Positions 1 through 64,000 of a stretch of 64,000 nt of DNA are shown piece after piece. Positions within the stretch are counted from its first letter, which is position 1. Every line of letters begins with the position of its first letter. This DNA is from Acholoe squamosa (Eukaryota > Annelida > Polychaeta > Phyllodocida > Polynoidae), in assembly GCA_949317995.1 (NCBI GenBank), contig OX439044.1:45650166-45714165 (forward strand), written 5' to 3'. The notes beneath the pieces are model-generated. The model did no database searches and was not told where the DNA came from. It worked only from the letters and a program-made list of their open reading frames with translations. Position numbers and translations under genes: made by a program.

Positions 1-2192
1 TTTGTTTTTGCCACATTTATAGACAATTTGTTTTGAATACACCATGTTGAGTAATTTTCTAAATCTTCCTGTAACAATCTTTTGGATAAATCAAAGTCAT
101 GATTAGAATTGTAAATTACAGTATCATCTGCGTAAAGCTTAACTTTACATGATTTAATACAATTTGTTACATCATTGACATATAGTAGAAACAATAAAGG
201 ACCCAATATTGAGCCTTGTGGGACTCCACAGACAACCTCCTCTTTGTCAGAAATAATTCTGTTTGCAAACACCATTTGTTTTCTATTACTTAGATAATCT
301 TTGAACCAGTGGTAGTTATCTGATCTTATTCCATAGTGGTGTATTTTTAATAGTAAGACAGAATGGTCTACCGTGTCAAAAGCCTTCCTAAGGTCTATAA
401 AGGCAGCAACCATAGAATTAGCTATATTTAGCTCCCTTTTAATATCATCCATAAATTTGGCTAGGGTATCAATTGTGCTAAAGCCAGAACGGAAACCACC
501 TTGGTTCTGAGTCAATATATTTTCTTTCATCAAGAAACCATAAACTCTATTATGTACAATTTTCTCAAGAAGTTTACAAGGTAAGAGTAGAATCGATATA
601 GGTCTATAGTTATTTACATATAAAGAATTACCAGCTTTGGGTATTGGGGTTATTTTTGAAATCTTCCATGAATTTGGTACACTATTTGAGGTAAAGGATA
701 GATTGTATAATTTGACCAATTTCTCAGGAATATGTTTAAAAACGATTTTAAGTATTGATGAGGAGATGTTATGAATAGCAGATGATTTAATAATGTTAAT
801 ATCGTTCACTAGCTTTAGTACTTCTTGTACATTGGTTTCCATGGGGTCCATTTGTGCTGTAACTTTTTTATCATAAGGTTGCCATGGAATGTTAAGATCT
901 TGGGCTAGGGTTGGACCAATGTTTGCAAAATAATTGTTTATGAATTTGGAGATATCTTCTTTAGGGACAGGTATGTCATTATTTTTATGGTCTACTAAAC
1001 GTATGTCTTTTTTTGAGTTTGGGTGGCCCGGTATAAGATTGTTTATAACACGCCAGAATTTTCTATGGTCATTTTTATATTCCACAAGTTGTTCTTTAAA
1101 GAAATTTTTCCTGGCTTTGTCAATAATTTTATTGGCTGTGTTTCTGGCATCGGTTGCCTGTTTCCATTTTAAATCTGTTTTTCCTTGTCTGGCTTTCCAA
1201 AGTATTTTGTTTTTGTCTCTTATAACTTCATAAATATTTTGTGTCATCCAAGGGTCTCGATATTTTTTTACTAGGAATTTGTGTAGGGGGGCATACTTAT
1301 CTAATATTTTTCTAATGATTTCTTCGATGCGGTTCCATGCAGTCTCAACTGATTGAGTGTTGTTGAAGGTAGACCAGTCAGCATTGTCTATTTCTCTGAG
1401 AAGTAAATCATTTGGAAGTTTGCTGTATGATCTTCCTTCAATATAGACCTTTTCCTCTACAATATTCCATTTTTTTCTAATAAGGAAAACAGGCAAGTGG
1501 TCTGAAATTATATTATTGGCAACACCAGCCTTTACAAAGTTCCGTCTTAAATTTGTGAAAATAAGGTCTAATGTGGCATTTTTACGCGTAGCCTCCGTTA
1601 TTTCTTGGTTTAGTCCAAAACTCTTCATCTTGTTTAGTAAATTATTAACAGCATCTGAATCTTCAATCACATTAAAATTGAAGTCACCCATAATTACAAC
1701 TTCCATATTATCATAATTATCTATAGATTCCATTTGGGTTAATAAATCAACCATTATTTCAGTGAAGTTTAACTTCGAGCCCTCAGGTGGTCTATATAGG
1801 TTTACAAGTAGAAGTGGTTTCAAGTTGGGCTTATTAATTAAAATTGTTTGTATTTCAATGAGTTCATTTGACATATTCAGAAGTTCAAAAGCATTATAAC
1901 TGTGGGGAATGGTATGTTTGATATAAATAGCTATTCCTCCCCCTGTTTTTATATTACCTCTATCATCTAGTGTTTGTCTATCTAACCTATATCTCGCATA
2001 TCCATTGAATTGATGATCACATTCATCGTCTTCTGCTCTAAACCAAGTTTCAGAGAAGGTATATATGTCAAGCAATGCTGGATATAATTCTGCACAAATA
2101 GAGGCATAGTTTGCTTTAATACTTCTGGCATTTAAATGCAGAATACGTAGGCCTCTGGTACCTTTAAGTTGGTCAATTGAGTTGTAGTGCAT
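1..2192 (-). CDS. LINE ORF2: APE endonuclease and reverse transcriptase, C-terminus outside window
   Basis: About 730 residues are readable without a stop. ATG at 2192-2190 is preceded in frame by TAA two codons upstream, which fixes the start. The APE-type endonuclease motifs are present: N21 in LHLNARS, E48 in FSETW, D170 and N172 in GDFN, and D231-H232 in SDH. The RT follows: NNYRPISIL, motif A IDLRKAFD with D600, GVPQGSILGPLLF, and motif C YADD at 687-690. The frame is the same at the start, motif A and motif C, so there is no net frameshift. The product would nick target DNA and copy its own RNA by target-primed reverse transcription. All catalytic residues I can check are kept, suggesting recent activity. 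The 3' UTR and tail are not visible. Confidence 0.93.
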   Translation of the reverse strand, partial: MHYNSIDQLKGTRGLRILHLNARSIKANYASICAELYPALLDIYTFSETWFRAEDDECDHQFNGYARYRLDRQTLDDRGNIKTGGGIAIYIKHTIPHSYNAFELLNMSNELIEIQTILINKPNLKPLLLVNLYRPPEGSKLNFTEIMVDLLTQMESIDNYDNMEVVIMGDFNFNVIEDSDAVNNLLNKMKSFGLNQEITEATRKNATLDLIFTNLRRNFVKAGVANNIISDHLPVFLIRKKWNIVEEKVYIEGRSYSKLPNDLLLREIDNADWSTFNNTQSVETAWNRIEEIIRKILDKYAPLHKFLVKKYRDPWMTQNIYEVIRDKNKILWKARQGKTDLKWKQATDARNTANKIIDKARKNFFKEQLVEYKNDHRKFWRVINNLIPGHPNSKKDIRLVDHKNNDIPVPKEDISKFINNYFANIGPTLAQDLNIPWQPYDKKVTAQMDPMETNVQEVLKLVNDINIIKSSAIHNISSSILKIVFKHIPEKLVKLYNLSFTSNSVPNSWKISKITPIPKAGNSLYVNNYRPISILLLPCKLLEKIVHNRVYGFLMKENILTQNQGGFRSGFSTIDTLAKFMDDIKRELNIANSMVAAFIDLRKAFDTVDHSVLLLKIHHYGIRSDNYHWFKDYLSNRKQMVFANRIISDKEEVVCGVPQGSILGPLLFLLYVNDVTNCIKSCKVKLYADDTVIYNSNHDFDLSKRLLQEDLENYSTWCIQNKLSINVAKT

Positions 2193-2379
2193 AGCGGTTT
2201 AGTATATTACCGGTACATATAATAGTTAATAATGTGGGACAATACATGAGATTTATGCTGTTTCCCCCATCCCTCAGGTCAGAATAATTATTTCTAGTCA
2301 GGTCATAGGCTTCGGCCTTTATGCCACCCATGTTGACAAATTCAAAATTTTCAGGGCTGTATGTAGTTATGAGTCGCAT
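2173..2379 (-). CDS. Small ORF overlapping the ORF2 start
   Basis: A 68-aa ATG-initiated frame lies between ORF1 and ORF2 and runs 20 nt past the ORF2 ATG in another frame (+1 relative). No domain is recognised. It could be an N-terminal ORF2 extension reached by frameshifting, a translational-coupling leader that delivers ribosomes to the ORF2 ATG, or chance. Overlapping ORF junctions are known in several LINE clades, but nothing here proves use. Confidence 0.35.
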   Translation of the reverse strand: MRLITTYSPENFEFVNMGGIKAEAYDLTRNNYSDLRDGGNSINLMYCPTLLTIICTGNILNRYALQLN

Positions 2380-2699
2380 AGGGGATCTCTACTTAAAAAA
2401 AAAGACAATGTATACAGGTAAATTTTGAGAAGTTTACAGATTGATAATGTATTATAAAACAATGTGTTGCGACAACAGCACGCAGAAGTTATAGTATATC
2501 TCAATGTAACAAGATCATTAGATTTCGATGGTTTACCCATGTCCACGAGCTTAAGGAATTAATGGGTAATTTTACTACCTTACATGTCATAGTATGGTGT
2601 ATAATATTCTACACTGATCAGTTGTTATCAAAAAGATAGATAGATAGGAGTTCATATAGCCATTTGTTGGGCATTTTGAAGTTTTATTTCTTCTTGAGT

Positions 2700-3180
2700 G
2701 GGTAGGGGATCTTCTCCAGTGAGTGAGCGCCTTACTTTGACTAGCAGCTCGCCTAGTTTGTTGTCACAGTCAGATTTAGAGACATTTTGTATGTTTATTT
2801 CCTCTTTCTGTCCCAGGTGGTGCCCGCATCCGTATGTTTTGTGGGTAGTGGCCTCATACAAGTATTTGCCTTTAGAGTTGATGAGTGAGTCTCGGAGGGC
2901 TGGGATGGAGAATTTGATGACTAGGAGCTTTTCCATTACTTCCTGTTCCATGTCTAGCCATTCGTTGCTTTTGGTACATGCCTTGGCTGCGTATAGGCAA
3001 TCCAGAGAAGTTGTAGCTGCTAATACCTTTCGTAGTACTGGCATTTCTTTTGAGACAAGACACATTTTAGCACTGTAAGCCCGCTCGATAGAGTCATATG
3101 AATGGCCTTCAAACAAGATCTCGCAGTTGTATAGGTTGGAGAATGGGGAGTATTCACCCCGGAAGGCAAGCCCATCAGGG
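2700..3180 (-). other. NADAR domain segment of ORF1
   Basis: This is the domain-coding part of ORF1. The conserved glutamate of the family (in SIERAY) and the N-x-LG-xLL-x-x-vR signature are present. The usual WG of the E-D-WG motif is YG, and the usual aspartate is not obvious. The frame has no stops, so the domain was still under selection, or only recently released, when this copy inserted. Confidence 0.82.
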
Positions 3181-3876
3181 GTATTAACAGTTTTAGCATT
3201 GGCTAACGAAAGGTCATGGGGCAGCTTGTCTATGTCCTTATATTGGTAGGTTTTGCCAGTGATTACAATCAAAGTTCCCCTGACTGTACAGTCTATTCCT
3301 TTAGATTTGCCCAGGGCTTGTATCGATCTAAGGTTTCTTTGCATTTTTTTTTCTTCTTGTGTAATGTCGTCCGAGAGGTGTACTCCTCTCCAGGTGTTGT
3401 TGTTCTTGAGCCTACTCACATTGCCAAAGATCTTCATCTTATATTGTGCGGAGGAAAATACTACCACAATCGGCCTAGATTTGGGTTTGAAGTGTGGGTT
3501 TCTTTTTTGTGCTGGAGTAGGGATTTGTTTTTTCCCTCTTCGATATACAGCATCAGCCACAGTGTTCGTAAAGTCTAGGCCCACATCATTAATTAGCTGG
3601 TCTAAAATATCTCGGAGGCTAGTGGGAGTATCTTCGATAATCCCTTCAATAATCAGAACCTTTTTGCGCCTTTCCTGCTCAATTTTAGAGAATTGTTCAC
3701 TATATTTGTCATTTTCAGTTTGGATTTTTGCCACATCCTGTTCGTTTTTAACTGTTTTATCACTGTAGGTATTCAGGGCTTGGTCAATATTGTCACATCT
3801 TTTATCAATTTCTTGCAGTGTGGGAGTTTTACCTGTTGGGAAGCCCTCAGGCCCGAATAGGCGTAGTTCCATACCG

Positions 3877-4260
3877 TGTATTATTTTATGTGAATAACTT
3901 CTTCCCATAGAGATAGCATTGCAGGGCCGATCCGCACACCCCCAGTGGCGTAACGTGTGCCAATCCACCACAGCGGCCGATCCGGTACCGTAGCCTCGTT
4001 CTGGGTGCATGTAAACATTCAAAATGGTGGACCGACGCTCGTACGGGGCAATACGGTAACGGATTTTGTTAATTTTCAGTTAATTAAAGACTCTAAAAAC
4101 ATAAAATAGATATAGAACTAAACTCCCCTGGTGTCCTCGGTGGCCGATCCACCCCTCGGGAGTTGTCTCCCCCTCGGGCTAACGCCCTCGGGGGAGACAA
4201 CTCCCTCGTGGTGGATCGGCCACCTCGTACACCACGGTCGTTTAGTTTTATCTATGTATT
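3877..4260. mobile_element. 372-bp insertion inside ORF1 with 6-bp target duplication
   Basis: TGTATT occurs at 3877-3882 and again at 4255-4260; the sequence between (3883-4254) is foreign. Deleting it with one TGTATT restores the ORF1 frame exactly, which strongly supports these borders. The right part is a hairpin (4106-4255); the left part has GGATCGGCC-type words that echo the hairpin stem. The ends are not clear inverted repeats, so the class is uncertain. Confidence 0.75.
4106..4255. repeat. Imperfect hairpin with CTCGGG-rich apex
   Basis: The left arm (from ATAGATATAGAACTAAAC) pairs with the right arm (to GTTTAGTTTTATCTAT). The inner stem GGGAGTTGTCTCCCC pairs with GGGGAGACAACTCCC, and the apex is CTCGGGCTAACGCCCTCGG. 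It is part of the ORF1 insert and resembles the other hairpins in the window. Confidence 0.8.
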
Positions 4261-4669
4261 CGCACTGTCCCTCTATTTATGTCTTCTTGGGATTTAATAC
4301 GTGCTTCCAGCTCATTTATTTTGTCAACAAGGACTTTTGTGCTTGCTTTGTAGTCAAGTTTCGGCAGATATTTGGGCTCATCTTCATCAGAGGATGGATT
4401 TTCTATTGTCATTTTAGAAGTTTTTGTTAGACCGGAAGTGCCTTCCGCCATATTGGATTTAACAGGTTGGGGGTCCGTTTGGGGAAGTGGTTTCGTACTT
4501 CTGGTTCGAGAGGGCATTTGAAACAAATATTTTCCAATATGAGTAGGATGTGTAGATTGTGTTTGAAGATTATAGTATTAAGGTTTGGAAGGATGTAATT
4601 GCCCTATTTAAGCTCAAGATTTGTACCGTTGATGTTGTTGTCGCGTTGTGGAGTCAACAGGCCATGGGC

Positions 4670-4682
4670 GCCGCCATCTTGG
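4670..4682 (-). promoter_or_regulatory. YY1/TISU-type element in LINE 5' region
   Basis: On the LINE strand the sequence CAAGATGGCGGC matches the TISU/YY1 consensus SAASATGGCGGC at all 12 positions. Mammalian L1 has a YY1 site at its very 5' end that positions transcription start. Here it lies about 150 bp upstream of the ORF1 ATG, so it may mark the LINE's internal promoter. Its own ATG opens only a six-codon frame. Confidence 0.5.
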
Positions 4683-4699
4683 AAAGATCGCTGACCCGG

Positions 4700-5406
4700 T
4701 TTCTTGGCGAAGATTGAAGTGTAAATAACGGTTGAAATTATAGTCCTGTGGCTCTATATACCTCTTTTTCTTGAACTTGGTAAGTTTAAATCTCAGGTTT
4801 CCTCATAAATATAGGTGAAGCAATCTCAGGTTGCTCGTAACTCGTAGAAGTCCCCGGAGCTCGTCGCCCTACGTTTCTAGCCGTGTGCCATTGTTTCGCA
4901 ACATACCAATTTCACCTTTTCACTGGATTGTGCCCTGATGCATACATTTCAATCTTTACTGTAATGCTACTGTTATTACTATGTAGAGGAACTATTTGAT
5001 ACTGAGAGTGTGATAACAATGTTCAGGAATGGTTTATTATAGTCAATATTAAAGGTCTATTGAAGCACAGCTAAACAAAGCCTCTTAAATGCAGGGTTGG
5101 GAATACTACTATTTTGATGGGATTTACAATATCCATGCATATTTATAGAAGACACTAAGTCTTATTCAGTTTTGAATTGATAATCCAATGAAAAGGGCTT
5201 TATTAAAAGTTGGTACCATGTGGAGGGCTCAAAGTGTAAAGTGGACGTCTCAAGGTGAAAATAGACTAGCTGGAATGTTTTTAAAGATGGTTGAAAACTG
5301 TAAACAAAATATAAACATGGGTTTAAGATATATGACAGGTACAAATGCCCAAACAATTATCTTTCATCCAGTACCTTGGGCAAATTTGAGGAACTATTAG
5401 TCTAAA
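4700..5406. other. Unassigned sequence 5' of the LINE
   Basis: No convincing gene. 4700-4900 may still be LINE 5' UTR. The rest is ordinary AT-rich sequence with only short chance frames. Confidence 0.4.
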
Positions 5407-5753
5407 GATCGAATCCCACTTGGCGAAAAATGACTCAAATATCTCTGCGATTTTGGATCTCTTGTGAATTTGGGACCTTCCCCAAATTCACAAGGATATG
5501 ATTGCAGTAGGGTGTATAGAACACAAGGGCACTGTTGCGTTTGTTCATGTACTCCTTTGGTTATTTTGCCTTTGTTGATGTTTATATCTCTGTGGATTAT
5601 GTATTTCCTGGCCTAAAATCGCAAAAAGGGGCTTGTGTTCTATTCACCCTACTGTAGTTCTATCCTTGCAAATTTGGGGAAGGTCCAAAATCCGCAAGAG
5701 ATTCAAAATCGCAGAGATATTTGAGTCATTTTTCACCAAGTGGGATTCAACCC
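5407..5753. repeat. Fold-back element with GCGATTTTGG / GAATTTGGG words
   Basis: Terminal inverted repeats start GATCGAATCCCACTTGG and end CCAAGTGGGATTCAACCC. The two halves are long inverted copies: the left carries CTCTGCGATTTTGG and GTGAATTTGGG, the right their complements. The flanks are TAAA and TAAG. The same terminal sequence (GGTCGAATCCCAC) recurs at 37-38.5, 39.4 and 47.9-50.2 kb, so it belongs to a wider family. Confidence 0.85.
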
Positions 5754-8700
5754 TAAGAGTTATTAGCTACTACAAATCCCTCATTGAAAGCCTGTTCAGG
5801 AACGGTTGTCTTATGGTGAAGCTACCCTATTTCATGTAGGCCTACATGTTAACATTGACTTCTGTATCATTTAGGGCAACCAGCCATGATTTATGGTGAG
5901 TGAAGGGCTATAAAATGATGGGTTTGTGTTTTGGTTCCATCAGCTATGAATTCATCGCTTTGTATTGAATTGGGGAAAATAAGATAAGCCTCTTTAGCTA
6001 GACTCAAGGGTGATGTACCACAACTTATCCCCTAGCCCTGGAAAAACAAGTCGAGTCAGGCAAACCACTGGTTTCCAAGTTTTAACCAGGATGAGCTCTT
6101 CCAGATCCTATTGTGCATTCATGAAGTGGAGTGAAAGTAGCAATCAGCCTTACTTCAAAAAGTTCTCCAACAACACAACTTATTCATTGAATCACATAAG
6201 ATCACAACACCACTGAATTTCCATATGGATCTTCAATGAAACGATTTTCGCCATTCTTAAGGTTTCAATAATCTCCGGATTAGTAGTGCAATCTTACATG
6301 AGTTGTAAGTGCCCCATGGCCTATTAACCAACGCTTAGGTTGAACTATCAGCAATGGAGCATTGGACTATGTGTGAGTATTAACAAATTCTATAGATTTT
6401 GCATTGATTCATAAAGATTGTGTGCATGGAAATATAAGCCTTTGCTGGTTGAAAGAGTTGGGCACTGTCCACAGTCCTTAACGGAAGCATCCCTGAGTCT
6501 CAACTAATCCAATACTAGCCCTCTTCCATAATCCTAATCTCTGGATGTTAGCCTTGAACTGTTAATAATCTGAATCAAATTATCCTAGTCATGAGTCTTG
6601 TGGTTTCTATCTACCATAGGTATTTTCAATAGGCCTGTGCCCTTGCAGCAGCCGGGGTTAATCTCAGCTGTGCATTACCTTTTATACTTATTGATTGTCT
6701 TTTACTTTCTTTAATTATTGGCAGATTCACTAGCCCATGACAGCTACCTGCCCTGCCTAGCCACGCCATCAGCCATGCACACTTCTCCTAGCTGTCCTAA
6801 GATACCTCCATGGACGTGATCTGGAGTCCCCTGGCGCCATCTATACTCTCAGACACCTACAACTTTCCTCAAGCACTACTCCCTCTTTCTGGGCCATCTG
6901 GTGTTTCTTTCATTAACTACACACTAGAGGAATTTACATTGGTGTGCACACTCTGGCTCATTTGACTCCCACTCTCATAACTCTAAAGCATCATTATATT
7001 AGATACCACTATGGAAATCTTGCATCTAGACATCATAATTATCTCTGTGGTCATTGTAGGCCTACACTGTTAAAAAATTCCATAGATTTTACAGAGAATC
7101 ATTGTTAAATTTTACGGGGTTTTGCCATTATTTCTATTACAATGAAACACTGTTAGATTAAGTGATGTTACAGTGAATCTGTGTAAAACACTACGGAGAA
7201 GTGCCGTTATTTCTTTTACAGGGAATCTTCTTCTTTTTGGAAGTTTAATATCTTCTCACTAGGTGGCATTAGAGCTCACTTTGAGACTTTCTTCAATGTT
7301 CTAGACACTAAACAGATCAGATTGTACAAAATTCAAAAAGTATTCATTTTGGTTTATGCACCATTGTAATCCAAATAAAAGTCTACATAGTAGTTTCATA
7401 CATTTTTTATAAACAAAATATGATTCATCTTTGTGTGACAAAGGAGAGCAGCAGTGATATCATAGACACATTATGTGGTTATAGAAAAAAATACATAATT
7501 ATGCACACCACTGCAGTTTTCAGACCATCACAAGTCTGAGGGAATCTATGTTCTTAGATTGTTACTCTGAAGTTATGAAGGGAATGATGTGCTCCCCCCC
7601 AAGGACTCATTTAAAATCATAATGGTTATGATGTCCTCATATAAGGATGTTCAGATGAATCGTATGTGTAACCAAACCATATCTAACAATAACCTAATCC
7701 ATTGTGGATTTACAGTGAATGTGCATATGAAAAGTTAATACTTTATGGCATTGGAACCAAAACAATGTGTATTTAATTACCCTCAGTTATTGTTTAGAAA
7801 TAACTGAGAGGTAATAACGTTTTGTTTCCAGTTACATTTTTTTTTACATTTGTATAGGAAAAATTGGGGCAGATATAAAAACATGCATCAAATTCTTTGA
7901 TTTCATTGCAAGATAATAAACAAAAAATGTGACAAATGTAAATGACATGAACAATATGAATGATATATGCAAAATAGATGAAAAAAAATACAAAATCCTC
8001 AAAAAGTAATGAAAAATTTCTTTAAAATATGAAAAAACGAAAGACTTTTGGCCCTATTTTGCTAGGGTTGGTATAGTAACTGGAAACACAACTACTTTTT
8101 TAGGCCTTATATGAAGAGTGCTTGATCTTTTTAAAATTTTTATTAGTAGTACTAAATAGGCCCACTTGGTTATCCTAAATGATATAATCATGTTAGAGGT
8201 TTTACTTATACAATCACGAACATGTTTTGCAAGAGACTCCTTGCATAAATAATGCAGCCCATAAGGCATTTGTTCTCCTGTGATGTCATAGGCTGCATCA
8301 GAGATGCCTACCTCCTGCCCTTGCGCTAGCAAATGTAGTGATGAATATGTCAGAATCAATTCATTAGATGTAAAATTTACCAAATAAAGCCATTATGAAA
8401 ATAGGGTGGTCGTTTCTTTTAATCTATTCTAGCCTCTGGCTGGCAGGTGGTCCCTGACTGACTTCTTTCAGTCCTGATATCATGCTGGCGTTTTAATGGC
8501 ATGGCCAGTCCTGCTAGTGCGGACTTCATGTGTAGGACTATCTGCAGCTTTCTGTGCTGTGAGCTTTGCCATATTTTTAGTGGCATGAGTTCTGGGCCTA
8601 TTCTTTTGTTCCCTAGTGACTTTCACCCCCTTATCACTTCTTGGAGATGTCGTCTATTGTGACGTAGTGTATTGCCACTTGGGACCTTGACCACATACGA

Positions 8701-9119
8701 ACGGGGCTTTTCTCTTTTTTTCATGACTGTCTCTGGCACCTATGTCATAACTTGCCCTGGGTACAATGGCTATCTGGTTTTACTGCTTTTTGGCCTTGTC
8801 TCACCTCTCCTCCAGCCTATGTTTGACATCTTGGTCAACATCAGCCTGATGTGCAGGTAGTTCTTTAGTTACCTGCTTTCCCAGCAACATCTAAGTCGGT
8901 GATGGCATCCGATTTTCAAGTGGGGTAGCCCGTAACATGGAAGCGTTGGAGGTCCTCCTGTTTTGTGGAACTGGCATCTCATGGCTGTCCTTTACTTTGG
9001 CAGAACCGTGTGAGATGCCATCCTTGCTGTACAATTTGCCAATTAATGATATTGACCGCTTCTTTATATCTCACTTCTCTCAGATACCGAAGTATATTAG
9101 GTCCCTGAGATATAGGGAT
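5754..9119. other. Gene-poor stretch
   Basis: I see no supported gene. An open 109-codon frame at 8054-8383 (minus) is unrecognised. 8.4-9.1 kb reads as stop-riddled sequence that may be the 3' part of the gypsy remnant next door, for example a GKQVTKELPAH-like stretch near 8.85 kb on the minus strand. Confidence 0.4.
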
Positions 9120-10225
9120 TGGTCTCTTCCAGTGTAGGGCTATTGTAAGGACACCCTTTCACTGTACTATTCAAGTGCTTCGGGTCTAGGCACACCCTTA
9201 GGCTTCCATCTTTCTTTGTATTGTAGACTAGATTTGAGCACTAGTCAGTATGCTCTTTGACTTTTATGATTACCCCCATCTTCTCCATACTTCCCAGGTC
9301 TGCCTTTACTTTTGGGAGAAGGTTTATGTTACATTTCCTGGGGCAATTAACATAATGGCTCGACATCCGCCTTAAGTAGGATCCTTGCTGGGTCTTTGAA
9401 ATTCCTGATACAGTCAAACTGTTCAGAATATGACTTCTTGAGGTCCTGAAGGGAGCCAATATTCTGTCTGGACTGGGCTACTATTGTCTCTAGGTGACAG
9501 GTGACTCCCTTCTACAAGACTAGGTTGAGTGCCTCACACATAGGTAGGCCCAAAACAACAGGATCAGGCACATCAACAACATAGAATGTGGCTTTTACCC
9601 ACTCTGACTTGCCATACCTGTACAGTAGAGATAGCTTGCCTATACACTTGATGGCATACCCAGTATAATGCTGTGAGATGGGTCTGCCCAACTGGTGATA
9701 GTACCGTTGTAGGGTCAATGTCACCATACATCTGTCTTAAGGTGTGTATCAGTAATGCATTACCCTGTGCTCCAATGTTCAGTTTTAGCGTGAGTCCCTT
9801 GGTGCAATCCATGCCTGGACACTGTGATGGTTGTAAATGCACAGGATATGGTATCAAAACATTTATCAGACATTTTAATGCAATAGAAACTTTCGGTAAA
9901 TTCACCAGTGTCACTTGTATTGGATGTATCATATGAGTCGTGTCCATGTGCAGTCACTCCATGTATCTTCTTCTTCTTCTTCTGCTTAGTATTTGATGAC
10001 TTTTTATGGGGCTTGGGTTTGCTCATCATTATGCTTTCTGTCCTTATTGCTTATGTTCTTGGACCGCGATCTGCAATAATAATCAACCCAGTGCCCTCCT
10101 CTCCCATGGCAGATACACCCGTCCTCATAAGCAAAAGGCAAACCAGTGGATGAAGAGTATCTAGACCTGGTGTAGTCTGGAACTATTCTCAGCCCCGGTC
10201 CCTCAACACACATAGCTATGCACAT
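9120..10225 (-). pseudogene. Decayed Ty3/gypsy Gag-Pol fragment
   Basis: On the minus strand several frames give pieces in the right order: a degenerate CCHC-like knuckle (CICHGRGGHW, about 10.10 kb); a retropepsin start with GAQGN just after the position of the catalytic DTG, which here reads NIG; retropepsin and linker (YGKSEWVKATFYVVDVPDP, then LGLPMCEAL); then RT entry (PRKCNINLLPKVKADL, EKMGVIIKV, KKDGSLRVCLDP). Frameshifts and in-frame stops separate the pieces. This order is typical of Ty3/gypsy pol in invertebrates. It is dead: the protease aspartate is lost and no frame covers RT. No LTRs were found beside it. Confidence 0.82.
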
Positions 10226-10681
10226 ACAAGATGTGGGGAAGGTAAGAGGTTCTCTACTCTCTTGCAGTTATTTTTCCGCAGAATTAAGGTCTAAACTTGG
10301 AAACCCTTTTTGGTGAGTTCCCAATCACCTACTAGCAAACATTTCTTGTACTTTCTGGCATGTGTTATCATCCTCTCTGAATATAATATTTGGTACCAAA
10401 TTAAAGAGAAAATATTGGACTTTAAGGAAAGCCTCACCTACAGATGAACCCTGTGGTTAATATTTATATAATATCTAGGGATCTTTGAGGATAATGAAGA
10501 AACTCAACAAAATTAAGAAGCCTGAAGATTATTAGTACCTATTATCTCATGATTTTCATTGAGTTGAACTCATTTTACCACTAATTACTTTTACATAGTA
10601 TAACTGATATACTGGTGAGTCTAAACACCTAAAAATATGAAATTATTAAAATTCTAAATTTTCCCTTTATGCCTAATTATC

Positions 10682-10975
10682 TCAGCTTAAAAATGCGACA
10701 TGTGCCTGATTTTGTGAAAACACATCACATTTGCACAATTTCTGGAAAAGAATGTCATGGTGGATACTGTCGAACGCTTTCCTCATGTCAATATATGTGG
10801 CTGCAATACAATGACCGTGATCTCTCATTTCAAACAACAATGTCATGTTCACCAGGTAAAAAACAGCTTCACCAGTGCTCGTGGTTTTTTCTATAACCAT
10901 ACTGACAGTAGGAATATGCAAGTCTCTCTTGTAATTTTTCAACCACTGGTAATATGCTAATTGGTCTCAGATTAG
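10682..10975 (-). pseudogene. LINE reverse transcriptase remnant
   Basis: The minus strand encodes an N-terminal RT fragment: LRPISILPVVEKLQERL, a frameshift, then a stretch ending in YIDMRKAFDSIHHDILFQKL, which is RT motif A with its aspartate. The frame then decays. It is a different LINE lineage from the 1-4.7 kb element (IDMRKAFDSI against IDLRKAFDTV). The endonuclease and motif C are absent. Confidence 0.8.
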
Positions 10976-10977
10976 TA

Positions 10978-11303
10978 GTGTGTTACAAGGTCCCAGTACC
11001 CATTTCTGTACTTCTTACAACTTAGTGTGTTACCAGGTCCAAGTACCCTTTTCTATACTACTTACAACTTAGTGTGTTGCCAGGTCCCAGTACCCATTTC
11101 TGTACTACTTACAACTTAGTGTGTTGCCAGGTCCCAGTACCCATTTCTGTACTACTTACAACTTAGTGTGTTGCCAGGTCCCAGTACCCATTTCTGTACT
11201 ACTTACAACTAAGTGTGTTGCCAGGTCCCAGTACCCATTTCTGTATTACTTACAACTAAGTGTGTTACCAGGTCCAAGTACCCATTTCTGTACTACAACT
11301 TAC
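10978..11303. repeat. 47-bp tandem array, about seven copies
   Basis: Units start GTGTGTTGCCAGGTCCCAG at 10978, 11025, 11072, 11119, 11166, 11213 and 11260, an exact 47-bp period, with few substitutions between units. The last copy is degenerate. A frame across it is an artefact of the repeat. It abuts the RT remnant directly. Confidence 0.93.
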
Positions 11304-11309
11304 TACTAC

Positions 11310-12235
11310 TTGCAATTTGAGCAAGAGGCACATAGTTGGCTTTGGATATCCTTTACCGCTTGCCACCATGAAGTGATAAAGGAACATATGTGTAAGAAAT
11401 TTGATGTTCTGTTTGTATATTGCAAGAGGTATAACATCTACAGGAAGGTATTAAGGCAAGGAAGACCCTTGCAAATTGGGGGTCTTTCCTCTAAGTTGCA
11501 AGGCTTCTAACATGCCATTATATTTTCCAAATCCCACAGTTACATTCAAAATGACCTCTCAGCTTTGCAATGTAGCCTTTATGAGAAAAGTAAACTCTTT
11601 TATATCACTATGCCTTTATCATTGATATTGGATTTGCAAGCTATTGTGTGCAAACATAGTGTAGAATAAGACTGAGATTCAACTCTGTGTATGGGCTCAG
11701 AATAGACGAAATTGCATCATATGGTTAAAGATCAGACTGCATAGTGAGACTTGGGTTGCAAGTTAGATGAATACATATACCTATTTGTCCAGGAGTTTAT
11801 CCAACTTTCTGTAAATTGCAAGAGAACCCTGAAAATTGCAGGAACGTTTCACTTAAGCAAGGGAAAATATCTAAACATAAAGATCTTAACTTGCATGCAA
11901 TTTTGGCTAAAAAGTTTCTGCAATTTAGTCATCTGTTGCAATAGGGGGGCTCTCTCCTCATATTGCAAGACCTATAATGGCTATAGGGGGCTTTGATGGC
12001 AAGGCATCCCTTGCAGATTTGGACACAAGTTAAGATCTTTATATTTAGATATTATCCCTTGCTTAAGTTAAAAGTTTCTGCAATTTACAGAATTCGCTAG
12101 CAATTTACAGAAATGTGGATAAAGTCATTGACAAATAGGGATGTGTGTTCACTTCAACTTGCAACCCAAGTCCCACTATGCAATCTAAACTTGCCCCATA
12201 CCCTGCAATTTGTATGCAAAATGTCTGCTTAAATC
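11310..12235. repeat. TGCAA-rich fold-back family copies
   Basis: This region is built from the same modules as the 47.9-50.2 kb array, such as TTGCAATTTGGG-like words and a right-half module with TTTCTGCAATTTAC. Half-elements in both orientations are present. There is no coding content. Confidence 0.75.
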
Positions 12236-12440
12236 AAACTGATGTGTCTGGATATGGAAAAGTGACGTTGTGGGTGTAAACTCTTGTGCAGGCACCTAGA
12301 AATCTATACTTTTGTAGGGGACCGGAAATCCCTCTACCCGGTAGACCGATTCTCAGGGGCCAGTTGCCTGGTCTTCACTGCTCCCCTAGTGTGTGTCATA
12401 CTGATCCAGGTGTAGGTGGAAGGTAGAGAACGTCAGGCCA

Positions 12441-12512
12441 GGGGAAGTAGCTCAGGGGTAGAGCTTCCACTTCGAAGTTGGAGGGTCCCGGGTTTGAGTC
12501 CCGGTTTCTCCA
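12441..12512 (+). repeat. tRNA-like sequence, copy 1
   Basis: A 72-nt cloverleaf can be drawn: acceptor GGGGAAG/TTTCTCC with a discriminator A, D arm GCTC/GAGC, T arm CCGGG/CCCGG with loop TTTGAGT. The anticodon stem has a mismatch next to the loop TTCGAAG. A and B boxes look good, so it is a pol III promoter candidate. It is more likely a SINE head than a working tRNA because it is part of a repeated insert. Confidence 0.7.
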
Positions 12513-12991
12513 AAGACTTTTCCGCTGACCTCTACACTTTTATGCAATCATCTCTTCAAATTATAGGTAGAGTTTCTGCTTCGAACTTGGAGGGTCCTGG
12601 GTTCGAGTCCCAGTTTCTCCAAAGACATTTTCCACTGACCTCTACACTGGTGGAGAAACCAAGCTGGTCCTCGCTCGACTTAATAGGGGGATCGGGGAAC
12701 TGGTATGACACAGATATGCTTCAGCCTGCTAGCACTGGGGGCCTTGGAAACAGGGGGTGCCTCCAGGAGTTTCTGGGAACAGAAAACTTCCACAACCTGG
12801 ATGTGACTCAGTACTGGTCCTGGGAGTCTGTAGGAACTCTAGGTTGAAGCTGGTTGGGAGCAGTGTAGGGGACCGGAAATCCCTCTACCTGGTAGACCGG
12901 CTCTCAGGAGCCAGTTGCCTGGTCTTCAATGCTCCCCTAGTGTGTGTCATACCGATCCAGGTGTAGCTGGAAGGTAGAGAACGTCAGGCCA

Positions 12992-13063
12992 GGGGAAGTA
13001 GCTCAGGGGTAGAGCTTCCACTTCGAAGTTGGAGGGTCCCGGGTTTGAGTCCCGGTTTCTCCA
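12992..13063 (+). repeat. tRNA-like sequence, copy 3
   Basis: Identical by eye to the 12441-12512 copy and carried by the second half of the 552-bp duplication. The middle relative near 12568-12630 lacks the acceptor 5' half but keeps the B box (GGTTCGAGTCC). Confidence 0.7.
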
Positions 13064-13358
13064 AAGACTTTTCCGCTGACCTCTACACTTTTATGCAATC
13101 ATCTCTTCAAATTATAGGTCCCTTTTTTAGGGTAGGAAAAAATACAAATCCATCTGTTCTTACTCTAATATTGATGTTATAGAAATTCTGATGGTACCTA
13201 CCCCCTAAAATGGATCCAAGGAAAATGCTGATGCCTTCCATTTGTTGGTAGTACAAGTGGTTACCTAGCAATGGCCACTTTCACCTAGCAACAGGCCCTT
13301 TCCGAGACATTTATCTATAAAATTTCTGATAGTATCTAGCCCCCTAAAATGGACCCAA

Positions 13359-13361
<3 letters not shown>

Positions 13362-13422
<61 letters not shown>
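13362..13422. repeat. (AT)n microsatellite
   Basis: About 30 uninterrupted AT units at the end of the CTAGCAACA-family repeat. Confidence 0.97.
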
Positions 13423-13424
<2 letters not shown>

Positions 13425-13708
13425 ACGGGCTTTCTTATACAGCAGGATGATTTGTATGCACTAACTAGGTCCAGATAATTATGGCTGCACTAGTGAGGTG
13501 GTCAAATTGGAGGGTTGGTTATGAGGTGTTATTCCACGATTCTGGCTTGGATCATGCTTTTTTGGTCATAACCCTGTTCGGTTATTAGGGTATAACCACA
13601 CTCTGAAACCTTTCAATCTAGTCCAAGAGGCAGTTGCTTAGAATCTGGACATGTTAATAATTATGGGAGATATACAAAGTCAATCTCACCATACATTTCC
13701 TGTTAAAA

Positions 13709-13800
13709 CCGTTCGGGTCCTACGGGGAAATGAACCCCGGCCGCTGTGGCAATAGACAGACTCACTATCCATTACACCAAGCCAAGCGGTACTAGAAACC
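13709..13800 (-). repeat. tRNA-derived SINE-like unit
   Basis: The minus strand has an A-box-like TGGTGTAATGGATAGTGAG and a B box GGGGTTCATTTCCCC about 40 nt apart, framed like a tRNA. No clean acceptor stem is seen. Probably a SINE head or decayed tRNA. Confidence 0.55.
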
Positions 13801-14449
13801 AATGTATGTGAAGGATTTGAATTAGCCGTCCGACATACCTGGGGCTGTGCACGCATATTTAACATAGAATCCAATGGTGGTTTATCAAGTCATTAACAGG
13901 GAGACATCCTTCCCAGTCAACAAAAAATGTTTCAGAACATTTCCCTATGGCTCCTTATCATGGCAAAACGTTTTAAAATGTTAAAAATGTTTTTTTGTTG
14001 AGTGGGTTAGATATTCTAGATGAACATGCCATCCAAAGGACTCCATAACATTCGAAATAAATAAGAATTACATGAATTTTCATAGCAATACGTCTTGTCA
14101 GCCATCCTTCGCCTCGCTGACCTAGTTCGGCCAAGATCTTGACACACTTTTACACCCGGGCCATTCGCACACTGTCAACATGAAGCTGGGCATGGCAGAG
14201 GCGGGTGGCGAGACGTATCACTATGAACATTCATGTAATCATGTGGAGTACAGTACATGGCATGCTTGGATTCTATCAAAAATATGTGTGGAAACCCAGA
14301 GTTACGACTGGCAGAATGACAACATGGTCATGTAGGCCTTTTGAACGGGGAGGATCGCATGCACTTACAAAATGTCTTCCCCTAAATTTATTCTGGGGTT
14401 ATAAGTTAAGATATTAATACAAAATGGAGAAATTATTGTGATAAACACA

Positions 14450-14607
14450 TTAATCAATGTTTAACCCAGAACAAGTTGGGGTTTGCTGGGAATAACCCAC
14501 AGAACGAATCGGGGTTTGCTGGGAATAACCCACTGAGGCGAAGGCGAAGGCCTCGGTGGGTTATTCCCAGCAAACTCCAACTTGTTCTCGGTTAAACATT
14601 GATTAAT
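14450..14607. repeat. Hairpin element, apex GAGGCGAAGGC...GCCTCGG
   Basis: Arms start TTAATCAATGTTTAACC and end GGTTAAACATTGATTAA. The inner stem GTTTGCTGGGAATAACCCA is present twice on the left and once on the right in complement. The left flank (TTAATACAAAATGGAGAAATT) reappears in inverse beside the 41.9-kb hairpin. Confidence 0.85.
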
Positions 14608-16019
14608 AGCTTAAGAGTTAACAGTATTATGTAGAACAAAAGTGGTTGCAAAAGTGGTTGTCAGATTTTTTCAAAGTGTATCTGGTATCAGATGAGGGTA
14701 GGGTTGTTAAATGCAAAACCAAGGTATGCAAGTACTGGGCCCTTTCAGGGTTCATCCCTCACTAATCATTGAGCACTAAGCAGAGGCCAGACTGCTGGAT
14801 AGTAGATTGTGTGCTTCAACGCTGATAGGGCCTTGGTTATACTCCTGTTGGGATTGGACTTCCAATGCAGCCAGTAACGTAGATTTAACAGCTACAGCTC
14901 ACATAGAAGTATTACTATGTACTGTCATACTACCTCTAGCCTTGACCTCTGGACTTGCAGGGCTAGTATCACGATCATGTTTGTATGCAGGGAGAGCATA
15001 GAGAAATGACTTTCTTTAGTAGGTAACTTTGAATGATATATACATTTGGGATATTTAGAGGTATATATTTACAGATTTCTATTACACAATAATCGTAACT
15101 ATAGCTCTTGATAGTGGAGGGACTTGGTAGCATTTTTAGGGTCTTTACAGTAAGTAACACTGGACTTGTTGTAAGTGAATAAGATGAGTAATTATCAGTT
15201 GGCTCCATAATCATGGGTTGAATTATTCCTGCAGCAGCTTTTCTCTTGGAACTTGAGTCTCAGTTATAATCTCTAGCTATAGCTGCAACTCTCAGTGGGA
15301 TAGGCAGAGAGTTGCGGACAGAGGTAGAACTTTTTCTACTGGTTCGTTTAGTTCACACCTGATAATTAGTAGGTGTATATATGTTCAGACCATTTAATTG
15401 CCTCCTGAAGGTTTTAAGTGGCCCTATAAGTGGTATTGATTGACCCAGATTAAATGAACAAGAGTGGAATTACATGTATAATGTCTATACCAATGGACAG
15501 AGAAAGACTTCCCTCATCAAACTTACAAAACCTCCTAGTATGTAGATGCAAAATTTGACTGCATTCAAAGATAAGGGAAGTCCCTATTTAAGATGCTGTC
15601 TGTGGAATTACAGTTCAGGGAAGGTCATTACAAGGTCAGCAGAGTGCAAAGATGCTTTATAATCTGTACCACATCAGTGTTTGTGGTGTAAGCAGGATAT
15701 AATAGGCATCCTCTGCCTTACAATACTAGGTCATTATCAGGGTGATTAACTACCTCCTTTGCCATGAATTACTCCTCACTTTCAGGGTAAAAGAGACAGC
15801 AGCATTGTCCAAAAGACAACACTTTGGCTGTAGGTCTTGGTTATGGCAATACTTAAGTAGTGTAAGATAGTATGATATCCTTGCTTGTAACTTTAGCCGC
15901 CAATCCCATAGGTGACACTAGGAGTCTATTCTCATGAATAACTATAACCTGCACCTTCTATGTGAGGTATTACAGTGTATTCTTATTCCTTTAAATCATT
16001 TATAAGTGATACTTTATTT
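14608..16019. other. No gene recognised
   Basis: Ordinary sequence with only short chance frames. No repeat seen apart from loose dispersed words. Confidence 0.45.
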
Positions 16020-16760
16020 CTGACAAAAATCATATGAATAAGAAGGAAGGGCCTGTTGCTAGGCAAACACAGCTGTTAGTAGGTATAGCTTCACAACAAA
16101 TGGAAAGTCTGAACATCTTTCTTGGGTCCATTTTAGGGGGGTATGTATCATCACAACTTTTATAAGATCAATGTCTCAGAAAGGGCCTGTAGCTAGACAG
16201 ATATATCCATTGCTAGGAAACTGTGTGTCCTAGCAACAAATAGAAAGCTTCTGCTTTTTCCTTAGGTCCATTTGAGGGGGGGGGCAGGTACCATCAAAAT
16301 TTCACTTTAAATTAGTGTATGGCCCTTCTCATTATCATATCGATACAAAGTTGTTTCCTTACTGTTTACTCCTTCAAAGTGTAGTTCATTTCTATAGCAA
16401 AAAGGGCATGTTGCTAGACAAAAGGTAGCTTTTTATCCTAGCCACAAATTGAAATGTCTCAGAAAAGGGCCTGTTGCTAGGTAAAGGTGGCCCTTGCTAG
16501 GTAACTGCTTGTCCTAGCAACAAATAGAAGTCATCAGCATTTTCCTTGGGTCCATTTTAGAGGGGGTAGGTACTATCAGAATTTCTTTAACATCAATATT
16601 AGAGTTAGGACAGATGGCTTTGTATGTTTTCCTACCCTAAAAATGGGACATATAATTTGAAGAGATGCATAGAAGTATGGATTTCTAGGTGCCTGCACGA
16701 GTGTTCACACCCACAATGTCACTTTTCCATTTCCAGACAATTAAAAAAAAACATGTTGTA
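16020..16760. repeat. CTAGCAACA-family repeat, three to four degenerate units
   Basis: GGGCCTGTTGCTAG-like, CTAGCAACAAATAGAA-like and GGTCCATTTTAGGGGG-like words recur at about 16.05, 16.17, 16.41 and 16.46 kb. The right end is the inverse of 12.24-13.2 kb. Confidence 0.75.
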
Positions 16761-17309
16761 GCTTTCAGTAATTCTACGAATTAAATGACCCCTGAGGACC
16801 CCCTTTGCTGCTCCTCTATTGTTATTGCAGTAAACCTAAATGTGAGGGTGAAGTATATGCAGTTGTATATTAAAGAATCTGTGGCCCAACGGGGGAGAAC
16901 GCACCTCCGGGGGGATTTTTAGTACTGGTTTTGGCCACCAGGGGGCAGTATATGGGTAAAACACTGACAAATATGCTAAAAAAAAGCGTTAGACCAGTTT
17001 TTGATAAGGAATCCAGTTGTATGCTTAATATCATACCATCTCCACTGAAAATGTTCCATTTTTGGAATGTTGGTTGCCATGGAAACCATTCCCCTATTCC
17101 TATCGGGAATTTTTGCCACAAACTATTTTTAAAATTCCTTCGGGAACCCAGAACTGAAAACAGCTAAAAAATTCCCTCTAGAACCAATTTTATGACAAGA
17201 ACATCACATTTCTTTGGTTATTTTCCCACAAAACTGTATTTTTTCCATTATTAGTGTATATTGCATTTAGAGCTTATTTCCCATTTTCAGTTGTATACAC
17301 CACCATTAT

Positions 17310-17754
17310 GGAAGCCGTGAAGGGCCACACCAAAAAAAACATGCACTTCAAAATCAGCACGATTTTCTTACAACCACCAAGATGAAGTTTTAAAAAATTA
17401 TTGCTGTCAACATGATATTTTCCCCTGTCAACTGTCAAGTTAGAAAAAAAGTTGCCGTCAACTGTCAAGTTGACAGTTGACAGCAAAAAAATCATGTTGA
17501 CACCAGATAAGAAAACATGAATTTTCCACTGTCAACTGTCAAGTTAGGGAAAAATCTGCCGTCAACTGTCAACTTGACAGTTGACAGGGGAAAATATCAT
17601 ATTGACAGCAGAATTTTTTTTCTACTTTGACAGTTGACAGGTGAAATTTCAGGTTTGACAGTAGTTTTTTACGTTCCATTTTATGTTGTTTTCATATTGG
17701 AGATAAAAAAGTTCAAGTTGAATTTTTTTCAAGGTGTGGCCCTCCACGGCTTCC
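17310..17754. repeat. Fold-back element filled with GTCAAC/GTTGAC words
   Basis: Terminal repeats GGAAGCCGTGAAGGGCCAC and the complement of GTGGCCCTCCACGGCTTCC are about 22 bp. Inside, from 17400 to 17660, CTGTCAACTGTCAAGTT and its complement alternate, including near-perfect palindromes around CTGTCAAGTTGACAG. There is no coding content. Confidence 0.88.
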
Positions 17755-17962
17755 GTACCCTATGTTTGACAAGCAATTACAGCAAAACCACTGGGGATAT
17801 TTTAGCTCAAGATATCTCATTTTAAAGCCCATGATTTAAACCTTAAAAAGCCATTTCCCCCCAGGAGGTATGTTTTCCCTCACCTGGCCACATCTCATAG
17901 TTTATTTTCAACTTCATATTGTACTGGTTCCTCAAGGTTACTTCAATATTAATTGGCGACAT

Positions 17963-18832
17963 GCATTTGAAGAGTTTGGTTCCAAAACGCAATAAACACC
18001 ATTTTGGAAAAAATGGAGTTAAGATGAGAAAACAACAGGTTAGGGTAAGTGAAAAAATGTGGCAAAATAATTTTTTCCAAACTAGTCACCATTTGGCACG
18101 TAGGGGCCACTTAAAATCCCATTGTTTTTCCAAAACGCAATAAATCCCACACCTGTTTTGTTCCAAAATGCAATAAATCCACTCAGCCAGACATTGTCAT
18201 GACATGTTTGTTCATTAATAGCCTTATTTCTATGGAATTAATGATTTATTAATGTCATATCACTATGTTTTGTAAGTTTTATATCCTTATTCCTAATAAA
18301 AACCAACTTTGCTGGTGAGGAGAGAGGTATATAGATGTGAAAACCATATTGATGGATTTATTGCGTTTTGGAACAAAACAGTGTGGATTTATTGCATTTT
18401 GGAACAAAACAGGATTTAATACATTTTGCAAAGAAATAAATGATAAATCACCATTTGTCTGTAAAGGAACCATCAGTGTAAAAAAAAGTACTTGTGAATG
18501 TTTCATTTATATCCAACTAAATGAGCAAAGTCAAATATAGAAGAGAAAACCAACTTTTGTGGTCATTATATGGATACAAAAAGGAGGCATGTTGGGTTTA
18601 TTGCATTTTGTAACAAAACGTTTTGAGGAATTATTGCGTTTTGGAAAAAAAATGGGATTAAATCACTGAATTTATATGTGAAGGAAGACTCAAGGATTTC
18701 AAAACAAAATGTGGAGGTGTTTTATTCATGGTCTACTAGATATTGGAACTCACAAAAATTACCATCCCCTTTTCAATTTTTTGGAATGATAAATGGATTT
18801 GTTGCGTTTTGGAACCAAACTCTTCATTTGCA
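17963..18832. repeat. Fold-back element with CCAAAACGCAATAAATCC words
   Basis: Arms are GCATTTGAAGAGTTTGGTTC (left) and GAACCAAACTCTTCATTTGC (right). The left half carries at least three CAAAACGCAATAAA-type words, the right half at least five in complement (TTTATTGCGTTTTGGAACA). Words are separated by unrelated spacers. Confidence 0.87.
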
Positions 18833-21800
18833 ATTCAAATATATCTGATTATAACTGTTTTGATAATAATAATCTAGATTTGATCATTTCTGATGATAAT
18901 TAATATTTTTAACTTGATTTAGTTTTTTTTTTGTTTATCTAATTCTTGGATTTGCATTAGTCGACTTCTGAATAGAAAAACCTTCTCAGACATGGTTCTT
19001 TTGATTTGTGAGATTTTGACAATAAAAACATTGCCCTACCTAGATTCAAGTCGATAGGGAATTTTCCAAACATGTTTTTCACATCGCTGTGTACTTAATT
19101 ATGAGGTAATGGTCAGCTTATGCTACCACTATTATATCAAGAATTCCTATGTTTGAAAAAAGGCCGATGGCAGAATAAAAATGCTCTGATCAGGTAAATA
19201 AACAATGAATCGAAGAATATCAATTTTCTCCAATTTTTAATCAAAACGGTGGCACAGTCAGGTATTACCATAAAGGATAACATATTCTTACAATAATATA
19301 CTATTGAGTCCAACTTCTCGAACAATGTTCTCATAATTGAATAAGATAAGGTGACAACCTTTTCCATAACAATATCAGATGATATTAGCTAAGCTAATGA
19401 CACAACTCCCTTCTACAAGACTAGGTTGGGGATCTCTTGCTAGAAAACAACAACACTATAGTTACAGACCTAGCACATTTAGCTTAGTGAATTGCACCCC
19501 CGCTTCTTATCAAAATTGACTAAAATGACAGAGACTGTAAATTTATATATCCGAACACTTTTTCTTATTTTTACTCAGGTCAATTGAAACCTTCCATCAG
19601 AATAAACGCATGCCTATTTAATTGCAAAACTCTTGGCCAATACTCCGTTGCAAATAGCCCTAAACTTGTAGTTAGGTCTGCATGTCACATTCACCACGGG
19701 AATTAATCATAAAGTTACCATCTATACCTTTTCACTTCTCCAGACATTGATACCTAAGGGTGTATATACATGGTCAGGTGTATGTATAAAAATAGACAAC
19801 ATTTTGTTAACATCAATGTATGTACATGTATCCCCCTCAGAGCCCTATAGCTTACAAATATAGTATCCTACCAAAGTACATGACCTAGCTTATACAGGAT
19901 ATGGAAATCACAATTTATACTCACTGTATCAACCTGATATGGACATATCTGTAGACACCTAAAGAGCAGAAACTGTTCAAAATTCTATCAGAAGTAGACT
20001 TGTATGGATCACTACAATGATGGAAGCCTAGCCTCTAAATTATTCATTTTGACAAGCATACCGATAAAAGATGCCTATAAAAGAAGCTTCATGGAAATTT
20101 GGTAATTACAGCACTGACTTAGAAATGATGGATGTCCATTAGAAACCATTTGGAGATCTAGAGAAATAGGCTAGAATCAGATACGGAATAATAGTGTACC
20201 AAAGAAGAACATCTGAGAGTTCAGTGTTCTCACTCGGCAAAGAAACATGGAAATGTGTTTCCAAAATCTGTAGTGCCCTCTGCAATTAGCAGATGGACCT
20301 TCGGGATAAACATTGAGTGGCACATTGTGTAGGGGTCTTAACGTATAACCTCTTTAAGGCATCTTCTCACACAAGCCTGTGCTTGGCCATGTCTTTTAGA
20401 CCTAGATTCCTATCTTATAGTTCTCTTAAAACATAATTACTACAGGTATACCTAAACAGAGGACCATTGAACACTTGACTATCTTTGCCTTGGAACTTAT
20501 AGGTAGATTATATAAATCACCTGGTAGGACAATTACACATATAATTCATCGCTGTTTCACTGACCCTTCATCATCAAAGACCAATGTGATATTCAATATG
20601 AGCACCTAGTGACTGGTGATTATTGTTTTATCATTGTCATGCAACAATGCAACCTGATGTCATAGGAAAATATGATGATGGACTGCCTGATGTGGCGCCA
20701 TCATCTGGATACTGCAGGTACTGGATACTGCAGGAACTGTTTAGAAGATGTTGAAGCCTTTCCCCCAATACTTGACCATTAGGTGTCCACCTGTCTGATA
20801 AATGACTGGTATCTGGATAATTAAATTTCGGCACGTGTATCGACAAATGGCAGACTTAAGGGGAAATCGACTAGATACTTGGAGAAATCGGTCCAATTAT
20901 GATCAGGTTGAGCGTTGTAAACCTAAGAAGAGGTCAGTTTCAAAGGTGAGCCTTTCCATTTTATTGGTCCATAGATTTTGTAGGTATGACATTGGTTTCG
21001 TGTCCACTCCGTTTGAAATTCCTTTTATGAGTGACAAAGGAGCCCACAGAGGTTGTGACGTTATACAAAGGGAGCCTCACATTGGAATCCTCAACTTGAC
21101 AGGTCATTGACATCTCTCAGCCATTTCTCTGCAAGAAGACAATAGTTAAAGGTTTCCTGAACGCAATCTGTCAACCTAAATAACTATACATTTAGATGGT
21201 TTTGGGAGGGGTAATATTGTGTGTACACCTAGTTAAGAGTTAGGCTGCATTAATTAAGAGCTTAAATCTGGTCATTTCTCATAGGAAATAAAATAATAAT
21301 CAGTTTTAAATATCTAATAATCAGTCTTAAGTAATTTTCAATTTCATGATTTCGCTACTGGGATGTGTAGGCATATATTTGGTCCAGTATATATAGGAAT
21401 TTTATATAAAGGAATGATAATCTTTTTTTATTTTATTAGTAGAATCCTTATCAGGGTGTCATGCCTTATAGAAAGTCATAATGGCATTGCTAACGCATAA
21501 TCACTTAACATACCAATACATAATGTTTCGTGTCAAGAACAGTGCATAGGTTTTACCTTTGGTATTGTTCTAGAGCTTGGCTTACTACGGTCGCCACGAT
21601 TTGAGAGGCATAGGCTTCCATTCTCTGAAAGAAAAGAAAATCAAGAGTTTGTATGCGATGGTTTTATCCCTCAGGTATCTATCATAGTTGACCATTGATG
21701 GGTTTATTTCACATGAAAGGAATACTATTAATTCTAACAATTCTTCTATTCTGCTGGAGATCTATATATTTACCATATCTATGGACCTAACGATCAACAT
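18833..21800. other. No gene recognised
   Basis: Only short chance frames are present. A 24-bp stretch at 19404-19427 (ending in AAGACTAGGTTG) is also in the gypsy remnant at 9506-9529, so a small gypsy scrap lies here. Confidence 0.45.
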
Positions 21801-21801
21801 G

Positions 21802-22290
21802 GTTGTTGTTGTTAACTTTATTGGCAAAAAGCATTACATCTCCAAGTAGACAGTGAGATATTCAAATACCGCCACCCGATGTGTACATGTGTGTATTGTG
21901 TGTGTATACATATGACTTATTGATTTATCAGATAATCAGCCTAAGAAAAGCATCCTTCGACTTGACATTCTGCACCTCTGGGGTCAGCTCGTCCCAGAGC
22001 AGACATCCACAATGTAGCGGGCTTCTATCATAGATTAATCTATTAAACCTGGGCAGCTTGATACGGATTTTTGCATTAGTTCTGAGGACCCTGACCGGCA
22101 CAACACAGTGGTCCGGGGTTTGCACATAATCATAGATCAGCCTATACTCTCCTGCGTCTGGTGTGTAATTTGTGCATGTCATATCTGGTATGAAAATCAT
22201 CAACATTTGCAATTCCTTCGATCTCTTACTTTCCAGGCACCAATGACTCACAGAGTCTAGATCTTGCATAGGCGACCATGAAAATAACAA
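21802..22290 (-). mobile_element. 5'-truncated LINE copy with 3' end
   Basis: The minus strand codes a LINE ORF2 C-terminus (21928-22290). It has the pattern R-x-K-x-KLPRFNRLIYDRSPL, then LLWDELTPEVQNVKSKDAF, which follows the RT thumb in CR1/Jockey-type elements. After the stop comes about 125 bp of 3' UTR with AATAAAG and a GTT/AAC microsatellite tail near 21802-21813. The RT core is missing, as expected from 5' truncation. Confidence 0.75.
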
Positions 22291-22613
22291 GAATATGAAT
22301 TCACAAACTGAGAATTAAGCAATTGGTTGCATTTCATACCTCATTTCGCTCTCTCTCTTCCTTGGTAAGGCCATTAGCTGCAATGGAAAAAAAGTTTGTG
22401 TTACATTTTGTATGGTGAGTTTATAAGTTTGACATTGCCTCCTAAAAGAAAAACTGACGTAAGGTTTTTATAAATTCACTGAATTTGCCACACACACACC
22501 CCGCCCTGTCCACTGAAAACCCAAGCAAGTCAAATGTAAGATAGATTTTACCCTCAAGGGTCGGTATCAAATGGACACTTCATCGCCTTTAAATAATATC
22601 AGCGAGTGTGAGG

Positions 22614-23327
22614 CCTGGAGGTTAATTCAAAAGGCTCTGCTATCGCTACCTATGAGATGTTAGTGATTTCCCTCCCTTATTCTTTACTGCGATGGCAAGG
22701 TCAGCCTGCCTTCCTTTCTGATAGCCAGTACTATTTAGTGAGCTCTGTTAGCCTCATCCCTGCTTTCAATATTCCAAGCAGAATACACTGTGTACAGTGG
22801 CAACAGGTCCACAGAGAAAAAATAGCAGTGGAAGACAAAAAAAAAACAGTGGAAAAACTCATTCTCTCAAGAGTCCCTACACTGGGGTTCTTCTTAGAAG
22901 TACAGTGCCCCACCCCCTGCACCAACTAAGAGAGAGAAGGGAAGCATGACGTTACTATGCCCTTAACGCATGAGTACACTAAAGAGCCCTCAAGGAGTCA
23001 GAGACAATTCATTCAAGTGCACTTAACTCATGAGTAGCCACATGAGCCCCCACAGACTCTCAGCAGGTGGATTCACTTTTGTGACGAGGAATGTCCCCCC
23101 ACACAGGTGCACTTTCTCTCAAGGGAGACCAATATTTCATCACACTAACATCAGGTGGTATTAGAAGTGGAACTGGAATAGTGAAGGACTGCATAGTACT
23201 TGCTATTCCTGACTGGCCTAACACCACTAGAAAATTTAGTGTAGTAACACTTGGAGATGGTATGAGATGTGCCTACACTAACATCTCATAGGTAGCGATG
23301 GCAGAGCCTTTTGAATTAACCTCCAGG
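22614..23327. repeat. Fold-back element, 52-bp arms
   Basis: The left arm CCTGGAGGTTAATTCAAAAG (22614 on, through ATCGCTACCTATGAGATGTT) is mirrored at 23276-23327. No transposase frame lies inside. A short relative with the same ends is at 24146-24200. Confidence 0.9.
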
Positions 23328-24145
23328 GTACTTATGAGGAAGCAGAATTGTACACTCAGAAATCCAGAATAATTAACCCTGCCATATGAGTCTTCAAACT
23401 GACGACTCTAAGCGCTATAAGGTTGTCACTTAGAATAGAATACTAAACAGATCTACATAAGCCCAATGCCTATGCAGAAATGATTACCTCATTTACCTAT
23501 AGATGGCCTTGCTGTATAGGCATCTTCTCCATTGTACAGTGGCCACAGCCAAATGTCTGTATGTTCGTTTTAATCATGAGCAGTGTAATATCCATTTAAA
23601 ACTCTTTATGGTGAAGTTAAAATGAGAGGTGAGGTGTATATCAATGTTGTTGATGGATATTTATATAAACATCATTGATACATACTTGACAGCATGAAAC
23701 TTGATATTTGAGGACTGATCACACCTGTACGTTTGACAACCATAAGAGACTTGCCAGTGCTCAGGATATATCACCCATGGATGTAACCCCGACAGCTATG
23801 TATAGTGTGGTCTCGTGGGAGGCTAACGAGCCAGGTCGTCCCTAGACTTGTATATATACTATGCTAATTAATCACAAGACCCTAATTTGTTCATACAGGA
23901 TTTTTTTTCAGTGATGATATTATAAATACCATACTACAAATTGCATTAGATTCATTGCACACCAGAAACCCGATAAAACATATTGTCCCCACCCTTAAAT
24001 GCACAGAAGTGCCCTGCATTTGTTTGTTCACTGTCGTGCTTCTCATGATCACTAGTTGAGTAACATGGCGGTGGATTCTGTTCAACCTAAGAATGTACAC
24101 TGTTACCCTCGTACGGCAGTTTTACAGTGCATTGCAGTGTAATAC

Positions 24146-24200
24146 CGGAGGTTAATTTAAAACAGTGGTAAATCAGCACTATCTTGAATTAACCTGCAGG
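24146..24200. repeat. Miniature relative of the 22.6-kb fold-back
   Basis: GGAGGTTAATTTAAAA and TTGAATTAACCTGCAGG form a 55-bp hairpin with ends like those of 22614-23327 and almost no interior. Confidence 0.65.
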
Positions 24201-24367
24201 TCTACACCAGTAGTCCATGTCTATTTACAATTCGGGCTCAGAGTGTATACATGTAGACAATATTATGGTTGAACGCCTGGGCAAGGTAGACATCTTTTAC
24301 AGTAAGACTTCTGCTGTTTATACACGTAGCGGTACAGGTGTCTGTATCTAATCAATACCTACCTTGC

Positions 24368-24715
24368 ATCTACAGGGGCGTAGGAAAAGGGGGGTCCAGG
24401 GGGGCCCAGCCCCCCCCCCCAGATCCCCGAGGAGGTGGGACCTGGATATGTCTGCCCCCCCCCCCAAATTTGCCAAGACCCATGATAAGATGCAAAAATT
24501 TCCCCCATATCATGGCAATATGGTCGGAGAATAGGGAAAAAATGGAAGTCTGGGCTTCACATCACAGGGAAAAGTCACCAAAGACTTCTTTTGTACACAT
24601 ATCTTATATACACATGGATAAGTGTCAGCATAGTCTAGCCGTTGAATTATAATGGGTGCAATGGGGTCCCCCTGCCCCCCCCCACTCAAGATTTGGTTCC
24701 TACGCCTCTGATCTA
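24368..24715. mobile_element. hAT-like MITE with CAGGGGCGTAGGAA ends
   Basis: Terminal repeats CAGGGGCGTAGGAA (from 24373) and TTCCTACGCCTCTG (to 24710) enclose C-tract-rich filler without a transposase. ATCTA flanks both sides (24368-24372, 24711-24715). CAG...CTG ends with G/C-rich inverted repeats suit a hAT-type family, though the target copy is 5 rather than 8 bp. Confidence 0.75.
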
Positions 24716-25839
24716 GGCATCTATAGAGAGCCTTAGTAGCACTGGTCGATGCACAGGTATTAGGTAATTGTGACATATTGATATAGCTAGCTTTATTTAG
24801 TCACCATAAAGAGAAAGATAAAACAGCCTAGTCTTAACTCTAGATCTACACTGTGAAAAGAATTCTTCCCTTCGTGTAAAAACTACACTGGATCACTGCA
24901 ATACAATCACGGTGGTTTACTGTTCAGCTTTACTAGAATCCCTAGTAGATCCAACAAGTTTTTTTTTACAGTGTAGGATGGAGTTTGGATCTTTCCAATC
25001 GACTCTATTCATAGAAAGCAATTTAAGGGAATCCCAAAGGGACATCTACTATACGATTCCGACACACTGCACAAACTATCTGGGACCCAAACATTACAGA
25101 GCAAAGAGATACATTGCCTCCCATGTTTATACCAATATAAAAGACACAGGTGGAAACATGGGGAGACAGCTAGACAGAGATAAAGAGAGAAAGGGAGATA
25201 TTGTGTATGCAAGAGATAACACGCAACAAAACTGTTTGGACTACTGATCACGGGGGAAAGAGCTGCACTATTGATTTTCCATGATCTGTTAAACAAGACG
25301 TGCTGGCAGGAACATTAGGTTGTGGATCTAACTCACAGGGGTGTGATTTATTTTCCGATCATACAAAAGACAGTTTAGACTTCTATCATCCCGTTGTTTT
25401 ATTGGACTCTTTCCAGTGTGTTTCATACACACCTTAGCCTATGGCCTGCCTGGATAAAGGGGGGAACAGCACCCATACTCTGGGGGAATTCAAACAGAAG
25501 ATTTGTCATTTCTTGTGTGCAATATTGTTCCACTCCATAAAATTAAGCCATACAACCCATAATCTAGCTCACAATCGGTCAGTGGAATATTCAGGTATTG
25601 TCCAAATCACCTATTTTTGGCATGAAAGGGCGTCTGCAATGTCAAAATCGACGAGGATACACAGAAAAAATCCAAGTTAGTAAATCTAACTTAAATTAGG
25701 TGAAACACCTAATTATAGGCAAAACCCCCAACACATGACTAACATCTAACTAACATGTTAGCAGTATTGACTAACCTTATTCAGGCAAGCTGACTTGACT
25801 TAGCCAAGAGAGAAAATCGGTTACTTTGTCTAAGGGGTG
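24716..25839. other. No gene recognised
   Basis: Short chance frames on both strands; no repeat structure seen. Confidence 0.4.
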
Positions 25840-25843
25840 GTAG

Positions 25844-27744
25844 TGTAGCGGAATTCCCCGCAAAGGGTGGTGCGGGGTCTAGTACTTCTCGTTGTGTTCT
25901 TACTAAGAGGGGGGAACTAGAAAGCTCCAAGTTCGGACCACTAGGATGGCGTTAACACCAGGTCAAGGACATAAGACAACCTGGGGACTACAGTTATACA
26001 TTCTTTTATTCTAAAGTAAAATATTCAACAAGGTGGTCTCTATCAGTTACACTATATTTCTATATCAAACGGGCCAGGACATTGCTAAGCCCACACGTAG
26101 GTGATAACTATGGATAGGGGCCAGGTCTCCGCTAAGCCCAACGTAAATAAAGTTAAAGTTGATGGGGCCAGGACATCGCTAAGCCCACACGTATGTGATA
26201 ACTATGGATAGGGGGCCAGGTCTCCGCTAAGCCCAACATAAATAAAGTTAAAGTTGATGGGGCCAGGACATCGCTAAGCCCACACGTATATGACAACTAT
26301 GGATGGGGGCCAGGTCTCCGCTAAGCCCAACTTAAGTAAAGTTCAACGGCTCCTCCAGCCGAGCTAGGGATGGTCCGTAGAAGTTGAACGACTCTTGCCG
26401 GGGGACGTCGGTGTTGGGTGGAGCGGGGGTGACTCGGCCCTGCATTAAAGGTGTTCGGTTGAGTGATTCGGATTCATGTTAAAGTTGTTCGGTTCTGGTG
26501 GGGTGGACCCGAGAAGGTGCGACATGGCGTTTGGTTGAGTGACTCGGACTCATGTTAAAGTTGTTCTGTTCCAGTGGGCTGGACCCGGGAAGTTGCGACA
26601 CGGTGTTCAGTTGAGTGACTCGGACTCATGTTAAAGTTGTTCGGTTCCAGTGGGGTGGACCCGGGAAGGTGCGAAGACTGCTCCTGGTTGGTAGTGAGGT
26701 GGTGGAGACTGCTCCTTGTTGGCAGTGAGGCGGTGGAGACTGCTCCTTGTTAGCAGTGGGTTGGTGAGCTGGTGGTGAGTTGCTCCTAGTTGGCAGTGAG
26801 GTGGTGGAGACTGCTCCTTGTTAGCAGTGGGTTGGTGAGCTGGTGGTGAGTTGCTCCTAGTTGGCAGTGTGTGTGGTGAGAGCCAGTTTGGTTCTGCCTG
26901 ACTGAGCAGGCTGGACTGCTTATATAGAGCTTGGCTGGGCCTGACCACCTGACCAGCCCCAGCCAATGGGGGAGGGCCTAACAGGACCCTATAGGGCCCA
27001 ACAGGGCTCTGACAGGGCTGCCCTGATTGGCTGGAATTTCAGTCTGAATTTATGGAATAATGAGACAATTTCTTAAAAATACAACAATGCCATAATGGTC
27101 TATGACCCCAAGTTAGTGGGAGTCACTACTTGAATTATGTAAATATGTCCAGAATTGGCCATACTGGGGGTGCCAAATTTGGGGACTGGCTTGGGGCCAA
27201 AATGGCCACTGCCTCTATTTTCCCAGTCCAGATCAGGCTGTCAGTTGACTTAAAAATACAGTGGTTTGCACTAATATTTTGTCAATAAAACTAAAGAGGC
27301 TACTTTAATTAAAGTCATATCTAACCATAGTGCTACTTTAAATTGTGTGACTTTGTGCAGATAAGGCATATTTTACAAAGCTTGGGTAGAAACAGGGCCC
27401 CGCGTGCGGACCGGTTACTTCAGTCCCTGTCCACAAGTGACAGGGTGAAGAAGGAAGCTGGAGTGCTGTCACTGTTTCATCAAAATATACCCCTAAACTA
27501 AAGAATACAGACTAAACAAAGGTTGGTAGGGGTGCCTAAACTTCCAGTCCACCTCCCTGACTATGACATAAAAGTTGTCTTAGTGTAGATTTGTGAGATT
27601 GATGTGGGAAAGAAGGTCGCTGCATGGGCGAAAATAGGGGTAACTGCGGACAGGGCTCCCGTGAAGAGTGGCAGGTCCCCGGGGGGAGGGCTGGGGCAGC
27701 CCGGCAAGGGATGGGAGCGGTTGACGCCGTGCATTCTCGTCACA
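25844..27744 (-). repeat. 3' LTR
   Basis: 1901 bp. It holds three tandem arrays: about 94-bp units from 26071 (GGGCCAGGACATCGCTAAGC), 77-bp units from about 26453 (GTTCGGTTGAGTGA) and shorter GACTGCTCCTTGTT units (26680-26875). A TATA box (CTATATAAGC on the minus strand) is at 26919-26928. The 111-codon frame at 26631-26966 is made of the repeats and is not counted as a gene. Confidence 0.93.
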
Positions 27745-29006
27745 CCACCCCTTTTAGAAAAGATGCGACCCCGCATCTGTGTCTCTTCAGAGGAGGCCCA
27801 CTTCTTCAAAGGTTCTTGGTCCAATGGAGTCTATCACTAGGTCCTAAATCCGGATCAAGTGGTATATACACTATGAAGTTCTACAAGTGAAATCATCTAC
27901 GATGAAGTCTGCCTAAGTGCAGTGGCTAAGGGGGAGTACTTCCTAGAATGTAGTGGTAGCTGAGGATTGACCTTTAAGGCACCTACTTTTTTCAAGGTGG
28001 CAAAGGTTTCCTCACAAACACTACACTGTTCAAAGAACACAGCCTTGTGTGGCAACAACAACAACAAAAAGTGAGTTCCTAATCCTGGGTAGGCAAATCA
28101 ATCAACTTCTGCAGCAAACTCAAAAAAAAAAAAAAAAAAAAAAAAAGTCACAGTAAACAAATAAACCAGTTCCATCATCGGAGATGAGGTTTTCTAAGCT
28201 CCAATCCTAAAAGTCATACCAATTGACTTTAGAATCCAACTAAAAAAAGTTACAAAAATAATCCAAGTAAACACAATACCAATCAGTTCAAAAGTCAGAG
28301 TCAAAGTCTTCAGCGGGGGCATCCACCAGGGACAAGTTGCTTGTAGTGGAAACAACAACCCAGATATAATTCAACAATTCACCACATATCCATTTTTTTT
28401 TCTTCAAAAATAAAACAAAAGCAGAACAATAAAAACCAAAAGGTGTGTACAACATCTGAGACACCGTAGAGTGAACCTCACTTGTCTGTATCAGAGCGAC
28501 ATGCCTCACTGCCATCCAGGGACTGCATACCCCTGACCTTCAGCAATGTCAGAACTCCAGCCTTCTGAGTTACTCTCTTCTGCATCAAAGTGACACACAG
28601 CACAGGGAATTCATACCCATAAAATCCTGTAATGTGACGAACGTCACTGCCATCCAGGAAACAAAAACCTCTGCAAATGGCAGCCCACTCTGTCAGAACC
28701 ACTCTCTGGAGAACCTCTCATCTGTTGCATCCCGCCTCGCTGGTGTTCTGGAAACTATCCATGTTAGTGGGAATCATACGATCGCGTCCACAAGGTGCTT
28801 CGATGTGCCCTCCTGTATCTGACACTTGTCTCTGTTTCTCGACTGGGACAACCACTCTGAAGAAGTAGTCGTTCCAAGTTACAGCACCCAAGTTGGAAAG
28901 TGGCATGTCATTTGCCTGGTGATATGGGTATCACACCAGTCAAAAGACATGACCTCAATTGTCATACATTCATCTTGCAGCTACTTGATTGGGACTTCCT
29001 TGTGTC
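27745..29006 (-). other. Non-coding 3' internal region with purine tract
   Basis: No pol frame in any reading. A TGGCAGTGA-containing motif with GGATGGCAGTGA context repeats near 28.5 and 28.65 kb. A poly-A run is at 28122-28146. Next to the 3' LTR the minus strand has AAAAGGGGTGG (27745-27755), a fair polypurine tract. Confidence 0.6.
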
Positions 29007-29855
29007 TCAGGCGGTCTCAATTTCTGTGGGATGTTCCCGAGGGGTGCTCTGCTGCCTTTTTGGTTTCTCAGTTTCTTCAAAAGAATGGAAGTCGACTGCA
29101 ATGTCTATAGCTTCTGTTAAGCTTTTTGGCTTACTCAGGTGGACATGGCAACGAAGGTCCTTGGACTGGAGTCCTCGGATAAAATGGTCAATCAGAGCTC
29201 TCTGGCTTAGGGCGCTATCAGGGTAGGCCCTATGTGCTAGGCGTCTGATTGCGGCACCATACTTGGGGACCGACTTGTTCGGACTCATGGCACGAGTATG
29301 AAGCTGGAGGGAGTATGAACTCTCCCTTCCAGGTGGGTAGAACCGTTGCTTCAGTGCAGTTTCGAGGGCCTCTCGGTCACACTGAAGGTGTTCCGGTAGC
29401 GAAGAAAGTACCTCACGTGCATCCTCTACAAGCGAACACGCCAACTGCAAACCGTACTCATCGTCTTCCCAACCATTCCAGACAGCAACACTGCGGAAGT
29501 GGCTGAGCCAATCGGGCAGGTCTGACTTGCCATTGTAGCGCATCGGTTCCTTAGCCTTCCTTCGGTATGGGGGTCCCATCGGTGGGTGCCTTGGGCGAGG
29601 AGTATCCACAGGGGGAGGATAATCTGTGCTTGCTACTTCGGGTACCCGTCTGAGGGTAAGTAGAGACTGTATGGAGCTGCTCCGGGACAAGTTGCCTTGA
29701 GGCCATTGACTCTCAGGAGTCTCGGGCATCTGGCAAAACCCTCCCTCAGCTCCCGGCTCTAAACTCAGCGATCTTCTAGTTTGCACCTCGGGCATCTGGG
29801 ACTGAGGTGAAAATAAATTCTGCAAGGCAGTGAAACTTTTACTAAGAAAGTTCAT
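29007..29855 (-). CDS. Gag-like protein of the LTR element
   Basis: A 282-aa ORF with an ATG 124 bp inside the 5' LTR. Residues 1-100 are proline- and serine-rich. From about 105 a retrotransposon-gag capsid domain follows: MRYNGKSDLPDWLSHFRSV, then ACSLVEDAREVLSSLPEHL, ALKQRFYPPG, RLAHRAYPD and DHFIRGLQSKDLR. This matches Ty3/gypsy capsid genes of invertebrates. It ends before any CCHC nucleocapsid knuckle, so it is shorter than a full Gag and probably cannot package RNA through that motif. The frame is intact, and codon use is GC-richer than the flanks. It would form the particle shell with enzymes supplied in trans. Confidence 0.85.
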   Translation of the reverse strand: MNFLSKSFTALQNLFSPQSQMPEVQTRRSLSLEPGAEGGFCQMPETPESQWPQGNLSRSSSIQSLLTLRRVPEVASTDYPPPVDTPRPRHPPMGPPYRRKAKEPMRYNGKSDLPDWLSHFRSVAVWNGWEDDEYGLQLACSLVEDAREVLSSLPEHLQCDREALETALKQRFYPPGRESSYSLQLHTRAMSPNKSVPKYGAAIRRLAHRAYPDSALSQRALIDHFIRGLQSKDLRCHVHLSKPKSLTEAIDIAVDFHSFEETEKPKRQQSTPREHPTEIETA

Positions 29856-29956
29856 GTCCGCAGCGATATGTGTTCCTAGTTAAAATGCTGTGGATAAAAT
29901 TAGAAAAGTTTGAACTGTATAGGTCAATCAAATGCCCTCACTAGTGTGACTTAGCC

Positions 29957-29974
29957 ATCCTGGTCATGGCACCA
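29957..29974 (-). other. Primer-binding site
   Basis: Five bases inside the 5' LTR the minus strand reads TGGTGCCATGACCAGGAT, the complement of a tRNA 3' end finishing in CCA. I did not identify which tRNA. Confidence 0.75.
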
Positions 29975-29979
29975 TTTTC

Positions 29980-31880
29980 TGTAGCGGAATTCCCCGCAAA
30001 GGGTGGTGCGGGGTCTAGTACTTCTCGTTGTGTTCTTACTAAGAGGGGGGAACTAGAAAGCTCCAAGTTCGGACCACTAGGATGGCGTTAACACCAGGTC
30101 AAGGACATAAGACAACCTGGGGACTACAGTTATACATTCTTTTATTCTAAAGTAAAATATTCAACAAGGTGGTCTCTATCAGTTACACTATATTTCTATA
30201 TCAAACGGGCCAGGACATTGCTAAGCCCACACATAGGTGATAACTATGGATAGGGGCCAGGTCTCCGCTAAGCCCAACGTAAATAAAGTTAAAGTTGATG
30301 GGGCCAGGACATCGCTAAGCCCACACGTATGTGATAACTATGGATAGGGGGCCAGGTCTCCGCTAAGCCCAACATAAATAAAGTTAAAGTTGATGGGGCC
30401 AGGACATCGCTAAGCCCACACGTATATGACAACTATGGATGGGGGCCAGGTCTCCGCTAAGCCCAACTTAAGTAAAGTTCAACGGCTCCTCCAGCCGAGC
30501 TAGGGATGGTCCGTAGAAGTTGAACGACTCTTGCCGGGGGACGTCGGTGTTGGGTGGAGCGGGGGTGACTCGGCCCTGCATTAAAGGTGTTCGGTTGAGT
30601 GATTCGGATTCATGTTAAAGTTGTTCGGTTCTGGTGGGGTGGACCCGAGAAGGTGCGACATGGCGTTTGGTTGAGTGACTCGGACTCATGTTAAAGTTGT
30701 TCTGTTCCAGTGGGCTGGACCCGGGAAGTTGCGACACGGTGTTCAGTTGAGTGACTCGGACTCATGTTAAAGTTGTTCGGTTCCAGTGGGGTGGACCCGG
30801 GAAGGTGCGAAGACTGCTCCTGGTTGGTAGTGAGGTGGTGGAGACTGCTCCTTGTTGGCAGTGAGGCGGTGGAGACTGCTCCTTGTTAGCAGTGGGTTGG
30901 TGAGCTGGTGGTGAGTTGCTCCTAGTTGGCAGTGAGGTGGTGGAGACTGCTCCTTGTTAGCAGTGGGTTGGTGAGCTGGTGGTGAGTTGCTCCTAGTTGG
31001 CAGTGTGTGTGGTGAGAGCCAGTTTGGTTCTGCCTGACTGAGCAGGCTGGACTGCTTATATAGAGCTTGGCTGGGCCTGACCACCTGACCAGCCCCAGCC
31101 AATGGGGGAGGGCCTAACAGGACCCTATAGGGCCCAACAGGGCTCTGACAGGGCTGCCCTGATTGGCTGGAATTTCAGTCTGAATTTATGGAATAATGAG
31201 ACAATTTCTTAAAAATACAACAATGCCATAATGGTCTATGACCCCAAGTTAGTGGGAGTCACTACTTGAATTATGTAAATATGTCCAGAATTGGCCATAC
31301 TGGGGGTGCCAAATTTGGGGACTGGCTTGGGGCCAAAATGGCCACTGCCTCTATTTTCCCAGTCCAGATCAGGCTGTCAGTTGACTTAAAAATACAGTGG
31401 TTTGCACTAATATTTTGTCAATAAAACTAAAGAGGCTACTTTAATTAAAGTCATATCTAACCATAGTGCTACTTTAAATTGTGTGACTTTGTGCAGATAA
31501 GGCATATTTTACAAAGCTTGGGTAGAAACAGGGCCCCGCGTGCGGACCGGTTACTTCAGTCCCTGTCCACAAGTGACAGGGTGAAGAAGGAAGCTGGAGT
31601 GCTGTCACTGTTTCATCAAAATATACCCCTAAACTAAAGAATACAGACTAAACAAAGGTTGGTAGGGGTGCCTAAACTTCCAGTCCACCTCCCTGACTAT
31701 GACATAAAAGTTGTCTTAGTGTAGATTTGTGAGATTGATGTGGGAAAGAAGGTCGCTGCATGGGCGAAAATAGGGGTAACTGCGGACAGGGCTCCCGTGA
31801 AGAGTGGCAGGTCCCCGGGGGGAGGGCTGGGGCAGCCCGGCAAGGGATGGGAGCGGTTGACGCCGTGCATTCTCGTCACA
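29980..31880 (-). repeat. 5' LTR
   Basis: Same length and internal arrays as the 3' LTR. The only difference I noticed is CACATAGG here against CACGTAGG near 26.09 kb. Its TATA box is at the equivalent place (about 31055-31064) and would drive leftward transcription through gag. Confidence 0.93.
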
Positions 31881-31884
31881 GTAG

Positions 31885-34420
31885 TTTTGTCTAAGGGATA
31901 GTAGTTTTCTTCACACCAAGTGGCAGGGTGGTTTGCTTGAGGATTTTTCCAGTATGTGTATATCATAAAGAAGCCCATAGATTTCAAAATAATGGTGATT
32001 TCAATGACTATTGGCATGAAATTGCTTTTACAATTCAACCTGACATAATAATTAACAAAATACACCTGATAAGTTTATAAATCATTGATGGAGCAAGGAA
32101 GGAGAATGTAAAACACCTGTCCTATGGATATTCAAATATACTCATACATGCAGTGGTGAGTCTGTAACCATATAATAAAATGTTGAAAATAATGTGAGGC
32201 ATTGAACATGCTTCTTAAATGATGAGGCACTGCTGCAGTTGTCTAAACTCTATTTAACACTGCAAGACTGCACTCCTTATGGCCTCAGGCCTAAATGTAG
32301 GAACGTGGCCATTTCTAGTCCTGCATTTAGCATGATAATGGGGCCAAGGATGATTTTAAAGTGACGTGAATAATGTATCTTTTTACCAGGTTCTGTTATT
32401 TCTATGGTTTTGATGATAGCTATACATAAGAATGGAACATTAATTTTTTTATTTACCCAGAAACATAGTCAGCATGAAGAATCACAGTAAATATATAAAG
32501 TAAATCATGGATTTTGTGTCCAAATGACCATAAAGTGTACCTGTAGCCAACACTAAAACATATTTCCGATTTTGGTGTTAAATTTCCTAAAGAAAATCTT
32601 TAATCCATGTAAAAGTTCAAAGTCTCCTCTACAAGAAAATACTAAAATGTTTAGGATATGAACCTTCCATTTCAAGCTATTAACAATTTTCTGATAAAAA
32701 ATATGTTTGAATGTGGCTTCCCTAAGGGTACAGTATAGGTAATGATAGGTGGAGGGGGGCTAAACCCACACCTCAGTAGCACACACACTGTGGTATCAAC
32801 TCATGTCCTGCTTGAATGCACATCAGTAGAGGGTGGTCATGGTCAACTGATCACAGGCAAGCAGGGACAGAAATAGCCCTGGGTATAGTTCTAATGCTGT
32901 CTACAGATATACCCGTGTTGATATTCTTGAGTACAGGCTATGTTCTAAGTCTGGGTCTTCTTCTCAGCCTCGTCTCAGACCTGTTTAACATAGGGTAAAC
33001 ACTGACTGCCTTAATAAAATTGAAATAAAGGAATACCCATGTGACCCCGTAAGCTACACCCTAGACTAAAAGCTGCACCTTTGGCTTAAAAATGCTGGTC
33101 AGTACTATTCCTTTGTGTTGAAATCCCATCTTTAAGCGTCACTCTGAGTTTAGGAATCATCTATGAATGAGAGCAGGCCTAGGAAAATGGTGCATGAATC
33201 CTGGGCAAAATCAGGCAAGTTAGGAACCTTTCCTAATAGTTAGCTGTAAACTACTAAGAAAGGTTCGGTGGTTTGGGCACATGCAAACTCCCAACTTGGT
33301 TTTGATAGTTAGACATTTCAGCTAACGTTTGCCTAAGATAATTAGGTTCATTTTTTTTTCTGTAATGGCTAATACCTTTGCAGATTTAGACTTGTGGCTG
33401 TGTCGACACGACAGTGACCAATGGTAGACAGCAGTGGCAGTTTTGAGGTGGCGGAAGAGCACCTTTTGGTGCCCGATTATGATAAATTGTGGTTTTAATG
33501 TTGTCAGACCGACAGGCCTGATATAGCACACCTGATTTGACTTTAAATGGCTGTTGATCCATCTCATAATGGTAGCTAATTGACAACAACACGGACAGAT
33601 TGTGTTACAACATGCCTATCAGTGCATATTCTACTTCACAAGGACTTGGTATGTGAGAATTTCTTCACCCTTTTATAGGAAACCCTATGCACATGCGCAG
33701 TTCTCAATCATCTCTCACCATTTCTGGACATAGCCTCAGCATATATTACTACTGGCACGGAATGACCATATCAGAAGGATCAAGGTACACGGGGAGGGCG
33801 TCATTATAGTTAGTAAATTTATTTACATTTCTGATTTCAGCCTGACTACCACATTGCCAAAATTCAATCATCTACTTTAGATGTTTTAGGACGCATAAGC
33901 ATCATAATCAATAGGTTCCATAAGGCGTGTGCCTTCAACAGGAATCCTTAACAGGAACCATTGCCTCCTCCCCTCCAGCAAACACGTTCTTTGCCTGTTT
34001 AGAAATCTGTAGATTAGCATAGGTCGAAATACGTCGCAGATTCGAAATAGTTATCATATTTTAGAATACATGTGCCTAAGTAAAATTATTCATCCAGTAG
34101 ACACTGAGGCATATAACATTCAGCCAGCACAACTATTGTGCTAGCTCAGAAGGGATAACAAAGACTCTGCTAGAAGACTACGTGGCAGGGCAAAGGTGAA
34201 AAGCTGCGCACGACGACCATGTTTGTAGAGGCATTGTGGGAGCATAATTGGTGAGTAGCAATAAATAACCAGAATACCAGCGATATGATTCCAGGCGTCT
34301 ACACTTGAGGTTTGTCGGCATTGCCATTGCCAGAAGAGAGGTCAAAATTATAGGCCTAAGTAATTTCCGATTAAGTACAACGAAGTATATCATTTAAGTC
34401 AGCCGCAATTGTAAATGAGC
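31885..34420. other. No gene recognised
   Basis: The first bases (TTTGTCTAAGGGATAGTAG) repeat the sequence just left of the LTR element (25824-25843), so the target was a local duplication or the boundary is more complex than a simple 4-bp copy. The rest holds only chance frames. Confidence 0.4.
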
Positions 34421-34424
34421 TACA

Positions 34425-34695
34425 AATACCCCTGTCGGGGGTCTAGATGGGGGGTCCCCATGTCCCTTGTCGATTTTAAGAAAAGCCCATGTCAAATGTC
34501 ACTAAATTTGCATTTTCTTCTGTCCTTGTCACTAAGCTCTATGTCACATGTCGAATTTAAGAAAGGTCCATGACCCCTGTCACTATCTTTTTTATCCCAT
34601 GTCCTTGTCCCTAGAAGGTCCATGTCCTTTGTCTATTTTGAGAAAAAGTCATGTCACACTGTCGATTTTAGGGGTCTAGACCCATCCTGTAAGTA
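34425..34695. repeat. CATGTC-word array between GGTCTAGA ends
   Basis: CCATGTCCCTTGTCGATTTT-like words recur five to six times (34458, 34485, 34545, 34595, 34620, 34645) between GGGGTCTAGATGG and GGGGTCTAGACCCAT. The words are mostly in the same orientation, unlike the fold-backs. Confidence 0.65.
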
Positions 34696-34986
34696 GGTTT
34701 CCTAGGGATAACCACCTGTAACTACAGCAGAATGTAAATTTGGTATGTAGGTTCATACCTACAGCAGGTACAACTGTATTGCAGAATAAAAACGACTCCA
34801 CTGTATACCCACGTGGTGGGCGGACAGTGTAATGTATCTGATTGTCACCTAATGGTATTAGGGAGCATCTGCAGTGCCCCTGCAGATTATTTATTGGGTA
34901 GTAATCTTTATATTATCAGTCAGTATCTTTGTCAAGATATCTTTGGATAGATCCATAACATGGCTGTGCTGCCTTTTAGTAAGGGC

Positions 34987-35109
34987 ATATATAACAAATA
35001 GAGTTGCACTAGGTGATTCTATGGGCAGATAAGAAGCATGAGGCCATAGGCCGAGTGTCTTCTTATCTAGCCCATAGAATCACCGTGTGCATCTCTATTT
35101 GTTATATAT
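34987..35109. repeat. Hairpin element, apex GAGGCCATAGGCCGAGTG
   Basis: Arms ATATAACAAATAGAG and CTCTATTTGTTATATAT, with inner stem GGTGATTCTATGGGC / GCCCATAGAATCACC and AGATAAGAAG / CTTCTTATCT. Confidence 0.88.
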
Positions 35110-37010
35110 GACGTTTATACCAGGGTTTCCACCATTTCTTTTAAGTAAATACCTTATAAATTGAAGAAATAAAAATCCAAGCGATACGTCTTGTTCAAGC
35201 TCCTCTGCCATTTTGGTTTCTCGGCGAGACGACCAGAATGCCTGGACGCAAAATATTACATCAACGTGTGTCCGAGGGGTATTTTCATAGTAGAACTCCT
35301 GGTAAGGACTGCGTGCGATGGCCAGAATACCCTTAGAGCATATGCCAATGTGACAACTTGTGTCTCACCGCGGTAAATAATCCGTGCGCTACGCAGTCAA
35401 CATGATGGAGAAATTTCGCTCGATTCGATTTTTATATCTTCAATCCTGTTACATATACAGGTCAAATCATGGCGAATTAAAGGTAGGTGCTAGAATATAA
35501 TGTCTAATTTCATCCTCTATATGCATTAAGCTTCTAATGCTATAGTTTTTTTATTATCGAATTAAATTGTTCACTGTCAACTTGCTGTCACATCGTCTCG
35601 TCTCAAGTGTCAACATGTGTTCATTTAGCGTGTACTATTCGAACATCATTATCCGCTCCCAGCACCGTCAAATCGTTCAAGATCGTGATAACCATGGTAT
35701 AACAGGATATGATTGCATTAGGCAGAATCAGTTCTGATAACATTGCTTTCAGTGATCGCTGTTGGTCTTCTGGCAGCATCAGATTATATTAGATACAGTA
35801 ACAACGTATGGCACAGAGCAGCATTCGGTAGTAGTTGGGCAGATGGCTATTGTGCATTTTGAACAGGCCTCTTAGGAACACTTGAATTTACTGCACAGTA
35901 AAAGGTACCACTTCACAGTATAAGGGGGTCAATAGGCAACATTCAATCACCATCAGGGAGAGTAACACCCATAATATTAAGCACTAGCAATACTTGTAAT
36001 TACTGTCTATTTTGAGTAGAACAAGTCTGTGCACTGGCCTGCTGGCAGACGCCGAATAATTGTAATTAGGGCATGGGTAAGTGGATGGTTAATTCAGGGA
36101 TAATGCTTGAGCCATACTGTGGATCAACAACTGAAAACTAAATAAGAATAAAATTTCATCTAGCAATTTTCAAGTTCTCCAATATCACGAAAGCAAGGAA
36201 TGATTGACTGCAATTTATTTTACCTAATTCTTCTACAGGTCAATTGATATTTATCGCATTAATCCTTAAAAAGATAACCATGCATGCATAAATCTCACTA
36301 CACTATCGTTTTCCTGGCTGTGGTATGTCGACAAGAAATACACCTCCCATCGTAGCAGCTGCTATCAATGCTTATCTCGCCAGCTTCAGAAATGGATACA
36401 CCACTGTACAATGTGAGAGAGGCCTATAGGTGTTAGCTTATGAGTATACGTGAAGATGTTCAAAAAGGCTTACAGGCATGTTAAACACTTCGACCCTGGA
36501 GTAAGCATATAGGACTCAGTATGGAGGCCTAGTGGAGCCACCATCTTGAATTTCGCTGGTTGACCTGCGCCCTGCAGTGAAGGTCAAGATCTGTGTGTGT
36601 TATAGACCTACAGAGGGTCGAAATGTGAAGAGTGAGTTGTCTATTGTCTTTATAAAACTTTCTTTGGTAAAATATGTTTTTATATCTCCAGTATTCAATG
36701 GAAATACACTCCCAGTAGTACTGTGACCTTGCTCTCGTGTGCACTGTACTCCTATAATGCACACAAGGTTACTTCTATTGTGCAGCAGTGCACTACACCT
36801 CGTTTTATAATAAACAATATTACCCCAGGAAGATGTGCTAAAGGTTGGGACTGATGTCAACATTTTAGACTGCTGTAAAATACCATTGAAGAAGCTTATG
36901 GCCATCCGTAATGATCTATAACACCCGAACCAGAGACACACTATTCAATGGGCACAGGTCAACAGCAAGGCAATTACTATTAGATGACGTTATCAATACC
37001 CATACCATCA
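35110..37010. other. No supported gene; CpG-rich 35.16-35.48 kb
   Basis: 35.16-35.48 kb is richer in CpG than its surroundings and has short opposing frames that each end at a donor-like GT (minus from 35213, starting MAEELEQD; plus from 35403, starting MMEKFRS, ending AAG/GTAGGT near 35482). This could be a divergent promoter, but AAGCGATACGTC here also occurs beside repeats at 14.09 and 42.08 kb. Confidence 0.25.
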
Positions 37011-37014
37011 GTAA

Positions 37015-37645
37015 AGGCCAAATCCCACAACGTGAAAATGGTTGGGAAATCATTGTGAAATAGGATATGTGGGTGCTTAGCCGATATTGGGGTGGTAATT
37101 TCATCTAGGGAAGACCTATAAAGGCTAAGAATCCCTGTCAAAGTGCTGGTATTTAGGGAGTATAGTACATCAGAAGTTTTTGATATTTTCTTCACAAAGG
37201 GCTTGAAATCTCTGTGATAGACTCAAAATCCCTGTGATTTAGAGAAAAAACAACAGTTTCTAGGAAATCAGAAGAGGTGTGTCTTTGATAAATCAGGAGC
37301 CAAGTTCCACATACTACAGTCATAATGGGGTTCTGCTTGTGATTTATGCAAGCTACATTTGTTTATGCTATGCAGGAGACCATTGCAAACCACAGAAAAT
37401 AGTCAGAGACAACTGTGATTTTAATATCAAATACTCTATCTCTGTGAATGATTCTAGCAACTCATCTGTGCAGTAATGAAAATCACAGAGATTCCCCTGC
37501 TACTATCAGCTATAGTCAGATTTGGAGTGGTAAGAAATGCAGTGAGTACCCTTGTGATTTAGGAAATTGGCAAGAGTCTAATGTTGCCGATATCCAGAAT
37601 CACAAACATTTCAGACCCATTTTTCACGTAGTGGGATTTGGCCTT
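37015..37645. repeat. CTGTGATTT-word fold-back, copy 1
   Basis: Ends GGCCAAATCCCACAACGTG and CACGTAGTGGGATTTGGCC. Right flank TTAA, left TAAA. Inside, CTGTGAT(T)T-type words lie in the left half and AATCACAG in the right half. Confidence 0.83.
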
Positions 37646-37853
37646 AAATTGGTCATTGCGATGTGAAAACAGTTTGCCATTGGTAGCAATATTAAAGTCG
37701 TATTCAACTGCTGCACATGTCATGCTCTTTTTACAGCTGTAACGTCCACAAAGAGCCAACTAGCCCAGGGTAAGGAATTACTGTACAGTTTTCCGGACAG
37801 TTTTATAAAGAATTTTTTTCTGATATGAATTGGGCAGGTAGATGGGCTACTCA

Positions 37854-38503
37854 TTAAGGCCAAATCTCACAACGCCAAAATGGTGAACAACCCTTGTGAT
37901 ATATAGGATATGTGGTTGCTTAGCCGATATTGGGGTAGTAATATTGTCACAGGAAGGCTTATAATGGCTAAAGGCCAAATCCCACAACGCGAAAATAGCC
38001 AGAAAATCCTTGTTATATAGGATATGTGGTTACTTAGCCGATATTGGGGTGGTAATATTGTCTAAGGAAGTCCTATAATGGCTAAGAATCCTTGTCAAAG
38101 TGTTGTTATTTCAGGAGTGGAATACATCAAATGCTTTTGATATTTTCCTCACAAGAGGCCAGCAATCTCTGTAATATGCGGAAATTCCCTGTGATATAGA
38201 GGAAAACAAAAATCTCTAGTAAATCACAAGAGGTGTGTTATCTTTTCATAAATCAGGACCCAAGTTCCACACACTATAGTCATAAGAATGTTGTACTTGC
38301 GACTAAAAGTAACAACTATTCAGTACAGTGATGAATTTCACAGACATTTCCCTTCCAATATTGGCTAGTGGTGGGGTTTGATAAAGGTAGGGGTGGCATG
38401 GGAACCCTTGTGTATTTTGTTTTTGACAAGACTCCAAGGCTGCCGATAGCCAGAATCACAGCCGTTTTAGACCCATTTTCCACGTAGTGGGATCTGGGCT
38501 TAA
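37854..38503. repeat. CTGTGATTT-word fold-back, copy 2
   Basis: Flanked by TTAA on both sides (37854-37857, 38500-38503), fitting a TTAA-targeting transposon. A second left end starts at about 37972, so one copy seems nested or the left end duplicated. No transposase. Confidence 0.83.
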
Positions 38504-38574
38504 GGATCCTTGCCAAAGTGCTGGTATTTGGGGAGTGGAATAAATCAAACGTTTTTGATATTTTCTTCACAAAT

Positions 38575-39395
<821 letters not shown>

Positions 39396-39949
39396 TAAAG
39401 GGCCAGAAATATCTGTGATAGACTGAAAATCCCTGAGATTTAGAGGAAAGCAAAAGTTTCTAGAAAATCAAAAGTATTGTGTCTTTGATAAATCAGGAGC
39501 CAAGTTCCACATTCTACAGTCCTAGGGGGGGGGGGGAATTTCCTAGAGGGTATATTTTCAGGCGATATTTCCAGGGGGAGAATTCCAGGGGAGGACCTTG
39601 GCGGGAATCCTAGCATCGTAATAGTATATCAGTGGGTCGGAGGTCTAACCCGTTTGCAACAGTTATCATATTGCATCCGGCTACAGTTGTAAAGAAGGAA
39701 TCATCAAGATGATATGAGCGAAGGCGTTATCTCAGAGTGCAACATCCGATATGTCTCACGACTGCTCCTTACTCTCATCAAGTATCGATAAAGATATCTA
39801 ATGCTTATATAAAGATAGATAAAAACTTTCCCTGTGAAAATGACGATTTGCTTGATAAGTGGTATTCGACCAACTGGTCAAAATGACCTTCTACACAATT
39901 TTGACAATTTTGGTATCAACTATTCGCTGTTTATATTTTTCATTTCTTA

Positions 39950-39987
39950 GGGAGTGATCATTTTTTAACAACAAAATGATCACTCCC
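39950..39987. repeat. Two joined MITE ends without an interior
   Basis: GGGAGTGATCATTTTTTAAC followed at once by ATGATCACTCCC. The same ends bound the 253-bp element at 46222-46474. Confidence 0.8.
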
Positions 39988-40956
39988 GTATTAGTATTGA
40001 CCACCATTGGCCTCTAGCTACTACATAGAGAATTCAGCAGTGTGCCTACTGTGCTGGATGTGTTAAGAGATCCACTGCAATCTCCTAACACTGCTCACGG
40101 GCAGTGCAGATTAATTGTACAACTAAATCACACCATGGTGTTCTAGCCATGCCTTCAGCTAACATGGCAGTGGGTGCGAGGTTAGGTTCTATTGAAATCG
40201 CCTCCAGACCTGATTTTACATAACGTCAACTGTGTATAAATTACACAGACTAACATCTTAAGTGTATGCTTACTTACAACAAGGGCTACTTAACACCGTC
40301 GGATGTTCGTAAGCTGCAAAGTAGCCATTCTTTATAAGACCCCTTAGGGTTGGTTATCAATACCCTATGCATAATTTAAACATGTATATTTAGGCTGAGG
40401 TGGACCTATATATGTCCAGGACCCATGATCCATAGGTAAATGGGTGCAATTAAACGCATAGCCCAATAGCCCCACGCTCATTTTAGAAAATAATGGAATT
40501 ACGTAAGACGTTGCCAGCAGGTAGTTTCTTAAGTTTGTATACGACTACTCGTTTTCAAGTCTTGCCAAAACTAACACTTCACAATCATTATTAGGGTACA
40601 GTAGACTATTTTCCATGATAACCAGTGCTGAATACAAAATTTTACTGATAATGGGCCTATTTATATTCACACATAATATGTATTGATGCAATATACAATC
40701 AACATAACGTGTTTCATTGTGAGAGTTTGGGGTGTGAAGGTCATGGTTTGAATAAAAGGGAAGATGTCATGTTCTAAGATCAACCAGTGAATAGGACACT
40801 TCCAGTTTTTATCTGCATCCATAGTGAAAACTGCGTCCAGCCTCTCCAAACTACCAAACTGTCGGCCTTGTCATTTCCGGTTGTAATTATCCTGACTGTC
40901 TGCCAGTCGTGAGCTTTTTTCCTCGCCTGGCTCACCCAAGGGTGTTGAGTTAGTGA
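39988..40956. other. No gene recognised
   Basis: Chance frames only. Confidence 0.4.
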
Positions 40957-41084
40957 ACAAGTAACCAATGGATAACTCATGACGAGTGTGTGTTAGTGAA
41001 GGATAATGACACAAGGCCGTAGGCCGAGTGTTATTAGCCTTTGCTAACACACACAAGTCATGAGTTATCCATTGTCTACTTATT
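40957..41084. repeat. Hairpin element, apex AAGGCCGTAGGCCGAGTG
   Basis: Stem CAATGGATAACTCATGAC pairs with the complement of GTCATGAGTTATCCATTG, then GTGTGTGTTAG with CTAACACACAC. Confidence 0.87.
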
Positions 41085-41351
41085 TTATACCACGAAACCA
41101 ATAAATAATCAATAGAATACCAACAAATTCAATTTGAAAACAAAAATTATTCCCCCTCCCTGGGACTCGATGCCAGCCATTGTGTGTACACAGGTACCAG
41201 TACATATATACACCTCGGCACCCGGCAGCGGACAGCGACAGCCCCAGTCTCAGCTTGGCTTGCTTTGACTGCGTCTCGCTGTTATGTTTGTGTAGAATAC
41301 ACCTCCTCGCCCGACAGCGGACAGCGACAGCGCACACGGCAAAAAGAGATG

Positions 41352-41427
41352 CGCCCGGACCGGGGCTCGATCCATGTACCTCTGACGGCTTGGCGCAACG
41401 CGCTAACCGCTAGACCACCTTGTCTCC
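41352..41427 (-). repeat. tRNA-like SINE head
   Basis: The minus strand has TGGTCTAGCGGTTAGCGCG (A box) and GGATCGAGCCCCGG (B box) at tRNA spacing. Nearby GACAGCGGACAGCGACAG repeats at 41227 and 41318 suggest a longer composite repeat. Confidence 0.6.
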
Positions 41428-41555
41428 TCCTTCAGCGGCCGTGTCGGCTTGGATTGATTTGAATGCGTCCCTTGTGTTATGTATACACGATCGGTACACA
41501 CGATCGGTATACACGATCCTTTGTTTGGTTTAGTTCTAGCCAACCACCATTCGTC

Positions 41556-41628
41556 GGTCTCTGTGGCGCACTGCATAGGGAGTTGGACTAGGAATCTTAG
41601 GCTGCAGGTTCGAGCCCTGCCCTGGTCA
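41556..41628 (+). repeat. tRNA-like SINE head
   Basis: CTGTGGCGCACTGCATAGGG (A-box region) and GGTTCGAGCCCTG (B box), then AAG. Tail not defined. Confidence 0.6.
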
Positions 41629-41690
41629 AGTCTATCATGGGTTTTAACATGTAACATATGACATGGGAGGACATGAGAGGTGTGCGGTTA

Positions 41691-41756
41691 TCCTGGATAA
41701 CCGCATGCCTTCCATGGATAACCACACGCCTTCCATGGATAACCGCATGCCTTCCA
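41691..41756. repeat. Short minisatellite, three units
   Basis: GGATAACCGCATGCCTTCC repeats three times with a 24-25 bp period. Confidence 0.85.
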
Positions 41757-41905
41757 AAATAGGGTGTGCAATATCGACAGATATGTGGATGGGAATAGAT
41801 ACCAAAAAGCACTGTGTAACCCACAAATCGTGGTATAACATTGTTGAGAGTACCAGAAGTTAAGCTTTTATTTTAAATTGTATACAACGCCTACTAAAAT
41901 ATTAA

Positions 41906-41996
41906 GCTAATAGATCATGGATATCGGTGTCCTAGGGTCCTACATTCTGTACAGAATGTAGGCCCGTGGGCACCGATATCCATGACCTATTAGGTT
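41906..41996. repeat. Hairpin element, apex palindrome CTACATTCTGTACAGAATG
   Basis: Arms TAATAGATCATGGATATCGG and CCGATATCCATGACCTATTA. The right flank (ATTTCTCCATTTTGTATTAA) is the inverse of the left flank of the 14.45-kb hairpin. Confidence 0.88.
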
Positions 41997-42117
41997 TATA
42001 TCACTAATTTCTCCATTTTGTATTAATTTCTTACCTGATATCCACAGAATATAGGCATGAGAAGACATTTTGTAAGTGCAAGCGATACGCCCCAGGTCAC
42101 TCTGCACAAAGCCATTG

Positions 42118-42605
42118 TTATTGTTCCTTGCCGGGAGAGGTACTGCTGTGTTTACACACACTTTTCGTATCGAATCCAACCATGACAAGTTGAGATATTA
42201 AAACATACACATCCTTAGACATGCTAGATGATCCCTCCATACTTATTATGTCCAATATATTCAAAGTAAAGAAGAATCCATTGATTTTTCAAGCCGGTCC
42301 GACATTTCCAGCTTCTTTCTCGTACGACGAGAAGTTGACCTATATCCACATCCGGGCCACTGACACAATTTCATCGGACAAGGAGGTGGGTGGGAATGGC
42401 TGCACCGCAACTCGCTTAGGATAGACAAATCAATGGATTCTTCTTTATTTTGAATTTATGGACATAATAAGCATGGAGGGATCATATAGACTATCTAAGG
42501 ATGTGTACATTTTAATATGGAGATTTGTCATGGTTGGATTCTATACGAAAAAGTGTGTGTAAACACAGCAGTACCGCTAGCGGGTAGGTCCTACAGGCTT
42601 CTTAT
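42118..42605. repeat. Large fold-back with arms of about 170 bp
   Basis: The left arm 42118-42290 (GTACTGCTGTGTTTACACAC ... AAGAATCCATTGATTT) is mirrored by 42425-42605 with some mismatches. The central about 130 bp is unique. GGATTCTAT near 14.27 kb belongs to a related copy. Confidence 0.85.
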
Positions 42606-42637
42606 ATATATTAACATTGGAGTTCATCACCGCACAG

Positions 42638-42700
42638 TGTGGCGCAATGGCTAACGTCCTCGCCAACCAGCACTGCGGCCGGGGTTCAATTCTCCTACGA
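42638..42700 (+). repeat. tRNA-like SINE head
   Basis: TGTGGCGCAATGGCTAACG (A box) and GGGGTTCAATTCTCC (B box). Confidence 0.55.
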
Positions 42701-44640
42701 GTTGGGACGATTTTTCACATTGAAACGATGGTGAGACTGACTTTGTATGTCCACCAGAATTTCCCAAAATATAAGTCCAACTTGACCTTGAAAAAGTATA
42801 TACCAAAAACTCTAAAAATGCACATGGGTGGTATACACCTATATAATGCACGGCAGATATGCGTGGTATAACTTACATTAAATAGGTACTCCGTATACAC
42901 GTGTACAAATTATTCCTGAATACTCAGTTCTAGCTGTGGAAGAATGGCTGGGTACATTATAAGTTGATATTTAAGCGTCTTGTGCGATGATCAGCCATTG
43001 CCTACTAATCTCTTCCCCTCTAGCTAAAAAAAGGAGTGTGCATGACAAAAGGTAGGAGCGATTAGAGCCATGGACTAGATTTGCCTCGGATATGTACACA
43101 AGGGCATTGATATTCCAAAAAGGAAAAAAAATTCTCAGTATTACAGTAACAGAGAATCTGTATATTATGTACCATGGTCATTGCTTATATACATTTCTAT
43201 TCCCTGCAACCCTATCCTCTCTTCAAATCCCTCCGTCCTTCTAAAGCAAACAGTTGTTGTCCTGGTGGGAACATGGTCCATTCTTAGAGAGAACAGTATC
43301 CTATCTATTCTTAGCACCCAGAAGGTATTAGGTCATTGCACCTGCACTTAGCGGGTCTGTCTCCACACCCTACACGGCAGCCACTTATGCAGTGACCGAC
43401 ACGAGCTGCTCCTAGAGCTGCTCCCACACCGCCATCGTTTTACATCGTCCTCATATAGTGTGCTCATGTTCCTGTAACGTAGTATGTATGACCGCCTGTC
43501 ACTGTGGATGGCAGGTCGTGGGTGTGTAAGTAGTGTAAGGAACTGTAACATTTACGTTTTAGCCATAAAGCAAATATGGATAATATACAACATGAAGGTT
43601 TTTGTGGGAAAATGCTCTGTGGATATTTTGTAGCATGCCCTTTCTGTGGTCATTGAGAGGGATTACAATAAAGTTTGTGGACACTACGTGCTCTGTGGCT
43701 AAAACGAACTATTTGCAATTTTCCGCTGTCTATCCTACTTCACAAAAATATATATCTGCTTCTGTCCTCCTCCTTCCCACCCCCATGCCGTCTCCCCATT
43801 TTCTCTCCCACTCCTTCACCTCTCTGATCCCGTTCGCATCCATTTACACAACAAATGTATTTTACCCAGCAACAGCCAGCTGTCCCTCTCCTCCCACTTA
43901 TCTATGTTCACCTCTGCATTCTAGATATAAAACGAATGTATACCTCTGTTCTGCCTCTTTCTTTCATCGTTTCCTTCTTTGACTAATTAAGATGAAGTCC
44001 CAGATACATAAAAAGGGTTAAATCTTCATGATCATTAATTTACCTGTTGGTGATTTACCGCTACATTATTCCTTTGTTTTTAAAGTATTAGTTATAGTAA
44101 TCATAAAAAGGGATCAAGAAATGCCTTATCAAGTAATTCACCCTCCTCCTTGCATTTTCACATCCAAAGGTCTACTATCGTGCTGGTGTAGATCTGAATA
44201 ACAGATCTATACATGTTATACACCTGCAGAAAGTGGTTTCTCCATCCGAAGCGTTTCTTTCTTTACAAATGGAATGAGAAATTATTTTTTTAGAGATACA
44301 CATATATAGACCTGAGTCAACTTATATGAATAACACATACTACATAGTAGGGGGCCTATCCGGGGGGTGGCTGACTATCACTCACCGCTCACAAGCAACT
44401 GTTCCACTCTGGCTGACTCAGCCGTGAGAAGTCGTATAGAACACCGTAAATTAACAAGCCTATAGCTGGGCCAAGTCAAGGTGAAAGCATTTTAACTTGC
44501 TTTATACGACGTGCTTAGGTTTTGTATGGATCTAGTTCAGTTACTTTTGTACAAATTGCAATATTAATGTGTTTTTTTTTTTGGAGTTGCTTGCTGTGTA
44601 GCGGCTGGGAGTGCAGCGACCGTAGCAACTTCATTATGTT
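42701..44640. other. No gene recognised
   Basis: Chance frames only; 43.74-43.98 kb is pyrimidine-rich. Confidence 0.4.
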
Positions 44641-44653
44641 TTCGGTTTGTCAG

Positions 44654-44699
44654 TGACGTCACTGTCACCTTGTGACGTCATACGTCGGCCGTGACGTCA
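44654..44699. promoter_or_regulatory. Three CRE palindromes at 19-bp spacing
   Basis: TGACGTCA occurs at 44654, 44673 and 44692, the full-site target of CREB/ATF bZIP dimers. Spacing is exactly 19 bp. No first exon is visible next to it, so it is either a distal enhancer or part of a repeat. Confidence 0.6.
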
Positions 44700-46221
44700 C
44701 ACGTCGCCGCAGAGTGGCAACTCCTATCCGTGGTCCTTGCCACATTCTTCTTGTTGGCCCAGTTTCCCAAGCATGGATGACTGAGGCACTATTCATAGGA
44801 AAACAATCTTCAATGAAACCTCAGATCTATTCCCGTCTTGAGCTACAGGTGTCACACTTGACGGTGGCCACGGAAAATGTGGATAATTTCCTTTTTGGAT
44901 GAGTGTGAGACACCATTGGCAATAGATAGAGACTCAGTCCAGTCCTCTTTTAAGGGTCGCTTCTGCTTTCAGGCACCTAAATAACGGTACCTTTGGAAGG
45001 CTGCTGTGTGTCTCAGGGTAGCAAGTATTGGGATGCTCATGGGCTTGATGGCATGGGCAGTTCAGAACGTCATATATATTGAAAATAGGCATAGGTGTGG
45101 GTCTACTTGCACATACCCGGCAGCTTTAGTGGGCATATTTACTCAATTCAGCCCAGCAGGGAAAATATACGAGAAAGATAACTTCAGAAGGAAAGTGGAT
45201 TAGCCAGACTTTAGGTTGTATAAGTAGTCATTAATAGAGTATACGGTAGGCCCTACATGCATCATATAGGCCTATACATAACCCTAAAATAACCCCATTA
45301 TATCTATAGCAATCCACAGGACAGATTAGCTGAAATCTCGTGTCAATGCGATAAGGCACGTGAAGTCTGGCTGTGCAAAATATCCGCTTAACCATTCATA
45401 TTCACTTAATGATAGAAGGTATACGGCCAGCCCACGTGTGCCTGTTGTGATGCTGTTGATAACCCATTTGATCCCTACTGACAACCTGTTTATGTAGATA
45501 AGCAGGTGGGTCTCCACCAGCGGTAGCATCATCCTCACACTGCCACAATCTGGTAAATGCTACATCTATCTATCCATACAAAATTGGTATAGTATTACGG
45601 GACCATAGAAGGAATTAAAATAAAATACTGAAATAAGTATTCTAGCAGCAGTAGCTCTGTGAAAGGTCTATCCTTTGCTGATCAGACCGCAGTACACGAG
45701 CTGAAAGTATTGTTTATCAAGAGACCAGAAATAGTTCTCTTCTCACTTCTTTCTCATACGGACCCATGTTTTATAGACTTCAAGGTCATGACTAAAGTTG
45801 TGCCGTGAGATTTGACCTATAGTAGCTAAGTATAAGCCAGCAGACGCCTAGTTATCGACACAAATCATGCCAAATCACAGCTGTCCTGATCCGACCAAAG
45901 CTGCTTAACCACAGGCATTTAACGCCCAAATACTCCAAGTCAAGTCTGGACCAGATCAAAGGCTCAGCTGGCTGACATTCCACAGACCAACTCAACATAA
46001 TTGCCATGGAAAGCTGCAAATAAGATGAAGTAGATAGAAGTAGAACTAGCAGAATGGGAGCTGCTAATTGGAGCCCTGACAGAAGACTTCCTTCTGGGTG
46101 CCCACATATATAGTATTATGGACGACCAGCCTTAATGGGAGGTAGCACAGCTATAATAGCAGCACGAGAGGATTCATATCACCTTCTCTGCTCGGTGTAT
46201 TATCACCAGAACAAGACCTAA
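44700..46221. other. No gene recognised
   Basis: Short frames only; no structure seen. Confidence 0.4.
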
Positions 46222-46474
46222 GGGAGTGATCATTTTTTAACAACAGGGGGGGTCAGAATTTTTTAACCCCTTGTCGGGAGGGGGTCAGAACACCTCTGAT
46301 GGGGGGGTCAAAATAATTTCACCTGTTTTCAGTGGAAAACCCGATGCGTAACTATAGGCTAAAAGGGGACGTTCGCGCGCGATTTTTGTCCCTTGTAGGG
46401 GGGTTGAAATTTTTTTTTTCGCGTCCGTGCGCAAACCCACCAGCCCCCCCTGTTGTTAAATAATGATCACTCCC
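46222..46474. mobile_element. 253-bp MITE with GGGAGTGATCATTTTTTAAC ends
   Basis: Inverted ends of about 25 bp (to CCTGTTGTTAAATAATGATC ACTCCC) enclose G-rich filler with GGGGGTCA-type words. No transposase. Confidence 0.85.
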
Positions 46475-46781
46475 TAAATAGCATACGAGTGGTGACCACA
46501 ATAGAGAGAAGGGAGCGTGTATTCAGGGCATGATCCGTGTGATGTAGCCGCCAAATGGCAGGCTTCTAAATGGAATTTCACAGCAGGGATCTAATGAGTT
46601 TCACAGAGCTATATCATGTGATATTTCTTTCATTCTTAGACTAGATATTGGAGATACCCCTTTTAGACATACATGTATAGAAGAGTCTAAAATAAAAAAA
46701 AAAAAAAGGCATGATCAAATTCATCCCGATCCCTTACTCAGGTGACAGTGCAGACGACGCCTATATATGCGGCTATTTACG

Positions 46782-46784
<3 letters not shown>

Positions 46785-46833
<49 letters not shown>
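46785..46833. repeat. (AT)n microsatellite
   Basis: About 24 AT units. Confidence 0.97.
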
Positions 46834-46835
<2 letters not shown>

Positions 46836-47874
46836 AATGATCACAAAAGTCTTAATCATGTAAGGCCTATTACATTTCGCCATGCCATCCAATCCCAATG
46901 CAAAATCACGTTTCTGAACGGTTTTCTATACGCGGGTCTCATTTCTGCAGTGGTCCATCTCCATAAAACATAGAGGAGTAAAGATTGATGAAAGATGAGA
47001 AGTTTTCGAATCATAAACAATCAATTGCATACACGAATTGATGTCAAAATGTTTTTAAAGTTAGAACGACAGTTGGCCCAGGACACGTCACCCTTGCACC
47101 CTTCGTCCCCAGTAGATGCCGTCGACACCTTCACACACATTACAATTGTAACTGACAAATACAAATCAACAAAATATTAAAGACCTGTTGTGCACTTATA
47201 ATATACCGCGTATTTCCACAATACCCAGTACCAAGGGTCTATTTCAGAACAAACAACGACTTCCCCCAATTTGGAGTCTTGAACCATCACCTATTGTACA
47301 ACTGGTCAACAGACATGATGTTTAGCGTTGGGATATTATTCAATTGTTAAAATACATGGAAAAGGTCTTGAGCTGACCGAAATAGACCAATTGTAAAAAG
47401 CTGTACTCAATATCTGTACAATGCTGTATATATTAGGAAATAGATAATAGAGCTATTAATTTTGGTGAGTTAGGTTATTTTGAAATAGACCCTTGTGCCA
47501 CATTTTTCTCTTCCTCTAACATTCTGTTTTACGGTCAACAAGTGCGAAGCCGCACAAGCACACAAATGTTGCCCTAAGTGTTCTTGATCGTAGTCCAATC
47601 GTTTACAGCCAGTCAATAAAACGATTCTGGCTGGAAATAGAGTTGCCTATAGGTGGGTGAGAACAAAGACAGCAGAGACAGAGAGTGAGCCCGGGGACTG
47701 ATCTTGCTAATGTGTACAATGAAGGTACGACATACAATCTACAATGCGATGATGTACAATGTTAGCATGAGTTAAAGTTAGGCCCTTGCAACGTCACAGG
47801 GTCACAGGGTATACAGCTGTGGGCAAACATTGCCTATATTAATGCATATATACAAGATACAGGTACCTTCTATA
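46834..47874. other. No gene recognised
   Basis: Chance frames only. Confidence 0.4.
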
Positions 47875-50208
47875 AGGTCAACTCCCACGATGCAATTTTG
47901 GCTGAAAAGTTTCTGCAATTTAGTCATCTGTTGCAATTTGGGGCTCTCTCCTTATATTGCAAGACCTATAATGGCTACGGGGGGCTTTAATCACAAGGAA
48001 TCCCTTGTAGATTTGCACTGAAGTTACAATCTTTATATTCAGATATTTTCCATCGCTTAAGTAAAAAGTTTCTGCAATTTACAGAATTTGCTTGCAATTT
48101 ACAGAAATGTGGATAAAGTCATTGACAAATAGGGATGTGTGCATTGTGGGATTCGACCTATAGGTTAGATTGCATTGTGGGATTCGACCTATAGGTCGAA
48201 TCCCACAATGCAATCTAACCCTGGGAAGTTCTTGCAATTTGGGAACTCTTGCAGATAGGGGGACTGGCCTTTACTGCAAATTGCAAGGCTTCTATACATG
48301 CCATTGCATTTTACAAATCCGACTGTTGCAATTAAACTGACCCCTCACCCTTGCAATGTAGATCTGTAAGCTACGTTAAATTGCAATGCCATTCTCCTTG
48401 ATATTGAATTTGCAAGTTGTTGTAAGTAAGTACAGTGCAGAATGTGACTGAAATTGAACTCTCTGTGTAATTTATAAGGTCGAATCCCACAATGCAATCT
48501 AACCCTGGAAAGTTCTTGCAATTTGGGAACTCTTGCAAATAGGGAGACTTGCCTTTATTGCAAATTGCAAGGCTTCTAACATGCCACTGCATTTTACAAA
48601 TCCGACTGTTGCAATTAAACTGACCCCTCACCCTTGCAATGTAGATCTGTAAGCTGCATTAAATTGCAATGCCATTCCTCTTGATATTGAATTTGCAAGC
48701 TGTTGTAGGTAAGCACAGTGCAGAATGAGACCGAAATTGAACTCTGTGTGTAATTTATACAAACATTTTGCATACAAATTGCAGGGTATTGGTCAAGTTT
48801 AGATTGCAAAGTGGGATTTGGGTTGCATGTTAAACTGAGCACACACCCTTATTTGTCAACGATTTTATCCACATTTTTGTAAATTGCAAGCAAATTCTGT
48901 AAATTGCAGAAACTTTTCACTTAAGCAAGGGAAAATATCTAAATATAAAGATTGTAACTTCAGTGCAAATCTACAAGGGATTCCTTGCCATTAAAGCCCC
49001 CCGTAGCTGTTATAGGTCTTGCAATATAAGGAGAGAGCCCCAAATTGCAACAGATGACTAAATTGCAGAAACTTTTCAGCCAAAATTGCAGCGTGGGATT
49101 TGACCTATACAGACATTTTGCATACGAATTGCAGGGTATGGGGCAAGTTTAGATTGCATAGTGGGACTTGGGTTGCAAGTTGAAGTGAACACACATCCCT
49201 ATTTGTCAATGACTTTATCCACATTTCTGTAAATTGCAAGCAAATTCTGTAAATTGCAGAAACTTTTTACTTAAGCAATGAAAAATATCTAAATAAAAAG
49301 ATTGTAATTTCAGTGCAAATCTACAAGGGATTCCTTGCGATTAAAGCCCCCTGTAGCCGTTATAGGTCTTGCAATATAAAGAGAGAGCCCCAAATTGCAA
49401 CAGATGACTAAATTGCAGAAACTTTTCAGGCAAAATTGCATCGTGGGATTTGACCTTATGAATTTATATGTATGATAAGTTGAGAATTTGACATGCAGAA
49501 TAGGACCTACATATCCATTTATCATCAATGTATTGACTACAATTAAGTGAGACATGGTCACCTTACGAAAAGGCAAAAAGGTCAAATCCCACAATGCAAT
49601 CTAACCCTGGTAAGTTCTTGCAATTTGGGAACTCTTGCAGAAAGGGGGACCTGCCTTTACTGCAAATTGCAAGGCTCCTAACATGCCATTGCATTTTACA
49701 AATCCGACTATTGCAATTAAACAGACAGCTCACCCTTGCAATGTAAATCTGTACGCTGCATTAAATTGCAATGCCATTCTCCTTGATATTGAATTTGCAA
49801 GCTGTTGTAAGTAAGCACAGTGCAGAATGAGACCGAAATTGAACTCGGTGTATGATTAATGCAGACATTTTCATACAAATTGCAGGGTATGGGGCAAGTT
49901 TAGATCACATAGTGGGACTTGAGTTGCAACTTGAAGTGAACACACATCCCTATTTGTCAATGACTTTATCCACATTTCTCTAAATTGCAAGCGAATTCTG
50001 TAAATTGCAGAAACTTTTCACTTAAGCAAGGGAAAATATCTAAATATAAAGACCTTAACTTCAGTGCAAATCTACAAGGGATTCCTTGCCATTAAAGACC
50101 CCTGTAGCCATTATAGGTCTTGCAATATAAGGTGAGCGCCCCAAATTGCAACAGATGGCTAAATTGCAGAAACTTTTCAGCCAAAATCGCGTCGTGGGAT
50201 TCGACCTT
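47875..50208. repeat. 2.3-kb array of TGCAA-family fold-back modules
   Basis: At least six half-elements in mixed orientation: an inverse right half from 47875, left halves from about 48186, 48478 and 49581, and right halves ending at about 49107, 49455 and 50208. Outer ends are GGTCGAATCCCACAATGCAA or its complement, often next to TATA. TTGCAATTT/AAATTGCAA words recur every 20-60 bp. Confidence 0.85.
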
Positions 50209-50325
50209 ATAGGTCACCATAAGTCACGTTGTATGACTGAGCTGTGCTGTTTGGGTCAAGCATTAGATATGAAAGGGCCAGACTATGGCTAGAGTCTGAA
50301 TAAAGGTCAGGGGACCTAATCCTAT

Positions 50326-50688
50326 TGTAACGGGTTCCTTTCTCCTCTATTCTATTCGACAGACAAGTCAACAAGAGGAGGATTCGGGTGTATGCGAACA
50401 GGTTTTTATTACAGTTCGGATGACACAGACACAGCTACCCGGAGGTAGCTCGGATAGTTTGTAGCAGATGCCGGATTCTCTGTTCAGGGTTAGAGAGCTT
50501 CGTATAGTGGTGGTCTCACTATCTCTGACGCGGCGACTGAGCCCTGTCCTCCTCTTATAGGTAGGGACAGTGACGCCCCCCGTGCCTCTCTCACACCACC
50601 CGAACAGATGCTGCCACCTATCCGGGAAGTGGAGGGCGAAGCCCGGGTGGCTGACTCACCCACCGCGCCAAAGGACCATAATGTAACA
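50326..50688 (-). mobile_element. Solo LTR
   Basis: On the minus strand: TGTTACATTATGG at the start, CTATAAGAGG as TATA box, AATAAAAACC as polyadenylation signal, ACCCGTTACA at the end. Length 363 bp; TG...CA ends. No second LTR or internal region, so it is a recombination relic. Target copies are unclear (CCTAT and TATAT). Confidence 0.72.
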
Positions 50689-51110
50689 TATATATATGTA
50701 TACCTCTACACTATATTATCAAAAGGTCTATACATGCACTAGGGTGCGTTGCAGAATGGTAGCCAGGGCATTTCTCAATAATGCTTATTAAGCATCTTTA
50801 AGAAATACCCTCCATTAGATTGAGAAGCTGACGTTGCCTCTATATCGCCTAGGAGATCTTGATCTCCCACCACCAATGACCTCTTTGTTATTGTGCACCC
50901 TACCTGCAGACTCCCACACAACCAATAAATGACTTCATGACTAGTTCTACACAGTGAGGGACGTGCCATAGGTACCAGCAGATTACATGGACACACTCTA
51001 ACTTGCACAGCAGGCAGCAGTGAAGATTAACATTTGATATAACATGGTTATCGAGTTTAGGCACTGATTTCAGTTCCTAAAATGGATAATATGAGTTCTG
51101 ATATCTCGGG
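50689..51110. other. No gene recognised
   Basis: Chance frames only. Confidence 0.4.
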
Positions 51111-51114
51111 ATAT

Positions 51115-52235
51115 AAGAATCATAATTGACAGCAGACCGGACATACCTTGACAACGAGTTGACATGAAAGTAAATCCTCCATTTTTGAAGCTTATGTACG
51201 AAATGTGACGACATGCTTTGGACATAACATAGTTGAAACCATCAATGAAAAAAGTCTTCCTGACAAAGTGACATGTATACCCATGTCAACTTGATTTGAC
51301 ACAGAGAGCACACGTCACTGGGACATGTGCACATATGTCACCATGACAACTGTAGCACACAGTAATCCTCATATGATTTGACATGCCTAAAAATGCCACG
51401 TCATCTGTTAGTTGACTAGGGTCACAGCCATGTCGAAGGCACTTGACATGTGATGGTTTGACATACATAATTGTTCTAGGATATTCCACTAGATGGGGCA
51501 AACAACCATTTTGGTACAAGGATTAATCACTACCAAGAGACACTTGAGACATTTGATGTATCTGTGTCATTTTGTTTTCATAAAGAATAGATCACTAAGT
51601 TCTGTAAATGCTATCAATGAATGGTAGTGAATTCTATTTCATTGTTAAATTTGCATTTGTTATTGAATATCAAAATAGACACCCACAATCCTGAATTCTT
51701 CAACTGGAGAGGTTAGACACCTTGTGTGTGGGTCAGTGAAAATACCAAAAGATTGTATGCTAACCCACAGTCTATAATCTCAGTATCTTCATTACATGGA
51801 GATAGATGGCATTGCCATGCACCTCCATGCCCTTGTCTTATGGACTGCATAGAGGTCCTCAGTCAAGTAGAAGTTCTGTAGATGGGAAAAAGTGCCTTAG
51901 TGTTGCAGGCCTGTGGGATTATGATATCCCCTGCCTTCTATTATAGGCCTGCCTTGATTGAACCATTGGTACATAGCTATTGACTGCTCTTGACCCTGAC
52001 ATAATTGTCTCACAGTATTACCTAGCACTCAGGTGAATGGATCAGAAATATGTGACGTGTCTTCATTACCCATGTCAAGTGGAGTTGACGAACCAAATAT
52101 GAGAGCGTCAACCTCATTCGACATGCCTTCATACATGTCATGTGGGAGACAAATTGTGACCTGTGCAGTATGCATCAAAGCGATCAGTGTTCTTCTCTCT
52201 GTGATATTCTACCTCCCTGTCGACTAGATTCCTTG
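51115..52235. repeat. GACATG/CATGTC-word region
   Basis: TTGACATG, CATGTCAA, GTGACATG and related words occur more than fifteen times at 51140-51480 and 52050-52180, with unique sequence between. Outer ends were not resolved. Confidence 0.6.
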
Positions 52236-52460
52236 ATATTATGGCTGTATTTGACATAAAAAAAAATTAAACTTTTGAAGCGAGCGACTGGCCGTGCATG
52301 TTCGCCATTCTGTCAACACTACAGGTGCCACCGCTTGGTGTGTACAGAATGGATTAGTCTATAGACTGGTGCAGCTCTGTCTCAACGTATTCGCAGTAGT
52401 ACGCCTACGAGAATGTGAGTTGCAGCAGGTCGCCAGCTTAAACATACGTTAACATGAAAC

Positions 52461-52525
52461 CAAGATGGCGGAGGGCCGTCTCGTCGACTCACAACAGAAA
52501 ACAATGGATTCTATCAATTTTAAAG
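52461..52525 (+). CDS. Candidate first coding exon with TISU start
   Basis: CAAGATGGCGGA at 52461-52472 matches TISU (SAASATGGCGGC) in 11 of 12 positions. TISU sits at the start of short-leader, constitutively expressed genes. From ATG 52465 the frame codes 20 residues (MAEGRLVDSQQKTMDSINFK) and reaches AAAG/GTAAAT, a good donor, at 52525. No following exon was recognised downstream on this strand. Confidence 0.4.
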
Positions 52526-52580
52526 GTAAATACTTAGAATTAATGGTGGAAACCATGTTATATATGCAATATGTAATGAT

Positions 52581-52674
52581 TAGACTTGAACTCGTTGGCT
52601 TCATGGGTTTAATAAAAGCATTCGCCTCCAGCTCATGCTTTTTTCACCCCTTGAAGCCAACTAGTTCAAGTCTA
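52581..52674. repeat. Hairpin element
   Basis: TAGACTTGAACTCGTTGGCT pairs with the complement of AGCCAACTAGTTCAAGTCTA; apex GCATTCGCCTCCAGCTCATGC-like. It lies just after the candidate exon, i.e. in its presumed intron. Confidence 0.85.
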
Positions 52675-52864
52675 AGGCCTTCTCTATGAATGGGTCGCTG
52701 AGGTATTGTTTATGTCGCTCTAAGACCACAAAACCTTACATTTCGCACAGTAAAAGTAAAAAGCGAATCCTGTATCAAACAAATGGAACATCAATTACAG
52801 AGCCTATGTTGGCTAGTATTTATGTTGTGGATCATATGGGGGCGTGCCTTTATATGTATATGTA

Positions 52865-53200
52865 TGTGCATTCCGGCCGTGTCTGGCCCCCGTGTCTTCT
52901 ATACGGCCTTCTATACTGCTCACAATTTTTTGATTTGGATTGTTAAGGCAATAGGGCGGGCCAATTGGACATATAGGAATAAGAATCAAATCAAACTGGC
53001 TTCAAAATCCTAAAATTCCAATGAATGTCATGCATTCCGGCCGTGTCTTCTATACTGCTCACAATGGCCCTCAAAATTTTGTATAGCCGCCGGCTATTGA
53101 ACGGGCCCATTGGACATATTGGAATAACAATCCAATCCAACTCCTAAAATTCCAAATAATGGCCAATAATTTGCATACATTTTTAATAGAACGGATTAAA
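52865..53200. repeat. Direct duplication, period about 167 bp
   Basis: GCATTCCGGCCGTGTC... CTATACTGCTCACAAT ... CCAATTGGACATAT...CCTAAAATTCCAA is found from 52868 and again from 53035 with drift. Confidence 0.75.
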
Positions 53201-54264
53201 GAATGACCTAAAGAATTGATTTCTTCATTTCAATTTTTCATGGCATCACATTTGGCGCCGGATAAATCCCTGTTACTGGCTTAATAAAGGGGCCAAAAAA
53301 GGGCCCCCTGATAACTTTCCAAGAGCACTGTTTCGAAAAGACTGTAAACAAATCTGCCAAAGACCCCTTCTTTTTGTCTTGTCGGCTATTATTTTCTTTC
53401 AATTTTCTTTCTTTTTTTTTACATTAATTGGCCAATTACAGGGCTAAATTACATTTCTCATATGAATATTTTTTTTAAATAAAAGAAATATAATAAAAGA
53501 AGTGACTTTGAACAAAAAATTTATTTGTTTTCATTTAAACAATACGCCAACCATACAAGAAAAGAATTTCTTTCTTTGTCATTCATAAAAGACAGGGAAA
53601 TCTATGAGGCTCCTTCAATGAACAGTATTCCAAAAAATCTTACATAGGGTTACTTCATATATTTTTTGGGGGGGTCTTAAAACAAAATTACACGATGAAA
53701 ATGAAAGTAAATGAAACCTTTATCTGTTTGTCCATTTTCATATTTTCAATTACTGATAATGAATCTATGATATAGTGTACCTTAAAGCCTAATACTAATG
53801 GCGCCATCCTTATATAACTGTTGAGAAATCAACGGCCCAAATCAACTTGTAGAAAGATATGCTATCTGTGCCTCATTTCTTTCTTTATTATAATGCTGGC
53901 CTTCACACATTTTTCATGATGGTTCATGATACCCTGACATAAAAGGCAGGCGAATTAAAGTAAAGAATATTTATCGTAAGTAAACGGCCTATTAAACAAC
54001 CAACAAATGAAACGTTTTTTCTCCAATTTTTTCATCTATTGAAAAGAATTATTTCCATGTTAACTTCGACACGATATTCATGTTATACTCTCATGTGTTC
54101 TTTTGAAAGAGCAGCCACAGAACAGCCTGTACTCCTAACCCGCTATTGAGCCACCTTTAGTCAACAAAATAATTAAAGATTGTCTTAAGAACATAGTATT
54201 CATAAACAGGCCCATATACATTTATCTATAGACAGGCCTCTTTACATAAAAAACAAGAGGACAT
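53201..54264. other. AT-rich, no gene recognised
   Basis: Composition changes from about 53.2 kb: long A/T runs like the introns to the right. May hold the 3' UTR of the neighbouring minus-strand gene. Confidence 0.4.
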
Positions 54265-57200
54265 TTAGTTTGAGTCTTCAACATTGGGGTCTATGGAATG
54301 ATGGCTCATTTGTAGGATGGACATGAAATCTTGTGTCTCAGTTTTTTCTGTTTCTTTGACAGAAGTTCCCTTTGTCTTGGTGGGGGTTTTGGCATTGGGC
54401 CGTCTCTTTCTCGGTGAGATAGCTTCTTCTGAAGAATTAGTCGATCTTTTCATTGATTTTGGTGGTGGAATTTTTTTTTTTTTCTCTTAGCCTCTATAAA
54501 TTTGGTGGAGATATTCCTTTTTGATTTTGTAGATAGAGTCTGTCGTACTGATAACTCTTCATTAATTATTTTCTTCGGCTTTCCTCGAGGTATGGCGTGA
54601 GTCTTTGAAGAGTGGGGGGTGTCTCTGAAAGACAGCTGTCCAGACAGGTCTGTCTCGGCCTCTGTCTCTTCATCTTGTGTGTTATCCTTCTTCTCCATTT
54701 GGCTTATCATTCTCATCACATCTTTCATCTCGCTTCTTGTTTCTCTTCTGTTTAAGTGTTTAGCTGAAGGCTTCTGAATTTTTTTCTTCATCCCCAGAGG
54801 TTTAAATCCTGAGGGGCACTTTCCGTGTACCTTATTTGGGTCCCTCTTGGCAGATCCACGCTTTTTCTTCGGACAACGATCTGTAGAGTTCTCTTGTGGG
54901 CCATTTCCTTCTCTTCCCTCTGATTTCTTGTTCGTCTTTCTTCTATATGTCGTAGAGAATGGGTTACGCGTGTGGTGCTTTAAATTAAGAGGTGATTTGG
55001 CACCCTAGAACATTAAGAAACATAATGGACATTGTTATGTTAGAGTATTACACCATTATTCTCCCTGGGATTTAATATCAGGTTTAAAGTTTACCATCTT
55101 AGTGTTAATACATTGTTAAAACTCTTTAATTTTTATGTTATTGAAGACACTTTGATGATTCAGATGTGATACTCGCCATTTAGAGTATAAAGTACAGGGG
55201 AGTTAACTTTGTTCCCAAGTCAAAAGGCCATTGAAGAGTGACAGTGGGTTAAATGACAACTTCATTTCATGTAACAGATGATTCACATGTATAAGAAAAA
55301 GTTACGGCCCAATTTACCTTATAAATTTCTTGTGGACATTTGGAAGTCCTCTTTGCTTCTTCTCCTGTATTTTCAGAGGCCCCTGTGTTACAGCTCTTAT
55401 TCTATATAAGAAATAGTCCAGAAAAAGTGCATAAAGATTACATTAAAGTGGGTAAAAGCGGTGGCTTTCTGTAAAAATAAAATTGATGGAAAACACCATT
55501 CATTTTTATGACGATTTTTCTTTAACAAAAGATGTTAAATTTTTTTCATCTTATTGCCACATTGAAATGACATTTAAACCCCCCCACCACAAAAAAAAAA
55601 GGGCCCACTTTAATACAGGACTTTATCCACCTACACTAAACCTTAAACTCACCCAAGCTGACAATGAGATTTCCTCAAAGTCATCGTCGTCGTTTTTAGA
55701 GGGAGACCGTAAATCAACTACTGGCACGTCATTGTTCTCTGCAGAAGGGGATTTGGACAAATCAACCACTGCGATTTGTGGGCATGTCGTTTGAGGGTTT
55801 CTTCCTCTCTCTATAGGAACCAATTCCTCTCTCCGCTTTTCTCGGGCCCTGCTAGCTTCTTCTACTGCCTTAGGTCTATGAATAACTTTCTGTTAAAAAA
55901 AGGAGGGTGAATTTAGTTGTCTGTAGTAGATAAAGTGTGACTTATGTCTGTAGGCAATGGTTGTCCATTATCATGAGTTCTTTATAATACACAAAGGCTG
56001 AGACAAAACCAAAAATGCCCTCTACATTGAAAATATCATAAAGTCAATCTTTTTGGGCCTCTTCATGAAGGTCGTATAAACTCTTCATCGGCGGCGGCTT
56101 AATGTCAAACACAGGTTTCCATAAATGGCACCCCATGAAGTAAGCCATACCCATATTTTAATATCACCTAATATTTACTGTCTTTATGAGTCTAGAAAAT
56201 TAGGTGAGACATGTATAAGTGTATAGAGAAAATCAGTTTTTTTTAAAAGACAGCCCACATCCAGTTCATCCTACAGAAAATGTATGAATTTTTCATTTTT
56301 TAGGGAATTATCCAAAAATCTAGGTGCGTCTTATATGCGCACTGCGTCTTATACGCTCGAGATTACGGTACTTGATTTCACTCTCTGAGACTGGTCCAGA
56401 TACAAGAGACCAGTTTTGTTTGTTCTTGGCCAGGGTATCTTTCTGAATCCTACTGTAATAAGCAATAATTCTGAGTCAAACCATTCTAAAAATTAGTTTC
56501 TGCAACTGGTTGGAAAACATTCGGCTTTGTGCATTGAAGAACTGAAGTAAAAGTGTAGGTACGGTAAAACCCTCTCTCAAAAGCCTTAAATCACACTAAA
56601 AAGCTGTCGTCAAATATTCACTAATTACTTACAAAGAGAGACCGTTATTTGTGAAAGTACTTACACCAGTATGGCATTTCCTTCTCTAGTTTGACCCCTT
56701 GTACCAATGGCCCCCGGCGCCTGGCCCCCTTCTCTAATGGCCCCCGGTAATCTGGCCCCGGAAATAGGGCGAAATAAAGTATGACGTTTCATATATTATG
56801 GTCTATAATTACCTCTGTCACATTGTTCTCATAGAGGACAAGATATGTACGGTTTTCTTCTATAATTGAAGAAGAGGTTATACTTGGTGAATCTGGTTCA
56901 CTTCTTACATCTTCTTTTCTTTCATTGGATGATGTATCTGTCCCTGAAAAAAAGATCTTTTAGATCCTCATAAACTTCATTCTCCAATCGTTCTAGGTCT
57001 GCCACAGGTTCATGCACATGTTCTTTGCTCACTTTCATAGTATGGCTTGCCAAACATTTGGTGTCTCCAGCTTCCAATTCATGATTTAAGTCTTTACCTT
57101 TGTTCTTGTGTGCCAGAATGGTAAGCTCATCACTGGAATTGACTAGATTTGGAGAATTTATACAGTAAAAGTCTCCCTCGTCTCCGTCTTCTTTGTTGGA

Positions 57201-57553
57201 CTCATCTCGTGAATCTATTCTATGACCTAAACTCGATCCACTGTCGTCAGTCAATACCAAAGACGAACATGTTAAATTTTCTTGAGTTTCTGGGATTAAA
57301 ACGATCTCTTCATCTGTGACTGCTTTCTTAGAGTTGAGTGGAGCGCCCTCTGAAGGATCATCTGGTGTATCCGGGACCAAGTTAGAAAGGCTACTTTGAC
57401 ATGACTTCCCATCTTGTATATCATATTTTGGATCCACCCCGTCTCTGACTTGTGACGTTGTGTCGTCTGTAGGCCACTCTAGACCAACCGACTTCATTAC
57501 ATCTCCCATCTTGATTCCTCTTTCATCCTCCTCTTCGGAGCTGACACTGAAAC
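54265..57553 (-). CDS. Disordered nuclear-type protein, 5' end not found
   Basis: Four minus-strand exons fit by splice sites and phase: 57553-56813, 55889-55653, 55401-55318, 55004-54265. The last three junctions are phase 0 with good donors (GAG/GTAATT, TGG/GTGAGT, AAG/GTAAAT). The first listed exon enters in phase 1, so at least one exon upstream is missing. Exon 1 is acidic (SSEEEDERG), with IVLIPETQE. Exon 2 has IAVVDLSKSPS and VPVVDLRSPSKNDDDD, like SUMO-interaction motifs. Exon 4 is basic with CPKKKRGSAKRDPNK, a nuclear-localisation-like run. Two homopolymers break the frame: T7 in CTTTTTTTCAG at about 56943, and A13 at 54471-54483. No fold or known family recognised. Confidence 0.68.
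56695..56765. repeat. ATGGCCCCCGG short repeat in an intron
   Basis: AATGGCCCCCGG and CTGGCCCC alternate twice. A similar stretch (CTGGCCCCCCTGGG) is at about 58070. Confidence 0.6.
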
Positions 57554-60304
57554 CTGTTTTTTTTTTAAGAAAGAAAATGCTATCCTCAGAAGTCAACAGC
57601 CACAGCAGTCAGGTATAAATTTAATTTTTTTTTAAAAAATAAGATAACAATATCAAAAGACAATAAAATTCTCAGTGTATTATGAAAAACCAAAAAAAAA
57701 ACCTTCAATTATTTATTTTTATCCAACTTGGCTATTAAAAACAAGAAAACGAACACCTCAGAATGGGCCACAATAAAAAATATGTAGAAAACGAGCCTTG
57801 TTGTATGTTTCAAAACAGCGTCATGTAAAGAAATATTTGACAAAGGTTTATTGGTTTTAGTGTGACAAAGATTTAAGACTGGACGTCCCATATCTAAGCC
57901 ATGGCTTATTTCTGAGAAGAAAGTTGTTCATTCTAAAAGAAAAAAAGAAAAAATGTTATTTATTTATTTTATAATTCTAAATGATTTTTTTTTTGGTTGA
58001 AATTGTACTTTAACTTTGAATATATAGTAAATTTTTTTTCTTTTCAGGATTTTCAGCCACTGTTGTGCTGGCCCCCCTGGGAACCTAGCCCCTCTACACT
58101 TAGCCCATGGACACATCGGCCGCTGGAGACGTAGGGACTGGAGAACATGACTTTAGGAAGTGAAAAAGATATATCAATATAGATGAAAATATATCCATTT
58201 AAACTGAAACATAAAATTAATGGAAACTTTTTTTCGATGGTTATAATTTGTCTTCTTGTTTTCACTTTGAATGGTTGTAATAGGTGCAAAGCGATTTAGC
58301 CTCTTCATTTACATACTGACCGTATTCTTTTTTTAAAAAAAAAATTTTAGAAAGGCGCGGATGCAAAATTTTGGGTCGAAAATATTTAGATAAAGTCGTG
58401 CTTTATTATAATTTTCTGATACGTTGAACATTACTAAAATATATGGACTTAGGAAAAAAAAAAAGAAGAAGAATTCAGGCTAAAATGTAAGAGTATTTTT
58501 CTTATAAATGATTTTTTAAAATCCAAAAAAAAAAATATCTCGTCCTCTTCACACCGAAAGTAATATTATGTCTTACTCATCCTGTTCCAAAAATACAAGG
58601 GAGATAACACTAGTCCCATCGACATTTTGAAAAAGTAATTTGAATCCATAAACAGATGTCTTCATGTAGATTTTTGTATGAAAATAAACATAAATATTTC
58701 AAACTTATGCTTTTATGTGTCATTGTTAATAAATTAGGCCATAGATTTTCGCTTTTCCTGTCTCAACCCCTTAAGTCAAATAACTTTTTCATACTTGGTA
58801 AGCACAAGGGACACACATTGTGACCCAAAAGTGGTTCAAAGAAAGATCAAGACTTATTTATTTCTTTCTATCGTGTCATTTCTTGCTGAACATTTTCCCC
58901 TGGTCCATGGACATTACCGATGAATTCCTCAAGGAGCTGACAAATGTTGAAACATCAATCTTTAACTTTTATCTAAGTAGTAAATGACAATGAGACATTA
59001 TTGATTTTTAACGAAGATGAACAATTTTTTTTTTATTTCACTACGTATTAGAAGGCACTTCTTTTCCTACAGAGCGGAAAAAATACTTCTGCCGTTGTCT
59101 AATCACATATCATTATACATCAAAACAATTAAGGCAGGCACAATTTACCTAACTTTTTCGGGCTCTTTGTCGATTTCTTCTCCCCACGGAATGACTTGTT
59201 ATAATGTCACGTGCCATAGATTTTCTTTAGAATACTGAAGTATAAACTTTAAAACACCAATAACAGATTTACTTTGTATGATAAAATAGACAGTAGAGAA
59301 TTATACTTTTTTTTTCAAAAATAATTATGTACTTCTCTCAATCACAGCTAGATTAATACTCTCGATACATCAATCACAGGTTTAGTTTGTGTTATAAAAT
59401 AGAAACAACAGAATTATACTTTTTTTTCCAAAATATTTTTCTACTACTCTCAATCACACCCAGATTCATACTCTTCATACATGAATCACAGATTAACTTT
59501 GTTAGATCACATAGAAACAACAGAATTACACTTTTTTTTCGGCTGTTTTTCCACAATAATTATGTTGTACTCTCATTTCACAACCAGATTCAGACTCTCG
59601 ATACATCAATCACAGATTAACTTTGTAGGATCAAATAGATACTTCAGAATTATGCTTATTTTTCGACAATAATTATGTAGTACTCTCAATCACAGTCATA
59701 TTCAGACTCCATCACAGTGAAATACAGAAAGGCTTATCACATACTGGAATAAACTGCCCCAATAAACTACAGAAGAACATACTTTTTTATGACCCGTTTC
59801 TGAAGTATTCTTCCTGTCCTTGTGCAATAGCTTTTCTCTTTTTTTTTTGGTACGACATCAGGTCAACTTTCATGAGCACAATACCATATCAACTTCACTA
59901 AACAAAAAATGAGATAAATTTTCTATGTTATACAACCTATAGGACATCATTTATTTCCTGTCCGTTTACTTGTATCTATGGAAGAAGGGTCGTTAATCTT
60001 AATTTATATTTATTGAAAATCCAATGAGTCAACTGATTTTTCTGTCAACATAAATCCAAAAGCCCAAACTCCCCCCCCCCAGGAATTATTTAAAGATAAG
60101 GCCCACTCACATTTTTATTTCAGGCCAAGCAAAAGAATGGCTTAAAGAAATAGCCTTGTCTTTTGTTAACTATAATATATTGAATAAAATAGTTTTTCTA
60201 CCTTTTTTATACCTTTAGGCATCACATTTGTAGTTCACCAAAGAATAAATCAATATGCTCATAAGAGGGCCCCATAATAGTAAGATAAAGACTGTCCAGA
60301 ATTA
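57554..60304. other. AT-rich region between the two genes
   Basis: No exon is certain. It should contain the missing 5' exon(s) of the left gene or, if the two genes are one locus, an intron. A plus-strand 25-codon frame at 58913-58987 (MDITDEFLKEL...) is unsupported. Confidence 0.4.
59297..59710. repeat. Minisatellite, four units of about 115 bp
   Basis: GAATTATACTTTTTTTTT ... CTCTCAATCACA ... CATCAATCACAG recurs from 59297, 59411, 59523 and 59646 with drift in length. Confidence 0.8.
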
Positions 60305-62867
60305 TTATAATCCGTCTTTCTTTGGCTTGCCATCCTGGCCATGACCCTTTTTGTGTCCACTGTCTTTCAGTGTCTCCTTGGCAATCTCTTTGAGGACCTG
60401 TTTATGATAAGCAATTCTCTGGTAGTGGTAGAAGACCAGAGCCTGTCTAGACATCTCCGAGGGCTGTAAAACAAGGAAAATAAAATGAACTGCAGTAGGT
60501 TCCTAGATTTATTCTAAAAATACTATCGGCCCCATACTGTATCAGTTCATTGCCTGCATCAAAAATAAATTCTAAAGGGCCAACATGTACAGATCGGCTG
60601 ACATTAATAGACGATACAATGATATCATCATTTTCATCCTAAACTTTGGGCTCTGGCCTTTCCAAGGCCACATGAAAAGTACTTTCTGAAAAGGTTATTC
60701 TGATTTACTTTGAAGAAAATGTCTCTGATTTTCAAATTTATTGCCGAAAAATAAAGCAGAAATTTATTCTGATTTTTAATTTTTTTTTTCCAGTTGGGTT
60801 ATAACTATTGATTTATCTATATTTTACGACTGCCACAAAAAGAAGTTCTTCATAACTTTGGGGCTGTATTTTCTTATTACATAATATATCATAAGAAATT
60901 GTCTAAAGTCTACTGTATACATAATGCACCTTGATAAATTTTGTCTCTATGTAAAGCCATTCACATAACCCTTCTTTTTATCTAGTCTGAAATAATGTTT
61001 TTTTTTTACAACCATGAACCAACCTGTTCTGGTATATTAAATGTATATAATTGCTTTGCATGAAAATTCGAGAAGAGTGAATTTTTATGTGGGTTAGTGG
61101 ATTGGGGCTCTTGACATAATTGTGACCAATTTCTTTGAGAAGTTAAAAAGAGAAAGAAAACTGTAATAAATGGTACAAGAGTAATTTTTTAAGATTTTAT
61201 CTTATTAGACAAACTAATTTCACATAAAATAAACTTACATTAAGAGGAGAGGGAGAACGACACCTCTCAGTAGGATTGGCTGTCCCCACGTCCCTGTTCC
61301 CATTGGTGGCTTGATCCTCACTGTCATCCTCTATGACGATCGCCTCATTGTCATCTTGGTCGGCCAGTTGGTTGTCCCTTTCTAATGCAGCATCTCTATC
61401 AGGTTCATGTTCAGTTACTGCTGCTTGACCATTGGCTCCCTCTCGTCCATCATCTTGATGTTGAACATGTTGCTCTTCTGGGTTGCCGTTACGATTCAGG
61501 TTCTCTCTCTCGACATTCGCCTGAAGCTCCTGATTTTGGGTCGGCACGTGTGGATTTTCCTGTTGATCTGGTTGACGTTCAGGGATGGCAGGAACTTCAG
61601 CGGCTTCGTCCTGGTTTCCTCCCTGGCCTATCGGGCGAACTCTGTTGGCCACTCTGTTTCCTGGAAACCACTCGTACTCAGGATGCCACGTCTCAACATG
61701 GGCTTTGATGTATTCTGTTAAATGAAAAATATTATTCATATTGATTACAACGTCGAAAAAAAAATTATTTATTATTTTTTAGCATTTGATGATAAGTCAA
61801 ACATATTCTCTTAAAAAAAACCTTGGCTACATTGTAAATTATTGCACATTTCATTATAAAATAATTTGAGGCCTAATTTCCCTGTAAAAACTAAGACAGA
61901 AATAAGTTAGCATGAGATAAATTATTTTGTGACATATGGTACTACATAAAAGCATCCCAGAAAGTAAATTAAATTGCTTAGTAATTTCTAGGACAGAAAT
62001 TATTTTGTTCTATCTTTTACGAGGTATAAGAATGCCAACTTCAAATTGTATTATGTTAAAGAACCTAATTCAACTATTATGCCACACGAAATAAATAGAT
62101 TGGTGTTTGGATTTCCCGCCAGTCTTTTTCAGAAAATAATATTTTATATTTTTTCAAAAAAATAACATGTCTATGGATCCTGGACGCCTAATTTTAAAGG
62201 GATTTTCTTTTTCTATCATGCAATGATAATATGATTGATAATACATCTACAGGAATAGCAGACCACTCTTTGTATAAGTATAAATATGGGGCAAAGCGGA
62301 AAAAAAAATAACCCTCCTCATTTTTCAGGGGGGTTAAATCCTGAAATACAGTTCATCTGAAGCTATGTCGGAATGATTTCAAGTTGACTTTTTTTTTCTA
62401 GATAAAAGTCATTTAAATACTCAATTTTATACTTTCCATCCTCTCTCATACCGAGAATCTAAGAACTATCCATGGGATATTTAAATTTCTGATTTTGGAC
62501 GACAATATATCTATACATATGAGAAAATTCAAAAGACCCCCCCCCTTTAAATGGTTAATTCATTTTCCTAATGGATTTGCACCGATCTCAGGGAAAATCC
62601 CTGTGAGCATCAAAACCTCGGACTTTCGCATTTCCGCGGAGATTTCACACCCTTATAATTATAATGTTCAGAATCCATAGACAATAATAATTTCAGAAGT
62701 TAATACTCACTGGGATATGAGAAGTAGCGACGGCAAACAGGACAATGCCTGGTGTTGTCGTTGTCACTATGGTGTTCACGGAAATGCCGATGGCACTCTC
62801 TGTTAGAATTGAATCGTTCTCCACATTTTATGCAGAACACACTGCTCTCTGGCTTCTTCTCTGCCAT
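60305..62867 (-). CDS. Two-finger C2H2 zinc-finger protein, 263 aa, three exons
   Basis: Exons 62867-62711, 61714-61239 and 60463-60305 sum to 792 nt, 264 codons with stop. Start context GTCGCCATGG is a strong Kozak. Splice sites are CCA/GTGAGT, taacag/AATAC, AAT/GTAAGT and ttacag/CCC. Finger 1: C-x2-C-x12-H-x4-H (CIKCGERFNSNRECHRHF). Finger 2 (CPVCRRYFSYPKYIKAHV...) is cut by intron 1 and only complete after splicing, which proves the junction. Residues about 75-210 are acidic and Q/N/E-rich, with AIVIEDDSED, a SUMO-interaction-like motif. The C-terminus has a helical stretch (ALVFYHYQRIAYHKQVLKEI) and a lysine-rich end. Probably a nucleic-acid or protein-binding nuclear protein; family not recognised. 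Confidence 0.88.
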
Positions 62868-64000
62868 GGCGACTGAAAGAGACGGGTACTATAGGAGAAT
62901 TGCTGTCGGCAACCTGAAACGGGAAAAGAAATAGAAATATAAAGTATGAATGTGTTTGATATGTTTAAGTTTACTCTTGAATTGAATCACATAATACAAC
63001 AGACTATTCTGCCTAGTCATCTACCCGATCCATTTTATTTTCCTCCCCCTTGTGCATTTGGAGAAATCAAACTTGCCATCAAACTTCACTAAAAAACATT
63101 TCAACATGATAATAAAAAAAAAAAAAGAAATAAAAAGCCAAAAAAAGTTTTCTGAATAGAATATCAATTCATTTTCCTTCATTTTGACAAAAGAAAGAAT
63201 TGCCTGATTTCTGGACGAATATAGCAACGGTAGTGAACCGTAATGTCCCGCGTATAAGGCGCACCCCAATTACAAGCCGCAAAAACAGTTCCATAAATTT
63301 ATATAAAAAATTGAAAATTCATAACTTTGATTCTACTGAAAGAATTTTCAAAATTAAAAAAAGATATTTTTAGTTTAGTCCACCCCGGACCCTCCTGTCC
63401 CCCCTTATGTACTATTTCGACCAATTGGGTATGTAAGATGAAAAAAGAAATGTCTTTGTGTCCGCCTTGTCGATCCAATTAGAACTAAAACCCCCAGTAT
63501 TATCAGAGATATTGCCATTCCCGCGCCATACCCCTTATGTGCATTTGGGCGCCATTTGGCACATACCCCTTACACTGATATAGGGCTTTCAAAACCTGAA
63601 AGAATTTTGTAAACATTCCTGTTAGAACCAGAGTTATAGAACAAAAAGCCCCCTTATTAAAATTGTAAACTTCATCGTCCCAAATCTTATAGAAATCTCT
63701 TCAAATTCCTACCTAAATTCTAAGAAATGGTTAGTTAGAGTCTAATAATATTTACTGGGGTAAAGTCTTTTGAGCACTATCCTTGTTCCATCAGCCTCTG
63801 TCGTTCCATTGAAATCTTTCTCAAGCATGGTAAATGCATCATGCCTATTGGAGCATCATGCCTACCCTCCAGGAGTATTTATCAACCGCGTATTGTGGCC
63901 ATGATGCTCCAATGAAGTGATGGCTAGCAGTCTTGCCGGAACTTTATTGGTGCATCATGCCAAACAAGGTTTTGATTGATTCATTCATGTTTTACAGCAC
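62868..64000. other. 5' flank of the zinc-finger gene
   Basis: AT-rich with no clear TATA box. GCGTATAAGGCGCACC (63252 on) is like the GCGTCTTATA words at about 56.33 kb and may be a degenerate transposon end. ATGATGCTCCAAT/GAGCATCATGCC words recur at 63.83-63.97 kb. Confidence 0.4.

Follow-up and report, generated by a model that had tools for sequence, protein, structure and literature searches.

A NADAR domain under purifying selection in the L1-like ORF1 of a LINE family of Acholoe squamosa, and its possible role in ADP-ribose removal

One end of the window (the whole stretch of 64,000 nucleotides of Acholoe squamosa DNA analysed here) raises the question of why the ORF1 of a LINE should carry a NADAR domain at its C-terminus, and whether this combination is a working part of the element or an accident of a single copy. 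The first-pass annotation had read positions 2652-4517 as one open frame; this was refuted, as the N-terminus and the body of ORF1 are parted by an insertion of about 370 bp. The corrected layout is as follows:

1-4901, minus strand: LINE element that starts (5') near 4901 and extends (3') about 1 kb past the left edge of the window
3-2198, minus strand: ORF2 with endonuclease and start of the reverse transcriptase, truncated at the window edge
about 2655-3887, minus strand: ORF1 body with coiled-coil part, RRM, CTD and NADAR (Pfam and profile matches)
2721-3155, minus strand: NADAR domain (PF08719, E=7.3e-13; profile match to 8bau, E=1.8e-14)
3201-3887, minus strand: coiled coil, RRM and CTD, L1-ORF1p-like (profile match to 2ykp/2yko, E=1e-5; borders drawn by eye)
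3886-4255, no strand assigned: insertion of about 370 bp within ORF1 of the window copy, absent at L032 and L035
4256-4517, minus strand: N-terminal part of ORF1 (MPSRTRSTK..., from translation), with a similar N-terminus present in 24 of the 29 open copies

The ends of the element were set by similarity to five relatives (start at oriented positions 630-647 of L031, stop near 6577), and no second copy of the NADAR-ORF1 was found within the window. The insertion contains GC-rich stretches, and most of a foldback with two 77-nt arms (4103-4179 and 4184-4260, 79% complementary) lies inside it; inspection by eye revealed no clear target-site duplication at its borders. Elsewhere in the window, a gag-like ORF on the minus strand (29007-29855) matches Ty3_capsid (PF19259, E=2.4e-7) and is flanked by two occurrences of the same 111-amino-acid frame on that strand, about 4.1 kb apart (26631-26966 and 30767-31102); the two might represent terminal repeats of an LTR element.

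The domain calls themselves had been a C-terminal NADAR in an ORF1 that is otherwise L1-like. Residues 291-435 of the window's ORF1 protein (P0001) score 49.5 bits against PF08719 (hmmscan against Pfam; cut-off 35.1, E=7.3e-13), five related ORF1s (L043, L012, L048, P0003, P0004) score between 47.6 and 69.8 bits, and a profile of P0001 together with P0003-P0005 matches the ADP-ribose-bound NADAR structure 8bau with E=1.8e-14. Ahead of the NADAR region, the same profile matches human LINE-1 ORF1p (2ykp/2yko, E=1e-5) over the coiled coil, the RRM and part of the CTD. With P0001 alone as query, YbiA (2b3w) was found at E=0.09 and no L1 match was obtained, and the single-protein Pfam scan detected no other family in the ORF1 body at E<=1, the L1 ORF1 model included. 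In view of the two profile matches, both calls were therefore right, with the L1-like part recognizable at the profile level and not by a Pfam match of the single protein. The ORF1 of the window family is predicted to have the type II (L1-like) architecture of coiled coil, RRM and CTD, which is given for the L1, CR1, L2 and R1 clades in the accessible part of a classification of Jockey superfamily ORF1s (PMC4120745). The coiled coil-RRM-CTD unit is what the two have in common, while the NADAR domain is extra in the window family; the subtypes IIB and IIC of that classification add a PHD, and the terms NADAR, YbiA and DUF1768 are absent from its main text.

Comparison of P0001 with the animal's own genome (1.48 Gb) yielded at least 94 matches, 81 of them without an internal stop in the matched part, a count that is a lower bound, as scoring covered 93 of the 7797 first-look candidates, and that includes the window's own entry and two pieces of one place. 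The ORF1 body is open to its end in 29 of the 37 loci read, and the usual N-terminus is in frame in 24 of these 29 open copies, L015, L016, L022, L032 and the window copy being the others. An ORF2 follows downstream on the same strand at all 20 loci that were extended in the 3' direction, the window's included, although it is broken or partial in several. Full-length copies with both ORFs open are 99.1% identical over 5687 bp (L033 and L036) and 99.5% identical over 5450 bp (L043 and L047), and because of this near-identity the window family has presumably been mobile recently. The 5' and 3' ends of the element look alike between families by eye. In the 3' UTR, a 59-60-nt segment whose ends are complementary (AGGTAGGACC ... 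GGTCC..TACCT) is conserved across two diverged families (oriented positions 6146-6205 in L033, 6127-6186 in L036, 5971-6029 in L043 and 5976-6034 in L047) and is possibly a 3' recognition hairpin.

The NADAR domain is under strong purifying selection, about as strict as that on the RNA-binding part of the protein. In a codon model that took 11 of the 29 open copies as representatives (18 near-identical copies and the 8 of 37 loci with early stops were left out), omega was 0.087 for the coiled coil, 0.058 for the RRM, 0.053 for the CTD and 0.059 for NADAR on a deep tree of about 11 changes per codon, which is possibly saturated at silent sites; in three subgroups of three sequences each, which are less so (0.9-1.2 changes per codon for NADAR), omega was 0.057, 0.055 and 0.069 for NADAR. 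The corresponding RRM values were 0.092, 0.033 and 0.101. Fixing omega at 1 with kappa held lowered the log-likelihood for NADAR from -2841.0 to -3180.3. Being real, recurrent and selected, the fusion is likely to serve a function within the element.

To which kind of element does this ORF1 belong? ORF2 of L043 matches PF14529 (Exo_endo_phos_2, 1.8e-6) and PF00078 (RVT_1, 3.6e-41), and both families were also found in ORF2 of L033; judged by this predicted APE-type endonuclease and reverse transcriptase, the window family is a non-LTR retrotransposon (LINE). The best match of the L043 endonuclease to an L1 endonuclease is not significant (E=0.18), and by its endonuclease the family would not fall into the L1/Tx1 group. 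The reverse transcriptase of the L043 type scores 53.4 bits to L1 ORF2p and 56.1 bits to an R2 protein, and the C-terminal pattern of ORF2 looks, as we presume, CR1/L2-like.

NADAR domains are not confined to this family. The Pfam NADAR model gave at least 150 matches in the same genome (from 3224 first-look candidates), with scores from 86 to 184 bits, all of them above the 49.5 bits of the window's domain, and eight of these loci were read (L051-L058). Two of them, L051 (1486-2151; G000:C17:9901769) and L052 (G000:C14:682108), hold stand-alone NADAR frames with the canonical motif EASPxDxxWG and are probably cellular genes. In L057, a frame that joins a CTD-like part to a NADAR with the canonical motif is followed by an endonuclease of the L1 group (E=7.7e-25 to human L1 ORF2p), this one locus being the sole link to an L1-group endonuclease; between the endonucleases of L043 and L057 at best one 42-residue piece could be aligned (E=0.028 for the pair). 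The other five loci resemble the coiled coil-RRM-CTD-NADAR type, L053-L055 by eye (their frames are broken) and L056 and L058 by profile. Downstream of the NADAR-ORF1 in L054, L056 and L058 lies an ORF of 214-305 amino acids, which is weakly GDSL-like (a sub-threshold Pfam match of 14.6 bits against a cut-off of 32.9 in one of three proteins) and for which no convincing PDB match was found. Of the 150 NADAR places listed, 25 (the query's own included) are followed on their strand, at a distance of at most 3 kb, by a relative of this ORF; no pair was found in the control orientations. Seen from the ORF, 31 of its 77 matches are placed downstream of NADAR and 46 lie near none of the NADAR places listed. 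At several places, two diverged copies of the ORF are neighbours. Examples of its places are:

G000:C17:60159369-60160965: GDSL-like ORF
G000:C12:25777566-25778904: GDSL-like ORF
G000:C51:42737-44155: GDSL-like ORF

The combination of coiled coil, RRM, CTD and NADAR is thus predicted for at least two kinds of mobile element in this genome, and the question arises whether it originated once or several times. In profile comparisons, the window type and the GDSL-associated type align over RRM, CTD and NADAR (300 columns, E=5e-34), and the window type and L057 align over CTD and NADAR (215 columns, E=8e-19). The junction from the LP at the end of the CTD to the SN of NADAR measures 30 residues in all 11 sequences that hold the region (16 were looked at) and, by a stricter pattern, in 27 of the 29 open window-type copies, the other two of which do not match the pattern. 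The same junction is present in the database proteins P0003, P0004 and P0008, and a further database record, P0005, contains the end of a NADAR-ORF1 followed by a piece that matches the ORF2 of the window family; the protein searches behind these records returned 3, 4 and 7 entries, and P0003-P0013 may come from the window's own species. No relatives were confirmed in the collections of viral contigs and genome contigs. The profile alignments, the constant junction and the order of parts in P0005 favour a single old fusion, which would imply either exchange of ORF1 between LINE groups or great age. A tree of 16 NADAR sequences did not place the origin of the fusion because its forks are open and one row, L057, is long.

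The finding that had been named as fatal to the fusion, a single copy with a recombination junction in it, is excluded by the genome matches and the 81 of them that are free of internal stops. A chance fusion or a single-copy pseudogene artefact, to which the split of the window copy by an insertion might have pointed, has a negligible probability in the face of at least 94 matches, an omega of 0.06 and the recurrence of the junction in P0003, P0004 and P0008. A frame artefact is likewise ruled out by the PF08719 match, the genome matches and omega.

The fusion of NADAR with a LINE ORF1 as such is already in print. According to the accessible part of a report from 2025 (PMC12477816), NADAR occurs in ORF1 of several Tx1 families of Crassostrea gigas and in the Gypsy Pol of Ectocarpus, and a role in processing RNA intermediates is suggested there for retroelement NADARs. 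The oyster elements resemble the window family in being LINEs whose ORF1 carries a NADAR of the YbiA family; however, that text names Tx1 only, whereas the endonuclease of the window family is not L1-like, a comparison made by description. The Ectocarpus element is likewise a retroelement with NADAR, but an LTR element and from a brown alga. NADAR domains are also described from RNA viruses of invertebrates, where a targeting of host ADP-ribosylation is supported (PMC9503650, as far as its accessible text goes). As far as our searches show, and subscription papers and Repbase aside, what is new here is the occurrence in a LINE with a non-L1 endonuclease, the evidence for selection, the changed pocket contacts and the pairing of NADAR-ORF1 with a GDSL-like ORF.

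Whether the domain could act as an enzyme was judged from its pocket. The pocket positions were assigned manually on the profile alignment with 8bau, the chain numbering being taken to differ by 2 from that of the publication, an offset under which the residues named there fit. 8bau, the best match among solved structures, is the NADAR of Phytophthora nicotianae with ADP-ribose, and in the accessible part of the study describing it eukaryotic NADARs are reported to de-ADP-ribosylate guanine (PMC11543638). The residues named there as catalysing correspond to the E43, K50 and E125 positions: efficient activity needed D171 (the E125 position) and K95 (the K50 position), while at the E43 position E88A made only a small difference in vitro, E88Q abolished activity and neither of the two rescued from toxicity. 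W133, R93 and, via water, D130 contact the pyrophosphate. The window family belongs to the same protein family as this enzyme and keeps the E43, W89 and E125 positions, but differs from it in being fused to an ORF1 and in changes at D130, W133, R93 and K75 and a shift of the K50 lysine.

In all 29 open copies, E is found at the two distal-ribose positions, E43 and E125 (E314 and E391 in P0001); the R79 position is K or R, the D86 position D or E, and the W89 position W in 10 of 11 representatives. A comparison of 16 NADARs shows E125 retained in all of them and E43 in 15 (P0007 has K). The D130 position is H and the W133 position Y in 29 of 29 open copies, and the motif D-x-x-W-G is accordingly absent; equally constant is the acidic residue (D or E) at the R93 position, while K75 is replaced by I, L or M. 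The lysine of the K50 position is displaced by one position, K standing at +6 in all 29 copies and K or M at +7. With R93, D130 and W133 altered, a canonical active site becomes less likely; membership in the NADAR family, which is defined by profile, is not affected.

The expected WG had been noted to read YG, and indeed Y stands at the W133 position; from this it had been argued that the domain may bind without catalysis. YG alone is no strong argument against catalysis, as W133 is a pyrophosphate contact and E43 and E125 are kept, although the acidic residue at R93 weighs on the other side; the E at E43 is itself weak evidence for catalysis, given the minor in vitro effect of E88A. Catalysis by the window-type NADAR is thus possible. 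Alternatively, the domain might bind ADP-ribose or NAD-derived ligands, leaving them uncut, and anchor the RNP, for example, to chromatin with active PARPs. A pocket in which H replaces D130 and Y replaces W133, with the E43, R79, D86, W89 and E125 positions unchanged in character, is what such a reader might look like, and so is strong constraint despite a non-canonical motif. However, E125 is kept, and its equivalent D171 is needed for activity (PMC11543638, accessible part); the changed R93 and shifted K50 are contacts for binding too, which makes even binding uncertain; and L057 and the stand-alone L051 and L052 retain the D and W of the motif. We regard a mere reader or anchor as possible but not probable.

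A second alternative dispenses with the ligand: the NADAR fold might have been recruited for nucleic-acid binding or for assembly of ORF1p, with a pocket of no importance. Invariance at the pocket positions does not exceed that of the rest of the domain (5 of 8, p=0.18), several ligand contacts are changed, and NADAR follows directly on the RRM-CTD unit at a fixed distance, all as a structural role would have it. Against this, the two acidic ligand residues are invariant in the 29 open copies and likewise kept in P0003 and P0004, and we consider the purely structural explanation unlikely. Bacterial and plant NADARs act as N-glycosidases in damage control during riboflavin synthesis (PMC11543638, accessible part), and as such activity is stated for the family, the element might simply carry along an enzyme for small metabolites. 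A protein that coats RNA would have no obvious reason to keep this activity under such constraint, and this explanation is very improbable.

The reading we put forward, to which we give about an even chance, is that a selected ORF1 of coiled coil, RRM, CTD and NADAR uses the last as an ADP-ribose eraser on the retrotransposon RNP. ORF1p would coat the RNA of the element, so that NADAR would sit on the RNP. There it would recognize ADP-ribose on nucleic acid, most likely on guanine of the element's RNA, its cDNA or the target DNA, and hydrolyse the bond between the two, protecting the element from a putative ADP-ribosylation by the host. Removal of ADP-ribose by the ORF1 NADAR had been proposed in the first-pass annotation; a recurrent, selected fusion, the match to 8bau and the reported activity of eukaryotic NADARs on guanine make it plausible, but catalysis is predicted from the residues only and pocket contacts are changed. 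With its altered pocket (H at D130, Y at W133, D or E at R93, the K50 lysine shifted), the activity in the window lineage may be weaker or of another specificity. Going one step further, the unit of coiled coil, RRM, CTD and NADAR might be a mobile ORF1 cassette that moved among unrelated groups of retroelements (an L1-group LINE, a non-L1 LINE and the GDSL-associated units) because it reverses a host defence by ADP-ribosylation of retroelement nucleic acid, an extension that we regard as doubtful.

The family ties retrotransposon RNPs to ADP-ribose chemistry in a concrete way that selection has maintained. The same junction beside different endonucleases suggests that ORF1 was exchanged between LINE groups or is very old. 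To our knowledge, there is no direct evidence for host nucleic-acid ADP-ribosylation acting against transposons; if the domain is active, such modification would be a force against them. As open, near-identical copies exist, the function could be tested with a published NADAR assay. If the unit is indeed a cassette that moved among elements, reversible ADP-ribosylation of nucleic acids would be a hitherto unknown layer of transposon control in the host lineage.
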